Translations under genes and position numbers: made by a program
In this document: piece after piece, positions 1 through 64,000 of the stretch
How the letters are laid out: every line of letters begins with the position of its first letter
How positions within the stretch are numbered: position 1 is the first letter of the stretch
Source of the DNA: Kofleriaceae bacterium
GTDB taxonomy: Bacteria; Myxococcota_A; Polyangia; Haliangiales; Haliangiaceae
DNA: 64,000 nucleotides
NCBI GenBank assembly: GCA_018058095.1
Contig: JAGPCO010000004.1
Location: 62,001 to 126,000, forward strand
Direction of reading: 5' to 3'
The notes under the pieces: model-generated
Told to the model about the DNA's origin: nothing
Database searches by the model: none
Seen by the model: the letters and a program-made list of their open reading frames with translations, nothing else

Positions 1-1
1 G

Positions 2-256
2 TTGTGGGAGGCGCTGGTGACCCCCTCCGACGACGCCTGGGCCGCGGGCCTCGACGTGCTGGCGGTGACGCCGCTGCCGGTCCGGGCCCTGACCACGGTC
101 GCGCCCCCGGGCACCGCCGCGCCCATCGCCGAGCTGGGGCTGACCCTGCAGCGCCAGGCGACCGCGGCCCGCACCGCCGGAGATGCGCCAGCGCGCGCAC
201 ATGCGTACGGCCAGATGCTCCTGACCTGCGCGCGCTGCCACCAGCTGGTGAAGTGA
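2..256 (+). CDS. C-terminal part of a haem-motif (CxxCH) protein, 5' truncated
   Basis: The reading frame is open from the left edge, so the true start lies outside the window and only about 84 residues are visible. Near the C-terminus is CARCH, a CxxCH motif of the kind that binds haem c covalently, six residues from the stop. The preceding part is helical and alanine-rich with no other recognisable domain. A haem motif this close to the C-terminus is typical of small periplasmic cytochrome-like proteins of Myxococcota. The stop codon is followed directly by the structured repeat at 257-375. Function is unknown beyond probable haem binding. Confidence 0.55.
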   Translation: MWEALVTPSDDAWAAGLDVLAVTPLPVRALTTVAPPGTAAPIAELGLTLQRQATAARTAGDAPARAHAYGQMLLTCARCHQLVK

Positions 257-375
257 CCCAGCAGGCCGCTGAAATACCCGTGCCGGCGGCTTCTGCCGAC
301 GGGACGGGCTCCGTGGTTTCAGCAGGCTGCGAGATCGAAAATGACCAGGAGGCTGCTTCTTCAGCAGCCTGCTAG
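257..375 (+). repeat. 119-bp structured dispersed repeat, copy 1
   Basis: This copy is about 75-80% identical to the reverse complement of 15471-15589. It contains a central inverted repeat (CCCGTGCCGGCGGC against GCCGACGGGACGGG) and ends in a hairpin, GGAGGCTGCT-TCTTC-AGCAGCCTgCTAG. The first base follows the stop codon of the upstream gene and the last four bases are CTAG. Compared with copy 2 the terminal stem changes in a compensated way (GGC/GCC against GGA/TCC), which supports selection on folded DNA or RNA. No coding potential is seen. It looks like a non-autonomous REP/MITE-type unit. Confidence 0.8.
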
Positions 376-432
376 GCCTGGCGCCGTCGGGGTGTCCGCC
401 GCGTCCGTCGGGCCGGTGATATCGTGGTGGTG

Positions 433-2847
433 ATGAGGCCAACCACGTGGATGGGTCACCTGGCGACGGTGGGGCTGGCGACGACCCTGATCGCCGCGGG
501 CGCGGGCGGATGTGACCCCAAGGAGCCGCCGCCGTCGACGTTGCCCGACGCCCGTGGCACCGGCAGTGCGTGCGGCGCGGCCATGCCGTGTGGCGGCGGC
601 CTGGTGTGTATCGCCGGGACGTGTGGCCCGGAGGGCAGCGCCGGGCCCGGCCAGGAATGCTCGGCCACCCGCGATTGCGCGACCGGGCTGTACTGCGCCG
701 AGGTCGGGCTGTGCGCGCCGGCCGGCACCGGCACGGTGGGCGATCCGTGCGGCACCGGCGCCGAGTGTGAGCGTGGCCTGTACTGCGAGTCGGTCGGCCT
801 CACCGGCCAGTGCCAGGCTGGTGGTGCGGTCGACCTCGGCGGTAGCTGCACGACCCAGCGCGACTGCCTGGCCGGCCTGGCCTGCGCCGGCGACGGGACG
901 TGCCAGCCGCCCGCGGTCGCGTTCCCGCCGTTCACCGGCGTGGCGTGTGAGCCGGATGCGGGCCCGTTCAAGGCGTTCTTCCAGCTGCCGCGCCCGGGCG
1001 CGCCGCTGGCCGACTTCTTCCGCCTGCCGTTCCCCAACGACGCCCGCGTCGACGCTGGCGTGCTCGACCTGTCGGACTTCCCGCGGCCTGGGCCGACGCT
1101 GATCGGGTTCGATCTGGTCGGCGCCTACGCCGACGCGCTGGCGGCCGACTTCGCCGGCTTCTCGTCGGTCGCGCCGGTCACCTTCCGCTTCTCGCAGGAG
1201 CTCGACTTCGACACCCTGGGCGCGAACGGGGCCAACCTGCACTACGTCGACGTCACCGTCGGCGCGCCTGGCTTCGGCAACGATCGTAGCCGCGGCTACT
1301 CGTACGATACCGGCCGCGGCAAGCTGCTGTGCCAGCAGTCGCTGGCGGTCAGCAACGCGCTCGGTGAGCCGCTCGAGCCTGGCCACACCTACGCGGTGTT
1401 CGTGACCACCGCCATCCGGTCCCGGACCGGCGAGGTGCCGACGATCGACGCCGACCTGCAGCGGGTGCTCGGCCCGACCGCGCCGGCCGACGCCGTGGCG
1501 GCGCGGGTGTGGACCCAGTACGCCGGGTTCCGGCAGTACCTGACCCAGAACGGGATCGCCGCCTCGACCATCGCCGCCGCCGCGGTGTTCACCACCGGCA
1601 CGCCGCTGGTGCCGGCCCGGCGGCTGGCGCAGGCCGTGCTGGCCGAGCCGGTGCCGGCCCTGACCGACCTCACGCTGTGCGACGGGGTGGTGAGCTCACC
1701 GTGCGGCAGCGACGCCGAGCGAGCGTGCGGCGACTCGAGCGGCGCGTTCTGGGAGATCCACGGGCGGTACCGCGTGCCCAACTACCAGGCCGGCACGATC
1801 CCGTTCGCGCGGCCCGCCGACGGTGGCGCCATCACCTGGGACGCTGGCGGCGCGCCGGTCAAGCAGGGTGACCTCGCGGTGTGCTTCGCGTTGACCATCC
1901 CCAAGGCCACGGCCCCGGTCGGCGGCTGGCCCATGGTCGTCCACGCCCACGGCACCGGCGGCGGCTTCCGCGCCGCCATCACCGGGGGGATCGCCGCCGC
2001 CCTTGCCACCGCGGCGACCCCGGCCGCGACCTTCACCTTCGACGGGATCCACCACGGTCAGCGGCGGGGCGGGCTGGACCGCGATCCCGACGGCCTGGTC
2101 TTCAACGTCACCAACCCGCGCGCGGCGCGCGACAACCACCTGCAGGGCGCGGTCGACGTCATCGCCGCGCTGCGGGTGGCGCAGGTCGCGCCGTTCACCG
2201 TCTCCGGCGCCGGGGCCGGGCCGATCGACCTCGACGCGACGCGGGTGGCGTACTTCGGCCACTCGCAGGGCAGCAACGTCGGCATCCCCGCGCTGGCGGT
2301 GGTCGACCTGGCGAGCGCCGCCGTGTTGTCCGGGGCCGGCTCGCACCTGGCGATCGGCATCCTCGGCAAGAAGGAGCCGGTCGACGCCAAGGCCGGCCTC
2401 GAGCTGCTGCTGGGAGAACCGCTGGGTGGCAGCCACCCGATGATGGTCGTGTGGCAGACGTTCTTCGACCCGATCGATCCGATCGGCTTCGCGCCGGCCC
2501 TGATCCGGCGGCCGCCGGCCGGGGTGGCCAGCAAGCACGTGCTGCAGACCTGGAGCGCGACCGACACCTACTCGCCCAAGGACACCCTGACCGCGACGGC
2601 GCGGGCGGCCGGGCTGCAGCTGGCGCCGCCGCAGCTCGAGGCCATCGGCGTCGGCTCGGCGGCGCGGCCGGTGCTGCGCAACCGCCCCGGCGGCGACGGC
2701 CAGGCCCGCACCGCCGTGGTGACCCAGTACGCCACCGATGGCAGCTACGACGGGCACTTCGTGGCGACGCGCAACGCCGCGGCCCAGGCCGACTGGCTGG
2801 CCTTCCTGACCAGCGCGCTGGCGACCGGCGCGCCGACCGTGCCGTAG
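433..2847 (+). CDS. secreted lipoprotein with cysteine-rich repeats and alpha/beta-hydrolase (esterase/lipase-like) domain
   Basis: The protein has 804 residues from ATG 433; three GTG codons just upstream are in frame but less likely starts. It begins with a lipoprotein signal whose lipobox ends ..AGAGGC. Residues about 45-175 hold three or four short cysteine-rich repeats of the form C..TRDCATGLYCAE..LC, common in myxobacterial surface proteins. The rest is a large alpha/beta hydrolase: GHSQGS carries the nucleophilic Ser, VHAHGTGGG suggests an oxyanion-hole loop, and the YDGHF histidine near the C-terminus is the probable catalytic base. An outer-membrane-anchored esterase or lipase is the natural inference; the substrate cannot be told. 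It stands alone after the 119-bp repeat. Confidence 0.75.
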   Translation: MRPTTWMGHLATVGLATTLIAAGAGGCDPKEPPPSTLPDARGTGSACGAAMPCGGGLVCIAGTCGPEGSAGPGQECSATRDCATGLYCAEVGLCAPAGTGTVGDPCGTGAECERGLYCESVGLTGQCQAGGAVDLGGSCTTQRDCLAGLACAGDGTCQPPAVAFPPFTGVACEPDAGPFKAFFQLPRPGAPLADFFRLPFPNDARVDAGVLDLSDFPRPGPTLIGFDLVGAYADALAADFAGFSSVAPVTFRFSQELDFDTLGANGANLHYVDVTVGAPGFGNDRSRGYSYDTGRGKLLCQQSLAVSNALGEPLEPGHTYAVFVTTAIRSRTGEVPTIDADLQRVLGPTAPADAVAARVWTQYAGFRQYLTQNGIAASTIAAAAVFTTGTPLVPARRLAQAVLAEPVPALTDLTLCDGVVSSPCGSDAERACGDSSGAFWEIHGRYRVPNYQAGTIPFARPADGGAITWDAGGAPVKQGDLAVCFALTIPKATAPVGGWPMVVHAHGTGGGFRAAITGGIAAALATAATPAATFTFDGIHHGQRRGGLDRDPDGLVFNVTNPRAARDNHLQGAVDVIAALRVAQVAPFTVSGAGAGPIDLDATRVAYFGHSQGSNVGIPALAVVDLASAAVLSGAGSHLAIGILGKKEPVDAKAGLELLLGEPLGGSHPMMVVWQTFFDPIDPIGFAPALIRRPPAGVASKHVLQTWSATDTYSPKDTLTATARAAGLQLAPPQLEAIGVGSAARPVLRNRPGGDGQARTAVVTQYATDGSYDGHFVATRNAAAQADWLAFLTSALATGAPTVP

Positions 2848-2875
2848 CCTCGGGGCGGTAGATCTTCGCTGCCCG

Positions 2876-2940
2876 GGCGGCCGGCGCCGTGGCAAGATGG
2901 CTCGATGTCGCGTCACGCCGATTCCCTCGAGGCCCTCCCT
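2876..2940 (+). repeat. duplicated leader block, copy 1 (copy 2 at 3341-3405)
   Basis: A 65-bp block covering the last ~30 bases before the EF-hand start codon and the first ~12 codons recurs 465 bp downstream at 3341-3405 with only a few changes. The conserved non-coding part (GGCGGCCGGCGCCGTGGCA then AGATGG) is as well kept as the coding part, so the duplication carried the control region with the gene. Confidence 0.8.
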
Positions 2941-3264
2941 ACGCACCAGGCCGAGGTCGAGGCGTCACCGCGGTCGGTCCCGGCGGTCGCCCAGTCAGCC
3001 GAGGAGGAGATCAAGGGCAAGGTGCGCGCGCTGGTGGCCCGCCACGGCGGGGACATCCGGACCGTGTTCGATGCCTACGATCGCGACGGCGATGGCTCCA
3101 TCGACGGCGGTGAGCTGACCTCCTTCCTGAAGGATTCCGGCATCGGCAATCGCCTGACCCGCGGCATGTACGCCAGCGCCATCATCAGCTACGGCGACCA
3201 GAACGGCGACGGCAAGATCGACTTCTACGAGCTGATTCACATGTCAGCCGGCTGGATGCCGTGA
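2905..3264 (+). CDS. small EF-hand calcium-binding protein, paralogue 1
   Basis: This 119-residue protein has two EF-hand loops: DRDGDGSIDGGE (about residues 55-66) and DQNGDGKIDFYE (about 95-106). Both keep the acidic residues at positions 1, 3, 5 and 12 expected to bind calcium. There is no signal peptide, so a cytoplasmic calcium sensor or buffer is likely. Its N-terminus (MSRHADSLEALP) and 30 bases of leader are repeated in the next gene, showing a tandem duplication that included the 5' region. The C-terminus (SAGWMP) differs from the paralogue. The target is unknown. Confidence 0.85.
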   Translation: MSRHADSLEALPTHQAEVEASPRSVPAVAQSAEEEIKGKVRALVARHGGDIRTVFDAYDRDGDGSIDGGELTSFLKDSGIGNRLTRGMYASAIISYGDQNGDGKIDFYELIHMSAGWMP

Positions 3265-3369
3265 CGCGCTGGTGCTGAGCGGCGTGGACTTCGCGTCGAC
3301 GTTCGACCTCGACACATCACCCACGATTTTCGCCGCCCCAGGCGGCCGGCGCCGTGGCAAGATGGTTCG

Positions 3370-3753
3370 ATGTCGCGTCACGCCGATTCGCTCGAGGCCC
3401 TCCCTGCGCACGAGTCCGAGGTCGAGGCGGCACCGCGGCCAGGGGCGGCGATGGACGGGACGGTCCTGGCGGCCAACGAGTCGGCCGAGGAAGAGATCAA
3501 AGGCAAGCTGCGCGCGCTGCTGGCCCGCTATGGCGGCGACATCCAGAACGTGTTCAAGGCCTACGATCGCGACGGCGACGGCGCCATCGACGGCGGCGAG
3601 TTGACCTCGATGCTCAAAGAGGCCGGCATCGGCAGCGGCCTGACCCGCGGCATGTACGCCAGCGCCATCATCAGCCGCGGCGACAAGGACGGCGACGGCA
3701 AGATCCAGTGGGACGAGCTGCAGAGCCTCGTCGGCGGCAAGAAGCTGGCGTGA
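3370..3753 (+). CDS. small EF-hand calcium-binding protein, paralogue 2
   Basis: This 127-residue protein is the tandem paralogue of the gene at 2905. Its EF-hand loops are DRDGDGAIDGGE (about residues 65-76) and DKDGDGKIQWDE (about 105-116), both with canonical ligands. It differs by an N-terminal insertion of about 8 residues (..MDGTVLAANES..) and a different C-terminal tail (LVGGKKLA). The start is fixed by the duplicated leader. It lacks a signal peptide. The stop codon overlaps the GTG start of the next small gene (GTGA), so the two may be translationally coupled. The two EF-hand copies have diverged in tail sequence but not in metal ligands. Confidence 0.85.
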   Translation: MSRHADSLEALPAHESEVEAAPRPGAAMDGTVLAANESAEEEIKGKLRALLARYGGDIQNVFKAYDRDGDGAIDGGELTSMLKEAGIGSGLTRGMYASAIISRGDKDGDGKIQWDELQSLVGGKKLA

Positions 3754-3968
3754 GTGAGATGACGGCGGGCGCCGCTGGGGGCGGGCGCGCCGGGCATGAC
3801 CCGGCCTCGATCGATCCGTCCGCAGCCGAGCGCACCCGCACGGACGGCGACGGGGTCGACCTGACGCTCATCCGCTGGAGCCTGCGGATGACCCCGAGCC
3901 AGCGACTCGACGTGCTTCAGGGCTTCGTCGACTCGGTGTTCGAGCTGCGCCGTGGCCAACCCGCCTAG
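3750..3968 (+). CDS. small protein paired with a nucleotidyltransferase (putative antitoxin-like partner)
   Basis: A 72-residue ORF starting at GTG 3750 (ATG 3759 is an alternative). The N-terminal half is Gly/Ala-rich. The C-terminal half (DLTLIRWSLRMTPSQRLDVLQGF then VDSVFELRRG) is a predicted helix pair of the type often encoded just before nucleotidyltransferase genes. It overlaps the following gene by 17 bases. By family knowledge such small/nucleotidyltransferase pairs resemble toxin-antitoxin modules, but no DNA-binding motif is seen here, so the antitoxin role is inference. The GTGA overlap with the EF-hand gene suggests cotranscription. Confidence 0.55.
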   Translation: MSEMTAGAAGGGRAGHDPASIDPSAAERTRTDGDGVDLTLIRWSLRMTPSQRLDVLQGFVDSVFELRRGQPA

Positions 3969-4437
3969 GTTCCGTGACGCGCTGGTCGCGCTGACCGAGC
4001 ATGGCGTCGACTTCGTCGTCGTTGGCGGGGTGGCGGCGGTCCTGGCCGGCGCCCCTGTGTCGACCTTCGACCTCGACTTCGTCCACGACCGCGATGAGAC
4101 CAACGTGACCCGGTTGCTCGCGGCGCTGACCGCGCTCGATGCGCGGTACCGCGACCCGGCGGGCGGGGTCCTTCGCCCGAGCGCCTCGGACATGGAGGGG
4201 CCTGGGCATCACCTGCTCGACACCCTGGCTGGCCCACTCGACGTGCTGGGTACGATGATCGGGGGGCGGGACTACCACACGCTGGTCGGGCACGCCGAGG
4301 AGGTCTCGCTCGGGCAGGCTCGGATTCGCGTGCTGGGGCTACGCGAGCTGATCACCGTCAAGGCCGAACTCGGCCGCGACAAGGACCTCGCGGTGCTGGC
4401 GACGCTCCGCCGAACCCTGGCCGAGCGCGGCTCGTAG
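3952..4437 (+). CDS. nucleotidyltransferase-fold protein (MNT / AbiEii-like)
   Basis: A 161-residue protein from GTG 3952. VVVGGVAAVLAG (about residues 21-32) followed by TFDLDFVHDRD fits the nucleotidyltransferase signature: a GG-x-A loop, then Asp-x-Asp metal ligands. The C-terminal IRVLGLRELITVKAELGRDKD contains the helix seen in AbiEii/DUF6036-type proteins. Such enzymes transfer nucleotides to tRNA or protein, often as toxins, and the upstream overlapping gene would be the partner. The size fits a minimal single-domain enzyme. The stop is followed within 25 bases by the duplicated reductase fragment at 4461-4560. Confidence 0.65.
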   Translation: MANPPRFRDALVALTEHGVDFVVVGGVAAVLAGAPVSTFDLDFVHDRDETNVTRLLAALTALDARYRDPAGGVLRPSASDMEGPGHHLLDTLAGPLDVLGTMIGGRDYHTLVGHAEEVSLGQARIRVLGLRELITVKAELGRDKDLAVLATLRRTLAERGS

Positions 4438-4460
4438 CTCGGCGCGGCGGGCGGGCGGTC

Positions 4461-4560
4461 ATGCCGCCGTCGACGTCGATGGTGCGGGCGCCTACGTAGT
4501 CGCACTCCAGCGCGAACCGCACCGCGACCCACAGGTCCTCGGGCAGGCCGATGCGACCGA
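4461..4560 (-). pseudogene. truncated duplicate of the 3' end of the adjacent reductase gene
   Basis: These 100 bases repeat 4610-4709, the last ~33 codons of the phaB-like gene, 149 bp away in the same orientation and with only a few differences in the middle (CCTACGTAG against TTGAAGTAG). Translated on the minus strand the fragment reads VGRIGLPEDLWVAV...RTIDVDGGM before the frame is lost; the terminal GF-stop is missing. It lacks the nucleotide-binding and catalytic parts and cannot be functional. It probably arose by local duplication or by slippage after an insertion. Confidence 0.8.
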
Positions 4561-4599
4561 CGCCTGAGATGACGCCGCGACCGGGGCGGCGCGGCGCGG

Positions 4600-5367
<768 letters not shown>

Positions 5368-5480
5368 GGCGGGTCTTTACCTCAGATCGAGCGTGGATCG
5401 CGTGGGGATCGGATGTGTGGCCGCGGCCGCCCGGCCCAGGGCAGGGCGGGCGCGGCGGGTGGACGAAGCGAGGGAGCGGA

Positions 5481-6584
5481 TCAGTGCGGCTGGGCGGTCG
5501 GGGCGACGTGGGCGCCAGCGGCGCCGAGCTGCTGGCTCAGCCATGTCGCCAGGGCCGGGTACATCTCACGGGCCGCGCGTGAGCCGACCACCGCGCCGAC
5601 GTGGCCGCCGGGCACGGACAGCAGCTTGACGACCGCGCTGCCGACGTGGTCGGCCAGGGCGTTGGCGGCCGCCGCCGGACAGATGTTGTCGCGGTCGGCG
5701 GTGATGATCATCGTCGGGCAGGTGATGTCGCCCAGGCGGGCTGGGCGCCCGCCGGGCCGGTGGGTGCCGGCGAGCAGGCGGTTGCCCTGGTACAGCTCGC
5801 CGATGTACGTGCGATAGGCCTCGCCCGGGAACGGGATGTTGTCGCTGGCCCAGATCTCGAGCGCGCGCATGCCATCCCACGCCGTCCGGTTGGACATGGT
5901 GTCGGGCATCGACGCCCACTTGGCCAGGTCGATGGTGGGACGCAGGGCCGTGAACCCGGCCTGCATCTGGGTCGGCGCCACGTTGCCGGCGTCGGCCACC
6001 GCGCCGGCGTCGAACCACGACGAGTCGACCATACGCGCCAGCATGCCACCGCGCGCGAAGTCGATCGGCCCGGCCAGGTTGACCAGGGCGGCGATCTCGT
6101 CGGGGTGCTGCGCGGTGTAGATCGCCGACAGCGTGCCGCCCATGCAGTAGCCGAGCAGGCCGACCCTGCTGGCGCCGGTCTCGCGGCGAACCCGCCGCAC
6201 CATGCGCGCCAGCCGGGCCAGGACGTCGTCCCAGCTGCGGTAGCGGTCCTCGTCCTCGGGGGTGCCCCAGTCGAGGCACCACACGTCGAGGCCGGCCTCG
6301 ACCAGCGCGCCGGCCACGCTGGCGCCGGGCCGCAGGTCGAGCACGTACCAGCGGTTGATGAGCGAGGGCACCAGCAGCACCGGGGTGGTGACGCTGGGCG
6401 CCGCGCCGTCGGCGCGGCGGAAGTGGAGCAGCTCGGCGGTGCCGTCGCGCAGGACCACGTCGCGCGCGGTCGGCATCAGCGCCGGGTCGGGCCGGACCTG
6501 GTCGGCGCCGGTGAGGAAGCCGAGGGCGGCCTGCCAGGCCGACGCGATCGACCGCGCCGGCTCGGTGGGATCGATCGCGGCCAT
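5481..6584 (-). CDS. phaC: class III-type PHA synthase PhaC (first copy)
   Basis: A 367-residue protein of class III PhaC length (about 355). The lipase-like box is GYCMGG with the nucleophile C147; D299 (TADRDN) and H328 (PGGHVG) complete the triad, at nearly the positions known for Allochromatium PhaC (149/302/331). [14 protein letters not shown] and LDWGTPEDED are family hallmarks. It polymerises (R)-3-hydroxyacyl-CoA at the granule surface. It lies 4 bases behind the phasin-like gene, so the two are one transcript from the promoter at 6943-6971. Class III enzymes normally need PhaE; no full-length PhaE is present, but each phaC here has a small helical companion gene. Confidence 0.9.
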   Translation of the reverse strand: MAAIDPTEPARSIASAWQAALGFLTGADQVRPDPALMPTARDVVLRDGTAELLHFRRADGAAPSVTTPVLLVPSLINRWYVLDLRPGASVAGALVEAGLDVWCLDWGTPEDEDRYRSWDDVLARLARMVRRVRRETGASRVGLLGYCMGGTLSAIYTAQHPDEIAALVNLAGPIDFARGGMLARMVDSSWFDAGAVADAGNVAPTQMQAGFTALRPTIDLAKWASMPDTMSNRTAWDGMRALEIWASDNIPFPGEAYRTYIGELYQGNRLLAGTHRPGGRPARLGDITCPTMIITADRDNICPAAAANALADHVGSAVVKLLSVPGGHVGAVVGSRAAREMYPALATWLSQQLGAAGAHVAPTAQPH

Positions 6585-6588
6585 GGGG

Positions 6589-6921
6589 TCAGGCCTTGGG
6601 CAGGGTGACGTCGGCGGCGCGGCGAGCGACGTCGAGCATGATCTTGCGCCACTCGGCCGACAGCTGCGCCATGTAGTCCATCGAGTCCTGCGCCAGCTGG
6701 GCGACCTGGGCCGCGTTGGCCTTGGCCCGGGCCAGCATGACGTCCTCGGCCGCCGCCATCTCCTTCATCCAGGTCTCGACCCGGGTGAAGTGCTCGCGGG
6801 TCATGGCCGCGAACGCGTCGGGGCCGAAGGAGAAGCCGCCGAAGCCGTGGGCGGCGTCGTGGCTGGTTTGCTTGTGCTTGTCAGAAGTCGTCTCGGTCTT
6901 GGTCTTGCTCTCGGTCGTCAT
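6589..6921 (-). CDS. phasin-like PHA granule protein
   Basis: A 110-residue soluble protein. A charged, disordered N-terminus (about residues 1-25, Thr/Lys/Glu-rich) is followed by a long amphipathic helix region from FGPDAFAAMTREHFTRV to LDVARRAADVT. This layout is that of phasins, which coat PHA granules. There is no signal peptide or membrane segment. A good ribosome site (GGAGG, 7 bases before ATG) is present. It is first in the phasin-phaC-phaB set and is preceded by the PhaR-type operator and promoter, as phasin genes are in other bacteria. It might instead serve as the PhaE-like partner of the adjacent class III synthase. Confidence 0.75.
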   Translation of the reverse strand: MTTESKTKTETTSDKHKQTSHDAAHGFGGFSFGPDAFAAMTREHFTRVETWMKEMAAAEDVMLARAKANAAQVAQLAQDSMDYMAQLSAEWRKIMLDVARRAADVTLPKA

Positions 6922-6942
6922 GGTGAATCCTCCGTTGCCGAC

Positions 6943-6992
6943 ACCCTAGGCATCGGCCCCGGCCGTGTCAACGCGAAATTGTTGCGATGCAG
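6943..6992 (-). promoter_or_regulatory. sigma70-type promoter with PhaR-type operator for phasin-phaC-phaB
   Basis: On the minus strand TTGACA (6966-6971) is followed after exactly 17 bases by TAGGGT (6943-6948). The element CTGC-ATC-GCAA occupies 6982-6992, inside a wider palindrome TTGTTGC-N3-GCAGCAA (plus strand 6979-6995). CTGC-N3-GCAG is the palindrome reported for PhaR of Rhodobacter. Over 54 bases this site matches the plus-strand promoter at 7703-7756 at 41 positions, with no gaps. The predicted start is about 15 bases upstream of the GGAGG ribosome site. Confidence 0.75.
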
Positions 6993-7017
6993 CAAAATCG
7001 CAGACAGGGTATTGGAA

Positions 7018-7674
7018 TCACTTGGCGCGCGGCTTTCGCTTTGCGCCAGGCCGGCCCAGGTCCGGGGCCGCGGCGGCGCGCCACCGTTTGAACTCCTCAA
7101 ACTCGCGCCGGAGCGCCACGTCGTCGTCGTCGGTGCGCGAGCTCGCGCCGGCGGCCGGGTCGTGGCTTCCGCTCGGCCCGGGCCCCGGCCCGGATGCTGC
7201 GCTGCCGTATGCGGGGCCGGATCCCGGGCCCGGCCCGCCGAAGCCGCCGGCGAACTGGGCGAACGGCTGCGCGAACGGCGAGCCCATCCACATGCGGCCG
7301 AGCGCGTCGGTGGCGGCGAGCGGGAGCTGCGCCAGCGGGCCCAGCCCGGGCACCGCCTGCACGCCGCGCCGGGCCTGCAGGTAGAGATCGAGCGCGGAGG
7401 TGACGTACCGGCTGAAGAACTCGCCGAGCGCGTCGTCGCCGAGGCGGATGAGCTGGTTGAGCAGGGCGGCCGGCAGCAGGCGGGACGAGCCACCCTCGAG
7501 GATGAGCTGGGCCAGGGTGGCCTGGGTCAGGTCCTCGCCGGTCTTGGCGTCGACCACCCGGACCTCGGCCCCGGCCCGGATCTTGGCGCCGAGCTCATCC
7601 AGCGTCACGTACCGGCTGTCGACCGTGTCGTAGAGGCGCCGGTTCCCGTACTTCTTGATCAGCAGGCTGGCCAT
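7018..7674 (-). CDS. phaR: PHA synthesis regulator PhaR
   Basis: A 218-residue protein starting MASLLIKKYGNRRLYDT. The N-terminal ~60 residues are the PHA/PHB accumulation DNA-binding domain (YGNRRLYDT..SRYVTLDEL), followed by the PHB accumulation regulatory region (LTQATLAQLILE..LLP..LLNQLIRLGDDAL). The C-terminal third is Gly/Pro-rich with a basic tail. An upstream in-frame TTG would add 20 residues but overlaps the opposite promoter, so ATG 7674 is preferred. PhaR senses PHA granules and represses phasin genes. The operators on both sides of the gene (6982-6992 and 7707-7717) fit repression of the two divergent operons and of phaR itself. Confidence 0.9.
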   Translation of the reverse strand: MASLLIKKYGNRRLYDTVDSRYVTLDELGAKIRAGAEVRVVDAKTGEDLTQATLAQLILEGGSSRLLPAALLNQLIRLGDDALGEFFSRYVTSALDLYLQARRGVQAVPGLGPLAQLPLAATDALGRMWMGSPFAQPFAQFAGGFGGPGPGSGPAYGSAASGPGPGPSGSHDPAAGASSRTDDDDVALRREFEEFKRWRAAAAPDLGRPGAKRKPRAK

Positions 7675-7702
7675 CGGCGCGAACCGTACCCGTGAACGCC
7701 AC

Positions 7703-7756
7703 TTTGCTGCAACGCAAAAGAAACGCGTTGACAAGGCCCGGCCACCTGCCTAGTGT
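7703..7756 (+). promoter_or_regulatory. PhaR-type operator and sigma70-type promoter of the plus-strand PHA/envelope operon
   Basis: CTGC-AAC-GCAA (7707-7717, within TTTGC-N6-GCAAA) lies 21 bases before the first base of TTGACA (7728-7733), which is followed by a 17-base spacer and TAGTGT (7751-7756). Operator-to-promoter distance and spacer length equal those of the minus-strand phasin promoter. The transcript would start about 30 bases before ATG 7793. This ties the lipoprotein/outer-membrane genes downstream to PHA control. Confidence 0.75.
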
Positions 7757-7792
7757 CCGCTCAGTTCACCGCCCCAGGGCTCGCCCAGGACC

Positions 7793-8746
7793 ATGACCAT
7801 GACCCCGACCTTCGCACTGCAGCAATCCGGGTCCAGTCGCCCTTCGTTCCCCGGGCTCGGCGCGCTGGTGCTGGTGCTAGTGCTGGTGGCGGCGTGTGGC
7901 GAGGGTGGCGACGGCGCCCGCTGCGAGCGGGACGAGCAGTGCGCGTCGGGGTTCTGCCGGGCCGACGGCACCTGCGCGCCCGAGGGCCCGGACGCCGGCG
8001 CCGGCGTCGACGCCGATCCGGCCCAGCCCGACGGCGCGACCGGCGCGTGTGCGCCCGACAACGACCGCATCGTGTCGCGCGACGAGGTGCCGCTCGAGGC
8101 CGGGCGTAGCGCGCGCTTCCGGGTCGCCCTCGACGCCACCATCGACTCGGCTGGCACCATGATGGTCGACGGCACCCGGCGCTGGGCCCTCGGTCAGACC
8201 CTGGCCGGCGACGCCGACGTCGAGCTGACCCTGCTGGCCCCGGCCGGGCAGTGGTGGGCGCCCGAGTTCCCGGCCGCGACCTACGCCGCGCCGCTGTCGG
8301 CCGAGTCTGACCTCCTCGGGGTGTTCGAGGTGAGCGCGACCCAGGTCCGCCTGCTCGGCGTCGTCAGCCCGAGCGCCGGCCTGACCCGGACCGAGCTGAG
8401 CTACGACCCGCCGGTGCCGGTCCTGCAGCTGCCGCTGACCACCACCTCGCGCTGGATGGTGAGCTCGACGGTGTCGGGCCTGGCCACCGGCGTGTTGTCG
8501 GTCTACAGCGAGGACTACACCTTCGCGGTCGACGCCGTCGGCGCGTTGACCACGCCGTACGGCGAGTTCCCGGTGCTGCGGGTCGCCAGCGACCTCGAGC
8601 GCACCGTCGGCGTGTTGACCACGCCGCGTCGGAGCTTCGCGTTCGTGGCCGAGTGCTTCGGCACCGTCGCCACGGTGGTGTCGCAGGACTTCGAGGACGG
8701 CCGCGAGTTCACCGACGCGGCCGAGGTGCGGAGGCTGGCGCCGTGA
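7793..8746 (+). CDS. lipoprotein, paralogue of the one at 11487
   Basis: A 317-residue lipoprotein: the lipobox ..LVLVAAC follows a Leu/Val-rich signal, then a short cysteine-rich repeat (CERDEQCASGFC..GTC) and an acidic linker. ATG 7799 is an alternative start with better spacing from the weak AGGA site. From residue ~85 the sequence aligns end to end with the lipoprotein at 11487: both share PD.D..(I/V)...E(V/L)P, a middle P.PVP.L.LPLT segment, and an FxFECFG...RRLA ending. I do not recognise the fold. As first gene behind the PhaR-type promoter, and within an operon ending in phaC, it may be a periplasm-facing component of PHA turnover; that is inference. Confidence 0.7.
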   Translation: MTMTPTFALQQSGSSRPSFPGLGALVLVLVLVAACGEGGDGARCERDEQCASGFCRADGTCAPEGPDAGAGVDADPAQPDGATGACAPDNDRIVSRDEVPLEAGRSARFRVALDATIDSAGTMMVDGTRRWALGQTLAGDADVELTLLAPAGQWWAPEFPAATYAAPLSAESDLLGVFEVSATQVRLLGVVSPSAGLTRTELSYDPPVPVLQLPLTTTSRWMVSSTVSGLATGVLSVYSEDYTFAVDAVGALTTPYGEFPVLRVASDLERTVGVLTTPRRSFAFVAECFGTVATVVSQDFEDGREFTDAAEVRRLAP

Positions 8747-9783
8747 ACCCGCTCCGCGGCCAGCGCGCCTGGCGCGGCCTGCGCGGCCCGCTGCTGGTCC
8801 TCGCGCTCGCGCTGGCGGCCGGGTGCCCGCGCTTTCACGCCGGGCCGCCACCCGGCGCGCCGGCCACCGCCCGCTTCGTCGAGGTCGACGGGGTCGCCCT
8901 GCACACCCGTGTCGCCGGGTCTGGGCCGGCCGTGCTGTTCATCCACGGCTACGCGTCGTCGATGGAGATGTGGCGCGGCGTCTTCGAGCGGGTCGCGCGC
9001 GACCACCGCGCCATCGCCGTCGACCTCAAGGGCTTCGGCTGGAGCGCCCGCCCGCCCGGCGACTACTCGCCGCCGGCGCAGGCCGCGCTGGTGTGGAAGG
9101 TGCTCGACAAGCTCGGGGTCGACGACGTCACCATCGTCGGCCACTCGTGGGGCTCGTCGGTCAGCCTGGCCATGGCGCTGTCGGCCCCGGCGCGGGTCCG
9201 CCGCATCGCCCTGTACGACGCCTACGTGTACGAGGAGCAGGTCCCGAGCTTCTTCCGCTGGGCCCGGCTCGGCGGCGTCGGCGAGGTGCTGTTCGGGCTG
9301 TTCTACCGGCAGCGGCTCGACGAGCGGGCGCCGCTGGCCTATCACGACCCGCGCTTCGTGACCCAGCGCCGGGTCGACGCGCTCGAGCGTGAGGCGGCGC
9401 GGCCCGGCACCACCGCGGCGGCCCTGGCGGCGGCGCGCGGGCAGCGCTTCGCGGCGGTCAGCGCGCGCTACCGCACGATCAGCGCGCCGACCCTGCTGCT
9501 GTGGGGCGCCGAGGACGAGGTCACGCCGCTGCGGTTCGGCCAGCGGCTGGCCGGCGAGCTGCCCGACGCCCGCCTGGTCGTGTTCCCGCAGTGTGGCCAC
9601 GTGCCGATGCTGGAGGCGCGGACCGCGTCGACGCGCGAGCTGCTGGCGTTCCTCGCCGCCGAGGCCGCGCCGGCGCCGGCGCGAGACACCGACGGGCAGG
9701 TCGCCCCGGACCGAGCCGTCTCGGACCCGGTCCCGGCGCCGTCGGATCCCGCTCCGGCGCCGAGCGAGCAGGTGACGCCATGA
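8743..9783 (+). CDS. lipoprotein alpha/beta hydrolase
   Basis: A 346-residue protein from GTG 8743, overlapping the previous stop (GTGA). The signal ends LALALAAGC, so it is lipid-anchored. The hydrolase domain shows FIHGYASSMEMW (oxyanion loop), GHSWGSS with the nucleophile Ser at about residue 138, GAEDEVTP (Asp) and CGHVPMLE (His). The last ~35 residues are a Pro/Ala/Asp-rich disordered tail. The family includes esterases, haloalkane dehalogenase-like enzymes and some oligomer hydrolases. Position in a PHA-controlled operon suggests an ester substrate such as hydroxyalkanoate oligomers, but this is not shown by the sequence. Confidence 0.8.
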   Translation: MNPLRGQRAWRGLRGPLLVLALALAAGCPRFHAGPPPGAPATARFVEVDGVALHTRVAGSGPAVLFIHGYASSMEMWRGVFERVARDHRAIAVDLKGFGWSARPPGDYSPPAQAALVWKVLDKLGVDDVTIVGHSWGSSVSLAMALSAPARVRRIALYDAYVYEEQVPSFFRWARLGGVGEVLFGLFYRQRLDERAPLAYHDPRFVTQRRVDALEREAARPGTTAAALAAARGQRFAAVSARYRTISAPTLLLWGAEDEVTPLRFGQRLAGELPDARLVVFPQCGHVPMLEARTASTRELLAFLAAEAAPAPARDTDGQVAPDRAVSDPVPAPSDPAPAPSEQVTP

Positions 9784-11486
9784 CCCGCGCGCGCCTCGCC
9801 ACGGCGGCGCTGGCCGGGCTGGTGCTGGCGCCGACGGCGCACGCCGACGAAGGCGCACCGCCACCGCCGGCGGCCGAGGCCACCGACGCGGCGGCCGACG
9901 ACCTGGCGCCACCACCCCGGACCCAGCTCGAGGCGTGGGACCTGCCGCCGGGCGCCGACCTGGCCGCCCTCGGCGCCGAACTCACGCCGCGTCGCTACGC
10001 CGCGCCGCGTGATCACACCGAGCTGGTGGTGACCGGCGCGCTGCGCGTGCGCGGCGTGGCCCGCTACAACCACGACCTCGACGCCGGCCTCGACGCCGCC
10101 GGCCAGCCGCTGTACCCGGTGCCGCCCGGCGGCGGGCAGTGGACCGACAGCGGCGACCTGCGGGCTCGCACCGACCTCGCGTTCTACGCCGCCGGCGTCG
10201 GCGTGGCGGTCAAGGCGCGCATCGACTGGCTCGACGACGTCGGGCTGGGCGCCGATCCGGTCGCCGGCACCGGCCGGGCGCCGACGCCGACGGTGTCGCC
10301 CGGACAACGCTCGACCCGGGCGGTCTCCATCGAGCGCGCGTGGGGCGAGGTGCTGACCCCGCTCGGCGTGCTTGCGGCCGGCCGGATGGGCGCGCACTTC
10401 GGCCTGGGCATGGTCGCCAGCGGCGGCGACTGCGACGACTGCAGCGGCGGCGACGCCGCCGACCGCCTGGCCTTCGTCAGCCCGCTGCTCGGTCACCTGG
10501 TGGCGGTCTCGTACGACCTGACCGCGTCGGGGCCGTTCACGGCCAACCGGGCCGAGGACGCGGTGATCGACGTCGAGCCGTCCGACGACGTCCGGACCTG
10601 GACCGGCGCCCTGCTGCGGGTGGCGGCGCCGGCGACCCGCCTGCGCCGGGCCGAGGCCGGGCGGCTCACGCTCGAGTACGCGGCCTACCTGACCCGGCGC
10701 ACCCAGGATCGCGACGTGCCGGCCAGCTACCTGCCGGTGGCCGGCACCGGCGTGGTCGACGGCGTCGGCCCGGGCGAGCTGGTCGCGCGTGGCTTCGTCG
10801 CCACCTCGGTCGGCGGCTGGCTGCGCGTGACCACGGCGCGCTGGCGGGTCGAGGCCGAGGTCGCCGCGCTGCGGGCTCGGGTGGCCCAGCCCTCGCTCAT
10901 CCCTGGCGTCGAGCTGACCCAGGCCGCGACCTCGCGCCAGCTCGGGCTGGCGGTGCAGACCGAGCTGCGCCTGGGCCCCGCCGCCGTCGGGCTCGACGGC
11001 GGGCTGGCCTCGGGCGACGACGCGCCCGGGTTCGGCGCCTTTCCGGAGCCCGGCGCGCCGGCGGCGGCGGCCGGGGCGCTCGACGGGCCGCAGGCGTCGT
11101 TCCCGCGCGACACCACCGTCGACAACTTCCACTTCCACCCCGACTACCACGTCGACCAGATCCTGTTCCGCGAGATCATCGGCACGGTCACCGACGCGGT
11201 GTACCTGCGGCCGCACGCGGCGGTGACCGTGCTCGACCTCGGCCACGGCAGGCTCGAGGCCGGCGCCGCGCTCATCGCCTCGTGGGCCATGGCCGCGGCG
11301 TCGACGCCGAGCGGCGCGGCCGGGCTGGGCGTCGAGGTCGACCCGTGGCTGGCCTACCGCAGCCGGGACGGCCTGCGGGTGGCGGTCGAGGCCGGCGTGT
11401 TGCTGCCCGGCCCGGGCTTCGATCGGCCCGGGCAGGCCGCCGGCACCGCGAGCGCGCTGCGAGCGCGGGTGGGGTTTCACTTTTAG
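9780..11486 (+). CDS. outer-membrane beta-barrel protein, TIGR04551-like
   Basis: A 568-residue protein from ATG 9780, which overlaps the preceding stop (ATGA). It has a signal peptide (cleavage after THAHA-like ..PTAHA) and alternating hydrophobic segments along its length, ending in ..ALRARVGFHF with a terminal Phe, as outer-membrane barrels do. The segment ERAWGEVLTPLGVLAAGRMGAHFGLGM followed by GGDCDDCSGGDAADR strongly recalls the myxobacterial TIGR04551 family of uncharacterised outer-membrane proteins. It is flanked by two paralogous lipoproteins, which may be its periplasmic or surface partners. Transport or adhesion are both possible. Confidence 0.7.
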   Translation: MTRARLATAALAGLVLAPTAHADEGAPPPPAAEATDAAADDLAPPPRTQLEAWDLPPGADLAALGAELTPRRYAAPRDHTELVVTGALRVRGVARYNHDLDAGLDAAGQPLYPVPPGGGQWTDSGDLRARTDLAFYAAGVGVAVKARIDWLDDVGLGADPVAGTGRAPTPTVSPGQRSTRAVSIERAWGEVLTPLGVLAAGRMGAHFGLGMVASGGDCDDCSGGDAADRLAFVSPLLGHLVAVSYDLTASGPFTANRAEDAVIDVEPSDDVRTWTGALLRVAAPATRLRRAEAGRLTLEYAAYLTRRTQDRDVPASYLPVAGTGVVDGVGPGELVARGFVATSVGGWLRVTTARWRVEAEVAALRARVAQPSLIPGVELTQAATSRQLGLAVQTELRLGPAAVGLDGGLASGDDAPGFGAFPEPGAPAAAAGALDGPQASFPRDTTVDNFHFHPDYHVDQILFREIIGTVTDAVYLRPHAAVTVLDLGHGRLEAGAALIASWAMAAASTPSGAAGLGVEVDPWLAYRSRDGLRVAVEAGVLLPGPGFDRPGQAAGTASALRARVGFHF

Positions 11487-12335
11487 ATGTCGACCATGCT
11501 CCGCACCACCGCGCTGTCGACCATGCTCCGCACCACCGCGCTGTCGACCCTGCTGCTGGGCGGGCTGGGCTGCGTCGACAACACGACGCCGCCGGGCCAG
11601 CCGCCGCCGAGCGCGGCGGTCGGCTGCGTGCCCGACCGCGACGGCGTGATCACCGCGGCCGAGCTGCCGGTCGCGACCGACGTGGCGCTCGCGTACTACA
11701 CGTCGCCGGCCGGGGCGACCCGGACCATCGACCTCGCCGTCGCCGGCGACCCGCCGCGCTGGGACCTGTCGAGCGAGGAGCCCGACGACGAGCGGGTCGA
11801 TCTGGTCGCCACCCCCCTCGGCGCGCAGTGGTACGCCGACCAGTTCCCGGGCGGCCAGTTCGTGGCCGCGGCCGGGCCTGGCCTCGACGCCATCTATCAC
11901 AAGGACGACGCCGCGCTGTGGCTGCACGGCACCGCGTCGACCGAGCCGATGCCGGCCAGTGGCCGCACCCTGGTCCGCTACACCAGCCCGGTGCCGGCGT
12001 TGCGCCTGCCGCTGACGGTCGGCGACGTCGACCAGACGGTGGCGGCGATCTCCGACGGCGTGGTGCTCGGCCTGCCGTTCCTCGGCGAGGATCGCTACGC
12101 GGTCGAGGTGGTCGCGGCCGGGCGACTCGACCTGCCGTACGTGCGCTTCTCGCCGGCCCTGCTGGTGCGGACCCAGGTCGTGCGCGCCGCCAGCAGCGGC
12201 GGCGCCACCACCTCGCGCCGCAGCGCGTCCTTCCTGTTCGAGTGCTTCGGCGAGATCACCCGCGCCGACAGCCAGCCTGACGAACCCGCCGCCGACTTCA
12301 CCGTCGCGGCCAGCCTGCGCCGCCTGGCGCTGTGA
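11487..12335 (+). CDS. lipoprotein, paralogue of the one at 7793
   Basis: A 282-residue lipoprotein with lipobox LLGGLGC. The N-terminus is distorted by a perfect 27-bp in-frame tandem repeat, so MLRTTALST appears twice and three ATG codons (11487, 11496, 11523) could start the protein; the third gives a normal-length signal. The body aligns with the lipoprotein at 7793 (PDRDGVITAAELP, TSPVPALRLPLT, FLFECFGEI..LRRLA) but lacks its cysteine-rich linker. It lies directly after the barrel gene. The paralogues enclosing the barrel suggest an envelope complex. Confidence 0.7.
   Translation: MSTMLRTTALSTMLRTTALSTLLLGGLGCVDNTTPPGQPPPSAAVGCVPDRDGVITAAELPVATDVALAYYTSPAGATRTIDLAVAGDPPRWDLSSEEPDDERVDLVATPLGAQWYADQFPGGQFVAAAGPGLDAIYHKDDAALWLHGTASTEPMPASGRTLVRYTSPVPALRLPLTVGDVDQTVAAISDGVVLGLPFLGEDRYAVEVVAAGRLDLPYVRFSPALLVRTQVVRAASSGGATTSRRSASFLFECFGEITRADSQPDEPAADFTVAASLRRLAL
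11490..11543 (+). repeat. perfect 27-bp tandem repeat (2 units) in a lipoprotein signal sequence
   Basis: Two identical 27-base units, beginning TCGACCATGCTCC, sit at 11490-11516 and 11517-11543 and preserve frame. Each unit contains one ATG, so copy number changes the length of the N-region and the number of possible starts. Recent slippage is the simplest origin. Confidence 0.9.
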
Positions 12336-12664
12336 CCAACCTGACCGAGCCGACCCCGAAGGAGCACGTGATGATGAACGCCTGGGACATGTGGAAGAAG
12401 GGTTTCGCGGTGTGGGAGCAGACCACCGCCAAGTACCTCGAGCAGGTGATGTCGAACCCGGCCGTGCTCGGCCCGGCCGGCACCATGCTGACCGCGGCGA
12501 TGAAGACCAAGGCTGCGACCGACCGCGCCGTGTCGACCTGGTGGGCCACCATCGGCCTGCCGACCCGGCGCGACCAGGAGCGCTCGCTGCACAAGCTCAA
12601 CCAGCTCGAGAGTCGCCTGCTCGACCTCGAGGAGCGGCTGGCCGACACGGGCCGCGGCAACTAG
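12332..12664 (+). CDS. small phasin / PhaE-like protein
   Basis: A 110-residue helical protein; GTG 12332 overlaps the previous stop, but ATG 12371 (MMNAWDMWKKGF) is a possible start with an AAGGAG site just before it. The part NAWDMWKKGFAVWEQTTAKYLEQ and the C-terminal LPTRRDQERSLHKLNQLESRL with a heptad pattern resemble the C-terminal region of PhaE, the class III synthase subunit, and phasins. No signal peptide. It is two genes before phaC copy 2, mirroring the small gene before phaC copy 1. A role as synthase partner or granule coat protein is inferred. Confidence 0.65.
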   Translation: MTNLTEPTPKEHVMMNAWDMWKKGFAVWEQTTAKYLEQVMSNPAVLGPAGTMLTAAMKTKAATDRAVSTWWATIGLPTRRDQERSLHKLNQLESRLLDLEERLADTGRGN

Positions 12665-12706
12665 GCCGACGCGCCGGACCCAACGCGACGATCGACGGAG
12701 GCGGCG

Positions 12707-14362
12707 ATGGACGTTTCGACCTTGAACCTCGAGCTGGCACCGGCGCCGTGTGTGGTGCTGGAGCGCGCGCGTAACCACCCCGAGCGGATCCGGTTCCGGG
12801 TCCGGCGCGGCGAGGCCTGGCACGACGTCAGCTGGGGCCGGTTCGCCGACGAGCTGCGCGCGTGTACGCGCTGGTTGATCGACCACGGCCTGGTCCCGGG
12901 CCAGGTCGCCGCGGTGTACGCCGCCAGCTCGGTCGAGTGGGCGGTGGCGGCGCTGGCCATCCAGGCCGCCGGTGGCGTGCTGGTGCCGGTGTACCCGGCG
13001 TCGACCGCCGAGCAGGCCGGCTACGTGCTCGAGCACGCCGATGCCCGCGTGGTGTTCGTGGCCGGGCGCGAGCAGCGCGCGCGCCTGGGCGAGCTGCGCG
13101 CGCGCCTGCCGGCGCTGGGCGCGGTGGTCGCCATGGACACCCGCGAGCCCGCGGCCGACGCCGTGAGCTGGGGCGAGGTGCTGGCCGCCGGCGCCGCCGA
13201 TCGGGCCACGCCGGCGCTGGTCGACCAGCGCCTGGCCGCGGTCGACCTCGACGCGCCCGGCTTCATGCTGTACACGAGCGGCACCTCGGGGCCGCCCAAG
13301 GGCGTGCCGCTGACCCACCGCAACGTCGGCGTCAACGCGCGCGATTGGCTGGTCAACAACAGCCCGGGCATCGAGGATGGCGACCGCGACCTGCTGTGGC
13401 TGCCCTTCTCGCACATCTTCGGCTTCGGCGAGCTGTGCCTTGGCAACACCCTGGGCTGGGTCAGCGCGCTGGTGTCACCGTCGGAGGTCATGCCGACCTT
13501 CGCCGAGGTGGCGCCGCACGTCTTCATGAGCGTGCCGGCGTACTGGGAGAAACTGGCGCGCGCGGTGCTGGCCGAGCCGGGCTGCGCCGGCGAGGCCGTC
13601 GGCGCCGCCGCGCCGCCGGCGCTGACCGCGGCCCGACGCGCCGCGCTGGCGCGCCTGACCGGCGGCAACCTGCGCTTCGGCCTGTCGGGCGGCGCCGGCC
13701 TCAAGGTCGAGATCAAGGAGCTGCTGCGCGACTGTGGCCTGGTCGTCATCGAGGGCTACGGCCTGACCGAGACCTCGCCGACCCTGACCATCAACCACCC
13801 GCACGACTACCGGTTCGACACCGTCGGCCGGCCGCTGCCGTCGGTCGAGCTGCGCCTGGCCGACGACGGCGAGATCCTGGCGCGTGGCCCCAGCGTGTTC
13901 GCCGGCTACCACAAGGACCCGGCCGCCACCGCCGCCGCCTTCACCGCCGACGGCTGGTTCAAGACCGGCGACATCGGCCGCTGGACCGAGGACGGCTTCC
14001 TGCAGATCGTCGACCGCAAGAAGGACATCCTGGTCACCGCCGGGGGCAAGAACGTGCCGCCGGCCAACATCGAGGCCCGCTTCACCGACGATCCGGTCAT
14101 CGAGCGGGTGGTGGTGTACGGCGACGCCCGGCCCTACCTGGTGGCGGCGATCTGGCCGGTCGACGGGGCCGAGCCGGCGGCGATCGCGGCCCGGGTCGCC
14201 GCGGTCAACGCCCAGCTCGCCTCGTTCGAGTCGATCAAGAAGTTCTGGGTCGCCGACGAGCCGCTGTCGGTCGAGGCCGGCCTGCTCACGTCGTCGCTCA
14301 AGCTCAAGCGCAAGGCGGTGTACGAGCGCTACCGGGTTCGCTTCGAGGAGCTGTACGCGTGA
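12707..14362 (+). CDS. AMP-forming acyl-CoA synthetase (long-chain fatty acid-CoA ligase type)
   Basis: A 551-residue ANL-family enzyme. Motifs in order: [16 protein letters not shown] (P-loop, about residues 188-203), [10 protein letters not shown] (about 348-357), [22 protein letters not shown] (about 415-436) and [11 protein letters not shown] with the hinge region. It has a GGAGG ribosome site 6 bases before ATG. It activates a carboxylic acid to the CoA thioester with ATP. The domain order fits FadD15-like ligases. In this operon it probably supplies hydroxyacyl-CoA or fatty acyl-CoA to the PHA pathway or recycles hydroxy acids released from the polymer. It overlaps phaC copy 2 by 4 bases. 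Confidence 0.88.
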
Positions 14363-15474
14363 GCGGCGCGCGTGACGGCAAGGCGAGCGGGCGCGGGCCG
14401 GTGGCCAGCCTGGCCGCGTTGTGGCGGCGCAGCCGGACTGGCCTGCCCGCCGTCGGCCAGACCCCGGCCGACGTGGTCTGGAGCGAGAACAAGTGGCGCC
14501 TCCTGCGCTACCGGGCCAGCGCGGCGCGCCGGTTCCGCACCCCGATCCTGCTGGTGCCGTCGCTGATCAACCGCTGGTACGTGCTCGACCTGCAGCCCGG
14601 GCGCAGCTTCGCCGAGTACCTGGTGGCGCAGGGCCACGACGTCTTCATCATCGACTGGGGCACGCCGAGCGCCGAGGACCGCTTCCTGACCTGGGACGAC
14701 GTGTGTGGCCGCTACCTCGGTCGGGCCGTGCGCCAGGCCGCGCGCCACGGCGCCGACGGCGTGGTCCACCTGCTCGGCTACTGCCTGGGCGGCACGCTCA
14801 CCACCGTGTACACCGCGGCGTTCCCGGCCGAGGTGGCGTCGATGGTGGCGCTGGCCGCGCCGATCGACTTCGCGCAGGCCGGCCTCATGGCGACCTGGAC
14901 CCGCGCGCCTGGCTTCGAGGTCGGCGCCCTCGTCGACGGTTTCGGCAACGTGCCATGGCCGCTCATGCAGGCCTCGTTCCACCTGCTGCGGCCGACCCAG
15001 AACGCGGCCAAGGCGGTCGCCATCCTCGACCGCGCCTGGGACGACGAGTTCCTCGACGGCCTGCTGGCGACCGAGCGCTGGGGCAACGACAACGTGTCGT
15101 TCCCGGGCGCGTGTTACCGGCAGTACATCGACGACCTGTACCGCGGCAACAAGCTGGTGGCCGGCACCATGAGCCTGCTCGGCCGGCCGGCCCGGCTGGA
15201 GGACGTCGACTGCCCGCTGCTGGTGGTCAGCTTCGGCCACGACCACATCGTGCCGGAGGCGTCGGCCACCGCGCTGCTCGGCGCGGTGTCCAGCCCCGAC
15301 CGCGCCCACCTGTCGCTCGGCGGCGGCCACGTCGGCGCCGTGGTGTCGCGCAAGGCGGCGACCGGGCTGTGGCCGCAGCTGTCGGCGTGGTGGGCCGCGC
15401 GCGACGACGACGCCAGCCGGGGCCTGGGCGACGCGGTGGTCGACGCCGTGGCGCCGGCCCCGCCGCCGGCCTAG
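14359..15474 (+). CDS. phaC: class III-type PHA synthase PhaC (second copy)
   Basis: A 371-residue protein from GTG 14359 (GTGA overlap with the ligase stop). GYCLGG holds the nucleophile C142; D295 (GHDHIVP) and H324 (GGGHVG) complete the triad. [17 protein letters not shown] and [11 protein letters not shown] are shared with the first copy. Sequence divergence from it suggests different substrate preference or timing rather than recent duplication. It is last in the plus-strand operon. Its stop codon TAG is part of the CTAG that opens the 119-bp repeat, so the terminal hairpin of the repeat may act as the mRNA 3' end. Confidence 0.9.
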
Positions 15475-15589
15475 CAGGATGCTGAAGAAGCATCCTGCTA
15501 GTCAGCTTCTGATCTCGCAGCCTGCTGAAAACACGGAGCCCGTCCCGTCGGCTGGAGCCGCCGGCACGGGTTGTTCAGCAGCCTGCTAG
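15471..15589 (-). repeat. 119-bp structured dispersed repeat, copy 2
   Basis: This is the inverted-orientation partner of 257-375. It opens with a perfect hairpin, CTAGCAGGATGCT-GAAGA-AGCATCCTGCTAG (15471-15501), contains the central CCGTGCCGGC/CCGACGGGACGG inverted repeat, and closes with GCCTGCTAG at 15581-15589. Both ends are CTAG. The first CTAG supplies the stop codon of phaC copy 2. Confidence 0.85.
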
Positions 15590-15612
15590 CCATCGTCATC
15601 GTGCGCGGGCAC

Positions 15613-15629
15613 GCCCGGCCTCGCCGGGC
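15613..15629. other. short perfect hairpin GCCCGGC-CTC-GCCGGGC
   Basis: A 7-bp stem with a 3-base loop lies between the 119-bp repeat and the methyltransferase gene, just before a possible -10 element TATACT (15637-15642). There is no T-tract. It may mark the end of the PHA operon transcript or be chance in this GC context. The rest of the 241-base gap holds only the repeat and this short promoter-like stretch. Confidence 0.35.
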
Positions 15630-15715
15630 GGCGGCCTATACTGCCGGGGCGTGGATCCCGATCGGGCCTTCATCGTCGATGAAACCGGTCGGATCATCGA
15701 ACTCTGGAGAACGCC

Positions 15716-16885
15716 ATGACCGAGCTCACGCTGCCTGCCCCCGCCGCCACCTTCGTCCGCGCCGGGGGCCTCGACGTTGAGTGGCGGGCGGTCGACCCCG
15801 CGGTTCCAGCCGGCGCCAGCGTGCGGCTGGTCGACGTCGATGGCGTCGAGCTCGGCCTGGCCCTGGCCGACCCCGACAACCAGCGCCTGCGCCTGCTGGT
15901 GCGGGCCGCCGACGGCCTGACCCGCGTCGATGGCACGGTGCTGGCGCTGCGGCTGGAGCGGGCCATGGCGCTGCGGACCCGGCTCGGGCTGCCCGGCGCC
16001 GACGCCGCCTACCGCCTCCTCAACGGCGCGGGCGACGGCGTGCCCGGCTTCACCTGCGACGTGTACGGCCGCTTCGCGGTCATCCACGCCTACGCCCCGG
16101 CCCTGGTCCCGCTGGCCCGGGTCCTGGCCGAGGCGGTGCGCGGCTTCGCCCGCGTCGACGGTGTGGTGATCAAGACCCGGACCCGCGGCGGCGCCGACGA
16201 CGTGGCGCACGAGGTGGTGGGGACGGCGCCGCCCGACCAGCACGTCGCGCGCGAGCGCGGCGTGCCGTACCAGCTGCACCTGCAGCGCGGCCTCAACGTC
16301 GGCCTGTTCACCGACATGCGGCAACACCGCGACCTGCTGGCGCCGCTGGCGGCCGGGGCGCGGGTCCTCAACCTGTTCTCGTACACCGGCGCGTTCAGCG
16401 TGGCGTGCGCCCGCGCCGGCGCCGCCAGCGTGGTCAGCGTCGACACCTCGCCCGGCGTGCACGCCTGGGCCCAGGCCAACTTCCGCCTGTCCGAGCTGGC
16501 GGACGACCGCAAGCGCTGGCGGTTCGAGGCCGGCGACGCCGTGCGTTTCCTGGCCCGGGCCGAGCGCGAGCGCGAGCGGTACGACCTGGTGATCATAGAC
16601 CCGCCGACGTTCTCGACCGCACGCGGCGCGCCGTGGACGGTCGACCGCGACTACCCGCCGCTCATCGCCCAGGCCCTCGGCGTCATCCCCGACGGGGGCC
16701 TGGTGTGGCTGGCGTGTAACACCCACGACGGCGTCGCCCTCGGCAAGCTGGTCGGGCGTGCCGTCGGCAGCGCCGGCCGCCCGGCCACCGTGCTGAGCGA
16801 GGGTGGCCTGCCGCCCGACTACCCGACGGTGCCGGCCCAGCCCAAGGACCGCTACCTGCAGACCATGCTGCTGCGCGTCGGCTGA
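15716..16885 (+). CDS. class I rRNA cytosine-C5 methyltransferase, RlmI-like
   Basis: A 389-residue protein. The N-terminal ~70 residues form a PUA-like region. The RlmI/RlmK core is clear: DGVPGFTCDVYG, then VNVGLFTDMRQHRDLL, SAM motif I LNLFSYTGAFSVACARAG (about residues 220-237), VDTSPG, and DLVIIDPPTFS (motif IV). NTHDGV in place of the usual SCS..(hits) C-terminal motif retains CNTH. It probably methylates 23S rRNA C1962 or a nearby base. ATG is preceded by GGAG at good spacing. It stands alone, convergent with the ABC transporter genes. Confidence 0.8.
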   Translation: MTELTLPAPAATFVRAGGLDVEWRAVDPAVPAGASVRLVDVDGVELGLALADPDNQRLRLLVRAADGLTRVDGTVLALRLERAMALRTRLGLPGADAAYRLLNGAGDGVPGFTCDVYGRFAVIHAYAPALVPLARVLAEAVRGFARVDGVVIKTRTRGGADDVAHEVVGTAPPDQHVARERGVPYQLHLQRGLNVGLFTDMRQHRDLLAPLAAGARVLNLFSYTGAFSVACARAGAASVVSVDTSPGVHAWAQANFRLSELADDRKRWRFEAGDAVRFLARAERERERYDLVIIDPPTFSTARGAPWTVDRDYPPLIAQALGVIPDGGLVWLACNTHDGVALGKLVGRAVGSAGRPATVLSEGGLPPDYPTVPAQPKDRYLQTMLLRVG

Positions 16886-16898
16886 CGGCGGCCGACGC

Positions 16899-17687
16899 TC
16901 ACGACGACGCGCTGGTGTAGTTGCGGATGGCGGCGCGCCAGGCCAGGTGGGCGATGACGGCGACGGCAGCGGCGCCGCCGGCCGAGGCCAGGCCGGTGGA
17001 GAGGTCGAGCCGGCCGAGCACGGCCATGGCCGGATAGGTGGTCATGACCGCGACCGGGATGACGAAGGTGAAGATGACGCGCCAGGCGCCGCGGAAGACC
17101 TGGACCGGCCAGCGCGCGGTGTCGAAGATGGCGCCGAGCAGGTAGGTCAGGTTGTCGAGCTTGACCACCCAGAACGAGGCGGCGGCGGCCAGGATCCACA
17201 GCCCGTACACCGCCAGCGCGCCGGCCACCAGCAGCGCCAGCCCGGCCAGCAGGTCGAGCGGAGCCGGGGCCTGGCCGCGCTGGACGAAGGCGATCACCGC
17301 GATGGTCAGGCCGCCGAGGAGGTCGACGATCTTCCACGGCTCGAACTTGGCGGTCGAGGCCAGGAACTGGGCGTCGACCGGCTTGAGCAGGACGTAGTCG
17401 AAGCTGCCGGTGCGGATGCGCTCGACGGTGTCGACCAGCGACGGGCTGACCAGGCCCTCGATGAGGGCGCGCAACAGCACGAAGTAGGCGACCACCAGCA
17501 AGGCCGACGGCTGGTCCCAGCCGGCCACGGTGGCGCGGTGGTCGAACAGCACCAGCAGCGGCAGCAGGTTCCAGCCCAGCCAGTACAGCGACATCAGGCC
17601 CTGGACCACGAAGTCGCCGCGGTACTGCATGGCGGTCATGGCGCTGACCCGCAGCTGCACGCCGATGAGCGTCAGGTACCGCCTCAT
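16899..17687 (-). CDS. ABC-2 type transporter permease (second subunit)
   Basis: A 262-residue integral membrane protein with about six transmembrane segments. The central DTVERIRTGSFDYVLLKPVDAQFLAS is the hallmark of DUF990/ABC-2 permeases that pair with a second, related permease. Its ATG overlaps the stop of the preceding permease gene (ATGA). With the ATPase at 18490 it forms a three-gene exporter whose cargo is unknown; related sets export drugs, lipids or polysaccharides. It is the last gene of the operon. Confidence 0.85.
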   Translation of the reverse strand: MRRYLTLIGVQLRVSAMTAMQYRGDFVVQGLMSLYWLGWNLLPLLVLFDHRATVAGWDQPSALLVVAYFVLLRALIEGLVSPSLVDTVERIRTGSFDYVLLKPVDAQFLASTAKFEPWKIVDLLGGLTIAVIAFVQRGQAPAPLDLLAGLALLVAGALAVYGLWILAAAASFWVVKLDNLTYLLGAIFDTARWPVQVFRGAWRVIFTFVIPVAVMTTYPAMAVLGRLDLSTGLASAGGAAAVAVIAHLAWRAAIRNYTSASS

Positions 17688-18489
17688 GAGCCGACCGCCT
17701 CGAAGCGGCGCAGGCCGCGTCGCCACACCAGCAGGGCCAGGCCAAGCGTGGCCGCCGCCCACGCCGCCGAGAAGGCGACCAGCTCGGCCGCGCCGCCGGC
17801 GCCGAGGTCGCGTCGGGTCACGATCTCGACCGGGATCGACAGGGTGGCGCGGAACGGCGACACCGCTGCGACCTCGCCGACCCAGCCCGGCAGGAGCGGC
17901 AACGGCAGCAGGTAGCCCGACAGCACGGCGAACAGGCCGAAGTACAGGTCCATCACGGCGATCGACTTCTCGTGGAAGAAGGCCAGGCTGCCGATGGCGA
18001 TCTGGATGGAGAAGGTGATGAGCCAGGCCAGGACCACGGCCGGCACGATCCACACCAGCTGCAGCGGGTCGGACGCCAGCGCGTCGCGGCCCGAGGTGAC
18101 CAGCAGCAGCACCGCGACCGGCAGCGCGACCATGCCGCGCAGCGGCACCGCCGACACGTGGGTCGCCAGGTAGGTCACGAACGGGTGGATGGGCCGGAGC
18201 AGGCGCATCGCCAGCGCGCCCGACCGGATCTCCATGTTGATCTGCCACGACACCCACGAGCTGGTCAGGTTTCGCACCACCAGCGTGACCAGGTAGTACG
18301 CGACGAAGTCGGCCCGGGCGAAGCCCTGGAACGGCGCCTCGTCGGCGACGCTGGTCCACAGCCCGAGCATGACCAGCGGCAGCGTGGTGGTCAGCATCCA
18401 CACCAGGAACTCGGCGCGGTAGGCCACGGTCTCGGCCACGCCGACCCGGAGCAGGGTCGGCAGCGCGCGCATGGCGTCGCGGCTGGCGC

Positions 18490-18493
<4 letters not shown>
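17684..18493 (-). CDS. ABC-2 type transporter permease (first subunit)
   Basis: A 269-residue membrane protein with about six transmembrane segments. INMEIRSGALAMRLLRPIHPF matches the cytosolic loop of the same permease family as the downstream gene, so the two probably form a heterodimer. The start ATG overlaps the ATPase stop codon (ATGA), indicating coupled translation. The large N-terminal region (RVGVAETVAYRAEFLVWML) is the amphipathic entry helix and first membrane span. Confidence 0.85.
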
Positions 18494-19536
<1,043 letters not shown>

Positions 19537-19557
19537 CGGGGCACCGTACAATGAGCC

Positions 19558-21480
19558 ATGGCCGGCAGCGAGCCCACCGACCGCGATGCAGCGCGTGACC
19601 CCCTGGCGGCGACGGAGCTCGGCCCCGGGCCGTCGCCGGCCCCGGGCCCCGCCGGCGCCAGCCCCAGCCCGGCGCCGGCCCCGACTCCCGAGCTGGCGCC
19701 GACGCTGACCCCCGAGCTGGCGCCGACGGCGGCGACCGACCCCGGGGCGGTGCTGGCGCGGGCGGCCGGGGCCGGCGCCGGCAACAGCGGCGTCAGCGCC
19801 GGCCTGCCCGGCTACCGCGTCGACGGCATCATCGGCCGCGGCGGCATGGGTGAGGTCATGCTGGCGCACGACGCCCACCTGGGCCGGCTGGTCGCGGTCA
19901 AGCGCATGCGCGCGGCGGCGCCGACGGCGGCGGCCACCGCCCGCTTCCTGCGCGAGGCCCGCATCCAGGCCCGGCTCGACCACCCGGCGGTGGTGCCGGT
20001 GTACCAGCTCGGGCACGACCGCGACGGGCTGCCCTTCTTCGCCATGAAGCGGCTGGCTGGCACCACGCTGGCCGAGGTGCTGGCCGGCGGGCGCGCCAGC
20101 CGGCAGCGCCTGCTGCGGGCGCTGGTCGACGTCACCCGCGCGGTCGACTTCGCCCACAGCCGCGGCGTGGTCCACCGCGACCTCAAGCCGGCCAACATCA
20201 TCCTCGGCGACTACGGCGAGGTGTACGTGCTCGACTGGGGCGTGGCCCGCCTGGTCGACCCAGGCGACGGCATCGACGCCGAGGTGGTCCCGGCCCGATC
20301 GGGCGATCTGCACGATGGCGCGACCGGGCACGGCGACGTCATCGGCACCCCGGGCTACATGGCGCCCGAGCAGGTGCGGGGCGAGGAGGTCGGCCCGCCC
20401 GCCGACGTGTATGCGCTCGGCGCCACCCTGTTCGAGCTGCTGACCGGGCAGGCCCTGCATCCGCGCGGCGAGGCCGGCCTGGCGGCGACGCTGCTCGGCG
20501 AGCCGACCAGCGCGGCGGCGCGGGCACCCGCGGCCGACGTGCCGCCCGAGCTCGACGAGCTGTGCGCGGCGGCGGTCCAGACCGAGCCGGCGCTGCGGCC
20601 GTCGGCGCGGCAGGTCGCCGACGCGATCGAGCGCTACCTCGACGGCGATCGCGACGCCGCCATGCGCCGGGCCCAGGCCGAGGCCCACCTGGCGGCGGCG
20701 CGCGCCGCGCTGGCTTGCGCCGACGACGCCGGGCGCGCGCGTGCGATGCAGGAGGCCGGACGGGCGCTGGCGCTCGACCGCGGCCAGACCGCCGCCGCCG
20801 ATCTCATCACCCGGTTGTTGCTCGAGCCACCGGCGCGGGTCCCGGCCGAGGTCGCGACCATCATCGCCCGCGGCGACCGCGCGCTCGGGCAGCGCCAGTC
20901 GCGCTTCGCGATCGTCGGCCTGTTCGCCTACAGCTCGATGGTCCCGTTCCTCCTGTGGGCCGGCCTCCGCAGCGGCTGGTGGCTGGGCGCGGCGTGCCTG
21001 GCCGTGCTGGTGCAGATGGCGGCGAGCTGGGTCGACCTGCGCTGGCCGAGCGCGGCGACCCGGTGGACGGTGGTGGTGCTGAGCGCGTCGTCGCTCATGG
21101 TGCTGTCGCGGCTGCTCGGCCCGTTCGTGATCGCGCCAGCGCTGACGGTGGCGACCTGCGTCTCGCTGCTGTCGTACCCCGCGTTGCTGAACCGGCCGGC
21201 GTCGGTGCTGGCGGTGGTGCTGGCCGGCGCCGGTGCGCCGCTGCTGCTCGAGGCGAGCGGGCTGTGGGCGTCGACCTGGAGCCTGCAGGGCGGCATGCTG
21301 GTGTCACGCTCGGCCATGCTGGAGCTGTCGGGCGCGCCGGCGGTGGTCGCCGTCCTGGTGCTGCACGCCGCGCTGGTCGTCGGCACCGCCCTGTACACCC
21401 GCCAGCTCGCGCTGGCCCGACGCGAGGCGCACGTCCAGCTCGAGCTGCGGGCGTGGCACCTGCGCCAGCTCGTGTCATGA
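19558..21480 (+). CDS. transmembrane serine/threonine protein kinase
   Basis: A 640-residue protein. Residues 1-80 are a Pro/Ala-rich linker with APTPELAPT-type repeats. The Hanks-type kinase domain spans about 83-365: GRGGMGEV glycine loop, catalytic Lys K115 (VAVKRM), HRDLKPAN with D208, and VLDWG in the position of DFG, a replacement common in myxobacterial kinases. GYMAPEQ is the APE segment. A helical region (about 370-440) leads to six hydrophobic spans (about 455-620), an unusual C-terminal multi-pass anchor with no large sensor domain. It may sense membrane state. It is divergent from the ABC exporter genes. Confidence 0.88.
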
Positions 21481-21493
21481 CCGACGCATCCTG

Positions 21494-21554
21494 CCCCACC
21501 CCCTCCGTGCTCCTTCGCACGGGTCTCGACCACGCGGTCGGAGCACGGGTGGGG
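21494..21554. terminator. large inverted repeat between kinase and cstA genes
   Basis: Outer arms CCCCACCC (21494-21501) and GGGTGGGG (21547-21554) and inner arms CCGTGCTCC (21505-21513) and GGAGCACGG (21540-21548) can form one long interrupted hairpin. It falls in the short gap after the kinase stop. It lacks a T-tract, so it may be a factor-assisted terminator or a barrier that separates the two transcripts. Confidence 0.4.
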
Positions 21555-21565
21555 TAGCGTCGGCC

Positions 21566-23236
21566 ATGGCCCTGCCGCTGCTCGCCCTCGCCGTCATGAC
21601 CGTGCTGGTCCTCGGCTACCGGTTCTACGGCCGGTACATCGCCCGCCAGTACGCGCTCGACGGCGACGCCACCACGCCGGCCCACCAGCACGCCGACGGG
21701 GTCGACTTCGTGCCGACCCGGCCGTTCTACCTGTTCGGCCAGCACTTCAGCGCCATCGCCGCGGCCGGGCCCATCGTCGGCCCGATCCTGGCCTGTCAGG
21801 CGTTCGGCTGGGGCCCGGCCATCCTGTGGATCACCCTGGGCGTGGTGTTCATCGGCGCCGTCCACGACGTGTCGACGCTGGTCGCCTCGGTCCGGCACGA
21901 CGCCCGCTCGATCGCCGAGGTGGTGAAGGTCCAGCTCGGCCGCCGGGCCTGGCTGGCGGTGCTGCTGTTCATCTACCTGGCGCTGGTCTACGTCATCGTC
22001 GCCTTCGTCGACCTCACCGCCGGCACCTTCGTCAGCGGCGACGCCGACACCGGCAAGCTCAACCCGGGCGGCGCGGTCGCGCTGTCGAGCCTGATGTACC
22101 TCGGCCTGGCCCTGGTCATGGGCCTGGTCGATCGGTTCCTGCACCCGCCGCTGTGGCTGCAGACGGTGATCTTCGTGCCGGCCACGTTCGCGCTGGTGTG
22201 GCTCGGCACCGAGCACTCCCACGTGCTGACCCTCGGCTGGTCGACCTGGGTCATGCTGATCATGGCCTACTGCTTCGTCGCCTCGCTGACGCCGATGTGG
22301 CTGCTGCTGCAGCCGCGCGGTTACCTCGGCGGGTTCGTCCTGTACGCCGCGCTGCTGGTCGGCACCCTCGGCATCTTCCTCGGCGGCTTCGACATCCAGC
22401 AGCCGGCGTTCAAGGGCTTCGACGTCGGCGGCGACACCGGCCTGCTGTTCCCGTTCCTGTTCGTGACCATCGCCTGCGGCGCCTGCTCGGGCTTCCACGG
22501 CCTGGTGTGCTCCGGCACGACGTCGAAGCAGATCGACCGCGAGACCCACTGTCACCCCATCGGCTACGGCGCCATGCTGCTCGAGGCGTTCGTCGCCCTG
22601 ATCGCGCTGGCGACGGTGATGATCGTGGCGCCGGCCGCCAGCTCCGGCCAGCAGCCGGGCGCGCTGTACGCGCGTGGCATGGGCGCGTTCCTGCACGAGC
22701 TGTTCGGCATGAACCTGATGGTGGCCGCCACCTTCGGGGCCATGGCCCTGTCGACCTTCGTGTTCGACACCCTCGACTCGGCGACCCGGCTGGGCCGGTA
22801 CATCCTGCAGGAGCTGGTCGGGGCCACCTCGCGCACCAGCGCCCTCATGGCCACCGCCGTGACCTGCCTGGTGCCGCTCGGCTTCCTGCTGGCGGCCGAC
22901 CGCGGCAGCTTCCGCCTGTTCTGGAACCTGTTCGGCACCTCGAACCAGCTGCTGGCCGGGCTGTCGCTGCTGGCCATCTCGATCTGGCTGCGGCGGCAGG
23001 GCAAGCGGGCCTGGTTCGCGCTCATCCCGATGGCGCTGGTGATGAGCGTGACCGTGGTGTCGCTGCTGCTGCAGGTACGCCTGCTCGGGCGCGCCGCGGT
23101 CGGCAGCGCGCCGTGGATCAACGGCCTGGTCTCGCTCGTCTTGCTCGGCCTGGCCAGCACGATGGTGGTGATCGCCGCCAAGTCGATGCGCGGTCAGGCC
23201 ACGACCACCTTGCCCATGGCTTCGAGCTCGAGCTGA
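21566..23236 (+). CDS. cstA: carbon starvation protein CstA (peptide/pyruvate transporter family)
   Basis: A 556-residue membrane protein with about 14-16 hydrophobic segments. The family signature is intact: FGQHFSAIAAAGPIVGPILACQAFGWGPAILWI near the N-terminus and GACSGFHGLVCSGTTSKQIDRE in the middle. CstA proteins import peptides or pyruvate under carbon limitation. The start is ATG 21566 with no strong ribosome site (GGGTAGCGT before it). The last 43 bases overlap, tail to tail, the end of the AAA+ ATPase gene on the other strand. Confidence 0.9.
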   Translation: MALPLLALAVMTVLVLGYRFYGRYIARQYALDGDATTPAHQHADGVDFVPTRPFYLFGQHFSAIAAAGPIVGPILACQAFGWGPAILWITLGVVFIGAVHDVSTLVASVRHDARSIAEVVKVQLGRRAWLAVLLFIYLALVYVIVAFVDLTAGTFVSGDADTGKLNPGGAVALSSLMYLGLALVMGLVDRFLHPPLWLQTVIFVPATFALVWLGTEHSHVLTLGWSTWVMLIMAYCFVASLTPMWLLLQPRGYLGGFVLYAALLVGTLGIFLGGFDIQQPAFKGFDVGGDTGLLFPFLFVTIACGACSGFHGLVCSGTTSKQIDRETHCHPIGYGAMLLEAFVALIALATVMIVAPAASSGQQPGALYARGMGAFLHELFGMNLMVAATFGAMALSTFVFDTLDSATRLGRYILQELVGATSRTSALMATAVTCLVPLGFLLAADRGSFRLFWNLFGTSNQLLAGLSLLAISIWLRRQGKRAWFALIPMALVMSVTVVSLLLQVRLLGRAAVGSAPWINGLVSLVLLGLASTMVVIAAKSMRGQATTTLPMASSSS

Positions 23237-25131
23237 CCGGCGCGAGTCAGGTGCGCCGCGGTGATGGGCGAGCCCTCGTCGGCTGCCAGATACGCGGCGC
23301 GCAGCACCGCGTTCTTGATGTAGCCGCCGCTCATCGGGAAGGCTCGGGCCAGCGCGGCGAAGTTGATCGGGCCGGTCACCGCCGCGCGCGCCGGCAACAG
23401 CGCCTCCCACAGCTGCGCGCGCTGGGCCTGCTCGGGCGCCGGGAGGCGGATGTGGAGCGCCAGGCGACGGCGGAACGCCTCGTCGATGGCTTGCTCGTGG
23501 TTGGTGGTGAGGATACACACGCCGGTGAAGCGCTCGAGGCGCTGCAGCAAGTAGTTGGTCTCGAGGTTGGCGTAGCGGTCGTTGCTCGACTTGACCTCGG
23601 TGCGCTTGCCGAAGAGGGAGTCGGCTTCGTCGAACAGCAGGATGGCGTGGCCGGCTTCGGCAGCGTCGAACACCGCGGCCAGGTGCTTCTCGGTCTCGCC
23701 GATGTACTTCGAGACCACCTTGGACAGGTCGACCTGGTAGAGGTCGAGCCCCAGCTCGCGCGCCAACAAGCCGGCCACCATGGTCTTGCCGGTGCCGGGC
23801 GGTCCCGACAACAGCGCGGCCACGCCACATCCCTTGCCGACCTTGGCGCCGAAGCCCCAGTCGTCGAGCACCAGGCGACGCTGGCGAACACGCGCCGCCA
23901 GCTCGACCAGCTGCTCGTACTGCTCGCTTGGCGCGACGAAGTCATTCCAGGTCTGCTTCGTCTCGACCCGGTTCGCCACCGCGCCCAGGGCCGGCTCGAA
24001 GGTGGCGCGCACCGCGCGCTGAACGGCGTCGATCGAGACCGGGCCGTCGCTGCTCGCGCACGCGGCGTCAGCCACCGCCGCGATCTGCGGCGCGCTCAGC
24101 GTGAAGCGCTCGCTCGCCCCGGTCACCACGGTTGCATCGGCGCGCACGCCGAGTGAGGCGCTCCAGCACGCGGCGGCGTCGGCGCCTGCCGGGCGGACGA
24201 TCTCGAGGACCGAGGTGGTTCGGCCTCGGAACGCGACCTGGCTCAGCGGCTTCGCCGAGGTGGTGGTGATGAACACCGGCCCGTCGACCAGCGGGATTAG
24301 CTCGCGCTCGATGGCGGCGCGCAGGCCGTCACGCTCGTCTCGCGCCGCGTCGTCGGGGTCCAGCGCCAGCAGCACGGGATGGCTGCGGCTCAGGCGGGCC
24401 TCGCGCGCCAGGACACACAGGGCCACGCGAACCGCCGCGCCGCCGGCGCCGTTCAGGTCATTCAGGTCGAGCGCGAGCAGCGGCGCGCCCGTGCCCGCCA
24501 GCGCGGCCGCGAGCGCGCTCAGGTCCGCTCCCACGCCGGGCAGGACCGTCACCGTCCGCGCCGCCATCGCCGCGAGCGCGCGCGGATCGGGGACGCCCGT
24601 GGCAGCCGCGCAGGTGGCGCGTAGCGGGGTCGTGCCGGCGTCGAGGCCCTCGTCACCCAGGGTCAACGTCAGGGCGCGGTCGGTCACGCGCAGCACGCGC
24701 CGCGAAGGCGCCTGATCGAGGTGGGTAGGCGGGATGGTGAGCAGCCCGTAGCGGAGCAGCGGCGCCTCCGGGGCGAGCGCGCGCACCGCGCGGGCCGGGT
24801 CGTGGGCGAACACGATCTGGCGGAGGTGCTGCGCGGTCAGCTCGGTCGGCGCGGTGGGCGGGAGGTGAGTCGCCAGCGAGGGCTCGAGCTCCAGGGTCGC
24901 CAGCAGCCACATCACCTCGACCTCCTCGGGAGTCATGCCGAGCAGGCCACCCATCGTCACGCTCAGGGGCGCGGTGGCGGCGCTTGCCTCGACACGGGCG
25001 GCGATGCGCTCCCTCGCGGCGTCGACCGCCCCCTGCGCACCACCCGCGAAGGCGGCCAGCAGCTGCGCCGTCGCCAGGTCGATCCGGTCGAGGCGATACG
25101 CGGCGGCGGTCCGGTAGGAGGAGATGGTCAT
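23194..25131 (-). CDS. AAA+ ATPase with large N-terminal region
   Basis: A 645-residue protein. The first ~410 residues are mostly helical; within them, about 190-330, is a degenerate nucleotide-binding-like fold without a Walker A. The C-terminal AAA+ domain is complete: GPPGTGKT with K449, ILLFDEAD (D501, E502), sensor-1 TTN (N544) and RRR arginine finger (about 554-556). [10 protein letters not shown] and the two-part layout recall the AAA+ remodellers encoded with contractile injection systems and with proteasome-like systems, but no structural genes of such systems are nearby. ATG 25131 (MTISSYR) is preferred over an upstream start because the leader before it matches that of the gene at 27579. 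Confidence 0.75.
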
Positions 25132-25139
25132 GGCGCCGG

Positions 25140-25166
25140 TTTCGACCGGCGCGCGCCCGGGTTGCG
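25140..25166 (-). promoter_or_regulatory. ECF-sigma-type promoter-like leader of the AAA+ ATPase gene
   Basis: On the minus strand CGCAACC (25160-25166), a 15-base spacer and CGAAA (25140-25144) end 8 bases before ATG. The same boxes, spacer length and distance to ATG occur before the gene at 27579, while the spacers themselves differ. This conservation pattern, and the AAC box at -35, suit an ECF sigma factor. The mRNA would have almost no leader; no ribosome site is seen. Confidence 0.5.
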
Positions 25167-25206
25167 CCGCCGCCACGGCTGGCGACTCCGGTGCAATCTC
25201 GCGCCC

Positions 25207-25767
25207 TTAGCGGAGCCTTCCTGGGTAGCCGAACTCATCCTTCCTGCGGCTCGCGCGTTGCTCGAGGTAGGTCTCGTGCGGGGCGAACAGCTCCGGCCAC
25301 TCGACGGCGTCACGCGCCGTGCACTCCGCCTGATAACGCAGCAACGACCTGGCGTCGGCCCACGCAACTGGCGGGCTCAGCGGCGTCCACGGCTGCTTGG
25401 ACTTGATGAGGTCGTCCCAGTGCTCTTGCAGGCGTCCGGTCTCGGCGAAGATCGTGACCCGGTCACCGAAGCGCACCAGGTTTGCGAGCTGCTCCAGCGT
25501 CGACACCACGTCGGCGTTGCCGGGATAGCAGAGCTGGGCGACCGCCTTTGCGACGAGGACTTCCTGCATCGCATGGCCGCGCGCAGGGGTCGAGCACGTG
25601 ATCGGGTAGGTGATCCACAGGGGGTCGACCAGGGCCTGGTCACAAGCGTCGCTGAACCAGCGCTCGGAGGCCTCGACCGCCTCGGCCTCGGTCCGGTCGC
25701 GCGTGCAGGCCGGCGCCATCGCCAGGACGAACGCCATGATGGCGAGGTGGGTGAGGCAGGTCCTCAT
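25207..25767 (-). CDS. hypothetical lipoprotein of the AAA+ ATPase cluster
   Basis: A 186-residue protein with a lipoprotein signal (MRTCLTHLAIMAFVLAMAPAC). The mature part has paired cysteines (..SDACDQAL.., ..YPITCST.., ..AQLCYPG.., ..QAECTAR..) and is otherwise helical. I recognise no family. Its ATG overlaps the stop of the preceding membrane-anchored gene (ATGA), so the two are coupled. Base composition is less GC-rich than the flanking genes, like the rest of this cluster. Confidence 0.6.
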   Translation of the reverse strand: MRTCLTHLAIMAFVLAMAPACTRDRTEAEAVEASERWFSDACDQALVDPLWITYPITCSTPARGHAMQEVLVAKAVAQLCYPGNADVVSTLEQLANLVRFGDRVTIFAETGRLQEHWDDLIKSKQPWTPLSPPVAWADARSLLRYQAECTARDAVEWPELFAPHETYLEQRASRRKDEFGYPGRLR

Positions 25768-26279
25768 TGCGGCACCCAGGTGCGAGCAGAAGGCTCGAGG
25801 CTCCCATCCTCGGAGCGAAGACCCAGCTTGGGGTGGTAGAGGCTCCAGCAGAGGCTGGAGCTGTGATGCCTCGCGCGATCCCACGGAGGTGGGCGGAACT
25901 CGAATGTCCTGGCGCCGCTCAGGTAGGCGCGTCTCCACGCCTCGCGATACCTGCGCCACACCTCGGGGTATCCGCTGTCGAGGATATGGACGCTGTCGCT
26001 GCTTGGCGTCACGCCACACGTGTGCATCAGCGAAGGGATCCCGATGTCCCAGGCGCGATTGCGCTCGCACACCGGGCGGCGAAGCTCGCCCTCGACGTAC
26101 GGCGACACCTCATCGAGGATGGCGAGACACGCCTGCCTCCGCGCGAGGTGGACGCTGCGTCGAGCGGCAGAGACCTCGACGGGGCGGCGGCTCCACAGGA
26201 CGCAGGCTGCGATCACGACGACGACCACCGCCAGCCGAGTGGCGCGGCGGGCTCGGGGCGACCAGCTAGTTGGCAGCAT
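25764..26279 (-). CDS. hypothetical membrane-anchored protein of the AAA+ ATPase cluster
   Basis: A 171-residue protein with a basic N-terminus and one transmembrane segment (LAVVVVVIAACVLW, about residues 16-29), then a periplasmic part of about 140 residues with four or five cysteines (QACLAI, RRPVCERN, HTCGVT, SSLCWSL). No known domain. It overlaps the coiled-coil gene upstream by 14 bases and the lipoprotein gene downstream by 4, so all three are one tightly packed transcript. Confidence 0.6.
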   Translation of the reverse strand: MLPTSWSPRARRATRLAVVVVVIAACVLWSRRPVEVSAARRSVHLARRQACLAILDEVSPYVEGELRRPVCERNRAWDIGIPSLMHTCGVTPSSDSVHILDSGYPEVWRRYREAWRRAYLSGARTFEFRPPPWDRARHHSSSLCWSLYHPKLGLRSEDGSLEPSARTWVPQ

Positions 26280-27579
26280 GAGGCACCTCGGGGGTGATCA
26301 GGGCCAGGAGCGGGACGTCCTCGAGCGAGGACGCGTCCACGGTCGGTACGTCGCCGTGGACCTTCGCGTGTTTGGCCAGCGCGGCCTGCTCGAAGTCCCC
26401 GTCGACCCAGCCGTCGAAGCGGGGGCGCCCGGCGTGAGGCTGTTGGCTGGTTCCGAGGAAGGAGCTGGCAGCCGCCTTGTGTTGCTTGACCCGGGCCAGG
26501 CGCCGGAAGCCGCGGTCGGTCGTCACCCACGCGACCTTGACCTCGAAGCCGGTGTCGCTGGGAGCAACGGCCTGCACCGACGACACGTTGTGGCGATAGC
26601 TGGCGATCCACGCGGTGAGCTCCTGCTGCCAGTACGCCTCCTTCGTCAACCGCTCGAGGCGCAGCGATAGCTGGAGGAGCTGGTGATCGTCGAAGTTCGG
26701 CACGCGGAGCGCTGCTTGCGCTTGCCAGGACTCGACCCTCGTGCGCACGCTGGTGAGGACTCCATGTTCCTCGGCGACGGAGGTCTCGGCCCCGTAAGCG
26801 ACACCGGCCTTCATCAATGGACCGACGAGCGGGATGTCACCGATCAGGTCGAGCACGAACGTGCCCAGCGCGGTCTGATCGAGGCGATCCCGGGTCATCA
26901 CCGCCGCAAGCGCGTTCTTGAGTGCGGGGAACACCTTGCTCAAGCCGAGCTTGCACTCTCCGACGAGCTGGATCCGACCATCGTTGGGCTCGAAGCAGAC
27001 TTGGCCAGGCTTGGGCACCTGACAGCCGATCAGGTGCTGCTCCCGCGCCGAAGGCTCAGCGTCGTCAGACGAGGCCCTGGGGTTCTGCGCCGCCAGGTCC
27101 TCGAGGTCGGCGCCGCCGCCCTCCAGGACGCCGGGGCTCGACGGGGCCGGCGCGGCCAGGATCCGTGCGTGCAGGATCTGGCCCGACTCCAGGGCTCGCC
27201 GCGCCTCCTCGATCGCCTGCGCTCGCTGCGAGGCCTGCTCGGGGCTGGCCGGCAGCGCCTGGACCTGCGCCAGGGCGCGCTCCAGGCTGGCCTGGGCGTG
27301 CCGGAAGTCCCGCATCACCTCGAACGTGTTCCGCTTGAGGGCCTCTCCGTTGGCCAGCATGACGGGTTGACCCGGGTCGGCCAGGCCGGCCGCGACCCGA
27401 GCGGTGCCGGTCGCGAGTTCAGACTGCGAGTCCGCGAAGCTGGTGGTCGCCTGGGCGAGCGCCGCGATCGCCTCGCGCTCGTGGGTCGCCGTCAGGGCGG
27501 CGGACTCCTTTTGCTTCGCGACTTCCTGTCGCGCCGCGGCCGCCTGGTCGTGCACAGCTTGGGTGATGCCGAATGTCAT
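26266..27579 (-). CDS. hypothetical coiled-coil protein, first gene of the AAA+ ATPase cluster
   Basis: A 437-residue protein without signal peptide. The first ~150 residues are Ala/Gln/Glu-rich and predicted to form long helices or coiled coil. Residues about 225-265 contain LGTFVLDLIGDIPLVGPLMKAGVAYG, a hydrophobic, glycine-containing hairpin like those of membrane-inserting proteins. The C-terminal part is mixed and ends in an acidic stretch (DASSLEDVPLLALITPE). No enzyme motif is evident. ATG 27579 has no ribosome site but sits 8 bases after the promoter-like CGAAA box. A substrate or client of the AAA+ ATPase is a fair guess; toxin-like membrane insertion is another. Confidence 0.6.
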   Translation of the reverse strand: MTFGITQAVHDQAAAARQEVAKQKESAALTATHEREAIAALAQATTSFADSQSELATGTARVAAGLADPGQPVMLANGEALKRNTFEVMRDFRHAQASLERALAQVQALPASPEQASQRAQAIEEARRALESGQILHARILAAPAPSSPGVLEGGGADLEDLAAQNPRASSDDAEPSAREQHLIGCQVPKPGQVCFEPNDGRIQLVGECKLGLSKVFPALKNALAAVMTRDRLDQTALGTFVLDLIGDIPLVGPLMKAGVAYGAETSVAEEHGVLTSVRTRVESWQAQAALRVPNFDDHQLLQLSLRLERLTKEAYWQQELTAWIASYRHNVSSVQAVAPSDTGFEVKVAWVTTDRGFRRLARVKQHKAAASSFLGTSQQPHAGRPRFDGWVDGDFEQAALAKHAKVHGDVPTVDASSLEDVPLLALITPEVPHAAN

Positions 27580-27587
27580 GCCCCCGC

Positions 27588-27614
27588 TTTCGGCCCGGCA
27601 CGACGCGGGTTGCG
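27588..27614 (-). promoter_or_regulatory. ECF-sigma-type promoter-like leader of the coiled-coil gene
   Basis: Minus strand CGCAACC (27608-27614), 15-base spacer, CGAAA (27588-27592), then 8 bases to ATG. The 40 bases ending at ATGAC match the 25131 leader at 28 positions, with matches concentrated in the two boxes. GGTTGCG also recurs inverted at 27621-27627 (CGCAACC on the plus strand), making a palindrome GGTTGCG-N6-CGCAACC that could be a repressor site. Confidence 0.5.
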
Positions 27615-27644
27615 TGGAATCGCAACCTGCTGATTTGACGGAGA

Positions 27645-29372
27645 TCAGTTGTCGCTGGGCGGGCCGCGCCGGGCCAGCAGGGCGCGGAACTCGTGCGGGA
27701 CCAGGCCCATGAGGCGGTCCTCGATGCGGTCGAAGCGGAGGTCGCCGAGGTCGGCGCGGTCGACCTTGCCGGCCAGGGCGGCGTCGAGCAGGTCGGGCGT
27801 GTAGCCGACCTTCTGCACCACCACGCCGGCGTCGGCCAGCAGCGCGGTCAGGGCCCGCCAGTGGCTGCGCGTGGTCGCCAGGCCACGCTGGTCGCGGTCG
27901 AGGTCGATCAGGTCGATCACGAAGTCGACGGTCGCCGTCAGGCCGTGGGCGCGGGCGGCGTGCTGCAGCAGCCCGAAGTGGGTCGACAGCTCGGGGTGGT
28001 CGAGGTGGGTCGACAGGCGCGGCCACTGCGTGGTGTGCCCGAACTCGGTCACCACCGCCGTGCCGCCCGGGGCCAGCCAGCCGGCGAGCTTGCCGACCAG
28101 CGTGAGCGCCCCGGTCTGCAGGTAGCCCTCGGCTGGCATGTCGCCGACCGGCAGCGCCAGCTCGCCGATCAGCGCGCCGGTCGGGCCGAGCGCGGTCAGC
28201 GCCGCCGGATCGACCTCGCCGATCCCGTCGGCCGGCAGGCCCAGCTCGGCCCGGGTCACGAGGCGCGCCGGCAGGTCGCCGACCATCTCGTTACACACGA
28301 CCAGGTCGAAGCCGGCCACCGGCAGGTCCAGCGCCAGCACGTCGCCTGCGACCCAGCGCACCGCCGCGCCGGCCAGCCGCTCCTCCTGCGCCCGCCGCAG
28401 CGCCGGCGCCAGCTCGACGATGGTGTACTCGACCTCGCGCCCGCGCTGCTGCAGCGCGCCGAGGACGTCACGCGCGACGTAGCCGAGGCCAGCGCCGATC
28501 TCCAGCACCCGCAGCGTGGCCCCGGACGGCAGCGCGCCGCGCTGGTCGAGGCCGTCGACCAGCGCCTGGCCGTAGGTCCGCCCGGCCAGCGCCGGGTGGG
28601 CGATCCGGAACAGGTGGGACAGGGTCGTCTCCTGGTGCTCGAACTGGGCGTCGGCGTCGGCCACCTCACCCTGGTAGTAGCCGGTCGGAGACGGCGTCGC
28701 CGGCCCGCCAGCCACCGCCGGCACCGGCTGCCCCGGCACCCAGCTCGGGTACGGCATGGTGCTGGTCAGGTAGCTCGGCGCCAGCTGCGGCCGCTTGGCG
28801 TAGGCCGACCACGGCATGGCCGACAGCCGCAGCGCCTGCACGTCGCTGTGGACCAGGCGGCGGACCAGCCCGAGCACCCGCTCGGCCGGGAACCGCGCGC
28901 GCAGGTCGCTCAGCCGGGTGTCGCCGTCGAAGGCGTCCCACAGGGCGGTGTCGACCTCGTCGAGCTCGACCCGCCGCACCGGGCGCTCGCCCCACGCCGT
29001 CCACAGCGTGAGCCGGTCGCCGGCCGGGCCGTGGTGGCGCCGCCATGCGTTCCAGCGCGCCTTGATGGCCACCAGCGGCCACAGCCCGGCCAGCTCGTCG
29101 TCGTCATCGGGCTCGACCAGCACGTAGTGGGCGACCAGCACGTCGACGAACTCGGCCGGGTCGGCGTCGCCGAAGCGTCCGGCGAACCGGACGATGACCG
29201 CGTCGGCGTCGGCGCCGTCGGTGAAGGCCTCGACCAGGTCGACGATGTCGGGGCTCATCTCGAGCAGGAAGCCGACCAGGTCGTGGTAGAGGAACACCGC
29301 GCCCATGTGCGCGAAGTACGACAGGTGACGCGAGCGCCGCAGGCGCCCACGAGATCGGGCCGGGGGATTCAC
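27645..29372 (-). CDS. SAM-dependent methyltransferase, MidA/NDUFAF7-like, with N-terminal extension
   Basis: A 575-residue protein from GTG 29372. Residues 1-200 hold a helical domain with two winged-helix-like stretches (DLVGFLLEMSPDIVDLVEAF; ALWDAFDGDTRLSDLRARFP), of the kind seen before radical-SAM or methyltransferase modules. The methyltransferase begins at about 290: VLEIGAGLGYVARDVL (motif I), YTIVELAPALRRAQ, VAGDVLALDLP, DLVVCNEMVGDLPAR, which fits the MidA (protein arginine methyltransferase-like) family. The target is unknown. It starts 65 bases after the protease gene on the same strand. Confidence 0.7.
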   Translation of the reverse strand: MNPPARSRGRLRRSRHLSYFAHMGAVFLYHDLVGFLLEMSPDIVDLVEAFTDGADADAVIVRFAGRFGDADPAEFVDVLVAHYVLVEPDDDDELAGLWPLVAIKARWNAWRRHHGPAGDRLTLWTAWGERPVRRVELDEVDTALWDAFDGDTRLSDLRARFPAERVLGLVRRLVHSDVQALRLSAMPWSAYAKRPQLAPSYLTSTMPYPSWVPGQPVPAVAGGPATPSPTGYYQGEVADADAQFEHQETTLSHLFRIAHPALAGRTYGQALVDGLDQRGALPSGATLRVLEIGAGLGYVARDVLGALQQRGREVEYTIVELAPALRRAQEERLAGAAVRWVAGDVLALDLPVAGFDLVVCNEMVGDLPARLVTRAELGLPADGIGEVDPAALTALGPTGALIGELALPVGDMPAEGYLQTGALTLVGKLAGWLAPGGTAVVTEFGHTTQWPRLSTHLDHPELSTHFGLLQHAARAHGLTATVDFVIDLIDLDRDQRGLATTRSHWRALTALLADAGVVVQKVGYTPDLLDAALAGKVDRADLGDLRFDRIEDRLMGLVPHEFRALLARRGPPSDN

Positions 29373-29437
29373 CGGGGCAGCCTACCCCGGCCGGCGCCGC
29401 GCGGGCCCGGGCCGGCCGGCGCCTTCCGCCCGACCGC

Positions 29438-32428
29438 TCAGCGCCGGCGCCGGCGCGCCCGGCCCAGGCCGATCAACCCGACCAGCCCGGTCAGCGCCAG
29501 CGCGCCACCCGCGCCGCCGCCGCCGCTCTGGCAGCAGCCGGTGCCCGGCTCGTCGTCGACGTCGATCGCGGCCACGCAGGCCGGCAGGCAGGTCGGATCG
29601 CCGCTCGGCCCGCCGTCGCACTCCTCGCCGCCGTCGACCACGCCGTCGCCGCAGCGGGCGAACTTGCAGTTGAGCCGGCAGGCGTCGGCGGCGTTGGCGT
29701 TGTCGGGCCCGGCGTCGCACTCCTCGCCGCCGGTGCGGGCGCCGTCGCCGCAGATCGAGGTCGGGTCGGCCACCACGCACACGTCGTCGAGGTTCCAGCC
29801 GCCGAAGTGCAGGCCCTGGTCGGAGCTCAGCTCGAACGAGAGGTCGAGCGTCGGCCCGGCGAACCGGCTCGACAGCGCCACGCTGTCGAACCGCCACTCC
29901 TTGTCGATGTGGTGGGTCGAGCTGTCGTCGCCCATCATGCTGTCGAGGTTGGTCCAGACCGGCTCGCCGTTGGCGCGGATGATGGCCTGGTCGTAGTAGG
30001 CATCCTCGACCGCCAGCCAGCGCCGGTACTGCAGCAGCACGTACGAGTACTGGCCGACGTCGATCGGCGGCAGGTGGACCTCGGCGCTGGCGTCGTCCCA
30101 GTAGTCGGTGCCGAGGCCGAGGCCTAGCAGGTTCTGGCCGGAGTACGCGCTGGCCGGGTCGGTCGCGCTGCGCTCGTCGCTGGCCGCGCCCCACTCGAAC
30201 TGGGCGTCGCCGCCGCCGTGGCTGCGGGTCCAGCCGGTCGCGAACGGGTCGTCGCCCTCGAAGTCGGTGCAGTACAGGGCGACGGTCGGGCCGTTGTAGA
30301 TCTGGTAGCGCGAGTCGGCCAGGTTGTCGGGCAAGGAGCTCTTGCTGCCGTCGGCGAACTCGATCGTGACCGTGAAGTCGACCCGGCCGCCCGGGTTGGG
30401 CAGCGGCACCTCGGCGTGGTAGCCGCCGGCGCTCGGGCTGGCGTCGAGCTGGCCCGACGACGGGCTGCCGCCGACCCCGGGCTGCCACTTGACCACGACC
30501 CGGGAGATGGCGTCGGTCGGGCACACCGACGACACCCCGCGGATGGCGATGTCGACCGGCGCGGTGGTCTGCCCGGCCGGCGCGTCGAGCGCACCCGGCG
30601 CCACCACGTCGCCGGTGGTGGTGCGCATGCCGTGGGCCGAGAACACCGAGCGGATGGCGCACTCGTTGGGCGTGCCGTTGCTGAGGTCGCCGTCGTCGTC
30701 GTCGGCCGCCAGCACCTCGACCAGGCTCGACGGGATGTCGGTCGCGCGCTGGATGGAGGCGAAGTAGAGCTTCAGGGTGTGCTGCCGGCCCTGCTCGGGG
30801 CCGAGCTCGGCGATGAGGCGCTCGCGCAGGTCCCAGAAGGTGCCGGCGTAGATGATCCCGGTGTAGTGGATCTCGCCGACGTCGCGCGGCCAGCTGTTCT
30901 CGAAGTCGGGCGGATCGATCTCGCGCAGCGGCTCGTCGGTCTTGAAGAAGCCGCGGCCCATGCCCGAGTCCTCGGTGATCGCCGCCGCCAGGAAGTCGGA
31001 CAGGCCCTCGCTCATGGCGCCGTCGAAGGCGCCGACGCCCTCGATGATGGCGTGGCGGTGAATCGAGTGCCCGTACTCGTGGTAGATGACGTCGGCCAGG
31101 AGCGCGGTGTTGGCGCAGCGGTCGCTCGACTTGAAGAAGTGGATGCGGGTGCCGTTGGAGTAGGCGTTGCACTCGTCGTTGATGTTGGCGTGGGCCAGCA
31201 CCGGGGCGTCGAGGAAGGGCAGGCCGCCGGCGAAGGTGCGGGCGAACTCGCGCACCCGCTCGCCGTGCACCAGCAGCTGGAGCTGGGCGTCGATCAGCTC
31301 GTCGGCACCGGCCGACCACACCACCTGGCTGCTCGGGGTGAAGGTCAGCGGCGCGACCGCCAGCGGCCCGGCCAGGTTCTCGATGATGACCCGGCGCCCG
31401 GTCGCCATCGCCGTCGCCGTCAGCGGCGTCGCCGTGGCCCAGTTGACCTGGCCCTGCGAGGTGGTGCGAAACGGCTGGCCGGCGACCAGGTCGACCTCGA
31501 CCGCCGGCACGGCCTGACGCGGCCGCGCCGGGTAGCGATCGACCGTGTCGATGAGCAGGGTGGCGCTGGTGAAGTGCAGCTCGCTGCGGCGGGCCAGCGG
31601 TCGGGCGGTGGCCGGGTCGACGTACACCGTCCACCGGCCGTCAGCGCCGGCGTCGACGGTGACCGGCTGCACCACCCGGTAGCCGAGCACGCCGCGCTCG
31701 CCGACCAGCGGCAGGATGACCAGGTCGGCGCCGGCGTCGTGCGGCGAGCCGGCGCTGGCGGTGATGGCGGCGCTGTCGGCCAGGCCGAGCTCGGCCACCA
31801 TCGCCGCCCGCGCCGCCGCGACCAGCCCGGCGCCGGCCCAGCCGGTGCGCGCGGTCGGCGCGCCGGCGATGGCCACGTGTGGTAGCGCCTGCGAGCTGAG
31901 CACGAAGATGCGGTCGTTCTTGATGCGGACGCTGAGCTGGCCGCCGACGACCCGCAGGCCCTGGTGGCGCTGCACGAAGCCGACCGTGCGCATCGCGCCG
32001 TCCCAGTGGTTGCTGACCAGCTCGAGGTCGGCCGGCGACGCGCCGGGCGCGAGCAGGTCGAGGTGGGCGCCCAGCACCGCGCGGGCGGCCTGCTCGGCCA
32101 GGGCCGGCGAGGCCGACGCCCCGGGCGCGGCGATCCCGGCGCCCCACACCCGCGTCGGCACGCTGGTCGCGCTGTCCCAGCTGGCCTGCCAGGCCCCGGG
32201 CCGGGCCGCGGTGAACGCGCGCCAGGCCGCCGGGCGCAGGGCGCGGTTCCACGTCACGTCCACCCGCGCCCGCACGGGTCCGGCCAGCTGCGCCGCCGGC
32301 AGCGCCACCAGGTCCTGCTGGTCGATCGGGGCCCGCCCGGCGCCGAGGCTACGCGGCACCACCGCGTGGGCGGTCGAGGTGGCCAGGCACGTGACGGCGA
32401 GGGCGAGCCCGAGGCGGCGGCGGCGCAT
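29438..32428 (-). CDS. secreted zinc metalloprotease (fungalysin/M36-like) with MYXO-CTERM anchor
   Basis: A 996-residue protein. Signal peptide (..ATSTAHA), then an FTP-type propeptide (GLRVVGGQLSVRIKNDRIFVLSS, about 165-190). The zinc site is HEYGH at 450-454 with the third ligand E474 in GAMSEGLSD. Beta-rich domains follow (about 640-890). Two repeats CGDG..TGGEECDAG and CGDGVVDGGEECDGG precede the tail GTGCCQSGGGG, a hydrophobic helix and RARRRRR: this is the MYXO-CTERM sorting signal, processed by myxosortase and linked to type II secretion. It is a surface or secreted protease, typical of predatory Myxococcota. Confidence 0.88.
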   Translation of the reverse strand: MRRRRLGLALAVTCLATSTAHAVVPRSLGAGRAPIDQQDLVALPAAQLAGPVRARVDVTWNRALRPAAWRAFTAARPGAWQASWDSATSVPTRVWGAGIAAPGASASPALAEQAARAVLGAHLDLLAPGASPADLELVSNHWDGAMRTVGFVQRHQGLRVVGGQLSVRIKNDRIFVLSSQALPHVAIAGAPTARTGWAGAGLVAAARAAMVAELGLADSAAITASAGSPHDAGADLVILPLVGERGVLGYRVVQPVTVDAGADGRWTVYVDPATARPLARRSELHFTSATLLIDTVDRYPARPRQAVPAVEVDLVAGQPFRTTSQGQVNWATATPLTATAMATGRRVIIENLAGPLAVAPLTFTPSSQVVWSAGADELIDAQLQLLVHGERVREFARTFAGGLPFLDAPVLAHANINDECNAYSNGTRIHFFKSSDRCANTALLADVIYHEYGHSIHRHAIIEGVGAFDGAMSEGLSDFLAAAITEDSGMGRGFFKTDEPLREIDPPDFENSWPRDVGEIHYTGIIYAGTFWDLRERLIAELGPEQGRQHTLKLYFASIQRATDIPSSLVEVLAADDDDGDLSNGTPNECAIRSVFSAHGMRTTTGDVVAPGALDAPAGQTTAPVDIAIRGVSSVCPTDAISRVVVKWQPGVGGSPSSGQLDASPSAGGYHAEVPLPNPGGRVDFTVTIEFADGSKSSLPDNLADSRYQIYNGPTVALYCTDFEGDDPFATGWTRSHGGGDAQFEWGAASDERSATDPASAYSGQNLLGLGLGTDYWDDASAEVHLPPIDVGQYSYVLLQYRRWLAVEDAYYDQAIIRANGEPVWTNLDSMMGDDSSTHHIDKEWRFDSVALSSRFAGPTLDLSFELSSDQGLHFGGWNLDDVCVVADPTSICGDGARTGGEECDAGPDNANAADACRLNCKFARCGDGVVDGGEECDGGPSGDPTCLPACVAAIDVDDEPGTGCCQSGGGGAGGALALTGLVGLIGLGRARRRRR

Positions 32429-32556
32429 CCGGCGATTAGAGCGCGGACCCTGGCTCCTGAACAGGCCGATCCGCCCTCACAGCCGCTGACCGCCGGGGCG
32501 CAGGTCGCGCCTCGGGCCACGCGGCAGGTGCGCCCCGCCACGCGGCGGATGCGCCG

Positions 32557-33636
32557 TCAGGTCAGCGCCAGCGCGTCGTCCCAGGCCGCCGCCACCGCCG
32601 CGGCCAGGGCCAGCTGGCCGCGTGCGCGCACCAGGTTGTGGGCGCGCCGGGTCGGGAAGCGGGCCGGGTCCCAGCCGAAGTAGCGGTCCTCGAACACGTC
32701 GGCGGCGAACCGCGCGGCCAGCTCGATACACACGGTGTGCAGGCCGGCCACGACGGCCAGGCGGTGGGCGTCGTCGAGGCGGCCGGCCACGTCGCGGTAG
32801 CCGCGCATCGCCGCCGCGAACAGCGGCAGCTCGAACCCGACCGCGCCGGCGTCCTCACCGTGCGGGTTACACCACGAGCGCATGGCGTCGCCGAGCTCGA
32901 ACGTGAGCGGGGCCCAGCCGACGGTGTCGAGGTCGACCAGGCAATGCCCGGCCGGCGCGGTGCCAGCGCCTCCGCCGGTGAACAGCAGGTTGCTGATCTT
33001 GAGATCGCCGTGGCAGTGCCGGGGCGGCACCGGCGGCAGCGGCGGCAGCGACGCCGCGGCCGCGGCGATGGCGGCGGCCAGCGTGCCGGCCTCGGCCAGC
33101 ACCGCGGCGTCGCCGTCGGCGACCGGGCCGATCGCGCCGGCCCGCCAGCGCGCGTACCCGTCGGCCAGGCGGTGCAGGTGCGCGGCGGTGTCGTGCACGC
33201 CGGCCCGCGCGAAGTGATAGTCGTGGTGGAGGCCGTCGACCGCGCGGTGCCATCGGGCGATGAGCGCGGCGCCGGCCTCGGCCCAGGCCGGTCCGGGCAC
33301 CCGCGCCACCGCCACCCCGGGCTCGAAGGTGAGCGCGCGCCAGCTGCGGGCGCCGTCGCCGAGCCAGGCCTCCCCGGAGCGGGTCCGGATCAGGCGCGGG
33401 GTCGGCACGCCGGCGGCGGCGACCGCGCGGGTGATGGCGTCGATGTCGAGGTTGACCTCGGGCGCGAACACCGGGTGCAGGCGCTGCAGCACGGCGATGG
33501 GCTCGGCGCCGCGCACCACCACGAACGTGGCGTTGATGAGCCCGCCGGCCAGCGGCCGCAGCGTGGCGTCGGTCCAGCCCCAGGCAGCGGCGGCGGCGTG
33601 CGCGCGCGCCGCCACGTCGTCGTCGGCGCCGGTCAC
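32557..33636 (-). CDS. aminoglycoside phosphotransferase-family kinase
   Basis: A 359-residue protein from GTG 33636. The kinase-like fold shows LAGGLINATFVV (nucleotide loop), HCHGDLKISNLLF (catalytic loop with Asp) and CLVDLDTVGWAP (metal-binding Asp). The overall form is close to the NahK/homoserine kinase-like branch of the APH family. The substrate is probably a small metabolite such as a sugar or amino acid; drug resistance is not implied. It overlaps the FKBP gene by 4 bases (GTGA) and is the last gene of a pepQ-FKBP-kinase operon. Confidence 0.8.
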   Translation of the reverse strand: MTGADDDVAARAHAAAAAWGWTDATLRPLAGGLINATFVVVRGAEPIAVLQRLHPVFAPEVNLDIDAITRAVAAAGVPTPRLIRTRSGEAWLGDGARSWRALTFEPGVAVARVPGPAWAEAGAALIARWHRAVDGLHHDYHFARAGVHDTAAHLHRLADGYARWRAGAIGPVADGDAAVLAEAGTLAAAIAAAAASLPPLPPVPPRHCHGDLKISNLLFTGGGAGTAPAGHCLVDLDTVGWAPLTFELGDAMRSWCNPHGEDAGAVGFELPLFAAAMRGYRDVAGRLDDAHRLAVVAGLHTVCIELAARFAADVFEDRYFGWDPARFPTRRAHNLVRARGQLALAAAVAAAWDDALALT

Positions 33637-35051
33637 GGTCGGCCGCTCCCCGGGCCGGGGCCGGCCGGCGGCGCCGGCTCGATCGCCAGCAGCTCGCACT
33701 CGAACACCACCGGACCCTGCGGCCGGCTGGGCAGGCCGGGGTAGGCCAGCGCGGCCGGGATCCACGCCCGCACCTCGTCGCCGACGACCATCTGCTGCAG
33801 CACGTCGGCCCAGCCGCGGGCGACGCCCTTGACCTGGAACTCGGCCGGCTCGCCGCGGCTGCGCGTGGTGTCGAACAGCTCGCCGTCGGGCGTCCAGGCC
33901 GAGAAGTGCACCCGCACCACGTCGTCGGGGCCGGGCCGGATCGCGCCGGTGCCAGCGCGCAGCACGCGGAAGGCGGCGCCGAGCGGGCTGCGCCGCGCCC
34001 CGGCCGGTGCGGCGGCGACGTCACTCGGCGCAGCCGGCGGCGGCTGGCCCGGGGTCAGCTCGATCAGCTCGAGGTCGACCACCAGCGGCGCTGGCCGCGA
34101 GCGCCACGCTGGTGGCGCCGCCGCGCCCGGTAGCCAGGCCCGCACTCGCTGACCGACCACCATCGTCGTCAGCACCCCGGCCAGGGCGTCGGGCCAGCGC
34201 CGCACCTCCCCGCGCTCGGCCGCGCCGCCCAGCTCGCTCGACTCGACGATGCGCCCGTCCTGATCCCACGCCGTGTGCCGCACGACGACGCGGTCGAACC
34301 GGCGCGGTCGGGCCGCGCCCGTGCCCGCCTTGAGCGTGCGGACCCGGACCCCCGCGCGGTCGGCCCGGGTCCCCGCCGGGGGGCGCGCCAGGTCGGGCGG
34401 CGTGACCGGCCCCGGGCGCCGGCTCACCAGCTGCATCCGGTACAGGAGTTGATCGCGCGGCACCGCGGCCGGCGTGTCGGCGGTGAAGCCGATCACCGCC
34501 GGCATCCAGAACACCGCCTCCTCGCCGACGCGGAGCAGCAGCGCCGCCTCGCGGAAGCCGTCGGGCACGGTCGGCAGCCGCAGCGGCACCGGCTGGCCAC
34601 GCACGCGCGAGTCGTTGATGGTCTCGCCGCTCGGGCGCCAGGCGGTGAGGTGGACCAGCACGGTGTCGTTCTGCCCGGGCTGCGACGCGCCGTCGATCGA
34701 CGTCAGCTTCTTGTAGACCAGCCCCGACGCGGTGCGCACCGCGTCGGCCGGCGGCGTCACCGGATCGTACGGCGGCGGCACCTGCGGCACCCGCGCCTCG
34801 TCGCGTCGCGTCGGCGCTGGCGCCGCGTCGCCGTCGGCCGCGAAGCCCGAGCTCTTGCCGGGTCCGGACGGCACGGCCGCGCCGCTGCCCGGGCCCGCGC
34901 CCGCACCGCCGTCGGGACGGCCCGCCTGGCACGCCGCCGTCGGCGCCAGCGCCGCCGACATCAGCGCCGCCATGACCAGCACCGAAGCCCGCACCGGCGC
35001 GCCCCGGCCCGCGGCGAGGCGAGCCCGCGCCCGCGCCGGGCTCGTGTTCAT
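33633..35051 (-). CDS. lipoprotein with three FKBP-type peptidyl-prolyl isomerase domains
   Basis: A 472-residue lipoprotein: signal to ..ALAPTAAC, then a Gly/Ala/Pro linker, then three consecutive FKBP-like units beginning near SGLVYKKLT (about 110), AGVRVRTLKAGTG (about 235) and AAFRVLRAGTG (about 363). Each has the V.VH.(T/S)AW..(D/S)G core, and the last is most complete (DTTRSRGEPAEFQVKGVARGWADVLQQM). Bacterial FKBPs usually carry one domain, so three in tandem is unusual; the first two have lost some of the active-site aromatic residues and may act as chaperone or binding modules. It overlaps pepQ by 4 bases. Confidence 0.85.
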   Translation of the reverse strand: MNTSPARARARLAAGRGAPVRASVLVMAALMSAALAPTAACQAGRPDGGAGAGPGSGAAVPSGPGKSSGFAADGDAAPAPTRRDEARVPQVPPPYDPVTPPADAVRTASGLVYKKLTSIDGASQPGQNDTVLVHLTAWRPSGETINDSRVRGQPVPLRLPTVPDGFREAALLLRVGEEAVFWMPAVIGFTADTPAAVPRDQLLYRMQLVSRRPGPVTPPDLARPPAGTRADRAGVRVRTLKAGTGAARPRRFDRVVVRHTAWDQDGRIVESSELGGAAERGEVRRWPDALAGVLTTMVVGQRVRAWLPGAAAPPAWRSRPAPLVVDLELIELTPGQPPPAAPSDVAAAPAGARRSPLGAAFRVLRAGTGAIRPGPDDVVRVHFSAWTPDGELFDTTRSRGEPAEFQVKGVARGWADVLQQMVVGDEVRAWIPAALAYPGLPSRPQGPVVFECELLAIEPAPPAGPGPGSGRP

Positions 35052-36346
35052 GCCAAGGCCTGCCGGGTCAGGTTGACCACGCCGCGTGCGGTCACCGCCA
35101 GGTTGTCCTCGATGCGGATGCCGCCGAACGGGGCCAGCGTGGCCAGCGCGTCCCAGTCGAGCAGCCCGCGCCGGTCGTCGGCGCGTAGCGGTGCCAGCAG
35201 CTGGTCGATCACGTACAGGCCGGGCTCGATGGTGAAGACCTGGCCGACCTCGACCCGGCTGGTGTTGCGCAGGTACTGGTTGTCGGGCCGTGGCGCGCGC
35301 AGCTTCATGCCGACGTCGTGGGTGACGATGCCGAGCGAGTGGCCCAGGCCGTGCGGGAACAGGGCGCGGGTCACGCCGCGCGCCACCAGCGTGGCCGGAT
35401 CGCCCTTGCCCAGGCCGAGCTCGACCAGCGCCACGCCGAGCAGCTCGTGGCTGTAGTCGTGCAGCGCCTCGTACTCCATGCCGACCTCGATGCGCGCGCA
35501 CACCTGGCGCTGCAGCACGTCGAGCCGCTGGATGCAGTCGGCGAAGCGGCGGGCGGCGGCGCCGGCGCCGCGGGCGTAGGTGCGGGTGATGTCGCAGCCG
35601 TAGCCGAGGTGGCGGGCGCCGGCGTCGACCAGCAGCGAGGTGTCGGGCCGCCCGCTTGCGCGCCGCTGGTACGACACCCAGTGCAGGATGGCCGCGTGCT
35701 CACCGACGGCGACGATGCCCTTGTACGGCGCCTGGGCGTCGTCCTGGTCGGTCGCCGTCAGGTAGGCCAGGTGCAGCTGCAGCTCGGACGGATCACCGGC
35801 CGCGAACAGCTCGGCCACCTTGCGATGGCCACGCGCCGCCACCTCGGTGGCCTGGGCCAGGCAGTACAGCTCGTAGTCGCTCTTGCGGGTCCGGATCTGA
35901 TCGAGCGCGGCGATCAGCGCCGCCGGGTTGAGCGTGCCGGCGGCCGCGCACTGGTCGTCGCGGCAGATCACCGCGACCCGGCCCGGCAGCGCCAGCTCGC
36001 CGGCCACGGCCGCCGCCGGTACGGTCACCGCGTCGACCTCGGCCAGGAAGTGGTCGCTGTCGGGCGGCGTCGGCGCCTCCCAGTAGTCCTCGGCCAGGGT
36101 CCGGATCAGGCGCGGCCGCGCGCCCGGGCGGATGACGAGGTAGGCGTCGGGCTCGGGCAGCGGCACCCAGTGCAGGAAGGCCGGGGTGGGCGACAGCGGC
36201 CACGACTGGTCGTCGAACCGGTTCTTGCTGCTGGCGCTGCCGCTGGCCAGGATCAGGGCGTCGAAGCCCGCGCTGGCCAGGGCCTGCTCGGTCGCCGCCT
36301 GCAGGGCGTGGACGTGGTGGTGATACAGAGAGTCGAGCGCCGACAT
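35048..36346 (-). CDS. pepQ: Xaa-Pro dipeptidase PepQ-like (M24)
   Basis: A 432-residue M24B peptidase of PepQ length. Metal ligands are visible: LLVDAGARHLGYGCDITRT (two Asp), FPHGLGHSLGIVTHDVG (His and catalytic His), FTIEPGLY (Glu) and GIRIEDNLAVT (Glu). It cleaves dipeptides with C-terminal proline. The association with prolyl isomerase domains in the next gene, coupled by ATGA, points to a shared role in handling proline-containing peptides. No signal peptide, so it acts in the cytoplasm. Confidence 0.88.
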   Translation of the reverse strand: MSALDSLYHHHVHALQAATEQALASAGFDALILASGSASSKNRFDDQSWPLSPTPAFLHWVPLPEPDAYLVIRPGARPRLIRTLAEDYWEAPTPPDSDHFLAEVDAVTVPAAAVAGELALPGRVAVICRDDQCAAAGTLNPAALIAALDQIRTRKSDYELYCLAQATEVAARGHRKVAELFAAGDPSELQLHLAYLTATDQDDAQAPYKGIVAVGEHAAILHWVSYQRRASGRPDTSLLVDAGARHLGYGCDITRTYARGAGAAARRFADCIQRLDVLQRQVCARIEVGMEYEALHDYSHELLGVALVELGLGKGDPATLVARGVTRALFPHGLGHSLGIVTHDVGMKLRAPRPDNQYLRNTSRVEVGQVFTIEPGLYVIDQLLAPLRADDRRGLLDWDALATLAPFGGIRIEDNLAVTARGVVNLTRQALA

Positions 36347-36373
36347 GGGCGCAGGCTACCAGCCCGGGCGCGG

Positions 36374-37057
36374 TCAGTCCTCCGCGAACAGGTACTTGCC
36401 GAGCAGGCCAGCCGCCGCGGCGCCGGCGATCGGTGCCAGCCAGAACAACCAGGCCTGCTCGAGCCACACGCCGCCGGCGAACAGGGCCTGGCTGGTCGAG
36501 CGGGCCGGGTTGACCGAGGTGTTGGTGAGGGGGATGGTGACCAGGTGGATGAGGGTCAGGGTCAGGCCGATGGCCAGCGGCGCGAAGCCGGTCGGGGCCC
36601 GGGTGCTGGTCACGCCGAGGATGACCAGCACGAACACGAAGGTGGTGACCACCTCGGCCACCAGCGCGCCACCCAGCCCGACCCCGTTGTGCATGCCCTC
36701 GGCGCCCCAGCCGTTGGCCGCGAACTGGCCGAGTGACGGCGCGCCGGCGTCCTTGAGCAGGAACGCCAGGGCCCCGGCCGCGGCGACCGCGCCGATCAGC
36801 TGGGCGCCGATGTACGGTCCGGCCTCGCGCGCCGGGTGGCGGCCGGCCGCGACCAGGCCGAGCGTCACCGCCGGGTTGAAGTGGCCGCCCGACACGTGGC
36901 CGACGGCGTAGGCCATGGCCACCACGGTCAGGCCGAACGCCAGCGCCACCCCGGTCAGGCCCATCGCCTCGTGGCTGCCGCCGAACACCGCGGCGCCGCA
37001 GCCGCCGAACACCAGCACGAACGTCCCCAGCACCTCGGCCAGCAGCTTCTTGGTCAT
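36374..37057 (-). CDS. aqpZ: aquaporin Z
   Basis: A 227-residue MIP-family channel with six membrane spans. Both half-helix motifs are intact: GGHFNPAVT (about 61-69) and SVNPARS (about 178-184). The selectivity region has AFGLTVVAMAYAVGHVSG, typical of water-selective AqpZ. Length equals that of E. coli AqpZ. The start ATG 37057 follows a weak ribosome site. It is 27 bases from the pepQ start, on the same strand, but with its own function. Confidence 0.9.
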   Translation of the reverse strand: MTKKLLAEVLGTFVLVFGGCGAAVFGGSHEAMGLTGVALAFGLTVVAMAYAVGHVSGGHFNPAVTLGLVAAGRHPAREAGPYIGAQLIGAVAAAGALAFLLKDAGAPSLGQFAANGWGAEGMHNGVGLGGALVAEVVTTFVFVLVILGVTSTRAPTGFAPLAIGLTLTLIHLVTIPLTNTSVNPARSTSQALFAGGVWLEQAWLFWLAPIAGAAAAGLLGKYLFAED

Positions 37058-37176
37058 GGCGGGACGGTAGGGCGCGCGGGCGGCGCGGCCGCGGCGCGGT
37101 GGGGTAGCCCACGGGGCGCGGTGGAGTAGCGGGTGCCGGTGCCGGTGCCCTGCTCGTTGGGATATGGTCGTCGGCG

Positions 37177-37731
37177 ATGAGCACCGGACCCGACCTCGCC
37201 GCCCTGGCCGCCCTCGGCGGCACCTCCGCCCATCCGTGGGCGGGTAGCATCGATCCCGAGTCACGCGGCCTCATCGCCTGGGTCCACGACCTGGTCGCCG
37301 GCGATCGTGCGCGTGCGGTCGCCGCCGCCCTGGCCGCGTGTGACCTGGTCGCGCCGGACTACCCGACCGGCGGCGACGACCTGATCGCCCCGCGCGCGTA
37401 CATCGACGGCATGCTGGCGGCGGTGCGGGCCTGGCTGGCCGCGCCGACGCGCGAGCAGCAGGAGGTGGTGCGCTCGGCGCTCGACGTGACGCGCTCGCTG
37501 CACGCCTGGCAGGGCTACGCCCGGCTGCACCACTTCTGGGTGCTCGAGGCGGTCGACCACCTGTGCCTGGCGGTGTGGTCGGGCGATCAGTCCTCGTACA
37601 TCGTGCCGATGGACTTCGCGACCTGCGCGGCGCGCTCGGCGGCGTGTGTCGCCAACGCGCTGGTCGCCCGCGGCCAGGCCCCGGCGGCGGCGTACGGCGC
37701 GGTGGGACGCGCCGTCGGCGCCGCCACCTGA
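37177..37731 (+). CDS. hypothetical helical protein
   Basis: A 184-residue alanine-rich, predicted all-helical cytoplasmic protein without signal or membrane spans. Notable residues: W/H-rich stretch SLHAWQGYARLHHFWVLEAVDHL (about 107-129) and three cysteines near the C-terminus. I do not recognise a family. A TATGGT stretch (37162-37167) lies close upstream of the start ATG. It is transcribed toward dihydroorotase, tail to tail, with a 15-base gap. Confidence 0.5.
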   Translation: MSTGPDLAALAALGGTSAHPWAGSIDPESRGLIAWVHDLVAGDRARAVAAALAACDLVAPDYPTGGDDLIAPRAYIDGMLAAVRAWLAAPTREQQEVVRSALDVTRSLHAWQGYARLHHFWVLEAVDHLCLAVWSGDQSSYIVPMDFATCAARSAACVANALVARGQAPAAAYGAVGRAVGAAT

Positions 37732-37746
37732 GCGAGACCGCCCGAG

Positions 37747-39102
37747 CTACCTGAGCGAGGCCTGGGGCGCAAGCGTCTCGACGAAGCGCGCGGCCCGCCC
37801 GGTCGGCTCGCCGACGAGCTGGCCGTCGCGCATGGCGAGCTGGCCGTGGACGATCGTCGCCACCGGCTTGCCGGTGACCTCCATGCCGTCGAACGGGGTC
37901 CAGCCGCAGCGCGAGGCCATGTCGGCGTCGCGCAGGGTGTGGCGCGCGGCCAGGTCGACCAGGACGAGATCGGCGTCGTAGCCGCAGGCGATGCGGCCCT
38001 TGCCGGCCACGCCCCAGACCCGGGCCGGACCGTCACACAGCAGATCGACCAGGCGGGCCAGCGACAGCCGGCCGGCCGCGACGTGGTCGAGCATGACCGG
38101 CAGCAGGGTCTGTACGCCGGGCATGCCCGACGGGCTGGACGGGTAGGGCGCGGCCTTCTCGTCGAGGGTGTGCGGCGCGTGGTCGGTCGCGATCAGGTCG
38201 ACCACGCCGGTACGGACCGCCTCCCACAGCGCCTCGCGGTGGTGGACCGAGCGGATCGGCGGGTTCATCTGGGCCCGGGTCCCGAGCCGCTCGTAACACT
38301 CGGGTGCGCTCAGGGTCAGGTGCTGCGGCGACACCTCGCAGGTGGCGATGTCGCGGCAGCCCTCGAGCATGCTCATCTCCTCGGCGGTGGAGACGTGGAG
38401 CAGGTGCACGCGGCGGCCGAAGCGGCGCGCCAGCGCGAGCAGGCGCCAGGTCGCGCCGAACGCGGTCTCGGCGTCGCGCCAGTCGGCGTGCGCCACCACG
38501 CCGCCGGCGGTGAGCGGCCGGCGCGCCTCGAGGCGCGACTGGTCCTCGGCGTGGACGGCGACGCGGCGGTGCCCGTTCGACAGCACGGTGGCCAGCGTCT
38601 CGTCGTCGGACACCAGCAGCGACCCGGTCGAGCTGCCCATGAAGACCTTGACCCCGGCGCAGCCGGGCAGGCTCTCGAGCTGCCCCAGGTCCTCGGAGTT
38701 GCCGCTGGTGGCGCCGAGGAAGAAGCCGACGTCGCACCGGGCCCGCCCACGCAGGCGGCCGACCTTGTCGGCCAGCTCGGTGGCGCTGGCGGTCGCCGGC
38801 GTGGTGTTGGGCATCTCCAGCACACACGTCACGCCGCCCAGCACCGCCGCCGTCGTCCCGGTCGCCAGGTCCTCCTTGTGGGTCAGGCCGGGCTCGCGGA
38901 AGTGGACCTGCCCGTCGATCACCCCGGGCAACACGTGCAGCCCGGCGGCGTCGAGCTGGTGCATGGCGCGCACGCCGCCGAGATCACCCAGCGCGGCGAT
39001 CCGCCCGCCGCGGATGCCGACGTCGGTCACCTCGGCCCCGCCCGCGGTGACCACGGTGCCGCCGCGGACGATGAGGTCGAAGTGGATGGTGGTGCGGGTC
39101 AT
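37747..39102 (-). CDS. pyrC: dihydroorotase (class I type)
   Basis: A 451-residue amidohydrolase. DGQVHFREPG (HxH metal ligands, about 62-71), the carbamylated lysine in AGVKVFMGSSTG, AVHAED, HLLHVSTAEE and IATDHAPHT (metal Asp and His) define a dihydroorotase/allantoinase; the ATDHAPH form favours dihydroorotase of pyrimidine synthesis. It is last in an operon with the biotin carrier and carboxyltransferase, overlapping the carrier gene by 4 bases. The pairing of pyrimidine and acyl-CoA carboxylation genes is unusual. Confidence 0.85.
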   Translation of the reverse strand: MTRTTIHFDLIVRGGTVVTAGGAEVTDVGIRGGRIAALGDLGGVRAMHQLDAAGLHVLPGVIDGQVHFREPGLTHKEDLATGTTAAVLGGVTCVLEMPNTTPATASATELADKVGRLRGRARCDVGFFLGATSGNSEDLGQLESLPGCAGVKVFMGSSTGSLLVSDDETLATVLSNGHRRVAVHAEDQSRLEARRPLTAGGVVAHADWRDAETAFGATWRLLALARRFGRRVHLLHVSTAEEMSMLEGCRDIATCEVSPQHLTLSAPECYERLGTRAQMNPPIRSVHHREALWEAVRTGVVDLIATDHAPHTLDEKAAPYPSSPSGMPGVQTLLPVMLDHVAAGRLSLARLVDLLCDGPARVWGVAGKGRIACGYDADLVLVDLAARHTLRDADMASRCGWTPFDGMEVTGKPVATIVHGQLAMRDGQLVGEPTGRAARFVETLAPQASLR

Positions 39103-39691
39103 GGCGCGCTGGCGAGAGCGAGGAGCGGCTGGCCGGCGGTCACGTCCGCGTCGTCGCCGACCAGGATCTCGACCACGCTAGCCTGATCGGGCAGGTCGCC
39201 GCCACCGTAGGTGACGCGGTGGAAGGTCTTCATGACCTCGATCAGGCACACCGTCTGCCCGGCCTCGACCCGCTGGCCGACCTCGACGAAGGCCGGTTTG
39301 CCCGGGCCCGGGCGCCGGTACAGCCGGCCGCTGGTCGGGGCGACGAAGACCAGGCCGCCGGCGCGCTGGCCCGGCCCGGCCGCGACGACGGTGGTGGTGG
39401 CGCCGGCGAGCTGGCGCGGATCGAGGTGGACCAACGCCTGGCCGTGGCCGACGGCGATCCGGGCCCGCCGCGGACCGGGCTCGGGCGGCAGGGCGATCGC
39501 GCCGCGCAGGCCGGCCGGCACGGTCAGGCGCACGACCCGGCCCAGCACTTCGAGCTGACCCAGCTCGTCACCGGCCCGGACCAGGGCGCCGTCGGCGACG
39601 GCGCGGCGGAACCAGCCCGGCGCCGGCGCGCGCAGCACGACCACGCGGTCGGCCTCGGCCGGGCCGGCCAGCGCGGGCAGCACCGGCCCGC

Positions 39692-39695
<4 letters not shown>
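39099..39695 (-). CDS. biotin carboxyl carrier (biotin/lipoyl attachment) protein
   Basis: A 198-residue protein from GTG 39695. The C-terminal ~75 residues are a biotinyl domain: [25 protein letters not shown], then [16 protein letters not shown], where Lys in EVMK is the attachment site (the variant EVMK rather than EAMKM is known in some carriers). The N-terminal part is a second beta-rich region resembling a degenerate biotinyl-like fold. It overlaps carboxyltransferase and dihydroorotase genes by 4 bases each, so it is the carrier for the adjacent carboxyltransferase; the biotin carboxylase is probably the one at 46589. Confidence 0.8.
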
Positions 39696-41422
<1,727 letters not shown>

Positions 41423-41495
41423 CGACCCGGCACGCTAGCACGCAGGGCGCGGCCGGGTCACCGCCGGGCCGGCCCGACCTGCGCTACCCTGGGGC

Positions 41496-42530
41496 GTGCC
41501 CGATCCGCTCGGCCCCGACGAGACCTTCCGCTTCGACCGCCTCGAGGATCTGGCCCGGCTGCCGTGGTTCGACCTCGACGGCGACCGGCTGGTGGTGTCC
41601 GACCCCATGGTCGGCCCGATCATCGACATGCACGCCCACTACGCCCTGCCGGCGCTGTGGCCACACCGGGTCGACCTGAACGCCCCGCCGGCGCCAGGCG
41701 CGCGGACCGAGCTGCTGCTGCCGTGCTGCGCCCGCCACGACCTCGACGTGTACGCCAACCAGAACTTCGGCGAGCTCGGGGTCAAACAGCTCAAGCGCGA
41801 GCTGGTGCTGGGTGGGGCGACCGGGCGCGGCAAGCGCAAGACCCACACCACCGGCAACCTGGCGCGCGACTGCAAGGACGTCGGCGTGGTGCACAGCGCC
41901 ATCCTGGCCATCGACATCGGTCTGCCCAGCCGCAGCGTCGGCGACACCGTGGCGGCGGCGCGGGCGCGGTCCGACACCACGCCGTTCGGCAGCGTGCACC
42001 CGCGCCGGCGCCGGCCCAAGGAGAAGCTGGAGGAGCAGCTGCACGCCGGCGCGCGTGGGGTCAAGCTGCACCCGCAGCTGCAGCGCTTCATGCCGGCAGA
42101 CCCGGCGGCCGCCGCGGTGTACCGCCTGGCCGGGCGCGAGCAGGTGCCGGTGCTGTGGCACTGCGGACCGGTCGGCATCGAGCCCGCGGCCGCGCGCAAG
42201 TTCGTCCAGATCCCCGGCTACGAGCCGCCGCTGGCCGAGCACCCGGGCACCACCTTCGTGCTCGGTCACGCCGGCGCGCTGGCCAGCGGCGAGGCCATCG
42301 CCCTGCAGCGCCGCTACCCCAACACCTACCTCGAGGTGTCGTGTATCAGCCTGCGCCAGCTGCGCCAGGTCATCGCCGAGGCCGACCCTGACCGCATCGT
42401 GTACGGCACCGACTGGCCCTTCTATCACCACGCCCTCGCGCTGGCCAAGGTGCTCATCGCCACCGAGGGGCAGCCGGCGCTGCGCCGCAAGATCCTGCAC
42501 GACAACGCGGCCCGGCTGCTGCGGCTGTAG
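41496..42530 (+). CDS. amidohydrolase-family metal-dependent hydrolase
   Basis: A 344-residue protein from GTG 41496. [11 protein letters not shown] (HxH, about 44-54), a catalytic Lys in [23 protein letters not shown] and [10 protein letters not shown] (metal Asp) outline the amidohydrolase 2 fold. The insertion [18 protein letters not shown] with basic residues is distinctive. Substrate is unknown. It is divergent from the carboxyltransferase operon with 73 bases between the starts. Confidence 0.75.
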
Positions 42531-42551
42531 CGGTTGGCCGCGGGCCGGTCG

Positions 42552-43274
42552 TCAGGCGACCGGCACGATGCCGAGCTCGGCCCGCACCTCGGCCAGCGGT
42601 CGCGTCCACATCTGCTCCCACCGCACCGTCGGCAGGAAACGCGCCGCACGCCCGGCCCGCATCGCCGCCCGGACCCGACGGGCCAGCCGTGCCTGGCCGC
42701 GCCCGCGGGTGGCCAGGCCGTAGCGCAGGGTGCCGAAGGTGGCGATGGCCAGCGCGCTCGGCATGCGCAGCTGGCCGAAGGTGAAGCCCTGCAGCGCGAT
42801 CTCGCCGGCGACGTCGGTCGGATGCCCAGTCAGCACGTGCCACAGGTCGTGGGTCTGGCGCACGCGCTGGGCGATGTAGGTGGCCTCGGCCGGCAGGCCG
42901 GGTGGGGGCTGAAATAGATCTGGGTCGAGCTGGCGGTCGTGCAGGAAGCGCGCGAACGCGCCGCCCAGGGTGTCGGCCGGCAGCGCGGCCAGCGCCGCCA
43001 GGTCGACGTGGTGCGAGTCGATGGCCGGCTGCTCGCGCAGCAGGGCGGCGCCGTCGGGGTCGGCCCGGAACCGGGCCAGCAGCGCCGGGAAGGAGCTGGC
43101 GTTGAGGGCGAGGCCGAGCACGAACACGTGTTCGGTCTGCTCGGGGTGGCGGAGCAGGCGCCCAAGCGCGCCGGCGCCGATGCGGAGCCGGGTCAGGCGG
43201 GTGCCGGTCAAGGCGGCCCGGGCGGCGGTGGCCTGGTCGGGGGCGGGGCGGGCGGCAAAGACGGACGAGAGCAT
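42552..43274 (-). CDS. Coq4-family protein
   Basis: A 240-residue protein with the Coq4 signature HDLWHVLTGH followed 11 residues later by Glu (AGEIALQGF), the HDxxH-x11-E zinc site. Coq4 acts in ubiquinone synthesis, with oxidative decarboxylation of the ring C1 recently assigned to it. Bacterial relatives are often regulated by, and next to, a TetR regulator, as here. Its promoter (TTGACA-N16-TATTGT, 43319-43346) overlaps two operator palindromes, so the divergent TetR protein most likely represses it. Confidence 0.75.
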   Translation of the reverse strand: MLSSVFAARPAPDQATAARAALTGTRLTRLRIGAGALGRLLRHPEQTEHVFVLGLALNASSFPALLARFRADPDGAALLREQPAIDSHHVDLAALAALPADTLGGAFARFLHDRQLDPDLFQPPPGLPAEATYIAQRVRQTHDLWHVLTGHPTDVAGEIALQGFTFGQLRMPSALAIATFGTLRYGLATRGRGQARLARRVRAAMRAGRAARFLPTVRWEQMWTRPLAEVRAELGIVPVA

Positions 43275-43304
43275 GGTCGGGCTCCTGCGCTGGCGGCGCG
43301 GCGT

Positions 43305-43357
43305 TATTGTCACTAATGACAATAGCGCTGGTTTGCTTGTTGTCAAGAATGAAAATA
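43305..43357 (-). promoter_or_regulatory. coq4-like promoter embedded in two tandem TetR operators
   Basis: TATTGTCA-CTAA-TGACAATA (43305-43324) is a perfect 20-bp palindrome. A second, degenerate copy TGTTGTCA-AGAA-TGAAAATA lies at 43338-43357, with centres 33 bp (three helical turns) apart. On the minus strand TTGACA (43341-43346) and TATTGT (43319-43324), 16 bases apart, form the promoter, each within one palindrome. This AT-rich patch is conspicuous in the GC-rich surroundings. The TetR-type gene starts 10 bases away on the other strand. Confidence 0.85.
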
Positions 43358-43367
43358 GAGTCGCGAC

Positions 43368-44093
43368 ATGGCACGACGGGTTCAGGCGGCGGTCGCGGCG
43401 ATCCGGGCCGCGCGCGGGCAGGCGCGGGCGGCGCGCTCGGCCGCGCGGGCCGCCGTGGCGGCCGCGACCCCACCGCGCCGGGTCCGCCGCAGCCCGGAGC
43501 AGGCGCGCGCGCTCATCCTCGCCGCCGCCCGCGCCGCCATCGGCGAGCACGGACCCGACAAGGTCGGGCTCAAGCAGGTCGCGGCCCGGGCCGGGGTCAG
43601 CCACGCGCTGGTGACCCACTACTACGGCAGCTACGACGCCCTGGTCGACGAGGTCATCTGGAGCGAGGTGCGCGCCTTCCGCGCCCACATCCTGGGGCGC
43701 CTGGCCGGCGCGACCACGCTGCCGCTGGCCGAGTGGGTCGGCGTGCTCGTCGCGCAGTACGCTGACCCGGCGCGCAGCCGCGTGCTCCTGTGGGCGATCA
43801 TGACCGGGCGCCTGACCGGGCCCGACGCGGTGCCGCGGCGCGAGCAGGGCCTGCGCCAGATCGCCGACGTGCTGGCGGCCCGCCTGCGCGTCGTGCGCGG
43901 CGACCAGGCGCCGGCCCGGGCCGAGCTCGAGGCGCTGCTGGTCGTGGCCATCAGCGCCGCGCTCGGCTACGCCGTCGCCGGCGAGGCGCTGTGGGGCGCG
44001 CTCGGCCACGACCGCGATGGTGGACGCGACGCCGCCTTTCGCGATGGGCTCAGCGCCCTGCTCGAGCGCACGCTGGCGACGCCGGGACGCTAG
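43368..44093 (+). CDS. TetR/AcrR-family transcriptional repressor
   Basis: A 241-residue regulator. A long Ala/Arg-rich N-terminal arm (about 40 residues) precedes the TetR DNA-binding domain, ALILAAARAAIGEHGPDKV followed by the helix-turn-helix LKQVAARAGVSHALVTHYYGSYDALVDEV (about 67-95). The C-terminal ligand domain is helical. It starts 10 bases from the tandem operators and so probably controls the Coq4-like gene and itself. The stop codon TAG is part of the CTAG at the left end of the adjacent mobile element. Confidence 0.88.
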   Translation: MARRVQAAVAAIRAARGQARAARSAARAAVAAATPPRRVRRSPEQARALILAAARAAIGEHGPDKVGLKQVAARAGVSHALVTHYYGSYDALVDEVIWSEVRAFRAHILGRLAGATTLPLAEWVGVLVAQYADPARSRVLLWAIMTGRLTGPDAVPRREQGLRQIADVLAARLRVVRGDQAPARAELEALLVVAISAALGYAVAGEALWGALGHDRDGGRDAAFRDGLSALLERTLATPGR

Positions 44094-44147
44094 CAGTCCG
44101 ACCCCGTAACGACTTCGGATCGCCCCGGGGTCGGCCTTCGGCCTCGC

Positions 44148-44434
44148 GCTGTGGACAGGCGCCCGGCGAAGCCGGGCGTACGGGCACGCCAGCCCCGATG
44201 GCGGCGCCTGCCCACAGCGGTCTCCCCGGGGCTGTCGTGGCTCCCCCAACCGGATTCTTTCGAATCCGTCCCTGACCCCCAGACACCCGGCGAATGCGGG
44301 TGTCTGGGTCACGGTCCAGGGTGGAAACACCCCTCAGGGTCCGCACGTCCAGGCCCGGGCGGACTGCTGTGGGCAGGCGCTGCCCCTCTCCGAGCCCGTC
44401 ACCACCCGTGCCAGGCCCTGCGCCTGTCCACAGC
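44148..44434. repeat. four REP-like 15-bp motifs in two inverted pairs
   Basis: GCTGTGG(A/G)CAGGCGC occurs at 44148-44162 (plus), 44204-44218 (minus), 44366-44380 (plus) and 44420-44434 (minus). The two inverted pairs, 41 and 39 bases apart, resemble BIME/REPIN arrangements that RAYT transposases act on. They lie in the otherwise empty 460 bases before the transposase gene. Confidence 0.75.
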
Positions 44435-44553
44435 AGGAGGCTTCAGCCGACGCCCGGGCCGGTCCACGCCCGGCGTCCCCGCCGTCCCGGAGAATCGTCG
44501 GACCTTCGACGAAATCCCTCGTCATCATCGTCGCGATGATATATACGCTCTAA

Positions 44554-45354
44554 ATGTCTTCGTCTGCCGCCGGCCCCCGCAGCGACCGTCGCCGCCGCGC
44601 CGTGCCAGCCGGGGCCCAGGTCAGCTTCGACGACCTCGTGCGCGGTATCACCACGCCACCGCGACGTCCGCGCCGGCGCCGGCGCGGACGGCCGCCCATG
44701 CAGCACCGCAACTCGGTCAAGCGCTGCGCCAGGCCTCGCTTCGCGAGGACCACCGTTCACCACGTCAGCCTGCGCACCGTCGACACCCTGCCCAGGTTGC
44801 GCACCCACGCCGGCCGCGAGGTGCTCGAACGCGCCCTCACCGGCGCGCGCGACCACACCCGCGTCACCGGCTTCCGCGTCCTGCACTACGCCCTCGAGGG
44901 CAACCACCTCCACCTCATCGTCGAGGCCGACGATGACACCGCGCTGTCGCGCGGCATGAAGGGGCTGGCGATCCGCCTCGCCCGCGGCTGGAACAAGGCC
45001 TTCGGCCGCCGTGGCCGGGTCTTCGCCGACCGCTACCACGCCCGCCCGGTCACCTCACCGACGCAGATGCGCAACACGCTGCGCTACGTGCTGTTCAACC
45101 ACGTGAGTCACTCCATCCGGGATTGGCAGGCGAATCGCGGCCAGCTACGCCAGCGCCTGCGCTTCTTCGAGCCCGACCGCTGGTCGTCCGGGCGATGGTT
45201 CGACAACGGACGTTCTCCGCCTCTGGGCGGAGCGCGGCCGGTGTCTGGGCCCACGACCTGGCTCGCGCGTGAGGGCTGGCTCCGCGCTGGCGGGCCGATC
45301 GACCCGGCCGAGCTACTGGACCGCCGCACTCCACGTCCTCCACGCGCGCGATGA
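44554..45354 (+). CDS. Y1 (IS200/REP-associated) tyrosine transposase
   Basis: A 266-residue protein. The first ~65 residues are basic and probably bind DNA (PRRPRRRRRGRPP). The Y1 domain (about 66-190) shows the HUH motif EGNHLHLIV (H118, H120), GRRGRVFADRYHARPV and the catalytic-type tyrosine Y178 in MRNTLRYVLFNHV. This spacing fits RAYT enzymes such as E. coli YafM, which cut single-stranded REP hairpins at a foot tetranucleotide. A C-terminal extension of ~75 residues is of unknown role. TATATA (44540-44545) ten bases before the ATG is the likely -10. Confidence 0.88.
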   Translation: MSSSAAGPRSDRRRRAVPAGAQVSFDDLVRGITTPPRRPRRRRRGRPPMQHRNSVKRCARPRFARTTVHHVSLRTVDTLPRLRTHAGREVLERALTGARDHTRVTGFRVLHYALEGNHLHLIVEADDDTALSRGMKGLAIRLARGWNKAFGRRGRVFADRYHARPVTSPTQMRNTLRYVLFNHVSHSIRDWQANRGQLRQRLRFFEPDRWSSGRWFDNGRSPPLGGARPVSGPTTWLAREGWLRAGGPIDPAELLDRRTPRPPRAR

Positions 45355-45451
45355 CGGTGCCCCGCCGCGATGAGGCCTGAGCGAGTCCGGCCATCGCGGC
45401 GCCCAGAATACGGGTCGGACTGCTAGCGGCCGGCGGGCGTCTTGAGGACGG

Positions 45452-45604
45452 TCAGCCTGTCGGATGCGGGTTGCTGAGGCCGCCCCGGACCGCGGTCAGC
45501 TCGGTCGCGGGCAGCTGGCGCGGCGCGGGCGGCGGTGTCGTGGAGGGCACCGGCTCAGCAGCGGCCGGTGGCGCGAGACCAGGGGCAGGGCTTCGGCGTC
45601 TCAT
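45452..45604 (-). CDS. possible small peptide with double-glycine-type leader
   Basis: A 50-residue ORF: a Pro/Ala-rich N-terminus, then LPATELTAVRGG followed by only LSNPHPTG. ELxxVxGG is the recognition motif of double-glycine leader peptides, cleaved by C39 peptidases during export of bacteriocins and some RiPPs. The would-be core is very short and there is no maturation or export gene nearby, and no ribosome site. It lies 24 bases outside the right end of the mobile element. It could be a relic or a chance ORF. Confidence 0.35.
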   Translation of the reverse strand: MRRRSPAPGLAPPAAAEPVPSTTPPPAPRQLPATELTAVRGGLSNPHPTG

Positions 45605-45679
45605 GGCTGCAAGCGTAGCGCAGGCGCCGTGGAGCAAGGGGACGAACGTCGGGGCCGGCCGGCGCTCGGGGCCGCACGG

Positions 45680-46336
45680 TCACGGGGCCGGGGCGGTCGC
45701 GCCGAGCAGCACCTGCCAGCGCGCCTCGGCCATCTTCCGGACCGCCTCTTCCTTCTTGAAGCCGTCGGCCTTGAACTCACCGCCGGCGAACTCGCGCTCG
45801 CCGACCTGGACCCGGTTGGTGCCGCGCAGCGCGTGTTTCGCCTTGTTCTCCAGCACCAGCAGCTTGCGCGTGGCCGGGCTGACGTCGCTGCGGCAGGCCA
45901 GGTCGTACGCGAACGCCAGCTCGGCCAGCTCGTCGCCGTCCTCGTCGGTGACCGTGACCGAGCCCGGCACGAAGTCGGCGGTGACGTCGAACTCGCACGG
46001 CGCGACCGCGTCCTGGACCAGCCGGATCTGCTTGAGCTTGCCCGGCTTGCCCCGGTACAGCTGCACGAAGATCTTGCGGGCGACCAGGCGGCCGTCCTTG
46101 GCCATGGTGTCGGTCGACGAGAACACCGCGGCCATCGCCGTCGCGAAGTCGCCGTCGGTCCAGGTCCAGACCTGCTCGACCGTCTTGCCCTTGGCCTTGA
46201 CCCCGGGCGGCAGCGGCTGCTTGGCGTCGACCTGAGTGACGTCGTACGGGCCGGGTTCACGGGCCTGGGCCGGCGCGGCCGACACGGCCAGCGCGACGCT
46301 GGCGACGAGGGTGGACATGGCGGCGGTGCTGCGCAT
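45680..46336 (-). CDS. hypothetical secreted protein
   Basis: A 218-residue protein. ATG 46336 is chosen because GGAGG lies 8 bases upstream; an earlier in-frame ATG (46378) would precede the ribosome site. A signal peptide (..AVSAAPAQA) is followed by a mixed alpha/beta domain with two cysteines (VAPCEFD, DLACRSD) that could pair. Phrases such as FSSTDTMAKDGRLVARKIFVQLYRG suggest a beta-sandwich-like protein. No family recognised. The 252 bases upstream hold no gene and nothing I can assign. Confidence 0.65.
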   Translation of the reverse strand: MRSTAAMSTLVASVALAVSAAPAQAREPGPYDVTQVDAKQPLPPGVKAKGKTVEQVWTWTDGDFATAMAAVFSSTDTMAKDGRLVARKIFVQLYRGKPGKLKQIRLVQDAVAPCEFDVTADFVPGSVTVTDEDGDELAELAFAYDLACRSDVSPATRKLLVLENKAKHALRGTNRVQVGEREFAGGEFKADGFKKEEAVRKMAEARWQVLLGATAPAP

Positions 46337-46588
46337 CTGGGGACCTCCGGGGCGACGGTAAGGGCGTCGAATGGGCAAATCGATCGATCTCGCGACCGAG
46401 GCGCCCCGCGGGCGAGGCGCGACAAGGGAGCATACCCGTCGGTACGTGACCGAGGAGCAACGAAGCCCCCGGGGATGGATCGGTCGTGAGATCGAGCGAG
46501 GTGTCCATTCGGGGCCCTAACACCGCCGACCGCGGGACAACGCCGGGGCGGGGCCGGGCATTCGCCGACCGCGCGGGTCCCGCGGTGG

Positions 46589-47959
46589 TCAGGTCGGCGG
46601 CCAGCCCGGGATGGCGCGGGTGTCGTACTGCCCGCTCTGGAACGCCGGCGAGCGCAGGATGGCCAGGTGCATCGGGATGGTCGTCGCCACCCCCTCGATG
46701 CCGAAGCCCTCGAGCGCGCCGATCATGGCGGTGATGGCGTCGGCGCGGGTCGCGCCGGTGGTGATCACCTTGGCGATCAGGCTGTCGTAGTGCGGCGGCA
46801 CCACGTATCCGGCGCAGGCGTGGCTGTCGAGGCGCAGGCCCGGGCTGGGTGGGGGTGGCTGCCAGGTCCGGATCGTGCCCGGCGACGGGCGAAAGCCGTC
46901 GGCCGGGTCCTCGGCGTTGATGCGGCACTCGAGCGAGTGCCCGGTGAACACCACGTCGCGCTGCCGCCACGGCAGCGGGTGCCCGGCCGCGACCTGGATC
47001 TGCGCCCGCACCAGATCGAGCCCGGTCCGCTCCTCGCTCACGGTGTGCTCGACCTGGAGCCGGCAGTTCATCTCCATGAAGCGCAGCACCGGCGGCCCCG
47101 CCCCGGCGTCGCCGGGATCGAGCAGCAGCTCCATCGTGCCGGCGCCGACGTAGCCGACCGCGGCGGCCGCGCGCGCCGCCGCCTCGCAGGTCGCCGCGCG
47201 CAGCTCGGCCGAGATGGCCGGCGACGGGCTCTCCTCGATCAGCTTCTGGTGGTTGCGCTGCACCGTGCAGTCGCGCTCGCCGAGGTGGACGGCCTGGCCG
47301 TAGCGATCGGCGAAGACCTGGACCTCGACGTGGCGGCCGCCCTGGATCAGCTTCTCGAGGTAGATCGCGTCGCCGCCGAACGCGGCCCGGGCCTCGGCCT
47401 GGGCCTCGGCGAACGCCGCCTCGACCTCATCGCCGGCGTGGGCGATGCGCATGCCGCGCCCGCCGCCGCCGTTGACGGCCTTGAACAGGACCGGGTAGCC
47501 GATGGTGTCGGCCACCTCGCGCGCCGCCGCCGCCGACGGCAGGGCGCCGTCGCTGCCGGGGATGACGTGCAGCCCGGCCGCGCGCATCGCGCGCTTGGCC
47601 CGGATCTTCGAGCCCATCAGCGAGCTGACCTGGGGCGGCGGGCCGATGAACGTCACCCCGTGCTGGGCACACAGCGTGGCCAGCAGCGGGTTCTCCGACA
47701 GGAAGCCCCAGCCGGGGTGCAGCGCCGAGCAGCGGGCGCCGACCGCGGCCTGCACCACCCGCTCGGGATCGAGGTAGCTCAGCGCCGACCGGGCCGGGCC
47801 GAGCAGCACGGACTCGCGTCCGTGGGTGTAGGGCGCGCCGGCGTCGGCCTCGCTCACCGCGAGCACCGGGGTGATCCCCATCGCCTCACACGCGCGGCTG
47901 ATGCGGACCGCGACCTCGCCGCGGTTGGCGACGAGCAGGCGGTGGAACGTCGCCGGCAC
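46589..47959 (-). CDS. accC: biotin carboxylase subunit
   Basis: A 456-residue protein from GTG 47959. FHRLLVANRGEVAVRISRAC opens the ATP-grasp enzyme; HPGWGFLSEN, KAVNGGGGRGMRI (glycine-rich ATP loop), ERDCTVQRNHQKLIEESPS, MEMNCRLQVEHTVSE and ECRINAEDP follow in order, all typical. It carboxylates biotin on a carrier using ATP and bicarbonate. It is 1.4 kb-scale full length. No carrier is adjacent; the carrier and carboxyltransferase at 39-41 kb are probable partners. It begins 5 bases after the peroxiredoxin gene. Confidence 0.88.
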   Translation of the reverse strand: MPATFHRLLVANRGEVAVRISRACEAMGITPVLAVSEADAGAPYTHGRESVLLGPARSALSYLDPERVVQAAVGARCSALHPGWGFLSENPLLATLCAQHGVTFIGPPPQVSSLMGSKIRAKRAMRAAGLHVIPGSDGALPSAAAAREVADTIGYPVLFKAVNGGGGRGMRIAHAGDEVEAAFAEAQAEARAAFGGDAIYLEKLIQGGRHVEVQVFADRYGQAVHLGERDCTVQRNHQKLIEESPSPAISAELRAATCEAAARAAAAVGYVGAGTMELLLDPGDAGAGPPVLRFMEMNCRLQVEHTVSEERTGLDLVRAQIQVAAGHPLPWRQRDVVFTGHSLECRINAEDPADGFRPSPGTIRTWQPPPPSPGLRLDSHACAGYVVPPHYDSLIAKVITTGATRADAITAMIGALEGFGIEGVATTIPMHLAILRSPAFQSGQYDTRAIPGWPPT

Positions 47960-47964
47960 GGCGC

Positions 47965-48447
47965 CTACAGGCGGGCCAGGCAGGCGTCGGCGCTCGACAC
48001 GTCGAACTTGCCGGGCGCCTCGAGCTCGATCGACTCGACCACGCCGTTGTTGATGGTGAGCACGCCGCGCCGGCAGCGCAGGCCCATGATCGGACCGGTC
48101 AGGTCGGCCTCGATGCCCAGCTTGATCGACCACTCGCCGTTGCCGTCGGCCAGCATGGCGATCTTGTCGCCGACGCCGTTGGCCTCGGCCCACGCCTGCA
48201 TGACGAAGCCATCGTTGACCGACAGGCAGGCGATGAGATCGACGCCCTTGGCCTTGAGCTCGGCGGCGCGAGCGACGTAGCCGGGCAGGTGGTGCTTGGA
48301 GCAGGTCGGGGTGAACGCGCCCGGCAGGGTGAACATCACCACCCGCTTGCCGGCCAGGTACTCGCTGGGGTCGATGTCCTTGGGCCCCTCGGGGGTGGCG
48401 AGCTTGATCTTCGCGGAAGGGATCGGCTGTCCAGGTTGGATCGGCAT
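47965..48447 (-). CDS. peroxiredoxin, Prx5 type
   Basis: A 160-residue protein of the atypical Prx5 family. The peroxidatic cysteine lies in PGAFTPTCSKHHLPGY (about 46-61); the conserved Arg is in GLRCRRGVL, whose Cys could be the resolving residue. DPSEYLAGKRVVMFTLP is the strand before the active site. It reduces hydrogen or alkyl peroxides with a thiol donor. It is cytoplasmic and cotranscribed with biotin carboxylase, though no functional link is evident. Confidence 0.88.
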   Translation of the reverse strand: MPIQPGQPIPSAKIKLATPEGPKDIDPSEYLAGKRVVMFTLPGAFTPTCSKHHLPGYVARAAELKAKGVDLIACLSVNDGFVMQAWAEANGVGDKIAMLADGNGEWSIKLGIEADLTGPIMGLRCRRGVLTINNGVVESIELEAPGKFDVSSADACLARL

Positions 48448-48491
48448 GGCGCGAACCCTAGCATCGTTGCCGCACCCTGGGGCGCGTGCGG

Positions 48492-49172
48492 TCACCGGCA
48501 GTGGGCGCGCACCAGGGCGCAGGCCCGGCCCACGCCGTCGTCGTCGCCGCGCAGGGCGCGGTCGACCGCGAACCACGCCACCTCGACGCAGCGGCCCGGC
48601 CCGCCGGCGGCGCGCACCGCGGTGGCGCACCGAGCATCGTGGGCGTCGACCCGGGCGATCGCGGCGGCGTCGGCGCCGCGCAGGGTGCGCCAGCGCGTGC
48701 CGTCGTGGACGAACACCAGCGGCAGCGCCGGCGTGGAGGCGACCACCACCCCGGGCTGCCCGACCGGCGTGACCCAGCGCAGCCGCGCCTGCTCGACGGT
48801 CAGGGCCGGGTCGTCGGCGTAGTGGGTCCGCGCCTCGAACCGGCCGCCGGCCTGCGCCAGCGCCAGCAGCGCGCGCGCGTCGTCGGCTCGCGCCGCCGCC
48901 GCCTCGTCGGCGTAGGCCGGCCACAGGCCCTGGTACGGCGCCGTCACCAGCGCCGGCCAGCGCGCAGCCGGCACCACCCACGAGGCCACCGCGGCGGTCG
49001 CGGCCGCCGCCGGGTCGGGCGCGGCCCGCACCTGGTCCAGCGTCGCCGCCAGCTCGCGGGTGAGCCCGTCCGGCCCCGGCTCGGCCGTGGGCTCGGCGGG
49101 CGCATGGGTACACGCGCACGTGAGCGCGGCGCCGAGCACCACGCGGCGCGCCGCCGACGCTACAGGGTGCAC
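48492..49172 (-). CDS. hypothetical lipoprotein
   Basis: A 226-residue protein from GTG 49172, overlapping the end of the cysteine-rich lipoprotein gene by 13 bases. VLGAALTCAC is the probable lipobox. The mature part is Ala/Arg-rich with four cysteines near the C-terminus (ARCATAV, GRCVEVAWF, RACALVRAHC), and a middle beta region PLVFVHDGTRWRTLRGAD. Function unknown. The start is uncertain because no clear ribosome site is present. Confidence 0.6.
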   Translation of the reverse strand: MHPVASAARRVVLGAALTCACTHAPAEPTAEPGPDGLTRELAATLDQVRAAPDPAAAATAAVASWVVPAARWPALVTAPYQGLWPAYADEAAAARADDARALLALAQAGGRFEARTHYADDPALTVEQARLRWVTPVGQPGVVVASTPALPLVFVHDGTRWRTLRGADAAAIARVDAHDARCATAVRAAGGPGRCVEVAWFAVDRALRGDDDGVGRACALVRAHCR

Positions 49173-50395
49173 ACCGTCGGCTCGACGCACAGGCCGGCGA
49201 CGTTGGCGGAGCAGGCGCCGGTCGCGCACTGTCGGTCGTCGTTGCACTGGCTGCCGAGCGGCTGCGGCGCGCTGCAGCTGCCCGTGGCCGCCCCGGTCAC
49301 GTCCCGGCTGCAGTACAGCCCGAGGTTGCAGCTGTTGCTGACGTCGCACAGCTCGCCGAGGTCACCCGGGGTCTGGCAGGTCAAGGCATCGCACACCAGG
49401 CCGAAGCCGCCGGAGCCGCAGTCGTTGAGGTCGGCGCAGGCCATGCCCTCGGTCGGCAGCGGCTGGCACGTGCCGGCCTGCATCGGGGCCGGCCGGAAGC
49501 AGCGCATGCGGTCCGCGCCCCAGCAGCCGGTGGTGCAGGCGGCGTCGACGGTGGCCGCCGGCTGGCACGTGCCGTTGGTCATGCCGACCGGGATGACGCA
49601 GTCGTTGTCACCCGCACACTGGCTGGGGTTGCGGCAGGTGGCGCCGGCGGGCACGTCGGCCCGGCACTGGCCGGCGTTGCAGTGGAGCGCCGAGTCGCAG
49701 TCCTGGTCGTCGTTGCAGGGAGCGGCGGCGTCACCCGGCCGGCACACCTTGTTGGGGGACGTGCCGACGCAGTGGTCGCCCGGCCGGCATGGCAGGTTCT
49801 CGCAGCTCTGGCCGACGGCGACCGCGTCCTGACACGCACCGAGGGCCTGTTGACCATCGCTGGCGCAGGTCGTGCCGGCGGCGACGCAGACCGCGACGGG
49901 GGAGCCGCACTCGGAGTCGAACTGGCAGCGGGAGCCATTGCCCACCGTGCCGGTGACGACGCTGCCGCACACCCCGTCGAACAGCGTGGCCTCGTTGAGC
50001 AGCACCGTCTTGCAGGCGACCGTGGCCATCTGCGCCACGCACTGGCCGGCCTCGGCGCCGTCGTAGTTGACGCGCCCGGCCGCGAGCAGCTCCGCCAGCA
50101 GGTCGTCGGAGCCGAGCCCGGCGAAGTCCTGGCTGAACTGGAACGGCAGCTCGTCGCAGGTGGTGTCGCCCATCTCGCCGAGGCCGCAGCGCTCGATCAG
50201 GGCGCACAGGCTCTGGTTGAGGCAGGCGAACACGTTCTCGGGGGCGATGACGCCGGTGCACGGCCCGGCCGGCGGCGCGTCGGCGCCACCCCCGTCGTCG
50301 CCGCCGCCGGCGTCGGGCCGCAGCGCGACCTCGCCACAGGCACCGACGAAGCTGGCGACGAGGAGCGCGACGGACACGTGGGGCAGCAGGCGCAT
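49160..50395 (-). CDS. cysteine-rich repeat lipoprotein
   Basis: A 411-residue lipoprotein with lipobox VASFVGAC. An acidic/Gly linker leads to a helical domain (about 45-135, with paired cysteines), then at least seven short cysteine-rich repeats of the type CNDDQDCDSALHCNAGQC and CNLGLYCS. These dickkopf-like modules are very common in Myxococcota surface proteins and probably form disulphide-rich stalks or ligand-binding arms. The substrate is unknown. Confidence 0.75.
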   Translation of the reverse strand: MRLLPHVSVALLVASFVGACGEVALRPDAGGGDDGGGADAPPAGPCTGVIAPENVFACLNQSLCALIERCGLGEMGDTTCDELPFQFSQDFAGLGSDDLLAELLAAGRVNYDGAEAGQCVAQMATVACKTVLLNEATLFDGVCGSVVTGTVGNGSRCQFDSECGSPVAVCVAAGTTCASDGQQALGACQDAVAVGQSCENLPCRPGDHCVGTSPNKVCRPGDAAAPCNDDQDCDSALHCNAGQCRADVPAGATCRNPSQCAGDNDCVIPVGMTNGTCQPAATVDAACTTGCWGADRMRCFRPAPMQAGTCQPLPTEGMACADLNDCGSGGFGLVCDALTCQTPGDLGELCDVSNSCNLGLYCSRDVTGAATGSCSAPQPLGSQCNDDRQCATGACSANVAGLCVEPTVCTL

Positions 50396-50594
50396 CCGGC
50401 AATCATCATCCGCCCCGGCGCCGACGGCAAGGGCCGCGCCGGCGCCTGGCCCGCGCCTACCGGCGCCGGCGTGGCCACGCGCACACCGGCGACAGCAAAG
50501 TCAGCAGGCGCCAGCCTCGACGACGCAAGGGCCGCGGGGTTGGCGCCTCCGCACGCCGGAAACGGCTGGCACCACACCTGCAGCGCTGGAGGGC

Positions 50595-51233
50595 ATGAAT
50601 GCCCGAAGCACCCCGCTCCTCCTGATCCTCGCCGCCTGTCGCGCCGCGCCCGCCCCGGTGGTCGCCGAGGTCGATCCGGCGCGGGGCGCGCGCGCGAGTG
50701 AACACCTCAGCGCCGCCGGCCAGCACGCCGCCCGCGCCGCCAAGTACGCGCAGCTCGCCGACGCGCTGCGGAACCAGCCGCAGCGCCGCTACGATGATCC
50801 CCGCACCGGCCTGTGGGTGCGGGCGATCGACGAGGAGCGCCAGGCCGATGCCCACGTCGCCGCCGCCGCCGCGCTCGAGGCCGAGGCGCGCGACCGCTGT
50901 GCCGGGTTCAGCCCCGAGGACGCCCAGGTGTCGGTGCTGCAGCGCCTGGCCCAGGGGGGCGAGGCGCGACCCGACGGGGTGATCGTCTACCTGCCGGTCA
51001 GCGCCGGCCCGGCCGACCGCCTGGTCGGCGCGCTGCGCTGTCACCAGGCCTGGATGCGGCTGGGGCAGGCCGCTGGGGATCAGTGCCCGCTGGAGATCAC
51101 CGGCGTCGATCTGGTCGCGTACGGTGACGACACCGGGGTCTCGGTCGAGCTCGTCGTGGCCGATCCGGCGCTGGTCCCGGAGCTACAACGGCGGGCCCGG
51201 GTCGTGGTCGAGACCGGCCAGCACCCGCGCTGA
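50595..51233 (+). CDS. hypothetical lipoprotein
   Basis: A 212-residue lipoprotein: GGAGGG ribosome site, then MNARSTPLLLILAAC with the lipobox LILAAC. Residues 30-110 are helical, with repeated Ala/His/Arg; a C-terminal alpha/beta part (VIVYLPVSAGPADRLVGALRCHQAW) contains two further cysteines. It resembles small periplasmic stress or adaptor lipoproteins but has no recognised family. The 199 bases before it contain nothing I can identify. Confidence 0.65.
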   Translation: MNARSTPLLLILAACRAAPAPVVAEVDPARGARASEHLSAAGQHAARAAKYAQLADALRNQPQRRYDDPRTGLWVRAIDEERQADAHVAAAAALEAEARDRCAGFSPEDAQVSVLQRLAQGGEARPDGVIVYLPVSAGPADRLVGALRCHQAWMRLGQAAGDQCPLEITGVDLVAYGDDTGVSVELVVADPALVPELQRRARVVVETGQHPR

Positions 51234-51302
51234 GGGCGGCCCGGCGGCTGGTGGCCCGGTGGATGTCCTGCTGGCCCTGGCCCGCGCCCGCCGTGCTACG
51301 TC

Positions 51303-52166
51303 ATGACCAGGACCTCGCCGGCCGTGATCGACACCCACTGCCACCTCGACCTCGAGGCGTTCGACGCCGACCGCGCCGCCGCGATCGAGCGGGCCACCAG
51401 CGCCGGGGTGCTCGGGGTGCTCATCCCGGCCATCCGGCCCGCGACCTGGCCGGTCGTGGTCGACCTGTGCCGGGCCATCGGCCCGTGGGCCCGCGCCGCG
51501 CTCGGCGTGCACCCGCAGATCGTGCCGCAGCTCGACGCCGATGAGCGCGCCCTGCTGCGCGACCCCGACGCCGCGCTGGCCACGGCGCTGACCGCCGCGG
51601 CCGACGTGGTCGTCGCCGTCGGCGAGTGTGGCCTCGATGGCGCGACCGCCGACGCCGCCGAGCAGGACCGCCTGCTGCGGGCGCACCTGCGCGTGGCCCG
51701 TGCGCTCGACCTGCCGGTGGTGCTGCACGTGCTCGGCGCGCACGGACGCGCGCTCGAGCTGCTGCGGGCCGAGGCCGCGAGTGGGCCCTTCCGCGGCGTG
51801 CTGCACAGCTACTCGGGTAGCCCCGAGCTGGTCGCCCGCTACGCCGAGCTCGATCTGTACCTGTCGTTCGCCGGGGCCATCACCTACCCGGGGGCGCGCC
51901 GACCCGGGGCCGCGGCGCGCCTGGTCGCGGCCGACCGCCTGCTGGCCGAGACCGACGGGCCCGACCAGACGCCGGCGCCACGCCGGCCCGGGCGCAACGA
52001 GCCGGCGTTCTTGCCGCACGTCCTGGCCGGCCTGGCCCAGGCCTGCGGCGGCGGCGCGGCGGAGCTGGCGGCGCGCACGACCCGCAACGCGCGCCGCCTG
52101 TTCGGGGCGTGGCCCGAGCAGCTGGCGGTCGTTCCGCCCTGGCCCGGTGGCGAGGTGCACTCGTGA
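51303..52166 (+). CDS. tatD: TatD-family metal-dependent hydrolase/DNase
   Basis: A 287-residue TIM-barrel hydrolase. VIDTHCHLDLEAFD (HxH), GVHPQIV, VGECGLDG (Glu), LHVLGAHGRAL, GVLHSYSGSPEL and AETDGPDQTP (metal Asp) match TatD throughout. TatD proteins are 3'-5' DNases or D-tyrosyl-tRNA-like deacylase relatives active in DNA repair. ATG 51303 is the first in frame. It overlaps the following tcdA gene by 4 bases. Confidence 0.85.
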   Translation: MTRTSPAVIDTHCHLDLEAFDADRAAAIERATSAGVLGVLIPAIRPATWPVVVDLCRAIGPWARAALGVHPQIVPQLDADERALLRDPDAALATALTAAADVVVAVGECGLDGATADAAEQDRLLRAHLRVARALDLPVVLHVLGAHGRALELLRAEAASGPFRGVLHSYSGSPELVARYAELDLYLSFAGAITYPGARRPGAAARLVAADRLLAETDGPDQTPAPRRPGRNEPAFLPHVLAGLAQACGGGAAELAARTTRNARRLFGAWPEQLAVVPPWPGGEVHS

Positions 52167-53017
52167 GCGCGACGCATCGCCGGTTCGACCGCGCCGCGCG
52201 CCTGCTCGGAGACGCCGGCGTGGCCCGGCTGGCCAGCTCCACCGTCGTGGTGATCGGCGTCGGCGGTGTCGGCTCGTACGCCGCGGAGGGGCTGGTCCGG
52301 TCCGGCGTCGGTCGGGTCATCCTCATCGACTTCGACCGGGTGTGCGTGACCAACGTGAACCGGCAGGTCCACGCCCTGAAGGGCACGTTCGGCAAGACCA
52401 AGGTCGCGGTGATGGCCGAGCGGCTGCGCCTGATCAACCCCGACGCGGTGATCGAGGCGCGCGCCGAGTTCTACGGCGCCGCGACGTCGGATCGCCTGCT
52501 CACGCCCGAGCCCGACGTCGTGGTCGACGCCATCGACAACGTCACCGCCAAGATGCACCTCATCGCCACGGCGGTGCGGCAGCGCCTGCGCCTGGTCACC
52601 ACCCTGGGCGCCGCGGCCCGGCTCGATCCGACCCAGATCCGGGTCGCCGACCTGGCCGAGACCCGCATCGACCCGCTGGCGCGCGACCTGCGCAAGAACC
52701 TGCGCAAGAAGCACGACCTCGACTGCAGCCGCACGACCGGGGTGTGGGCGGTCTACTCCGAGGAGCCGCCCATCGCGCCCCTGACCCTGGCCTACGATCG
52801 GGACGGCTTCGCCTGCGTGTGCCCGGGCGGGGACAACGGCGTCAACGACTGCGATCGCGGCCACCGGGTCGAGGGCTCCGTCGCCTTCGTGCCGTCGGTG
52901 ATCGGCATGACCGCGGCCGGCGTGGCGGTCAAGCTGCTGCTCGGCCTGCCGGTCTCCGGCGCGCACCCGCGCGCCCGGCGTGCCAGCGCCCACCGGCGCG
53001 CCCCCGTCGCCGGCTGA
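52163..53017 (+). CDS. tcdA: tRNA threonylcarbamoyladenosine dehydratase TcdA
   Basis: A 284-residue E1-like protein from GTG 52163, overlapping the tatD stop (GTGA). VVVIGVGGVGSYAAEGLVRSGVG is the ATP-binding loop, LIDFDRVCVTNVNRQVHA the adenylation site, and the C-terminal region keeps the TcdA-specific CSRTTG and FACVCPGG...CDRG segments with FVPSVIGMTAAG. It converts t6A to cyclic t6A at position 37 of ANN-decoding tRNAs. The C-terminal ~15 residues are Arg/Ala-rich. Confidence 0.88.
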   Translation: MSATHRRFDRAARLLGDAGVARLASSTVVVIGVGGVGSYAAEGLVRSGVGRVILIDFDRVCVTNVNRQVHALKGTFGKTKVAVMAERLRLINPDAVIEARAEFYGAATSDRLLTPEPDVVVDAIDNVTAKMHLIATAVRQRLRLVTTLGAAARLDPTQIRVADLAETRIDPLARDLRKNLRKKHDLDCSRTTGVWAVYSEEPPIAPLTLAYDRDGFACVCPGGDNGVNDCDRGHRVEGSVAFVPSVIGMTAAGVAVKLLLGLPVSGAHPRARRASAHRRAPVAG

Positions 53018-53069
53018 GCCTGGCGCTGCACCGGACCGGGTGGACCGGGTGGCTCCCCCCGAAAACGCC

Positions 53070-53097
53070 GACAGGCCGCCCGGGGGGGCGACCTGTC
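53070..53097. terminator. hairpin between convergent tcdA and a lipoprotein gene
   Basis: GACAGG-C-CGCCC, GGGG, GGGCG-A-CCTGTC (53070-53097) folds into an 11-bp stem with one mismatch and a G loop. It lies between two genes that end toward each other, the expected place for a bidirectional terminator. No T-tract follows. Confidence 0.5.
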
Positions 53098-53160
53098 ACC
53101 GAGGAGTCAGCTCCGTCCGCCGGCGCGGCGTTGCCGCCTCGCCGCGGCGCTCATGGCTGC

Positions 53161-54210
53161 TTACATCCGCGAGCCAGCGAACGTCGAGGACTGCAGCGGC
53201 GCCGGGGTGCCCGCGTACTCGACCTGGCCCGCCCACTCACCACGCTGCAGCTGGTCGATCTTCTTGTCGCCGTTGCTGTCGGTGGCGCGGGCCTGACCGG
53301 CGATGCCGAAGTTCATCGCGCTCTGGTCGAGGTCATTGAGCTGCTGGTAGGCCAGGTTGGCCAGCGCCTGCAGGCCGATCTCGCAGGCCGAGGCGTAGGT
53401 GCTGGGCGAGCCGATGTCGACCGCGTCGTACATCGCCTGGCCCATGGCGTCGCAGTCGACCAGGCCGTCGAGCATGTCGCCCAGGTCGGTCGCCAGCGGG
53501 TCGATGGCCGGGACGAGCAGCTCGTCGATGCCCAGGCGCAGGACCTTGCCCATCGAGATCGGCAGCTGGTGCGAGGCGACCGTGAACTTGCCGGTGGTCT
53601 CGAGCGCGACCGACACGTTCTGGGTCACGACGTCGTCCATGCCGTAGTCGGCGAACGGGAAGGCGTAGGCCTGGCCGTCGATCTTGAACTGCACGCCGGT
53701 CAGGGTGTGGGTCGCCGCGTACGAGGCGCCGGCCTTGCGCACGTCGAGGGTGGTCAGCGTCCCGAAGTCGCGGGCGAGCTGGCCGAAGTTGTCGCCGAGC
53801 TCGATGATCCGCGGCACGAAGTCGGGCGCGATCTCGAGGATGCGGTCGTTGATGGTGCCGGCCAGGACCACGCGGGCGCCCTGCAGGATGTTGCGCAGGG
53901 TGCTGTTGGACACCTGGTTGATGGCCAGGTCGAGCAGGCCACCGGCCGGGTCGTCGGCGTCGTCGGTCAGCTCGATGAACGTGTTGACGATGTTGCCGAC
54001 GGTGCCGGGCAGGCCGCTGGCGACGTCGAACTCCGAGGTGAGCGCGTACTTGCCCTCGGCCGAGGTCGGGATGACGTCGTCCGGGTCATCCGGGTTGGTC
54101 GGGTCACCGTCGTCGATGGTGTCGTCGACCTCCGACCCAGCGCAGCCGACGGAAGCGGTGGCGCCAAGCGCGAGAGCGAGGGCGAAGGCGAGGGTCTTGG
54201 TGGTCTTCAT
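53161..54210 (-). CDS. hypothetical lipoprotein with acidic linker
   Basis: A 349-residue protein: signal MKTTKTLAFALALALGATASVGC (lipobox ASVGC), an acidic Asp/Pro linker (about 25-45), then a mixed domain rich in amphipathic helices (DLAINQVSNSTLRNILQGARVVLAG) and a beta part. A short stretch DSNGDKKIDQLQRGEW near the C-terminus is a single EF-hand-like calcium loop. It resembles uncharacterised myxobacterial lipoproteins. The gene has lower leucine and more acidic content than neighbours. Function unknown. Confidence 0.65.
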   Translation of the reverse strand: MKTTKTLAFALALALGATASVGCAGSEVDDTIDDGDPTNPDDPDDVIPTSAEGKYALTSEFDVASGLPGTVGNIVNTFIELTDDADDPAGGLLDLAINQVSNSTLRNILQGARVVLAGTINDRILEIAPDFVPRIIELGDNFGQLARDFGTLTTLDVRKAGASYAATHTLTGVQFKIDGQAYAFPFADYGMDDVVTQNVSVALETTGKFTVASHQLPISMGKVLRLGIDELLVPAIDPLATDLGDMLDGLVDCDAMGQAMYDAVDIGSPSTYASACEIGLQALANLAYQQLNDLDQSAMNFGIAGQARATDSNGDKKIDQLQRGEWAGQVEYAGTPAPLQSSTFAGSRM

Positions 54211-54480
54211 GGCGTTTCTCCGGGGTCGCTGGGGTCGGTCGTTGAAGTTGTCTGACCCATGTGCAGTGGTCGTGCCATCAGCTCCCAGGTCGATCGGCGC
54301 CCTCGGATCAACCAGTTGCGGCGACCCGGCGTCCGAACGGCAACCCCAGTAGCCGGCGACCGGATGTCCGATGGAGCCACCCGACCAGGGGAACGCAAGT
54401 GATCGGAAGGTCTGGTAGCCAGCCCGGCGCCCCGTCCTCTGGCCTGCGCGGGGGCAGGTGCGCTAGCGTCCGCCCTCTAT

Positions 54481-55014
54481 ATGAAGCTGCTCGCCACCAC
54501 CACCCTGCGTTCGTTCTCGATGTCCCTGGGCCTGGCCCTCACCCTCGCCGCCTGCGGCGGCAAGGCCAAGCCGGTCGAGCCGGTGGCCGAGCCGGCCCCG
54601 GTCGAGCCGGCCCCGACCGAGCCGACCGAGACGGCGCCGACCGAGACCACGCCGAACGAGCCGGTGGCCGAGGCCAAGCCGGCGCCGGACCCCAAGCTGG
54701 CGCTGCTCGACGCCGAGAAGGCGACCTACGAGGCGGCCAAGCCGGTGTTCGAGAAGGCCTGCGCGCTGTGCCACACCCAGGCTGGCGCCAAGAAGAGCGC
54801 CAAGAAGCTGGCCGAGTTCGACATGACCAGCTACCCGTTCACCGGCAAGTACGCCGGCGACATCGCCGCCACCATGAAGAAGGTGCTCGGCGTCGGTGGC
54901 GGCAAGGCGACCATGCCGGCCAACAAGCCCGGCAGCGTCAAGGACGGCGATCTCGAGCTGATCGTCGCCTGGGCCAACGCCTGGCAGGCCGCGCAGGACG
55001 GCGGCGCCCACTGA
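54481..55014 (+). CDS. lipoprotein with one cytochrome c-type haem motif
   Basis: A 177-residue lipoprotein: lipobox LTLAAC, then a Pro/Glu/Thr-rich linker (PVEPAPTEPTETAPTE..), then a helical domain with CALCHTQAG (CxxCH, about residue 95) and a distal Met in GKATMPAN that could be the axial ligand. This is a small mono-haem cytochrome anchored to a membrane. The stop overlaps the apparent CTG start of the bioD gene (CTGA), linking the two in one transcript. Confidence 0.8.
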   Translation: MKLLATTTLRSFSMSLGLALTLAACGGKAKPVEPVAEPAPVEPAPTEPTETAPTETTPNEPVAEAKPAPDPKLALLDAEKATYEAAKPVFEKACALCHTQAGAKKSAKKLAEFDMTSYPFTGKYAGDIAATMKKVLGVGGGKATMPANKPGSVKDGDLELIVAWANAWQAAQDGGAH

Positions 55015-55709
55015 TCGTCGTCGTCACCGGCACCGGCACCGGCGTGGGCAAGACCCACCTGGCGTCGGCCCTCATCGCCGCCTGGCGTCTGGCCGGGCAG
55101 GGTGCGGTGGGCTGGAAGCCGGTCGAGAGCGGGGTGGTCGACGCCCCGCACGGCGAAGGCGAGGACGAGCGCGCGCTGCGAGAGGCGGCCGGCCTGGTCA
55201 CCAGCCCGGCGCCGACCGTCCGCCTGCGCCGCCCGCTGTCGCCACACCTGGCGGCCCGCTACGACCGGGTCGATCTCGGCGCCGTGCCCTGGCTCGATCG
55301 CCTGGCCGCGGTGCAAGCCACGGCGCCCATCGCGGTGATCGAGCTGGCCGGCGGCCTGTGCTCCCCCTTCGACGACGATCGCGACAACCTCGACTGGCTG
55401 GCGAGCTGGCCACCGGCGCTGGCAGCCGAGCGTCGCCTGCTGCTGGTCGCGAAGGACCAGCTCGGCGTGCTGCACGACGTCGGCGCGGCGGTGCGGGCTG
55501 CGGCGGGCTGCGGCCTGGGCCCGGCCGCGGTTGCCCTGGTCGCGCCGGTGGTCGCCGATGAGTCGACCGGCACCAACCTGGCCGCGCTGCGTGAGCGCGC
55601 CGGCGGGCGCTGGCCGTGCCTCACCGTGCCGCGGCTGTCGGTGATGGCCCTGGCCGAGCAGGGCGCGCTCACGCCGCTGCTGGCCGCGCTCGGCCAGCAC
55701 CCCGCCTGA
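55011..55709 (+). CDS. bioD: dethiobiotin synthetase BioD, apparent CTG start
   Basis: A 232-residue protein. VVTGTGTGVGKTHLASAL is the P-loop of dethiobiotin synthetases; GWKPVESGVVD, LRRPLSPHLAAR and VIELAGGLCSPFDDD follow in the order of BioD, and VKDQLGVLHD corresponds to the VVGDRLGVLN-type strand. BioD closes the ureido ring of biotin with ATP and CO2. No ATG, GTG or TTG lies in frame near the P-loop; CTG 55011, overlapping the previous stop as CTGA, is the only plausible start. No other bio gene is in the window, but two biotin-dependent enzyme sets are. Confidence 0.8.
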   Translation: MIVVVTGTGTGVGKTHLASALIAAWRLAGQGAVGWKPVESGVVDAPHGEGEDERALREAAGLVTSPAPTVRLRRPLSPHLAARYDRVDLGAVPWLDRLAAVQATAPIAVIELAGGLCSPFDDDRDNLDWLASWPPALAAERRLLLVAKDQLGVLHDVGAAVRAAAGCGLGPAAVALVAPVVADESTGTNLAALRERAGGRWPCLTVPRLSVMALAEQGALTPLLAALGQHPA

Positions 55710-55821
55710 TCTCGCGACCTTGGGGGCGAGGCGCAGGCACTTGGTGGTAGCGGGAGGCAATCCAGCGGAGAAATGCGACGATCTCGGCGAAGGAAACCCG
55801 GTCAGCGGCAAACCAGGACAT

Positions 55822-56934
55822 ATGAAGCCTGTCAGGTTGATGGTCTCCGGGCGGTATCCAAGTCCCCGTCGTTCCCCCGCCCGGGGACCATCACCTGGCA
55901 TCGCTTCGTTGTTCGCTCTGGCCGCGGCGCTCATCGCGCCTGGGCGGGGCTGGGCCGAGGACACCTCGGCTCCGGGATCGTCGGGCCCGGCCGCGTCCAC
56001 GTCGGCATCCTCGTCCGCGTGTGTGATCGAGCTGATCCGCGCGCCGGCAGAGGTGGCTGAGGTCGTCCAGCAATGGGTCGGCGCCGAGCCGGTCTGTACC
56101 CGGCTGACGGTCCGCATCATCCCGACCGAAGGTGGCCTGTACGTCCTGGCCACCGCACCTGATGGTCGCACCTGGGATCGAATCGTGCCGGACGCGCAGA
56201 CCGCGGGCGTCTTGGTCGCGAGCTGGGCCGCCGATGGAACGGTGAGCGCTCCGGGCCCTTCAGCCTCAAGTGCCGCGTCCACGGCCGCCAGCGTGACACC
56301 GGAGACTGTCTCGGTCTCGCCTCCCGCGCTCGCACCCGTCGCCGCGAAGGTGCAAGCGGCGCCGCCCCGGCAGGTCCGGGTGGCGATGGCCTCACCCGAG
56401 GCAGCGCCGGGCCTGGCGGACGCGGGCTCGTTGACGCGGGCCACTCCGCGGCGAGCAGGTACCCGGTCCGTGCGGGCGACCGTCCTGGTCGGGCCCAACG
56501 TCAGCGCCCTGCTCGCGGTCGACGTCGTGGCGGTCCGCTCGCTCCGCTTCGGGCTGGCGCTGGGGAGCGACGCCCACACGCAGGACACCGAGGACGGCAG
56601 CGCGATGTACCGGGTCCACTCGCGCGAGGTCTGGTTGGCCGCGCACGCCGCCTGGGAGGTGGGGATCTCGCCGCGGTTCGACCTGCGGTCGCAGGTCGCG
56701 GCCGCGCTCGTGCCGACCCGGGTCCAGGCCGATGTCGTCGGCGCGTTCTTCGACGAGGGATACCTGCTTCGGTTCGGGCTGGGGCTCGGGGTGGACGTGA
56801 CCGCTCGCCTCGGACACGACTGGCGCGTCGCCGCTGGCCCGCACCTGACCCTGGCCACGGCGGGATCGCCGATCTACGGCATGACCCCACGGGTCGAGGC
56901 TCGCCTGGGGCTGGGCCTGGGCCGAACCTTCTGA
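55822..56934 (+). CDS. hypothetical envelope protein with barrel-like C-terminus, upstream of ECF sigma gene
   Basis: A 370-residue protein from ATG 55822. A basic N-region (MKPVRLMVSGRYPSPRRSP) and hydrophobic stretch form a signal peptide. Residues 60-110 are a small domain with two cysteines; a Ser/Ala/Pro-rich linker follows (about 125-190). The C-terminal half alternates hydrophobic and polar residues (VRATVLVGPNVSALLAVDVVAV.., RFGLGLGVDVTARLGHDWRVAAGPHLTLAT) and ends RLGLGLGRTF, with the final Phe of outer-membrane barrels. It is four bases before the sigma gene, forming a cassette in which the envelope protein may be controlled by, or sensed for, the sigma factor. Confidence 0.6.
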   Translation: MKPVRLMVSGRYPSPRRSPARGPSPGIASLFALAAALIAPGRGWAEDTSAPGSSGPAASTSASSSACVIELIRAPAEVAEVVQQWVGAEPVCTRLTVRIIPTEGGLYVLATAPDGRTWDRIVPDAQTAGVLVASWAADGTVSAPGPSASSAASTAASVTPETVSVSPPALAPVAAKVQAAPPRQVRVAMASPEAAPGLADAGSLTRATPRRAGTRSVRATVLVGPNVSALLAVDVVAVRSLRFGLALGSDAHTQDTEDGSAMYRVHSREVWLAAHAAWEVGISPRFDLRSQVAAALVPTRVQADVVGAFFDEGYLLRFGLGLGVDVTARLGHDWRVAAGPHLTLATAGSPIYGMTPRVEARLGLGLGRTF

Positions 56935-56938
56935 TCCC

Positions 56939-57598
56939 ATGTCGACCCGCTCGCCACACCCGCTCGCCAAGCTCGTTCCCCTGCACCGGGGCGACGGCGA
57001 CGGCGGCACCCGCGCCGAGCCGCTGGGGGAGCAGGGCCTCATCGCCGCCTGCGCCGCCGGCGACGGCGCGGCGCGGGCGCGCTTCTTCGAGCGCTACATC
57101 GACGTCGTGTATCGAGTGGTTCGTCGTCTCCGACCGGGAGCCGACCACGCGGTCGAGGATCTGGTGCAAGCCACGTTCCTGCAGGCGTACGCGGCGGCGC
57201 CGCGCTTCCGCCTGGGTGAGCCGGTCCGGCCCTGGTTGCTCGGCATCGCCGCCAACCTGACCCGCGAGCACGCGCGGCGCGAGGGGCGACGGATCCGGGC
57301 CATGGGCACGCTGGCGGCATGGTGGTCGAGCGAGCCGGCGGCCAGCGTCGACGCCCTCGATCGGCAGCGCCTGGCTCGGCTGCCCGAGGCCATGGCCGAG
57401 CTCCCGCACGACCTGCGCGCGGTGCTGGTGCTAGTCGATCTTGAGGGCCAGGGCGGTCGCGACGCGGCGAAGATCCTGGCCATCCCGGAGGGGACGGTGT
57501 GGCGCCGCCTGTACCAGGCTCGGCGTCGGCTGCGAGTGGCGCTCGACACCTTCGCGCCCGCCCCAGCGGTGGTGGATCCCGCGCGGAGGCGGCGATGA
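56939..57598 (+). CDS. ECF RNA polymerase sigma factor
   Basis: A 219-residue ECF sigma factor. Region 2 (FFERYIDVVYRVVRRLRPGADHAVEDLVQATFLQAYAAAPRF, about 50-90) and region 4 (LVDLEGQGGRDAAKILAIPEGTVWRRLYQARRRLRVAL, about 160-200) with its helix-turn-helix are clear. It overlaps the anti-sigma gene by 4 bases (ATGA), as typical. No copy of the promoter boxes I see elsewhere in the window was found just before the cassette, so its targets are uncertain. Confidence 0.88.
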   Translation: MSTRSPHPLAKLVPLHRGDGDGGTRAEPLGEQGLIAACAAGDGAARARFFERYIDVVYRVVRRLRPGADHAVEDLVQATFLQAYAAAPRFRLGEPVRPWLLGIAANLTREHARREGRRIRAMGTLAAWWSSEPAASVDALDRQRLARLPEAMAELPHDLRAVLVLVDLEGQGGRDAAKILAIPEGTVWRRLYQARRRLRVALDTFAPAPAVVDPARRRR

Positions 57599-58632
57599 GC
57601 TGCCCGACGACCGCTACCCTGGCCGCCGCCGCCAGTGACGAGCTGCCCCTGGCCCGCCGTGGCGAGCTCGAGCTGCACGTCGTCGGGTGTGCCCGGTGTG
57701 CGGCCCGCTTGACCGAGCAGGAGCTGATGGCGGTGGCGCTCGCCGACGCGGATCTCGCGGAGCCGGCGCTGTCGACGGCAGCGCGGCGACGCCTGGGCGA
57801 CCGGGTTCTGGTCGCGGCCAACCAGGACACGCCCACGGCGGCGCCGCGACGTCGAGCGCCAGCGCCGCGTGCGGCGCAGGTCGGCTTCGGGATTCTGGCG
57901 GCGGCGGCGGTGGCGGGCTGGCTCGCGGTCGGGTCGCGTCGATCCCGGCCGCTCGCCCCGGCGCTGGCGCAGGCGCCCATCGCCGCGGGGGCGGCGGCCG
58001 TTGACCGGATCGACCGGCCCCGGCCCGATGCCATGGCGCCGCCAGTGGTGGCCGCGGTGAATGCGTCGTCGGCCGCCCGGTACACCCGGCGGTCCGTCGG
58101 CGGCCGCGACCAGCTCACGATCGAGGACGGCACCGTCGCGATCGACGCGCGTGGAGGGCGCCTCGAGGTGGTCGTCGGCGGCGCCGTGACGACCGTCGCC
58201 GACGCCCGCGTCGAGGTCAGCGCGCGCGGGGGCCGGGTCAGCCGGGTCGCGGTCTTCGCCGGCTCGGTCGAGCTGGCGGCGCCGGGGGGGCCGGTGGTGA
58301 TCGCCGCGGGTGACCTCTGGACCGCGCCGCCGGCTCCGACCGCTCCGGCCGTCGGCGTGGCGCGGGCGCCGGCGCCGACCGCGGCCGAGTGGTTCCGGCG
58401 CGGCTGGCTCGCCCTGCGCGCCGGTCGTCACGCCGAGGCCATCGCCGCCTTCGATCGCGCCGACGCGCCGTCCGTCGCCGAGGACGCCGCCTACTGGGCC
58501 GCGATCGCCTGCCAGCGCGCCGGCGACCACGCCGCGGCGCGGGCCCGCCTGACCCGGTTCGTCACCGCCTTCCCGGCCTCACCGCGCCGGGCCGAAGCTC
58601 TGGCGTCGCTGGCCGCGCCTGCACCGCCGTAA
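57595..58632 (+). CDS. anti-sigma factor with FecR-like and TPR-like periplasmic domains
   Basis: A 345-residue protein. ELHVVGCARCAARL is an anti-sigma zinc motif (HxxxCxxC, about residues 25-38) that would bind the ECF sigma factor. A transmembrane span lies at about 95-112 (VGFGILAAAAVAGWLAVG). The periplasmic part has a FecR-like beta domain (LTIEDGTVAIDARGGRLEVVVGGAVTTV... and GGRVSRVAVFAGSVEL) and a helical TPR-like end (EWFRRGWLALRAGRHAEAIAAF). It overlaps the sigma gene. Sequestering sigma until a cell-surface cue arrives is the inferred role. Confidence 0.8.
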   Translation: MSCPTTATLAAAASDELPLARRGELELHVVGCARCAARLTEQELMAVALADADLAEPALSTAARRRLGDRVLVAANQDTPTAAPRRRAPAPRAAQVGFGILAAAAVAGWLAVGSRRSRPLAPALAQAPIAAGAAAVDRIDRPRPDAMAPPVVAAVNASSAARYTRRSVGGRDQLTIEDGTVAIDARGGRLEVVVGGAVTTVADARVEVSARGGRVSRVAVFAGSVELAAPGGPVVIAAGDLWTAPPAPTAPAVGVARAPAPTAAEWFRRGWLALRAGRHAEAIAAFDRADAPSVAEDAAYWAAIACQRAGDHAAARARLTRFVTAFPASPRRAEALASLAAPAPP

Positions 58633-58635
58633 CGG

Positions 58636-59418
58636 TCAGCGCCGGGTCTGGGCGTACCAGGCCGCCACCTCGCCGGGCTCGAGCGCGCGGTTCCAGGCCA
58701 CCACCTCGTCGAGCCGGCCGACGAACGCGATCGGATCGGCGAGGTCGGGCATGCAGCCGATCCGCAGCGGGACGGCGAACGGGGTGATCGTGGTCGCGCT
58801 GTCGCCGCTCACCGTGTCGAGCACCCCGTCGACGTACAGGCGGGTCCGCTCCGCCGATGGCCGGCTGCCGTCGAACACCGCGGTCAGCTGGGTCCAGCGA
58901 TCGTTGCTGAGGGCCTGGGCGCCGCCGAAGCGGTCGTCCTCGGTGTCGACGTCGACCCAGGCGGCGTCGCGGTCCCACAGGAACAACGTGAACGCCGAGC
59001 GGTCCTGGTAGGCGGCCCGCTTGCTGATGATGCCGAACGGCGTCGTGCCGTCGAGCGCGGTCGGAAAGACCCAGGCGCTGAGGGTCAGCGCCATGCCCGG
59101 CCGGTTGCTCGGGCCATCGGCGAACTGGACGCAGGCCGTTCCACCCGGGAACGCGCCGACGCGGCCACGGGTCGGATCGTCGACCACCGCGGCGCCGCCG
59201 GTCACGATGCCGGCCGGCCCACCGCAGCTGTCGATGGCGGCGCCGCCGGCCCAGTCGGCCTCGTCCATACGCAGGTACACGCCGCAGTCGCGCAGGATCG
59301 CCGGCGGCGCGTCGGTGCTCGGCACGGCGTCAGCCGGGGCAACGCCGTCGGTGCGGGTGTCGAGGCCGACCTGCCCGCACCCAAGCGAGCACGCCGCGAT
59401 CCCCAGCAGCCATCGCAC
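58636..59418 (-). CDS. lipoprotein with LamG/concanavalin-like domain
   Basis: A 260-residue lipoprotein (lipobox CSLGC). After a short linker, a LamG-like beta-sandwich spans the rest: GVYLRMDEADWAG, AVVDDPTRGRVGAF, ALTLSAWVFPTAL, ALSNDRWTQLTAVFDGS, RLYVDGVLD, FVGRLDEVVAWNRAL (the conserved GxIDEVRIYNRAL motif of the family). Such domains bind carbohydrates or proteins on the cell surface. It is convergent with the anti-sigma gene, four bases apart. Confidence 0.85.
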   Translation of the reverse strand: MRWLLGIAACSLGCGQVGLDTRTDGVAPADAVPSTDAPPAILRDCGVYLRMDEADWAGGAAIDSCGGPAGIVTGGAAVVDDPTRGRVGAFPGGTACVQFADGPSNRPGMALTLSAWVFPTALDGTTPFGIISKRAAYQDRSAFTLFLWDRDAAWVDVDTEDDRFGGAQALSNDRWTQLTAVFDGSRPSAERTRLYVDGVLDTVSGDSATTITPFAVPLRIGCMPDLADPIAFVGRLDEVVAWNRALEPGEVAAWYAQTRR

Positions 59419-59557
59419 CCGTCGAGGGTACCAGCGGCGCGGCGGCCGTGGCCATCGTGGACTCGCGCCTGGTGTGGCGCCAGCGCCGGCGTCGCTGGCG
59501 CGCGATGCCGGTGAAGATGGCGCATCGATCGCGGCGCATCCCGTCTATAGTGCGAGG

Positions 59558-59692
59558 ATGCGCCGCCTTACCGCCGCCCTCCTGCTGCTCGCCCTCGCCA
59601 CCGTCGCCGCGTGCGGGGCGTCGACCTCGAACACGCTGCGGTCGAAGACCCAGCGGGTAGGCTGCGACGCGTGCCACACCACGTGGTACTAG
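59558..59692 (+). CDS. tiny lipoprotein with one CxxCH haem motif
   Basis: A 44-residue lipoprotein: signal MRRLTAALLLLALATVAAC, then only 26 mature residues ending GCDACHTTWY. CDACH is a CxxCH motif with an extra Cys-Gly before it. The mature part is too short for a normal cytochrome fold, so if haem is bound the axial partner must come from another chain. TATAGT (59545-59550) eight bases before the start may be the -10. It is tail to tail with the pirin gene. Confidence 0.55.
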   Translation: MRRLTAALLLLALATVAACGASTSNTLRSKTQRVGCDACHTTWY

Positions 59693-59711
59693 AACCGACC
59701 GTTCCGGCCGC

Positions 59712-60752
59712 CTAGGTGGCGTGCTCGACCCGGCCGTCGACGTGGCGGGCGAACCGGCCGGCGTCGCGGCTGTGGGTCGGTGCGTCGCTCGGCCACGGCC
59801 AGCCGCCGAACTGCGTGCGCCGGTAGTCGGCGAACGCCTGCTGGATCTCGGTCGGCGTGTTCATCACGAACGGCCCGTGCTGCACCACCGGCTCGCCGAT
59901 GGGCTGGCCCTGCAGCAGCAGCAGCTCGCCGGCGCCGCCCGCCACCAGCGGCAGGTCGACGTCGGCCCGGACCTGGATCGCGTGCCCGCGCGGCACGCGC
60001 TGACCATCGACGTCGAGGTGGTCGCCGGCGAAGAAGTACAGCACGCGCTGGCTGCCGGGCCGCGCCGCCGGCACCGTCCAGCGGGCGCCGGCCGCTAGCC
60101 GCACCGTCCAGATCGCCACGTCGTGCTCGGGCCGCGCCGCCCACGACTTCGGCGGCGGCGCTGGTGGCGGCAAGGCCTGGCCGGCCTGGCCGGCCGCTCC
60201 GGGCAGCGGGCCGGCGTAGGTGGTTACCGTCACCGCGCGCCCGTCGACGTCGGTCAGCGCGTGTACCGGTGTGCCGTCGGCCCACAGCATCGTGAAGTGC
60301 GGCTCGGTCAGCTTGTCGGCGGCCGGCAGGTTGAGCCAGATCTGGAACAGCTCGACCGGGTTGGGCCCGTCGGGGTCGAGCAGCGGGAACATCTCGCAGT
60401 GGACGATGCCGCGCCCGGCGGTCATCCACTGGCAGTCGCCGCGGCCAAAACGCGCCGTCGCCCCGAGCGAGTCGGAGTGATCGATGAAGCCGCGCCGGGC
60501 CACGGTCACGGTCTCGAAGCCGCGGTGCGGGTGCTGCGGGAAGCCGGGCACGACGGTGCCGTGGTACATGCGCCAGCCGTCCTTGCCGGCGAAGTCCTGG
60601 CCGAGGTCACGTCCGGCCAGCGAGGCGGCCGGGCCGAGGTCGGCGTTGCCGGCCGGGTAGGCGTCGTCGTGGTGGACGCAGAACAGGAACGGGTCGAGCG
60701 TCGGCCAGGGGAAGCCTAGCTTGACCACCGCGAGCACGTTGGGCGACGGCAT
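59712..60752 (-). CDS. pirin-family protein
   Basis: A 346-residue bicupin. HPHRGFETVTV (two His metal ligands, about 74-84) and the later HSD..GD.QWMTAGRGIVHCEM (His and Glu) are the pirin metal site. The C-terminal cupin and PFVMNTPTEIQQAFADY are canonical; the final DAPTHSRDAGRFARH extends a little. Pirins act as quercetin dioxygenases or redox-sensing cofactors. It is single and convergent with the tiny lipoprotein gene. Confidence 0.85.
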   Translation of the reverse strand: MPSPNVLAVVKLGFPWPTLDPFLFCVHHDDAYPAGNADLGPAASLAGRDLGQDFAGKDGWRMYHGTVVPGFPQHPHRGFETVTVARRGFIDHSDSLGATARFGRGDCQWMTAGRGIVHCEMFPLLDPDGPNPVELFQIWLNLPAADKLTEPHFTMLWADGTPVHALTDVDGRAVTVTTYAGPLPGAAGQAGQALPPPAPPPKSWAARPEHDVAIWTVRLAAGARWTVPAARPGSQRVLYFFAGDHLDVDGQRVPRGHAIQVRADVDLPLVAGGAGELLLLQGQPIGEPVVQHGPFVMNTPTEIQQAFADYRRTQFGGWPWPSDAPTHSRDAGRFARHVDGRVEHAT

Positions 60753-60833
60753 CCGGAAGGCGTAGCACCACGCGCGCGGGTGCGGCGTGGTGGACGGGTG
60801 GGACAGTGCGTTCGCGCCCGGCGCGCGCCGCGG

Positions 60834-61328
60834 TCAGAACGTGCCGCCGCCGATGGCCCCGCCGAGCTGGTCGCGCAGCGGCCGGTTGACCGTGTGGGGC
60901 GCGACGGCGTCGGGGCGGGCCGGGCGGCCGAAGCCGCGCACCGGGTTCAGCGGCGGGTCGACGGCGGCGCTGTCGGCGTCGCTCAGCTCGCCGTCGCCGA
61001 TCTGGGTCGGGTCGATCGGACCGCCGGCGAACGCGCCGTCGACGTCGACCTGGACGTCGTCGAGGGCATCGGCCGGCTGGTCGCCGGGGCGGCCGAGCAC
61101 GATGTCGTCGTCGCCGGCCGGGCGGGCCTTGACGTGCGCCTCGAGGTCCGCGGCGGCGATCTCCGACTCGTCCGCGGGCAGGTCGAGGTCGACCGCGACA
61201 TCGATCGGGGCGCCGATGTCGATCTGGCTGTCGTCGTCCTCCGCCAGGCAGCCAGCGCCGGTGGTGAGGGCCAGGGTGGCGACGAGGGTGGTGAGGGCGC
61301 GGGCGACGAGGTTCATCGAGTTCTTCAT
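60834..61328 (-). CDS. hypothetical acidic lipoprotein
   Basis: A 164-residue lipoprotein with lipobox TTGAGC and a strong AAGGAG ribosome site (7 bases upstream of ATG 61328). The mature part is very acidic and repeats DxD patterns (DDDSQIDIGAPIDVAVDLDLPADE), then a flexible C-terminus (PRGFGRPARPDAVAPHTV). It has the look of a secreted calcium- or polycation-binding peptide. No family recognised. An ECF-type promoter-like pair of boxes lies 26 bases before the start. Confidence 0.6.
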   Translation of the reverse strand: MKNSMNLVARALTTLVATLALTTGAGCLAEDDDSQIDIGAPIDVAVDLDLPADESEIAAADLEAHVKARPAGDDDIVLGRPGDQPADALDDVQVDVDGAFAGGPIDPTQIGDGELSDADSAAVDPPLNPVRGFGRPARPDAVAPHTVNRPLRDQLGGAIGGGTF

Positions 61329-61354
61329 GGTGGCTTGCTCCTTGTGCCGCCTGT

Positions 61355-61381
61355 TCTCGACCACCGGTCGCGCCGGTTGCG
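61355..61381 (-). promoter_or_regulatory. ECF-sigma-type promoter-like boxes of the acidic lipoprotein gene
   Basis: Minus strand CGCAACC (61375-61381), exactly 15 bases, then CGAGA (61355-61359). This matches the boxes and spacing before the genes at 25131 and 27579 (CGCAACC-N15-CGAAA). Here the distance to the start codon is 26 bases and a ribosome site is present. Confidence 0.45.
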
Positions 61382-61433
61382 TGACCTCGCCGCGATCGCG
61401 CAACCCGACGAAGTCACAGGGATCGGGGGGGCC

Positions 61434-61480
61434 CCGCTGAGACAGACCGCTGAGACAAGGTCCCCCGCTGAGACAAGGTC
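61434..61480. repeat. three direct repeats of CCGCTGAGACAAGGTC
   Basis: One partial unit (61434-61446) and two full units of CCGCTGAGACAAGGTC (61447-61462, 61465-61480) follow one another. They lie ~200 bases before the second Y1 transposase gene and 100 bases after the acidic lipoprotein start. The remaining DNA to 61677 is markedly G-rich on the plus strand, with a small GTCCGG-TGGG-CCGGAC hairpin, and holds no other gene I can see. Confidence 0.75.
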
Positions 61481-61677
61481 GTGACGACGTGATCAGGGGA
61501 TGGGTCGCGGAGTGGGGCGTTATGTAAACCGGCGAGATGGCTCGGGCCGCGTGTCCGGGAGTGGGCGAGGGGCGGACGGGGCGGACGAAAGAGTCCGGTG
61601 GGCCGGACAGGCGGGTTGGCAAGTGGCGGGAATGTGGCGAAAGGTTGGTTGGCGCGGGATGTGCTGCGGGTGGGGGT

Positions 61678-62697
61678 ATGGTGACGGAACGGCAGAAGGA
61701 GACGGGCAAGGGTGGGGCGGTGCGGCGGATCCGGTATTTGCCGCTGGAGACGACGATGCCGGAGGGTGGGCCGGGGGGGCTGGTGGAGGTGACGATCAGG
61801 ACGATCGCGGCGATGCTGCTGTGCCGGCCGTCGGAGCGGCTCAATCAGCGGATCTTGGGGGTGATGGGGCGGGCGCTGGCGCTGTACCCGGTGGCGCTGC
61901 ACGCCTTTGTCTTCATGTCGAACCACTGGCACGCGCTGCTGACGACGCCGGATGGCGAGACGCTGGCGCGGTTCGTTCAGCACGTGAACAGCAATGTCGC
62001 CAAGGCGATCAAGGAGGAGACGGGCTGGACGGGCAGGGTCTGGCAGCGGCGAGCGGCGAACATCGCGGTGCTCGACGACGACGCGGCGGAAGACCGGCTG
62101 CGCTACGTGCTGGCGCACGGGGTGAAGGAGGGGTTGGTCGAGCGGTCGGAGGACTGGCCGGGCGTGAACTGCGTGAGCGCGCTGCTCGGGCGCGAGCGGC
62201 TGGTGGGGCGGTGGGCGACGAAGAAGGGGCGCAAGCGGGTGGTGGAGACCTACTTCATCGACCTGGCGCCGCTGCCGGGCTGGCGCGTGCTGCGCGAGGA
62301 GCAGCGGCTGCACCGGGTCCGGCGCATGCTGGCCGGCATCCAGCGCGACGCGGCGGCGGCGCGGGGTGAGGCGCCGCCGCTCGGCCGGGCCGCGGTGCTG
62401 GCGCAGGATCCGCTCGACCGGCCGACGCGCAGCAAACACGGCGCGGCGCCGCCGTGTCACACGACGGAGCGCCACCGGCGCGACGCGTTCAAGGCCGGCC
62501 GCGAGCACCTGTGCGCGGCGTACGCGGCGGCGCGCGAGCGGCGATGGCGGCGCGAGCACGAGGTGCCCGGCTTCCCGGCTGGCTGCTTCCCCAGCCCGCC
62601 CCGCTTCGTCGCGCCGATCGACCCGGCGGTGGTCGCCGCCCGCCGCGCCCGCGTGCTGGCGGCGCACCAGCGGACGCGGTGGCAACCCATGGCCTGA
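61678..62697 (+). CDS. second Y1 (REP-associated) tyrosine transposase-like protein
   Basis: A 339-residue protein. The Y1 core has the HUH motif MSNHWHALL (H83, H85), helical RFVQHVNSNVAKAIK, GRVWQRR and the putative catalytic Y143 in DRLRYVLAHGVKEGLVERSEDWPGVN, close to the RAYT motif YI..NPV.AGLV. A C-terminal ~170-residue extension is Arg/Ala-rich and carries RFVAPIDPAVVAARRARV. The first half of the gene is strongly G-skewed on this strand, unlike neighbours. No terminal inverted repeats were found around it, so it may be a domesticated or fixed gene. Confidence 0.8.
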   Translation: MVTERQKETGKGGAVRRIRYLPLETTMPEGGPGGLVEVTIRTIAAMLLCRPSERLNQRILGVMGRALALYPVALHAFVFMSNHWHALLTTPDGETLARFVQHVNSNVAKAIKEETGWTGRVWQRRAANIAVLDDDAAEDRLRYVLAHGVKEGLVERSEDWPGVNCVSALLGRERLVGRWATKKGRKRVVETYFIDLAPLPGWRVLREEQRLHRVRRMLAGIQRDAAAARGEAPPLGRAAVLAQDPLDRPTRSKHGAAPPCHTTERHRRDAFKAGREHLCAAYAAARERRWRREHEVPGFPAGCFPSPPRFVAPIDPAVVAARRARVLAAHQRTRWQPMA

Positions 62698-62913
62698 ACG
62701 GGCGGCGACCGGTCCCCACACCCGGCCCACGCCGGTGCGAGCGCTGGCCGGCCCGCACTGCGCCCGCGCCGGCCCGAAGGCGCGCGGCCGGGCCGAGGTG
62801 TTCGGACCGAGACGCGCGGCCAGGCCGAGGTGTCGCGGTTTCGTGGCCCGGGCCGCCCACCTGTGGGCACAGATCCGCTCGACGGGCCCGGGCCGGGACG
62901 CTACAACCCGTCG

Positions 62914-64000
62914 GTGCGCCTGCCAGATCTCGTCCTTGCTCGCCGCGCGCCCGCGCTGCTCCCCGTGCTGCTCGCCGCCGCCGCCTGCAGCCGCGAGTCG
63001 CCGCACGCGCCGCCGCCGCCGCCGTCGCCGGTGCCCACGCCGGTCGCGCCGGCCGGCCCGACCTCGAGCGGGCCGGTCAGCACGGCGCCGCCAGCGCCGA
63101 CCCCGCCGCCCGCCCCGGCCATGCCGCCCGAGGTGGTGGCCGGCCGCACCGCGTTCGCCAAGTACTGCGCGCTGTGCCATGGCCCGGCCGCCCGCGGCTA
63201 CGCCGCCGACAACGCGCCGTCGCTGGTCAACCCGACCTTCCTGGCCACCGTCGAGGACAGCTTCCTGATGGCCAGCATCAAGGAGGGCCGCCCCGGCACC
63301 GCGATGGCCGGCTACGCACGCGACCTGGGCGGGCCACTCGACGACACCCAGATCCAGCAGGTCATCGCCTTCCTGCGCTGGCAGGGCCCGGCCCGGCAGG
63401 AGCTGCCGGTGGTGGCCGCCAGCGGCGATCGAGGTCGCGGCCGCACGGTGTACGACCAGCACTGCGCCAAGTGTCACGGCACGCCGGGCAAGCGCGGCGA
63501 GTACCTGCACCTGGCGCAGTCGATCTTGCTCCGCAACGTGACCGACGCCTTCCTGCGCCACGCCATCGCCGTCGGTCGCCCCGGCACGCCGATGGTGGCG
63601 TGGGCCGGCACGTTGACCGCCGCGCAGATCGAGGACGTGGTCGCGCTGCTGCGGAGCTGGGAGGGCGTCAAGCCCCCGCCGCCGCTGCCCAAGCTGACCA
63701 CGCCGACCGGCAAGGAGCCGGTCGTGCTCCACCCCAAGGGCAAGGCGCCGGCATGGAAGCTGCGCGACGCTCGCTTCGTCGCTGCCGATGATGTCGTGAA
63801 GGCCTACCGGCAGAAGCGGCGCATGGTGCTCCTCGACGCCCGGCCGGCGTCGGACTGGATGCGCATGCACATCCCGGGTGCGGTCTCGGTCCCGCACTAC
63901 GACCTGAGCCGCCTCGACGACGTGCCCAAGGACGGCACCTGGGTGGTGGCGTACTGCGCCTGCCCGCACCACGCCTCGGGCGAGGTCGTCGACGAGCTGC
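62914..64000 (+). CDS. lipoprotein di-haem cytochrome c fused to a rhodanese domain (3' truncated by window)
   Basis: From GTG 62914 a lipoprotein signal runs to LLAAAAC (Cys at residue 25), followed by a Pro/Ala-rich linker. Two cytochrome c domains follow: FAKYCALCHGPAARG (about residue 83) with axial-type Met in GTAMAGY, and DQHCAKCHGTPGKRG (about 186) with GTPMVAW. At about 275 a rhodanese domain begins (VKAYRQKRRMVLLDARPASDWMRMHIPGA) and reaches YCACPHHAS, where the Cys is at the sulphur-carrying loop. The reading frame is open at the right edge, so the C-terminus is missing. An enzyme that joins sulphur transfer to electron transfer in the periplasm is inferred. Confidence 0.8.
   Translation, partial: MRLPDLVLARRAPALLPVLLAAAACSRESPHAPPPPPSPVPTPVAPAGPTSSGPVSTAPPAPTPPPAPAMPPEVVAGRTAFAKYCALCHGPAARGYAADNAPSLVNPTFLATVEDSFLMASIKEGRPGTAMAGYARDLGGPLDDTQIQQVIAFLRWQGPARQELPVVAASGDRGRGRTVYDQHCAKCHGTPGKRGEYLHLAQSILLRNVTDAFLRHAIAVGRPGTPMVAWAGTLTAAQIEDVVALLRSWEGVKPPPPLPKLTTPTGKEPVVLHPKGKAPAWKLRDARFVAADDVVKAYRQKRRMVLLDARPASDWMRMHIPGAVSVPHYDLSRLDDVPKDGTWVVAYCACPHHASGEVVDEL

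Follow-up and report, generated by a model that had tools for sequence, protein, structure and literature searches.

What kind of element is a structured repeat of about 119 bp that occurs twice, in inverted orientation, within the window (the whole stretch of 64,000 nucleotides of Kofleriaceae DNA analysed here), and why do its copies lie directly at the ends of genes? The sequence comparisons described below make it very probable that the repeat is an IS5-family MITE that inserts at CTAG, often exactly on TAG stop codons. An earlier sequence-only reading had taken it for a non-autonomous family of a RAYT element found in the same window; the RAYT-linked REP assignment is corrected here to an IS5-type MITE, which is a kind of element that is already known.

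Two inverted copies at gene ends

The features of the two copies and of the adjoining genes are as follows.

1..256, + strand: 3' end of the open frame preceding copy 1 (288 open codons, TGA stop at 254-256)
258..375, + strand: putative MITE copy 1 including its 4-bp flanks (blastn to copy 2, 89% identity; CTAG-mapped ends)
262..274, + strand: left terminal inverted repeat (TIR) of copy 1, CAGGCCGCTGAAA, family consensus CAGGCTGCTGAAA (alignment)
345..375, + strand: hairpin at the right end of copy 1, containing the right TIR, which ends in TTCAGCAGCCTG followed by CTAG (alignment, folding)
14359..15474, + strand: phaC-like gene with its stop within CTAG (Pfam PhaC_N and Abhydrolase_1; gene calls)
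15471..15589, - strand: putative MITE copy 2, 119 bp, including CTAG (4 bp) on both sides
15471..15474, + strand: CTAG, probable target-site copy, holding the TAG stop (15472-15474) of the phaC-like gene
15586..15589, + strand: second CTAG, probable target-site duplication, on the far side of copy 2

The copies are about 89% identical and inverted relative to each other (blastn), and each carries the terminal hairpin and the larger inner hairpin that had been described from the sequence. Both have a lower folding energy than 200 of 200 dinucleotide shuffles on both strands (z -3.7 to -6.4). As the earlier reading held, copy 2 overlaps the stop of phaC, the TAG of the phaC-like gene lying inside its CTAG, and copy 1 follows a stop, starting one base past the TGA, with the C at 257 outside the copy. 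Its statement that both copies end in CTAG stands for copy 2, at both ends, and fails for the start of copy 1, a 118-bp element that is flanked by CCAG (a decayed CTAG) on the left and by CTAG on the right.

A CTAG-bounded family in one genome

A genome-wide search for further copies, which had been proposed together with the earlier reading, found about 90 in the 7.57-Mb genome (227 contigs), so the matches within the window are not due to chance, and the picture of a mobile-looking, non-autonomous family with many copies at gene 3' ends and stop codons is upheld. Copies were located by a core pattern, which misses strongly diverged ones, and 71 full-length copies were examined with the DNA around each. 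CTAG is present on both sides in 39 of the 71 and not in the remaining 32, most of which have it on one side, and GTAG (or CTAC at the right) occurs at an end of five copies only. The flanking four-mers deviate at 38 of 142 ends, whereas the first four bases of the TIR do so at 6 of 142 (p about 1e-7); this higher variability of the flank indicates that it is host target DNA and that CAGG is the start of the TIR. An abutting pair of copies in L097 has one CTAG common to both, and some copies adjoin other CTAG-bounded elements with a single CTAG in common. Two more CTAG-bounded repeat families, CTAGTCCCCTGGAAACG (about 111 bp) and CTAGAGCACCGAACGG (about 182 bp), abut 119-bp copies, and such further repeats lie at L096 3833-3943, L119 683-793, L127 4054-4235 and L141 4054-4236.

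In a search of 56 genomes, no copy was found in the 55 relatives, four of which contain only fragments of 22-39 bases. Similarly, the exact 28-nt core pattern has no match in the GTDB genomes, a collection that may omit the genome studied here, and the 119-bp family therefore looks restricted to this species or its lineage, in contrast to its widespread termini.

The termini are those of IS5-family elements

Each terminus of the repeat consists of CTAG followed by CAGGCTGCTGAA, that is, a 4-bp target and the TIR. At least 116 stretches contain the terminal 19-mer CTAGCAGGCTGCTGAAAAA, and their hosts span many phyla (Acidobacteria, Nitrospira, Planctomycetes, Chloroflexi, Alpha-, Gamma- and Deltaproteobacteria and others). 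In several of them, inverted ends that are identical to it or nearly so enclose a complete element 1.29-1.31 kb long that carries a single transposase gene; complete IS5_4 elements of this kind lie at L289 484-1790, L290 3294-4584 and L333 6529-7838. Elements with such ends come from Gemmatimonadales, Acidobacteria and one relative of the same order. Their transposases fall into the IS5 family (NF033581, transpos_IS5_4) with scores of 251-277 against a cut-off of 140, and match DDE_Tnp_1 and DUF772 in Pfam. In the same-order genome (L381), the near-identical ends CTAGCAGGCTGTTGA and TCAACAGCCTGCTAG enclose an IS5 gene within 1304 bp. In addition, such ends bound MITEs of 115-182 bp in several phyla.

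IS5 elements duplicate Py-T-A-Pu, and CTAG is the commonest target, accounting for 15 of 24 known ones (PMC5493358), which suggests that the flanking CTAG of the repeat is a target-site duplication. The repeat thus combines what characterizes an IS5 MITE, namely a terminus of 16-19 nt identical or nearly so to those of the L289, L290, L333 and L381 elements, a duplicated 4-bp Py-T-A-Pu target, and a multi-copy unit of 118-119 bp with no coding capacity. It shares the CTAG/Py-T-A-Pu target with IS5 of E. coli and the transpos_IS5_4 elements, and the CAGGCTGCTGAAAAA inverted-repeat ends with autonomous elements of the IS5_4 group, but it differs from IS5 elements in having no transposase gene, in being only 119 bp long and in having the ends alone in common with them. 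For the interior no match to anything known was found, and no Rfam family matched the window above its gathering score. A close parallel is MITEPsy1 of Pseudomonas syringae, an active IS5-type MITE of 100 nt derived from the IS5-like ISPsy2, which is likewise short, bounded by TIRs and devoid of genes, duplicates CTAG or YTAA and is mobilised in trans (PMC3189936). MITEPsy1 differs in its TIR (GGAAGGTCTGAAAAAGCC), in having six copies as opposed to about 90, and in that some of its copies are reported within genes.

Judging from the ends, the copies in this genome have almost certainly been moved by an IS5 transposase. The genome contains two decayed IS5 genes with CTAGCAGGnnGCTGA ends, one with both ends (L384 44-916) and one with one end seen (L386). 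No intact IS5 of the relevant group was found in the assembly (227 contigs, about 97% complete), and the mobilising copy may have been lost or may lie within an assembly gap.

The RAYT-like element of the window

The element to which the repeat had originally been assigned is the following.

44090..45426, + strand: RAYT-like (TIRYT) Y1 element with CTAG ends and 15-bp TIRs that include the CTAG

It has about 49 whole or partial matches in the genome, and the gene at 43368-44093 has its stop codon in the left CTAG of the element. GTAG REPs and REPINs with their RAYTs, as well as TIRtrons with TIRYTs, resemble the repeat in being palindromic, present in high copy number and located at 3' ends, with a tag that can give a TAG stop (PMC3733652, PMC6006769). 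The repeat could accordingly be read as a REPIN/REP-type sequence moved by this Y1 transposase, a CTAG-tagged analogue of the GTAG REPs, and the multi-copy nature of the Y1 element, its CTAG at both ends, its own contact with stop codons, the REPIN-like pair of hairpins in the repeat and the TAG stops that GTAG REPs supply to ORFs (PMC3733652) would all suit such a reading. However, the Y1 TIR CAGTCCGACCCC and the repeat TIR have only CTAG and CAG in common, and the Y1 element ends in CTAG[CG]AGTCCGACCCC, so that the matching termini expected of a REP and its RAYT are missing, while the whole 16-19-nt end of the repeat matches IS5 elements. Furthermore, GTAG REPs have a tag at one end and a Y1 transposase, whereas the repeat has no GTAG at its hairpin foot, ends in CTAG, and possesses TIRs with CTAG duplicated on both sides, a combination that suits a DDE element. 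At two loci (L034, L035) the Y1 element runs at its 3' end directly into remnants of the 119-bp repeat, and these fusions resemble deletions after adjacent insertion. Mobilization by the Y1 transposase is therefore highly improbable, and the repeat cannot be kept as a non-autonomous family of the RAYT element.

A second multi-copy Y1 element (about 61452-62707) was considered as a partner and rejected, as it has no matching ends; this unrelated Y1 transposase element lacks CTAG ends, and its copies on C190, C135, C99 and C210 are 94-95.5% identical. A simple inverted-repeat scan, which missed several elements of the own genome, found no consistent CTAG ends around the Y1 genes of relatives.

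Probable insertion at CTAG and placement on stop codons

Under the preferred IS5 MITE reading, an IS5-type DDE transposase (transpos_IS5_4) would recognise the TIR CAGGCTGCTGAA(AAA) and insert the element at CTAG (Py-T-A-Pu), duplicating the four bases and leaving CTAG at both ends. In a genome as rich in GC as this one, CTAG is rare, and much of what there is consists of a C followed by the TAG end of a reading frame, so that many insertions fall exactly on amber stops. Since both sides regain a CTAG, which reads the same on either strand, the gene keeps its stop, and two convergent genes can each retain theirs. Insertions within genes or promoters have probably been purged, presumably by purifying selection.

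Gene calls from a simple home-made codon-usage gene finder make the terminal TAG the stop of the neighbouring gene in 37 of the 71 full-length copies, and the genes stopping in this way include pgk, tpiA, lexA and the phaC-like gene. At L080 and at L093 a single copy provides the stops of both convergent genes; 4 of 69 copies lie between divergent genes, and none interrupts a gene, with two overlapping a gene end by 15 bases. The adjoining proteins that were examined are complete. In 13 element-free relatives from the genus, LexA ends at the same stop codon or one later, in several cases as CTC-TAG, and orthologues of Pgk and TpiA terminate a few codons from the same position.

How much of this placement follows from the target itself can be judged from an unbiased 463-kb sample with 106 CTAG sites, 71 of them free and non-coding. 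Stops make up 22 of these 71 (31%), compared to 52% of the copies (p=0.017), a difference that would be expected if the element actively targeted stops, through translation termination or 3' ends, and not merely CTAG; a comparable pattern across phyla points in the same direction. When divergent spacers are left aside, however, the values are 37 of 67 copies and 22 of 56 free sites (p=0.10), and this loss of significance suggests that CTAG availability together with purging explains most of the stop placement. As the purging of promoter and gene insertions can account for the remainder, active targeting of stops is very unlikely.

Related elements across phyla show a similar in-frame bias: the element's TAG closes a frame of 150 codons or more in 39 of 118 junctions, as against 5 and 13 for the two alternative frames (p=7e-10, judged by the longest frame). 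The idea that this IS5 subgroup generally uses amber stops as safe landing sites across bacterial phyla, with a transposase bias towards stops beyond CTAG availability, is tentative, and we consider it doubtful. If true, the rare palindromic CTAG would give entry at gene ends with the stop restored on both sides, serving convergent pairs as well. The landing on amber stops is unusually clean for a known kind of element; no specific report of IS5 elements inserting at CTAG and stop codons together was found in the open-access literature, and a comparable observation, in qualitative terms, has been made for GTAG REPs, whose tag gives neighbouring ORFs a TAG stop (PMC3733652). The family shows how a transposon that uses a rare 4-bp target can do almost no harm in a genome of high GC content, with about half of the full-length copies exactly on a TAG stop. 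This idea predicts annotation slips and 3'-UTR hairpins at such sites, and the similar frame bias of related elements in many phyla makes it widely testable.

At position 15459 of L206, two convergent genes use one CTAG as both stops with no element there, which is presumably the precursor state of the copies serving two genes.

RNA structure and covariation

The paired stem change between the two window copies (GGC/GCC against GGA/TCC) had been noted correctly, and it is confirmed at that pair across the family. In 65 aligned copies, 94.5% of the structure cells are paired, and only one pair out of 41 shows changes on both sides in a large number of copies, being A-U in 36, C-G in 26, G-U in one and unpaired in one of 64 distinct copies. 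This A-U/C-G pair divides the copies into two subfamilies, so covariation is not a general property of the stem. With one informative pair, covariation was rejected as a proof of RNA selection: the compensated change is weak evidence for a selected RNA structure, and fits palindrome-templated correction or a small number of events.

It is unlikely, though compatible with a MITE origin, that selection maintains the repeat as an RNA element whose hairpins stabilise or terminate mRNAs after the stop. The strong fold (z to -6.4), the largely paired structure with its both-sides change in 26 copies, and the location at 3' ends with few copies between divergent genes would agree with this, and E. 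coli REPs at most 15 nt from a stop affect translation according to work cited in PMC12306157. However, the single clear covarying pair marks a subfamily and may reflect very few events, hairpin-templated correction could yield the same change, the ends of the decayed IS5 copy carry terminal palindromes too, and the placement follows largely from CTAG availability. The earlier suggestion that the repeat shapes mRNA 3' ends describes a possible effect of its predicted hairpins.

Separate palindromes of 52-55 bp, bounded by CTAGCAGGnnGCTGA and in many cases located at stop codons (L213 10294-10345, L131 523-577), resemble ends of the genome's own decayed IS5 element, either paired or solo.

Follow-up and report, generated by a model that had tools for sequence, protein, structure and literature searches.

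Does the PhaR-like protein encoded between two divergent PHA operons control both of them, and its own gene as well? The locus lies in a 64,000-nucleotide stretch of a Kofleriaceae genome (the window), and its features are collected in Table 1. PHA genes have been noted in myxobacteria (PMC11821767), and the literature searched, which covered few subscription journals, holds no study of a PhaR operator in myxobacteria or Myxococcota. The answer favored here, with a probability of about 0.85, is that a PhaR-like repressor controls the phasin-phaC1-phaB operon, the envelope-phaE-acs-phaC2 operon and itself, and that granule formation releases all three.

Table 1. Features of the phaR locus, in window coordinates.
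Feature	Position	Strand	Basis
phaB-like SDR reductase	4600..5367	-	PF00106, 169 bits
PHA synthase phaC1, class III PhaC-like	5481..6584	-	TIGR01836, 229.7 bits, below cut-off 365.3
Phasin-like protein, 110 aa	6589..6921	-	relatives have similar small proteins ahead of phaC1, elsewhere behind composite operator
-10 TAGGGT, phasin promoter, spacer 17	6943..6948	-	sequence; CCTAGGGT-like element equally placed in relatives
-35 TTGACA, phasin promoter	6966..6971	-	sequence; 15-16 from operator centre in 19/19 loci
Predicted PhaR-type operator TTGCTGCATCGCAACAA, phasin-phaC1-phaB promoter, centre about -51	6979..6995	-	0 consensus mismatches; 26.4 bits; 18 other loci
phaR (PhaR-B)	7018..7674	-	PHB_acc_N DNA-binding domain, weak PHB_acc domain
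Likely phaR -10 TACGGT, 8 nt before ATG	7683..7688	-	same promoter pattern in relatives
Likely phaR -35 TTGCAG, within operator 7704-7720	7707..7712	-	TTGnnn/TAnnnT pattern and PhaR-core overlap in relatives
Predicted PhaR-type operator TTGCTGCAACGCAAAAG, upstream of plus promoter	7704..7720	+	0 consensus mismatches; 23.1 bits; 27/30 loci
-35 TTGACA, lipoA...phaC2 promoter	7728..7733	+	sequence; kept in relatives
-10 TAGTGT, lipoA...phaC2 promoter, spacer 17	7751..7756	+	sequence; relatives TAGCGT, TAGGGT, similar
lipoA, putative lipoprotein, distant YmcC-like fold	7793..8746	+	Foldseek 3fzx, E 2.2e-4, low TM-score
Weak downstream operator CCTTCGCACTGCAGCAA, in lipoA first codons, 105 bp from upstream operator	7809..7825		5.5 bits, 2 mismatches
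Alpha/beta hydrolase, N-terminal signal by eye	8743..9783	+	PF00561, 120 bits
Outer-membrane beta-barrel, TIGR04551-like	9789..11486	+	TIGR04551, 287.5 bits, cut-off 300
lipoB, lipoA paralogue	11487..12335	+	about 30% identity to lipoA
PhaE-like protein	12332..12664	+	PF09712, 22.8 bits, below cut-off 25.7
Acyl-CoA synthetase	12707..14362	+	PF00501, 222 bits
PHA synthase phaC2, class III PhaC-like	14362..15474	+	TIGR01836, 275.9 bits, below cut-off 365.3

Two promoters of one design

The earlier note had matched the two promoters at 41 of 54 positions, and this count is exact for the ungapped alignment of window positions 7703-7756 (plus strand) with 6996-6943 (minus strand). When the two intergenic regions were shuffled 3000 times, the best 54-mer had 31 identities, and the maximum among 2983 real segment pairs is 37, so that none of either set reaches the observed value. 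A chance likeness of two GC-rich intergenic regions is refuted by these controls and by the occurrence of the operator consensus at just two places in the genome (see below), and its probability is close to nil. The geometry given in that note also reads true on both strands: 21 bases from the start of CTGC-N3-GCAA to TTGACA, a spacer of 17, and a -10 element of the form TAG.GT; the coordinates likewise bear out its placing of phaR between the two promoters. Its inventory of promoters was sound for the matching pair, and missed the promoter of phaR itself and the weak downstream operator. A generic sigma-70 scan detects neither of the two promoters, because their GC-rich -10 elements match TATAAT at just 3 of 6 positions, yet the -35, the spacer and the -10-like element are the same in relatives.

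The plus-strand operon had been described as running from envelope genes to a second phaC copy, a fair label for a series of genes encoding lipoproteins, a hydrolase, a barrel, a PhaE-like protein, an acyl-CoA synthetase and PhaC2. The fold of the barrel is AlgE-like (Foldseek E 2.6e-12, from a structure model of moderate confidence). lipoA and lipoB, which flank the hydrolase and barrel genes, belong to no family in Pfam or NCBIfam; their products have in common a C-x-P-x-x-D-G-x-I-T-R-x-E-L-P stretch ahead of the YmcC-like beta domain. A role of the envelope genes in the uptake of acyl substrates for PHA would be a guess. On the minus strand, the small phasin-like protein has no Pfam match, and the 3' end of phaB carries a 120-nt tandem duplication (4442-4710, 90% identical, period 149) by which the last codons are repeated downstream. 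Elsewhere in the window, two adjacent genes for small EF-hand-like proteins (2905-3264 and 3370-3753) have near-identical N-termini (MSRHADSLEALP...) and are apparently a tandem duplication.

The operator palindrome and its conservation

The shared upstream element is better given as a palindrome of 17 bp centred on one base, TTGCTGC-ATC-GCAACAA at the phasin promoter and TTGCTGC-AAC-GCAAAAG at the plus promoter. The 17-bp consensus of Ralstonia eutropha PhaR, YTKNTGCRNYGCANMAR (PMC12849132), is found without mismatch at exactly two places in the 7,565,629-base assembly, each on both strands, and these are the two promoters; its reversed control has no match in the same assembly. The motif footprinted for Herbaspirillum seropedicae PhbF, TGNTGCN3GCAA (PMC3206438), with its TGC-N3-GCA core, fits both window sites by direct reading. 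The Sinorhizobium meliloti 21-mer with AT-rich arms, WNWDDNYGCRNYGCRNHHWNW (PMC12542648), matches the phasin site fully, as its sole exact match in the window, and the plus site with 2 mismatches. The claim of a PhaR-type palindrome at both promoters is upheld by the first two motifs at both sites and by the third in full at the phasin site, and the element is supported as a PhaR-type operator, the predicted site of the PhaR-like protein. Two looser scans were rejected: at 2 mismatches the S. meliloti motif is too degenerate for the window (11 matches against 22 expected, no enrichment), and the first operator pattern, at 2 mismatches genome-wide, gives 16 matches beyond the two sites, the level of its reversed control.

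The relatives compared are Polyangia (Myxococcota), the close ones sharing the gene order phaB-phaC1-phasin ... phaR / lipoA-hydrolase-barrel-lipoB-phaE-acs-phaC2. At the plus promoter 27 of 30 loci have the operator together with TTGACA (or one base off), the palindrome centre lying 13-17 bp, mostly 14, before the -35. At the minus-strand, phasin-side promoter the combination of operator and TTGACA is present in 19 loci, centred 15-16 bp before the -35. In many relatives some 2 kb separate phaR from the phasin promoter and the operator is still present there, indicating that it goes with phasin and not with phaR. A matrix made from 44 sites of relatives, with the window sites excluded, gives the latter the scores listed in Table 1; the next best site in the 64 kb has 8.1 bits.

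A strict composite of TTGACA, a gap of 4-8 bases and the full palindrome was scanned over 240 genomes of the class and is present in 25, the reversed control being found once. Of these 25 genomes, 24 have a PF07879 gene, and in the other (G144), which is without one, the composite is 48 bases from a contig end, before a phasin-like ORF. By comparison of coordinates, 24 of the 29 composite matches are no more than 2.5 kb from a PF07879 gene, and several of those elsewhere precede genes of phasin-like proteins. Operators, spacing, conservation and linkage were all computed, and the conservation in relatives together with the linkage to PhaR genes supports the predicted joint control of both operons. 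Identity between the two window promoters goes past the operator and the hexamers, for example in CGCGTTGACA and GCCTAG, as would be expected, without any shared regulation, if one promoter region had recently been duplicated. Such an origin is very improbable, since each promoter carries its operator separately through the class, with differing spacings and flanks, which points to old elements kept by selection. In one relative (L148, G014:C244:7863-7892) a perfect operator-TTGACA composite stands before a gene like those for HMG-CoA synthase and ketoacyl synthase III, a possible further member of the regulon.

PhaR-B has 87 bits against PF07879 (PHB_acc_N, cut-off 25) and 20.1 bits (E 6.7e-4), under the gathering score of 27, against PF05233 (PHB_acc). 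Against TIGR01848 (PhaR) it is aligned over model positions 2-102 of 107 with 88.6 bits, which is below the equivalog cut-off of 109.45, and for this reason the protein is named PhaR-like. A comparison of its sequence with the PDB found no relative. A second PF07879 protein of the genome, PhaR-A (contig C100), has the higher PF07879 score (103.5 vs 89.6 bits), and the two paralogues occur together in nearly all relatives of the family, so that the sites might be read mainly by PhaR-A or by both in competition. This is unlikely, however, as the PHB_acc region is missing from PhaR-A, six genomes of the family show no convincing operator close to the PhaR-A gene, and the operators adjoin PhaR-B across the class. 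Of the two paralogues in these genomes, PhaR-B, not PhaR-A, is the likely granule regulator.

The phaR promoter and a second operator in lipoA

In 21 of 29 loci phaR has the pattern TTGnnn-16..18-TAnnnT close ahead of its start codon, mostly ending 5-8 bases from it, compared with 0.44% of shuffles. In relatives the -35 of this promoter (TTGCAG or similar) is also the start of the PhaR core TTGCAGTGCA at 15 of the 29 loci, against 0 of 9000 shuffles, and such an overlap would place PhaR in a classical repressor position. The operator of the phaR promoter is separate in most relatives, about 23 bp from that of the plus promoter. In the window the separate copy is gone and the phaR -35 (7712-7707) sits inside the plus-promoter operator, so that one operator here likely faces two divergent promoters, that of phaR and that of the envelope/phaC2 operon. 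Since the operator contains the phaR -35, autoregulation is predicted, as in other PhaR proteins. The -10 and -35 of phaR are both weak in the window, and the phaR mRNA is likely near-leaderless. In L050, L055, L060, L062 and similar relatives the lipoA start codon is about 6 bases after the -10 (TAGCGTGCCGCCATG); leaderless lipoA mRNAs in several relatives, and leaderless phaR mRNAs, are implied by the promoter positions.

Another site, of at least 5 bits, follows the plus operator in 21 of 27 loci. It lies 62-116 bp downstream, within the first codons of lipoA (its signal peptide) or shortly ahead of them, and a site of this strength is present in only 1.4% of comparable coding segments. The spacings cluster at 82-85 (about 84 bp, 8 helical turns), the others being 62, 65, 94, 102, 105 (the window) and 116; apart from 102, a clear outlier, they come close to multiples of 10.5, but the cluster reflects shared ancestry, so the argument from helical phase has few independent events behind it. 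In relatives the site is read in two reading frames with different amino acids, which indicates that the DNA itself is conserved. These sites suggest, tentatively and at somewhat less than even odds, that in this order of Myxococcota PhaR loops the operator at about -50 to the one in the lipoA signal-peptide codons, held on the same helix face (spacings near 63, 84, 94, 105 and 116 bp) independent of the amino acids, and that the barrel, the two lipoproteins and the hydrolase thereby join the regulon of the PHA granules, which would link storage with transport at the envelope. Looping between sites flanking the plus promoter is plausible for the relatives and uncertain for this genome. A literature search for PhaR looping gave nothing relevant, and for R. 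eutropha phaP1 a dimer-dimer contact between flanking PhaR sites has been proposed by its authors (PMC12849132). As the additional plus-promoter operator is conserved in relatives, the two operons may differ in the strength of their response, and the simultaneous derepression put forward in the earlier note is a prediction.

Proposed regulation and known PhaR systems

The 54-base design can be read as combining a PhaR operator with a strong promoter of the housekeeping type. The PhaR-like protein, whose gene lies between the promoters, would sit as a dimer on TTGYTGC-N3-GCARCAA just upstream of each -35, at about -51, where it would occupy the seat of the RNA polymerase alpha domains and hold the phasin-phaC1-phaB and envelope-phaE-acs-phaC2 operons low. 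The plus-side operator, holding the -35 of the divergent phaR gene, would also give negative autoregulation. When PHA granules form, PhaR would go to the granule surface and all three units would be derepressed together. In most relatives two dimers might clamp the plus promoter by way of the operator in the lipoA codons, possibly with a short loop; in this genome that operator is degenerate. What we infer from the sequence is that PhaR-B binds the sites, that it represses and does not activate, that granules release it, that the DNA loops and that the units are co-expressed.

A repressor is the most likely mechanism because the operator lies across the phaR -35 and because, at both operons, it covers the alpha-domain region upstream of near-consensus -35s, which argue for an intrinsically strong, repressed promoter. 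The nearly fixed distance from operator to -35 throughout the class (14-16 bp) would suit an activator too, and PhaR of R. eutropha, bound at an upstream site, can act as an activator of phaP3 (PMC12849132). PhaR could on this account activate one or both operons from about -51 through the same operators, with granules switching them off or altering one only. It is a rather improbable account, given that near-perfect TTGACA elements are unlike those of activator-dependent promoters, that an operator over the phaR -35 does not suit it, and that known phasin promoters with PhaR sites beside the -35 are repressed, PhaR leaving the DNA for the granule (PMC12849132, PMC12542648).

Repression by PhaR as proposed here has close counterparts. 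R. eutropha PhaR is a regulator linked to PHA granules, as suggested for PhaR-B, and its phaP1 target has the same 17-bp palindrome, with one site immediately before the -35 and a second, predicted one in the first ORF, all as in this locus (PMC12849132). The phaP1 promoter also has an extra site at the transcription start, whereas the conserved site here is at about -51 and none overlapping the -10 or the start of the phasin promoter is found in the window. Unlike at phaP1 (PMC12849132), the operator here is found at two operons, one of them with envelope genes, and overlaps the -35 of phaR. PhbF of H. seropedicae, whose motif fits both window sites, is autoregulated, as is predicted here, but this organism is a betaproteobacterium and its operator sits differently relative to the promoter (PMC3206438). 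S. meliloti AniA/PhaR likewise has a palindrome, with AT-rich arms and a 21-mer fully matched by the phasin site, and its repression is relieved by PHB, much as proposed here with granules; in contrast, it has about 50 candidate targets against 2 strict-motif places in this genome, and its phasin sites are paired around the -35 (PMC12542648). The Paracoccus and Rhodobacter PhaR proteins (CTGC-N3-GCAG) share the TGC-N3-GCA core and the phasin and phaR targets, while the outer arms here, TTG...CAA, are like those of betaproteobacteria.

Operator and regulator are of a known kind, and would be new for Myxococcota. The operator code of PhaR, familiar from alpha- and betaproteobacteria, would be widened to Myxococcota with a precise geometry, and two predictions are added: membership of a conserved envelope operon in the PHA regulon, and a single operator for the divergent promoters of phaR and of a target. 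Matrix matches of 20-31 bits are also present just upstream of PhaR-like genes on contigs of Acidobacteria (Terriglobia) and Desulfobacteraceae (L163, L164, L168, L169, L183, L184), so the code probably reaches past Myxococcota and Proteobacteria.

Follow-up and report, generated by a model that had tools for sequence, protein, structure and literature searches.

A conserved two-armed PHA locus in Myxococcota links four envelope genes, possibly for ester acquisition, to PHA synthesis

In Myxococcota, a block of four genes encoding two lipoproteins, a lipoprotein hydrolase and an outer-membrane β-barrel is coupled to PHA synthesis, and this coupling is well supported by observed gene order. PHA granules are regarded as a store confined to the cytoplasm. 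The locus was analyzed in a 64,000-nucleotide stretch of DNA from a Kofleriaceae bacterium (hereafter the window), and we judge it somewhat probable that the four proteins form a dedicated outer-membrane module for ester acquisition that is wired into PHA synthesis.

Results

Organization of the locus

Seven genes lie in tandem on the plus strand (7793–15474), with mostly 0–4 bp overlaps at their junctions. The first, lp1 (7793–8746), encodes a lipoprotein with a Cys-rich N-terminus and a β-rich domain (lipobox VAAC, Cys35). It is followed, each time with a 4-bp overlap, by a GTG-started lipoprotein α/β-hydrolase gene (8743–9783; lipobox AAGC, Cys28; PF00561, Abhydrolase_1, 120 bits; triad Ser135-Asp258-His286) and by the gene for a TIGR04551-type β-barrel of about 18 strands (9780–11486). 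With a 0-bp gap after the barrel gene comes lp2 (11487–12335), a paralogue of lp1. The run ends with a PhaE-like synthase subunit corresponding to the C-terminal part only (12332–12664), an AMP-forming acyl-CoA ligase (12707–14362; PF00501, 222 bits, and PF23562, with adenylate-forming motifs) and, after another 4-bp overlap, phaC2 (14359–15474).

A second PHA arm is encoded on the opposite strand (7671–4600, minus), giving a complete two-armed PHA locus. It consists of phaR (7018–7671), a gene for a granule protein that we infer to be phasin-like (6589–6921; no library match, adjoining phaC1 in relatives too), phaC1 (5481–6584) and a phaB-like short-chain dehydrogenase/reductase gene (4600–5367; PF00106, 169 bits) found in the same place in most relatives. 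An earlier note on this DNA had included neither this divergent arm nor the PhaE-like gene in its description. The genes that it did name were all recovered at their positions, and its view of the two lipoproteins as paralogous holds at 30% identity (E 8e-22).

Both synthases are short and class III-type, with the PhaC_N domain above cut-off, a chain of about 350–370 aa and Cys-Asp-His motifs (GYCMGG, DRDNIC and GGHVGA in PhaC1). In PhaC2 the catalytic motifs are intact and the catalytic residues align to solved PhaC (PF07167, 44 bits). The TIGR01836 cut-off of 365 bits was missed by PhaC2 (275.8) and PhaC1 (229.7); this cut-off was passed in just 1 of 171 Myxococcota genomes and therefore suits other phyla. 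The PhaE-like protein scored below cut-off against both PF09712 (22.8 versus 25.7 bits, E 6.7e-5) and TIGR01834 (24.9 versus 154.95 bits, E 1.3e-5), with only 77–89 C-terminal positions matched. The PHA-sensing repressor PhaR contains the PHB_acc_N DNA-binding domain (PF07879, 87 versus 25 bits) and did not reach the TIGR01848 equivalog cut-off (88.6 versus 109.45 bits).

Predicted control by PhaR

The published PhaR consensus palindrome has exactly two matches in the 7.57-Mb genome, both at the PHA locus. Predicted operator 1, TTGTTGCGATGCAGCAA (6979–6995), lies upstream of the phasin gene and matches the R. eutropha PhaR consensus exactly (PMC12849132). Predicted operator 2, TTGCTGCAACGCAAAAG (7704–7720), lies between phaR and lp1, is likewise exact, and was kept in 57 of 79 intergenic regions of relatives versus 0.57 expected. 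A possible promoter of the operon was found by eye at 7728–7756 on the plus strand (TTGACA, 17 nt, TAGTGT); it has a weak −10 element and was not reported by the consensus scan. The same simple scan saw no internal promoter-like site in the operon, in a genome of 73% GC at which sigma-70 and terminator scans gave no usable signal. Judging from the operator sequences, the PHA genes and the four envelope genes are apparently under PhaR control.

Conservation and linkage in Myxococcota

A genome scan used the hydrolase as its query, the lp1 alignment having no conserved stretch. The survey sample comprised 171 Myxococcota genomes. The lipoproteins were present in 34 genomes, with a PhaC gene within 4.2 kb in 33 of these and on a different contig in the remaining one, and among the 171 genomes they were never found without PhaC in the same genome. 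About half of the PhaC-positive genomes lack the block (34 with, 32 without), and it is therefore dispensable for PHA synthesis. The order of the seven genes was kept in the best 80 public relatives, where breaks arise mainly from contig ends. The locus is also present in a culturable relative, Minicystis rosea DSM 24000 (L136). The four-gene block moves intact within PHA loci, lying downstream of phaC1 in loci L192 and L208 and in other layouts in L189 and L206, and is cleanly missing from L078 and L083. Chance or misassembly can be ruled out, as dozens of independent genomes show the same order. The earlier note had described a tight operon of the envelope genes with the ligase and phaC and had proposed comparing gene order in relatives; the overlaps and the strongly linked, phylum-wide order, together with the scan for internal promoters, uphold that description.

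Such linkage bears on whether the envelope genes take part in PHA carbon flow at all. They might instead act in remodelling the membrane or in protection as the cell fills with granules, sharing the PhaR switch as part of a common storage state. In Sinorhizobium, many genes beyond PHB metabolism are under PhaR control, among them genes for exopolysaccharide and for transport (PMC12542648), which would fit, and the barrel is not connected to PhaC by any enzymatic step. However, the envelope genes share an operon with the ligase and synthase genes, in an order kept throughout the phylum; when PHA genes are rearranged the block goes with them, and PHA loci without it carry a second, different barrel-hydrolase-lipase set. 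We regard shared regulation alone as a very unlikely explanation.

Features of the envelope proteins

The AF2 model of lp1 is confident (pLDDT 92.6), and the protein has no match in Pfam or NCBIfam. A fold search gave a distant similarity to YmcC-like lipoproteins (TM ~0.3), and an assignment of function from fold was dropped since the confident model yields only these weak matches. The lipobox of lp2 is non-canonical here (GLGC) and canonical in most relatives. In an alignment of 15 hydrolase sequences, the triad and the oxyanion His-Gly were invariant and Cys28 nearly so. Assignment of this enzyme as a PHA depolymerase by sequence was not supported by its scores against NF050089 (intracellular; 72.9 versus 300 bits) and TIGR02240 (aromatic; 47.2 versus 250.6 bits), and by sequence it is a generic α/β-hydrolase.

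The barrel protein carries an N-terminal signal sequence, recognized by eye, and has a predicted β-barrel fold (AF2 pLDDT 86, with porin matches). Its TIGR04551 score of 287.5 bits falls just under the curated 300 with positions 3–519 of 519 matched, and another TIGR04551 gene on contig C157 of the same genome reached 449 bits; by profile comparison the barrel is a close but divergent relative of this family, for which no paper turned up in the literature searched. TIGR04551 was its only NCBIfam match and Pfam gave none; identification as FadL was not supported, the displayed FadL entry giving a TM of 0.23. Nine genomes encode hydrolase and barrel as a single protein, joined by Gly- or Pro-rich linkers with no second signal peptide; L065 and L074 are examples.

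A fold search with the barrel returned AlgE as the best match, then Occ/OprD channels and chitoporin. AlgE is an exporter, and this match counts against an import module. It would agree with a module that sends PHA oligomers or an acylated product outward, for instance as short outer-membrane PHB or a coat on the cell surface; the hydrolase would then shorten chains, in the way that AlgE and its periplasmic partners handle alginate. A review (PMC11124392) notes reports of short PHB on OmpW and other outer-membrane proteins, and PhaR control is compatible with expression during PHA synthesis. On the other hand, the transporters found in these loci belong mostly to symport-driven import families (SSF; MFS sialate/aromatic-acid H+ symport), no obvious inner-membrane exporter is present, and the operon's ligase would be needed for import of acids and not for export from CoA-bound monomers. 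Export or display is very unlikely in our estimation.

Transporters, lipases and depolymerases

About 40 loci in relatives, a number that includes duplicates of one genome, carry a symporter of the SSF family, of the MFS sialate/aromatic-acid group or of other MFS types; none lies inside the PHA locus of the Kofleriaceae genome. PHA loci without the block carry an analogous module of lipoprotein, barrel, hydrolase and MYXO-CTERM surface lipase, and in L189 a surface lipase adjoins the four-gene block itself. The MYXO-CTERM protein of the analogous module exceeds the cut-off for Pfam Lipase_2 and scores 24.3 versus 450 bits for NF050060 (PhaZ7-type). A search of the Kofleriaceae genome for it gave a weak partial match only. 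This genome encodes a type-1 extracellular scl-PHA depolymerase above cut-off with a MYXO-CTERM-like tail, whose gene is unlinked to the locus and has no exact PhaR site.

Myxococcota are often predatory and are abundant in activated sludge. An alternative that we consider possible, if unlikely, keeps the same architecture and has the module take up fatty acids or glycerolipid fragments of lysed prey; PHA would then be the sink, reached through the ligase, β-oxidation and PhaC, and the process would be lipid scavenging and not PHA recycling. The MYXO-CTERM protein fits true class 2 lipases better than PhaZ7 in both PDB and Pfam comparisons, and the ligase resembles general acyl-CoA ligases, its nearest solved structures being carboxylic acid reductase and oxalate/malonate-CoA ligases. 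Bradymonas builds up PHA during predation, an observation that also fits the ester-acquisition module, and has incomplete fatty-acid synthesis and many fadL copies (PMC7460792). However, the barrel resembles AlgE/Occ channels and not FadL, and type-1 scl-PHA depolymerases over cut-off are enriched in module genomes (16/34 versus 21/137 others, p 3e-4; p 0.008 against other PhaC-positive genomes), in a broad family and with genome size uncontrolled, which lends weak support on the substrate.

Discussion

The idea of PHA acquisition or recycling put forward in the earlier note stands in part. Synteny, co-movement of the block and the PhaR operator support a real, selected link between envelope and PHA, and an inward direction is favored by the fusions, the symporters, the ligase preceding PhaC, the analogous surface-lipase module and the genome's own scl-PHA depolymerase; the hydrolase, far below the PHA-depolymerase cut-offs, does not favor PHA as the specific substrate. 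PHA oligomers, prey lipids and other esters are candidate substrates.

For the ester-acquisition module, we infer PhaR binding, transport, direction and substrate as follows. PhaR would leave the DNA as PHA starts forming, derepressing the phasin gene and the operon together. Depolymerases or lipases, either secreted or anchored on the surface, would release ester-linked acids outside the cell, and the barrel, as a monomeric channel of the AlgE/Occ kind that takes anionic or elongated solutes, may admit the short ones, with lp1 and lp2 binding or guiding the substrate. The hydrolase, which is lipid-anchored and would be attached to the barrel (some relatives have the two fused), would cut esters on the periplasmic side, and a Na+ or H+ symporter, which many relatives encode within the locus, could carry the free acids inward. 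The ligase would make the CoA thioester; (R)-3-hydroxyacyl-CoA could be used directly by PhaC2 and other products after β-oxidation and PhaB, with PhaC2 and its PhaE-like subunit polymerizing the thioester.

Known systems share parts of this arrangement. As in FadL-FadD vectorial acylation, by which Gram-negative bacteria take up fatty acids, an outer-membrane barrel is paired with an acyl-CoA ligase trapping the imported acid; the module differs in its AlgE/Occ-like barrel, in adding a lipoprotein hydrolase and two lipoproteins, and in an operon that ends in a PHA synthase and has a predicted PhaR operator. SusCD-type polysaccharide utilization loci likewise unite, in a single regulated locus, surface lipoproteins, an outer-membrane channel, a tethered hydrolase and an inner-membrane transporter with use of the product in the cytoplasm, whereas the module probably handles esters rather than glycans and has a storage polymer as its end point; Pfam and NCBIfam found no TonB-dependent SusC or SusD among the operon genes. 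The alginate export locus, source of the closest solved fold of the barrel, also has lipoproteins and a polymer-modifying enzyme in its operon. In contrast, the PHA locus lacks alginate genes and has a ligase and, in relatives, import-type transporters, and its barrel resembles TIGR04551 and matches nothing in Pfam. Class III/IV PHA operons share the synthase, PhaE-like subunit, phasin, reductase, and PhaR repressor with its operator, whereas the Kofleriaceae locus has two synthases on divergent arms; to our knowledge, no known operon of these classes contains an outer-membrane barrel or lipoproteins. Extracellular PHA depolymerase systems (type-1 e_dPHAscl, PhaZ7) are represented by the type-1 enzyme of the Kofleriaceae genome and by the surface lipase, weakly like PhaZ7, of other Myxococcota PHA loci. 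In the literature searched, nothing described a partner that takes up the products of such depolymerases across the outer membrane, and passive diffusion has been proposed for mcl-PHA degradation products (PMC13101487). PHA genes have been noted in most Myxococcota genomes (PMC11821767), and the papers found on PHA with Myxococcota described no envelope partners of these genes.

The locus suggests scavenging of external ester-linked food that is stored directly as PHA. Tentatively, it may represent an undescribed, Myxococcota-wide trans-envelope system in which a channel and a tethered, sometimes fused, esterase import the products of external PHA or prey esters and hand them on, by way of a symporter and then a CoA ligase, to PHA synthase under PhaR, much like a PUL for polyester that ties feeding to storage. 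If so, there are bacteria with a dedicated pathway for converting polyester or lipid from outside the cell into polyester of their own, and the module offers a testable answer to how PHA or lipid hydrolysis products cross the Gram-negative outer membrane. It would also give a function to two unnamed lipoprotein families and one TIGR04551 branch, may provide parts for bioplastic recycling, and would link predation with storage in Myxococcota.

Envelope Genes Within a PHA Operon

The window lies on contig C14 of a 7.57-Mb draft genome in 227 contigs, and is related to MAGs from Kofleriaceae and elsewhere in the Myxococcota. Positions 7793-15474 of the plus strand encode, in order, a lipoprotein (lp1), a lipoprotein α/β-hydrolase, a TIGR04551-type barrel, a lipoprotein paralogous to the first (lp2), a PhaE-like protein, an AMP-forming ligase and the short class III-type PHA synthase PhaC2. 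Neighbouring genes overlap by 4 bp or abut with a 0-bp gap at five of the six junctions, and the remaining junction spans 42 bp. The earlier note had described a PHA operon with lipoproteins and an outer-membrane barrel at these coordinates, and this observation was confirmed because the genes are present, family scans match and catalytic residues are kept. The catalytic Cys, Asp and His motifs are intact in phaC1 and phaC2; the hydrolase Ser135, Asp258, His286 and oxyanion His-Gly are conserved in 15 of 15 aligned sequences, with the lipobox Cys28 nearly invariant. The gene list stands as given, except that it omitted the PhaE-like gene and the entire divergent arm on the minus strand, composed of phaR (the PHA-sensing repressor), a phasin-like gene, phaC1 and a phaB-like reductase gene. 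A SAM-dependent methyltransferase gene (PF10672, 15716-16885) immediately follows phaC2 and probably lies outside the operon.

Conservation and Movement of the Envelope Block

Gene order was compared in related genomes, as the earlier note had proposed, and the linked order recurs across relatives. PhaC2 and the lipoproteins are adjacent, with gene order unchanged, in the first 56. A public-genome scan using the hydrolase alignment identified 214 relatives, and the loci of the best 80 were analyzed. By title, these 80 are either Myxococcota or bins whose label reads deltaproteobacteria, proteobacteria or simply bacteria, and include Minicystis rosea, Polyangiaceae, Myxococcaceae, Sandaracinaceae and Bradymonadaceae. 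Adjacency was found in 76 loci for lp1-hydrolase, 77 for hydrolase-barrel, 76 for barrel-lp2, 70 for lp2-phaE, 68 for phaE-ligase and 57 for ligase-phaC2, many of the absent adjacencies falling past contig ends. Intergenic gaps in the relatives are mostly overlaps or short, the start being taken as the in-frame one nearest the upstream stop, which is biased to short gaps.

Among 171 evenly sampled Myxococcota genomes, 34 contain the lipoproteins (E < 1e-20). In 33 of these a PhaC gene is found no more than 4.2 kb away on the same contig, and in the other it is on a different contig of a fragmented assembly. Another 32 genomes have PhaC without the lipoproteins, and none of the 171 has the lipoproteins without PhaC (Fisher p ~1e-17, with a hand-compiled list of the module-less PhaC-positive genomes and related genomes not independent).

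The four envelope genes also move as a unit. They are cleanly absent from G004 (L078) and G048 (L083), where phaR lies opposite phaE-ligase-phaC2, and the intact block lies 3' of phaC1, on the opposite arm, in G206 and G188 (L192, L208). In G128 (L189) the block follows phaR and a surface lipase gene, with three lp1 domains present; G171 (L206) and G059 (L191) show further layouts. Joint movement of this kind, with the PHA association kept across several rearrangements, carries more weight than mere synteny. Single long open frames with three lp1-type domains (family f36) occur at L189 8528-11050 and L190 11975-14569. A further locus (L142 8800-13500; phaR opposite hydrolase-phaE-ligase-phaC2) retains the hydrolase alone of the four envelope genes, having lost the barrel, lp1 and lp2.

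Predicted PhaR Operators

The first sign of PhaR control was a palindrome spotted in the window. As an independent test we then searched with the PhaR consensus published for Ralstonia eutropha, YTKNTGCRNYGCANMAR (PMC12849132). Two exact matches occur in the window (0.03 expected) and these are the only two in the entire genome. The predicted operators lie 5' of the phasin gene (6979-6995) and between phaR and lp1 (7704-7720), 7 bp 5' of a TTGACA. Allowing no more than one mismatch, a site is present in 57 of 79 non-identical phaR|lp1 or phaR|MFS intergenic regions, compared to 0.57 in dinucleotide shuffles, and in 51 of 62 phasin upstream regions, compared to 0.22, among relatives that differ in sequence and are not independent. 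Of the phaE upstream regions, 5 of 96 carry one. Given the exact sites and their conservation, PhaR very probably controls the envelope operon, as it does the phasins.

Hydrolase, Barrel and Associated Proteins

In nine genomes a single open frame, ~850-900 codons long in those measured, encodes both hydrolase and barrel, and a linker rich in Gly or in Pro/Thr replaces the barrel signal peptide. In the window they are separate genes with a 4-bp overlap, the barrel carrying a signal sequence of its own. Assuming the usual barrel topology, with both ends periplasmic, we infer that the hydrolase acts at the periplasmic face. The modelled barrel (pLDDT 86) most resembles AlgE and, next, porins of the Occ/OprD and other types and chitoporin (TM ~0.4-0.5), a fold that suggests a wide channel and is silent on the direction of transport. 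For lp1 the model shows, with high confidence (pLDDT 92.6), a β-rich domain whose sole matches, to YmcC-like lipoproteins, are weak. A Cys-x-x-Cys that hardly varies across the barrel family, set in a Gly/Asp-rich stretch (GGDCxDCxxGD, 10431-10442), is possibly a metal or disulphide site. A second TIGR04551 barrel in the source genome (G000:C157:28392-29945; L186 7638-9449) scores 449 bits, above cut-off, and no PHA or hydrolase genes were seen in its surroundings.

Many relatives' PHA loci contain inner-membrane transporter genes, and the window's locus has none. These encode SSF Na+:solute symporters, sialate/aromatic-acid H+ symport MFS proteins between phaR and phasin, or other MFS proteins placed first, before lp1. 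Examples at the phaR/phasin, pre-lp1 or phaC/ligase position are L064 9020-10582, L070 4497-6161, L078 6912-8378, L086 6037-7362 and L200 9958-11337.

Myxococcota PHA loci without the block carry a different envelope set 3' of phaC and ligase (L197 10762-15919; L200 9958-17464, with the SSF symporter between phaC and ligase; L201 2656-5186; L194 1718-7200; L199 3701-6339, where only hydrolase and lipase are visible). This set consists of a small lipoprotein; a predicted barrel that has a signal peptide and an aromatic C-terminus and matches no family; a hydrolase, itself a lipoprotein in part of these lineages; and a surface protein of MYXO-CTERM type that combines a class 2 lipase domain with weak similarity to PhaZ7. 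The surface lipase adjoins the window-type block in L189. The source genome also encodes an unlinked extracellular type-1 scl-PHA depolymerase (L210 1324-2817, contig C207; 280.6 bits, cut-off 150) with a MYXO-CTERM-like tail.

Proposed Function

PHA genes of Myxococcota have been noted previously (PMC11821767). The literature searched, which included few subscription papers, contained no mention of TIGR04551 and yielded no such system when PHA was paired with the outer membrane, with the uptake of oligomers or with gene clusters of Myxococcota. The component parts are of known kinds, and their pairing with a PHA synthase under PhaR appears to be new.

We lean slightly toward import of external esters into PHA storage under PhaR, which fits most of the facts and agrees in part with the acquisition or recycling of external hydroxy-acid oligomers suggested earlier. 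Export in the fashion of AlgE is possible, but would leave the ligase and the symporters unexplained. The weak point of import is the substrate. PHA oligomers would suit a PHA locus and a genome with an extracellular depolymerase, and prey lipids also fit, given the lipase-like surface protein of the alternative loci and the predatory life style of Bradymonas, in which PHA builds up during predation (PMC7460792). In the import route, surface enzymes would free esters or oligomers outside the cell, the barrel would let them in and the tethered hydrolase would complete their cleavage. A symporter would carry the acid across the inner membrane for activation by the ligase and storage by PhaC2, with PhaR turning on the whole set during PHA synthesis.

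Follow-up and report, generated by a model that had tools for sequence, protein, structure and literature searches.

The direct repeats in front of a tyrosine transposase gene of a Kofleriaceae bacterium are partial tandem copies, each consisting of 8-16 nt of flank and hairpin foot followed by the left end of the transposase unit up to a variable point. The gene lies in the analysed window, a stretch of 64,000 nucleotides (C14:62001-126000 of genome G000, a 7.57 Mb draft in 227 contigs, which are designated below by C numbers). The reading that we tentatively place first takes two things together: the window gene belongs to a mobile RAYT-type unit that is present in ten or more copies, and its transposase may nick the DNA 5' of the left-end hairpin, after which the 3' end would be extended and resealed to the 5' end held by the enzyme. 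The features of the locus are as follows.

61434-61446, forward strand: first partial copy, CCGCTGAGACA and then GA, cut within the left hairpin arm (its anchor in the joint table was placed by hand)
61447-61462, forward strand: second copy, ending directly after GGTC at the hairpin loop (from the repeat comparison and the joint table)
61465-61494, forward strand: complete left-end copy, flank prefix plus hairpin GACAAGGTCGTGACGACGTGATC, the hairpin being at 61472-61494
61465-61647, forward strand: leader common to the dispersed leader-only copies, with the right end ...GAATGTGGCGAAAGGTTG; it holds a GTCCGG...CCGGAC hairpin
61537-62697, forward strand: open reading frame with the Y1 transposase gene, likely start at 61678
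61678-62697, forward strand: Y1/HUH transposase of the TnpA-REP (RAYT) kind, 339 aa, with catalytic HWH (H83, H85) and Y143

The transposase unit and its copies in the genome

The window gene is intact and encodes an HUH/Y1 transposase of the TnpA-REP (RAYT) kind. Among 30 homologs, H83 and Y143 never vary and H85 is conserved in at least 90%, so the HUH motif and the single catalytic tyrosine are both present. The match to PF01797 reaches 23.1 bits at a cut-off of 23, while the NCBIfam model NF047646 (REP_Tyr_transpos) gives 63.7 bits, which is below its curated cut-off of 80. The best solved relative by sequence is TnpA-REP 4er8 (E 0.0023). The predicted fold (pLDDT 84.9) aligns with the same structure with Z 13.7 and an rmsd of 2.8 over 149 residues, whereas the next entry has Z 8.7, and the IS608 and ISDra2 entries lie at Z 7.6-8.7; the fold is thus that of TnpA-REP. 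The motif residues, the PF01797 match and the fold match to 4er8 confirm the RAYT-like Y1 identity assigned to the gene in the sequence-only reading. A PHROGs search gave a single weak match to a family of unknown function, and an Rfam search gave no match. Upstream of the gene are a short gene that matches no Pfam family and a pirin-family gene, and downstream is a gene in which two CxxCH haem motifs can be seen by eye.

The unit consists of the left-end hairpin, a G-rich leader of about 190 nt with a second hairpin, GTCCGG...CCGGAC, and then the TnpA-REP-like gene. Alignment of leader starts indicated that the left end, which opens the leader, resembles the palindrome TGATCAcGTCGTGACGACgTGATCA. 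As typed, this consensus gives a stem of 11 bp closed by a TGA loop (-11.6 kcal/mol, z -4.0). The fold of the 41-nt left end in the window is weaker (-7.9, z -1.8), and 9 of 200 shuffles are equally good. The window hairpin (C14:123472-123494) differs from the pattern GATCANGTCGTGACGACNTGATC by two mismatches. A degenerate hairpin search at up to three mismatches, which more diverged copies would escape, returned 69 rows over both strands, which count as 44 distinct places, and none in the control. A cognate hairpin is therefore present on the 5' side of the gene; the GTAG tag at the hairpin foot is absent from the window sequence by eye. The second hairpin is also seen by eye in the leaders of many same-family homologs. 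The idea that it is a dispersed repeat was rejected: the strict GTCCGG palindrome occurs at one place each in four of eight relatives.

Part of the left end, the 11-mer GAGACAAGGTC, occurs 20 times in the genome, on eight contigs, and its reversed-pattern control does not occur at all; the repeat is therefore not due to chance. Each occurrence is either the start of a leader continuing GTGACGACGTGATCAGGGG... or a partial copy of the leader start. On four of the contigs it leads into the transposase gene (C14, C113, C190 and C204), and on the other four the leader has no gene (C84, C110, C184 and C185). The four or five bases 5' of the 11-mer are local: CCGCT in C14, CTCG in C190, CACC in C113, TCTCT in C204 and CAGA in C185. 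In most leader-only copies, a sharp end is seen at ...GGCGAAAGGTTG or at most about ten bases beyond; two of them, at C184 and one at C210, stop earlier. By eye, the leader-only copy of L201 (C36), on the minus strand, follows a frame that reads like the start of Hsp70, as if inserted.

The G-rich plus strand described from the sequence alone is evident here: GC skew is 0.50-0.52 in the 200-base tiles of 61500-61799, and only two of the 555 230-base tiles of the window, both at this locus, exceed 0.4. All six own-genome leaders have a skew of 0.46-0.53. G skew as a trait of the family was rejected, since the 43 leaders of relatives average 0.01 and none exceeds 0.3.

A RAYT gene is typically single-copy and vertically kept, and the window gene had been proposed to be domesticated and chromosomally fixed. 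Both comparisons that bear on this refute it. Protein matches occur at no fewer than 11 places in this genome, so that a fixed single copy is excluded by an outcome that the sequence-only reading had itself named as refuting; ten of them carry the 3' part (15 of 73 candidates scored), three being complete and seven incomplete at contig ends. The matches are 94-100% identical, with one at 89%. The orthologous downstream gene is present in all 15 of the 15 congeners, and in none of these does tblastn detect the transposase within the approximately 1.5 kb upstream of it; since the window's upstream neighbours are not beside the downstream gene there either, this is absence at the site rather than a clean empty site. 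In total, 40 PF01797 matches, copies of the present gene included, were obtained in the genome at E up to 1, and the genome carries many further Y1 genes, some of them in frames of about 270 aa, e.g., at 44815-45090 of the window.

Outside this genome, the leader DNA is represented only by matches of 25-49 bases in four of 143 other genomes, in each of which five candidates were scored; at that search sensitivity, the repeat sequence is private to this genome. A scan for two GAGACAAGGTC within 30 bases gave nine stretches in other organisms, and the three that were inspected (L130, L134 and L135) proved to be other kinds of repeats.

As for the ends of the unit, the sequence-only reading had noted a lack of terminal inverted repeats, and indeed no convincing inverted repeat flanks the window copy, either among the 25 longest of 45 inverted pairs or in the right-side test. 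The best right-side hairpin candidates have 6 of 21 (C103) and 7 of 21 (C135) mismatches, and the best of 100 shuffles is as good. The one place with a 3'-end hairpin better than shuffles is C84, and there another array comes next.

Joints of the arrays and a possible mechanism

The three 16-bp units first described in front of the gene are two exact CCGCTGAGACAAGGTC units (61447-61462 and 61465-61480); the supposed third is CCGCTGAGACA alone (61434-61444), followed by GA and the next unit. The 16-mer is composed of host flank, which contributes five local bases, and the left hairpin arm. Recognition-type repeats belonging to the element are thus present, as had been supposed, and they are part of the hairpin; the 16-mer as such does not constitute the recognition unit, the shared portion being the left arm of the longer hairpin. 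Within the window, the 16-mer has three hits at up to three mismatches versus 0.87 expected, and three were reached in 8 of 100 shuffles; this count is unremarkable, so it is the genome-wide result that counts. Tandem Repeats Finder did not report the 16-bp units.

In this genome, 14 arrays with 34 joints were analysed by comparing each partial copy with the others, and 26 joints from 13 loci were resolved. Measured from the GGTC anchor, their left edges fall 8-16 nt to the 5' side (sd 1.7), despite differing prefixes and unrelated flanks, whereas the right edges fall 0-80 nt to the 3' side (sd 20.9). The two distributions differ in spread by the Levene test (p 4e-4), in which joints were taken as independent and 8 of the 26 come from C135. 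Seven of the 26 right edges fall at +4/5, the start of the hairpin loop, and four at +17/18, the 3' foot of the hairpin. The mean overlap at the joints is 0.42 nt versus 0.80 in simulated blunt joints; there is thus no excess of microhomology among joints resolved by an overlap between -3 and 5, a filter that favours blunt joints. Eight of the 34 joints were dropped: four have unexplained filler (overlap -5 to -22), and four have a match through the whole unit. By locus, C135 accounts for two of these, C184 for three, C169 for one and C210 for two, the last being duplicates of whole units. The search for copies relied on an AGGTC-type anchor, and units starting to the right of it would be missed.

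The number of copies per array ranges from 1 (the leader-only C36 and C147) to 11 (C135), and the prefix changes inside single arrays at C113 and C135. The longest array, in L086 (C135, 2290-2620), has 11 anchors, the AAAAGGTC variant and several prefix changes; it starts just after a tRNA-Arg gene (2209-2283).

The fixed left edge, the stall-like right edge and the lack of excess microhomology lead us to favour nicking, extension and resealing by the transposase. The enzyme would bind the single-stranded hairpin, cleave at a roughly fixed distance 5' of it and keep the 5' phosphate on its tyrosine. Synthesis from the freed 3'OH of the flank would run across the left end and come to a stop, often inside the hairpin, and the extended 3' end would then attack the 5' end held by the enzyme. 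Each cycle would add one tandem unit that begins at the cut site and ends where synthesis stalled. Partly similar reactions have been described in vitro: according to passages of PMC8266576, TnpA-REP enzymes cut on the 5' or the 3' side of REP hairpins and link a foreign 3'OH to the 5' end produced by the cut. The prefix changes within the C113 and C135 arrays stand against this mechanism, as its simple form does not explain them. In addition, the RAYTs studied in PMC8266576 cut at CT or CA, whereas here no left-edge dinucleotide is common by eye among the joints inspected.

The same arrays could have arisen by ordinary replication slippage or unequal exchange at the hairpin, without any transposase. 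The right edges do cluster at the hairpin loop and foot, where polymerases may stall, and the arrays of relatives described below are without clear polarity. On the other hand, microhomology is not in excess, arrays are enriched beside this kind of transposase, and the left edge is narrow over 13 loci with differing prefixes, which leaves no common outside sequence to guide slippage. We therefore regard slippage as rather unlikely, if still the strongest competitor of the transposase reading. Serial insertion, in which excised single-stranded left-end fragments, each with its prefix, are inserted one after another beside an existing copy by RAYT cut-and-paste, appears improbable: by itself, it gives no variable right edges, although it agrees with the cleavage and strand transfer known for TnpA-REP (in the account of PMC8266576), with the prefix switches within the C113 and C135 arrays, and with the identical whole units at C210.

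An artefact of repeat assembly is hardly credible. The genome is a draft in 227 contigs and many gene copies are at contig ends; however, the arrays differ by locus, several are deep within contigs (C14, C135, C185 and C190), and upstream arrays also appear in other genomes.

If the transposase reading is true, the arrays are a record within the genome of the cutting position and of the point where synthesis stops. As scars of the enzyme, the joints would give the cut position in the cell and would indicate that synthesis can proceed from a cleaved 3' end before it is resealed. This would point to a copying step for REP-type elements, whose spread is called poorly understood in PMC8266576.

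Relation to known systems

The RAYT/REP kind is itself known; what is new here, within the open-access literature searched, is the left-anchored truncated arrays, of which no description was found there. The same literature yielded no paper that mentions a REP-associated tyrosine transposase together with Myxococc- names.

With the RAYT/TnpA-REP and REP system (REPtron), the unit shares the HUH/Y1 fold, the catalytic residues, a hairpin of cognate type beside the gene and leader-only copies elsewhere. It differs in having at least ten copies of the gene, 44 hairpin places and no GTAG tag, in scoring below the NCBIfam cut-off, and in a C-terminal extension (339 aa versus 165 in 4er8). REPs are usually dispersed and number more than 100 per genome, as stated in the abstract of PMC2817692. 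TIRYT/TIRtron elements likewise have a tyrosine transposase of the RAYT kind with flanking repeats that are not GTAG REPs, in the description available from PMC3733652, whereas the window copy is without convincing (long) terminal inverted repeats. IS200/IS605 elements (IS608, ISDra2) share the Y1 fold and a subterminal hairpin; however, the fold match to TnpA-REP is clearly better, and here the left end is clear while the right-side candidates are no better than shuffles.

The closest parallel to the arrays is found in tandem clusters of REPs and REPINs, where reiteration also includes flanking DNA (passages of PMC3116915 and PMC3733652). The latter describes tandemly repeated REP clusters in which the repeats take in flanking DNA of variable length, and the former, a 2011 paper on tandem REPIN clusters, infers a second mechanism for cluster formation. 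The present arrays differ from these in that the units are truncated, their left edge being nearly constant and their right edge variable, and lie at the transposase's own left end.

Upstream arrays in relatives

Homologs at E 1e-20 or better were found in 28 of the 143 other genomes, including 1 of 15 congeners, and a class-wide search of 317 genomes, this one included, gave 21 at 1e-25. The fetched loci contained 50 homolog places, of which 43 were kept as non-duplicate and having at least 400 nt upstream; they are not fully independent, several genes coming from the same genome. A 10-mer in at least three upstream copies was found at 16 of the 43 homologs versus 4 of 71 distal tiles (p 5e-5) and 5 of 101 window tiles, and one in at least four copies at 9 of 43 versus 0 of 71 and 0 of 101. 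The 16 array-bearing homologs belong to 13 genomes and five families; the remaining 27 of 43 have no array of three or more. Among the arrays that were read, unit sequences differ between genomes.

Copy multiplicity replaced a weaker statistic, coverage by repeated 11-mers, which is weak because coding DNA here is repetitive. By that measure, the mark of 40 was reached or exceeded by 24 of 43 upstream regions versus 20 of 71 distal tiles (p 0.005), by 18 of 41 downstream regions (p 0.10), and by 4 of 18 other Y1 genes in this genome for which sufficient upstream DNA was available.

The polarity of the arrays was not established in the relatives. In a symmetric pivot test of 22 arrays, the ends were more variable in 11 and the starts in 10; four own-genome arrays were included, two of which follow the left-fixed rule (C84 and C184), one goes against it (C113), and one is about equal (C135). 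The joint test gave 5 versus 3 of 9 or 6 versus 1 of 8. A fixed start common to the relatives' arrays was rejected as an artefact of a biased choice of pivot, since it disappeared in the symmetric test. Thus, the polarity claim concerns one genome, while the general claim is based on the enrichment of upstream arrays. The latter, namely that the writing of tandem "stutter" arrays by an HUH transposase at its left end is a general RAYT side reaction or early copying step, is possible, and we hold it with less confidence than the reading for the present enzyme. The array pattern would be a cheap signature for finding active members.

The recurrence of upstream arrays in five families, together with a last copy that in C14, C190 and C113 alike lies 439 nt ahead of the HWH motif, could also be expected of functional binding sites for autoregulation or recruitment, with multiple copies kept by selection. 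This explanation is very unlikely: the units that were read differ between genomes, those of this genome include local flank, the copy number varies from 1 to 11 within one genome, and arrays of at least three copies are lacking at the 27 homologs mentioned above.

Several individual loci of relatives can be noted. By eye, L147, L185 and L144 have a left-anchored look, being cut after a common GTGCC, and L160 has inverted arrays on both sides. The family f7 homologs of L144, L147, L184, L185 and L187 have a common leader box, GTGCCAGA, followed shortly by CTTCTTGAG or a variant of it, and the approximately ten nt before the box differ per locus by eye. L176 (G019) contains two tandem transposase genes with long direct arrays between and after them.
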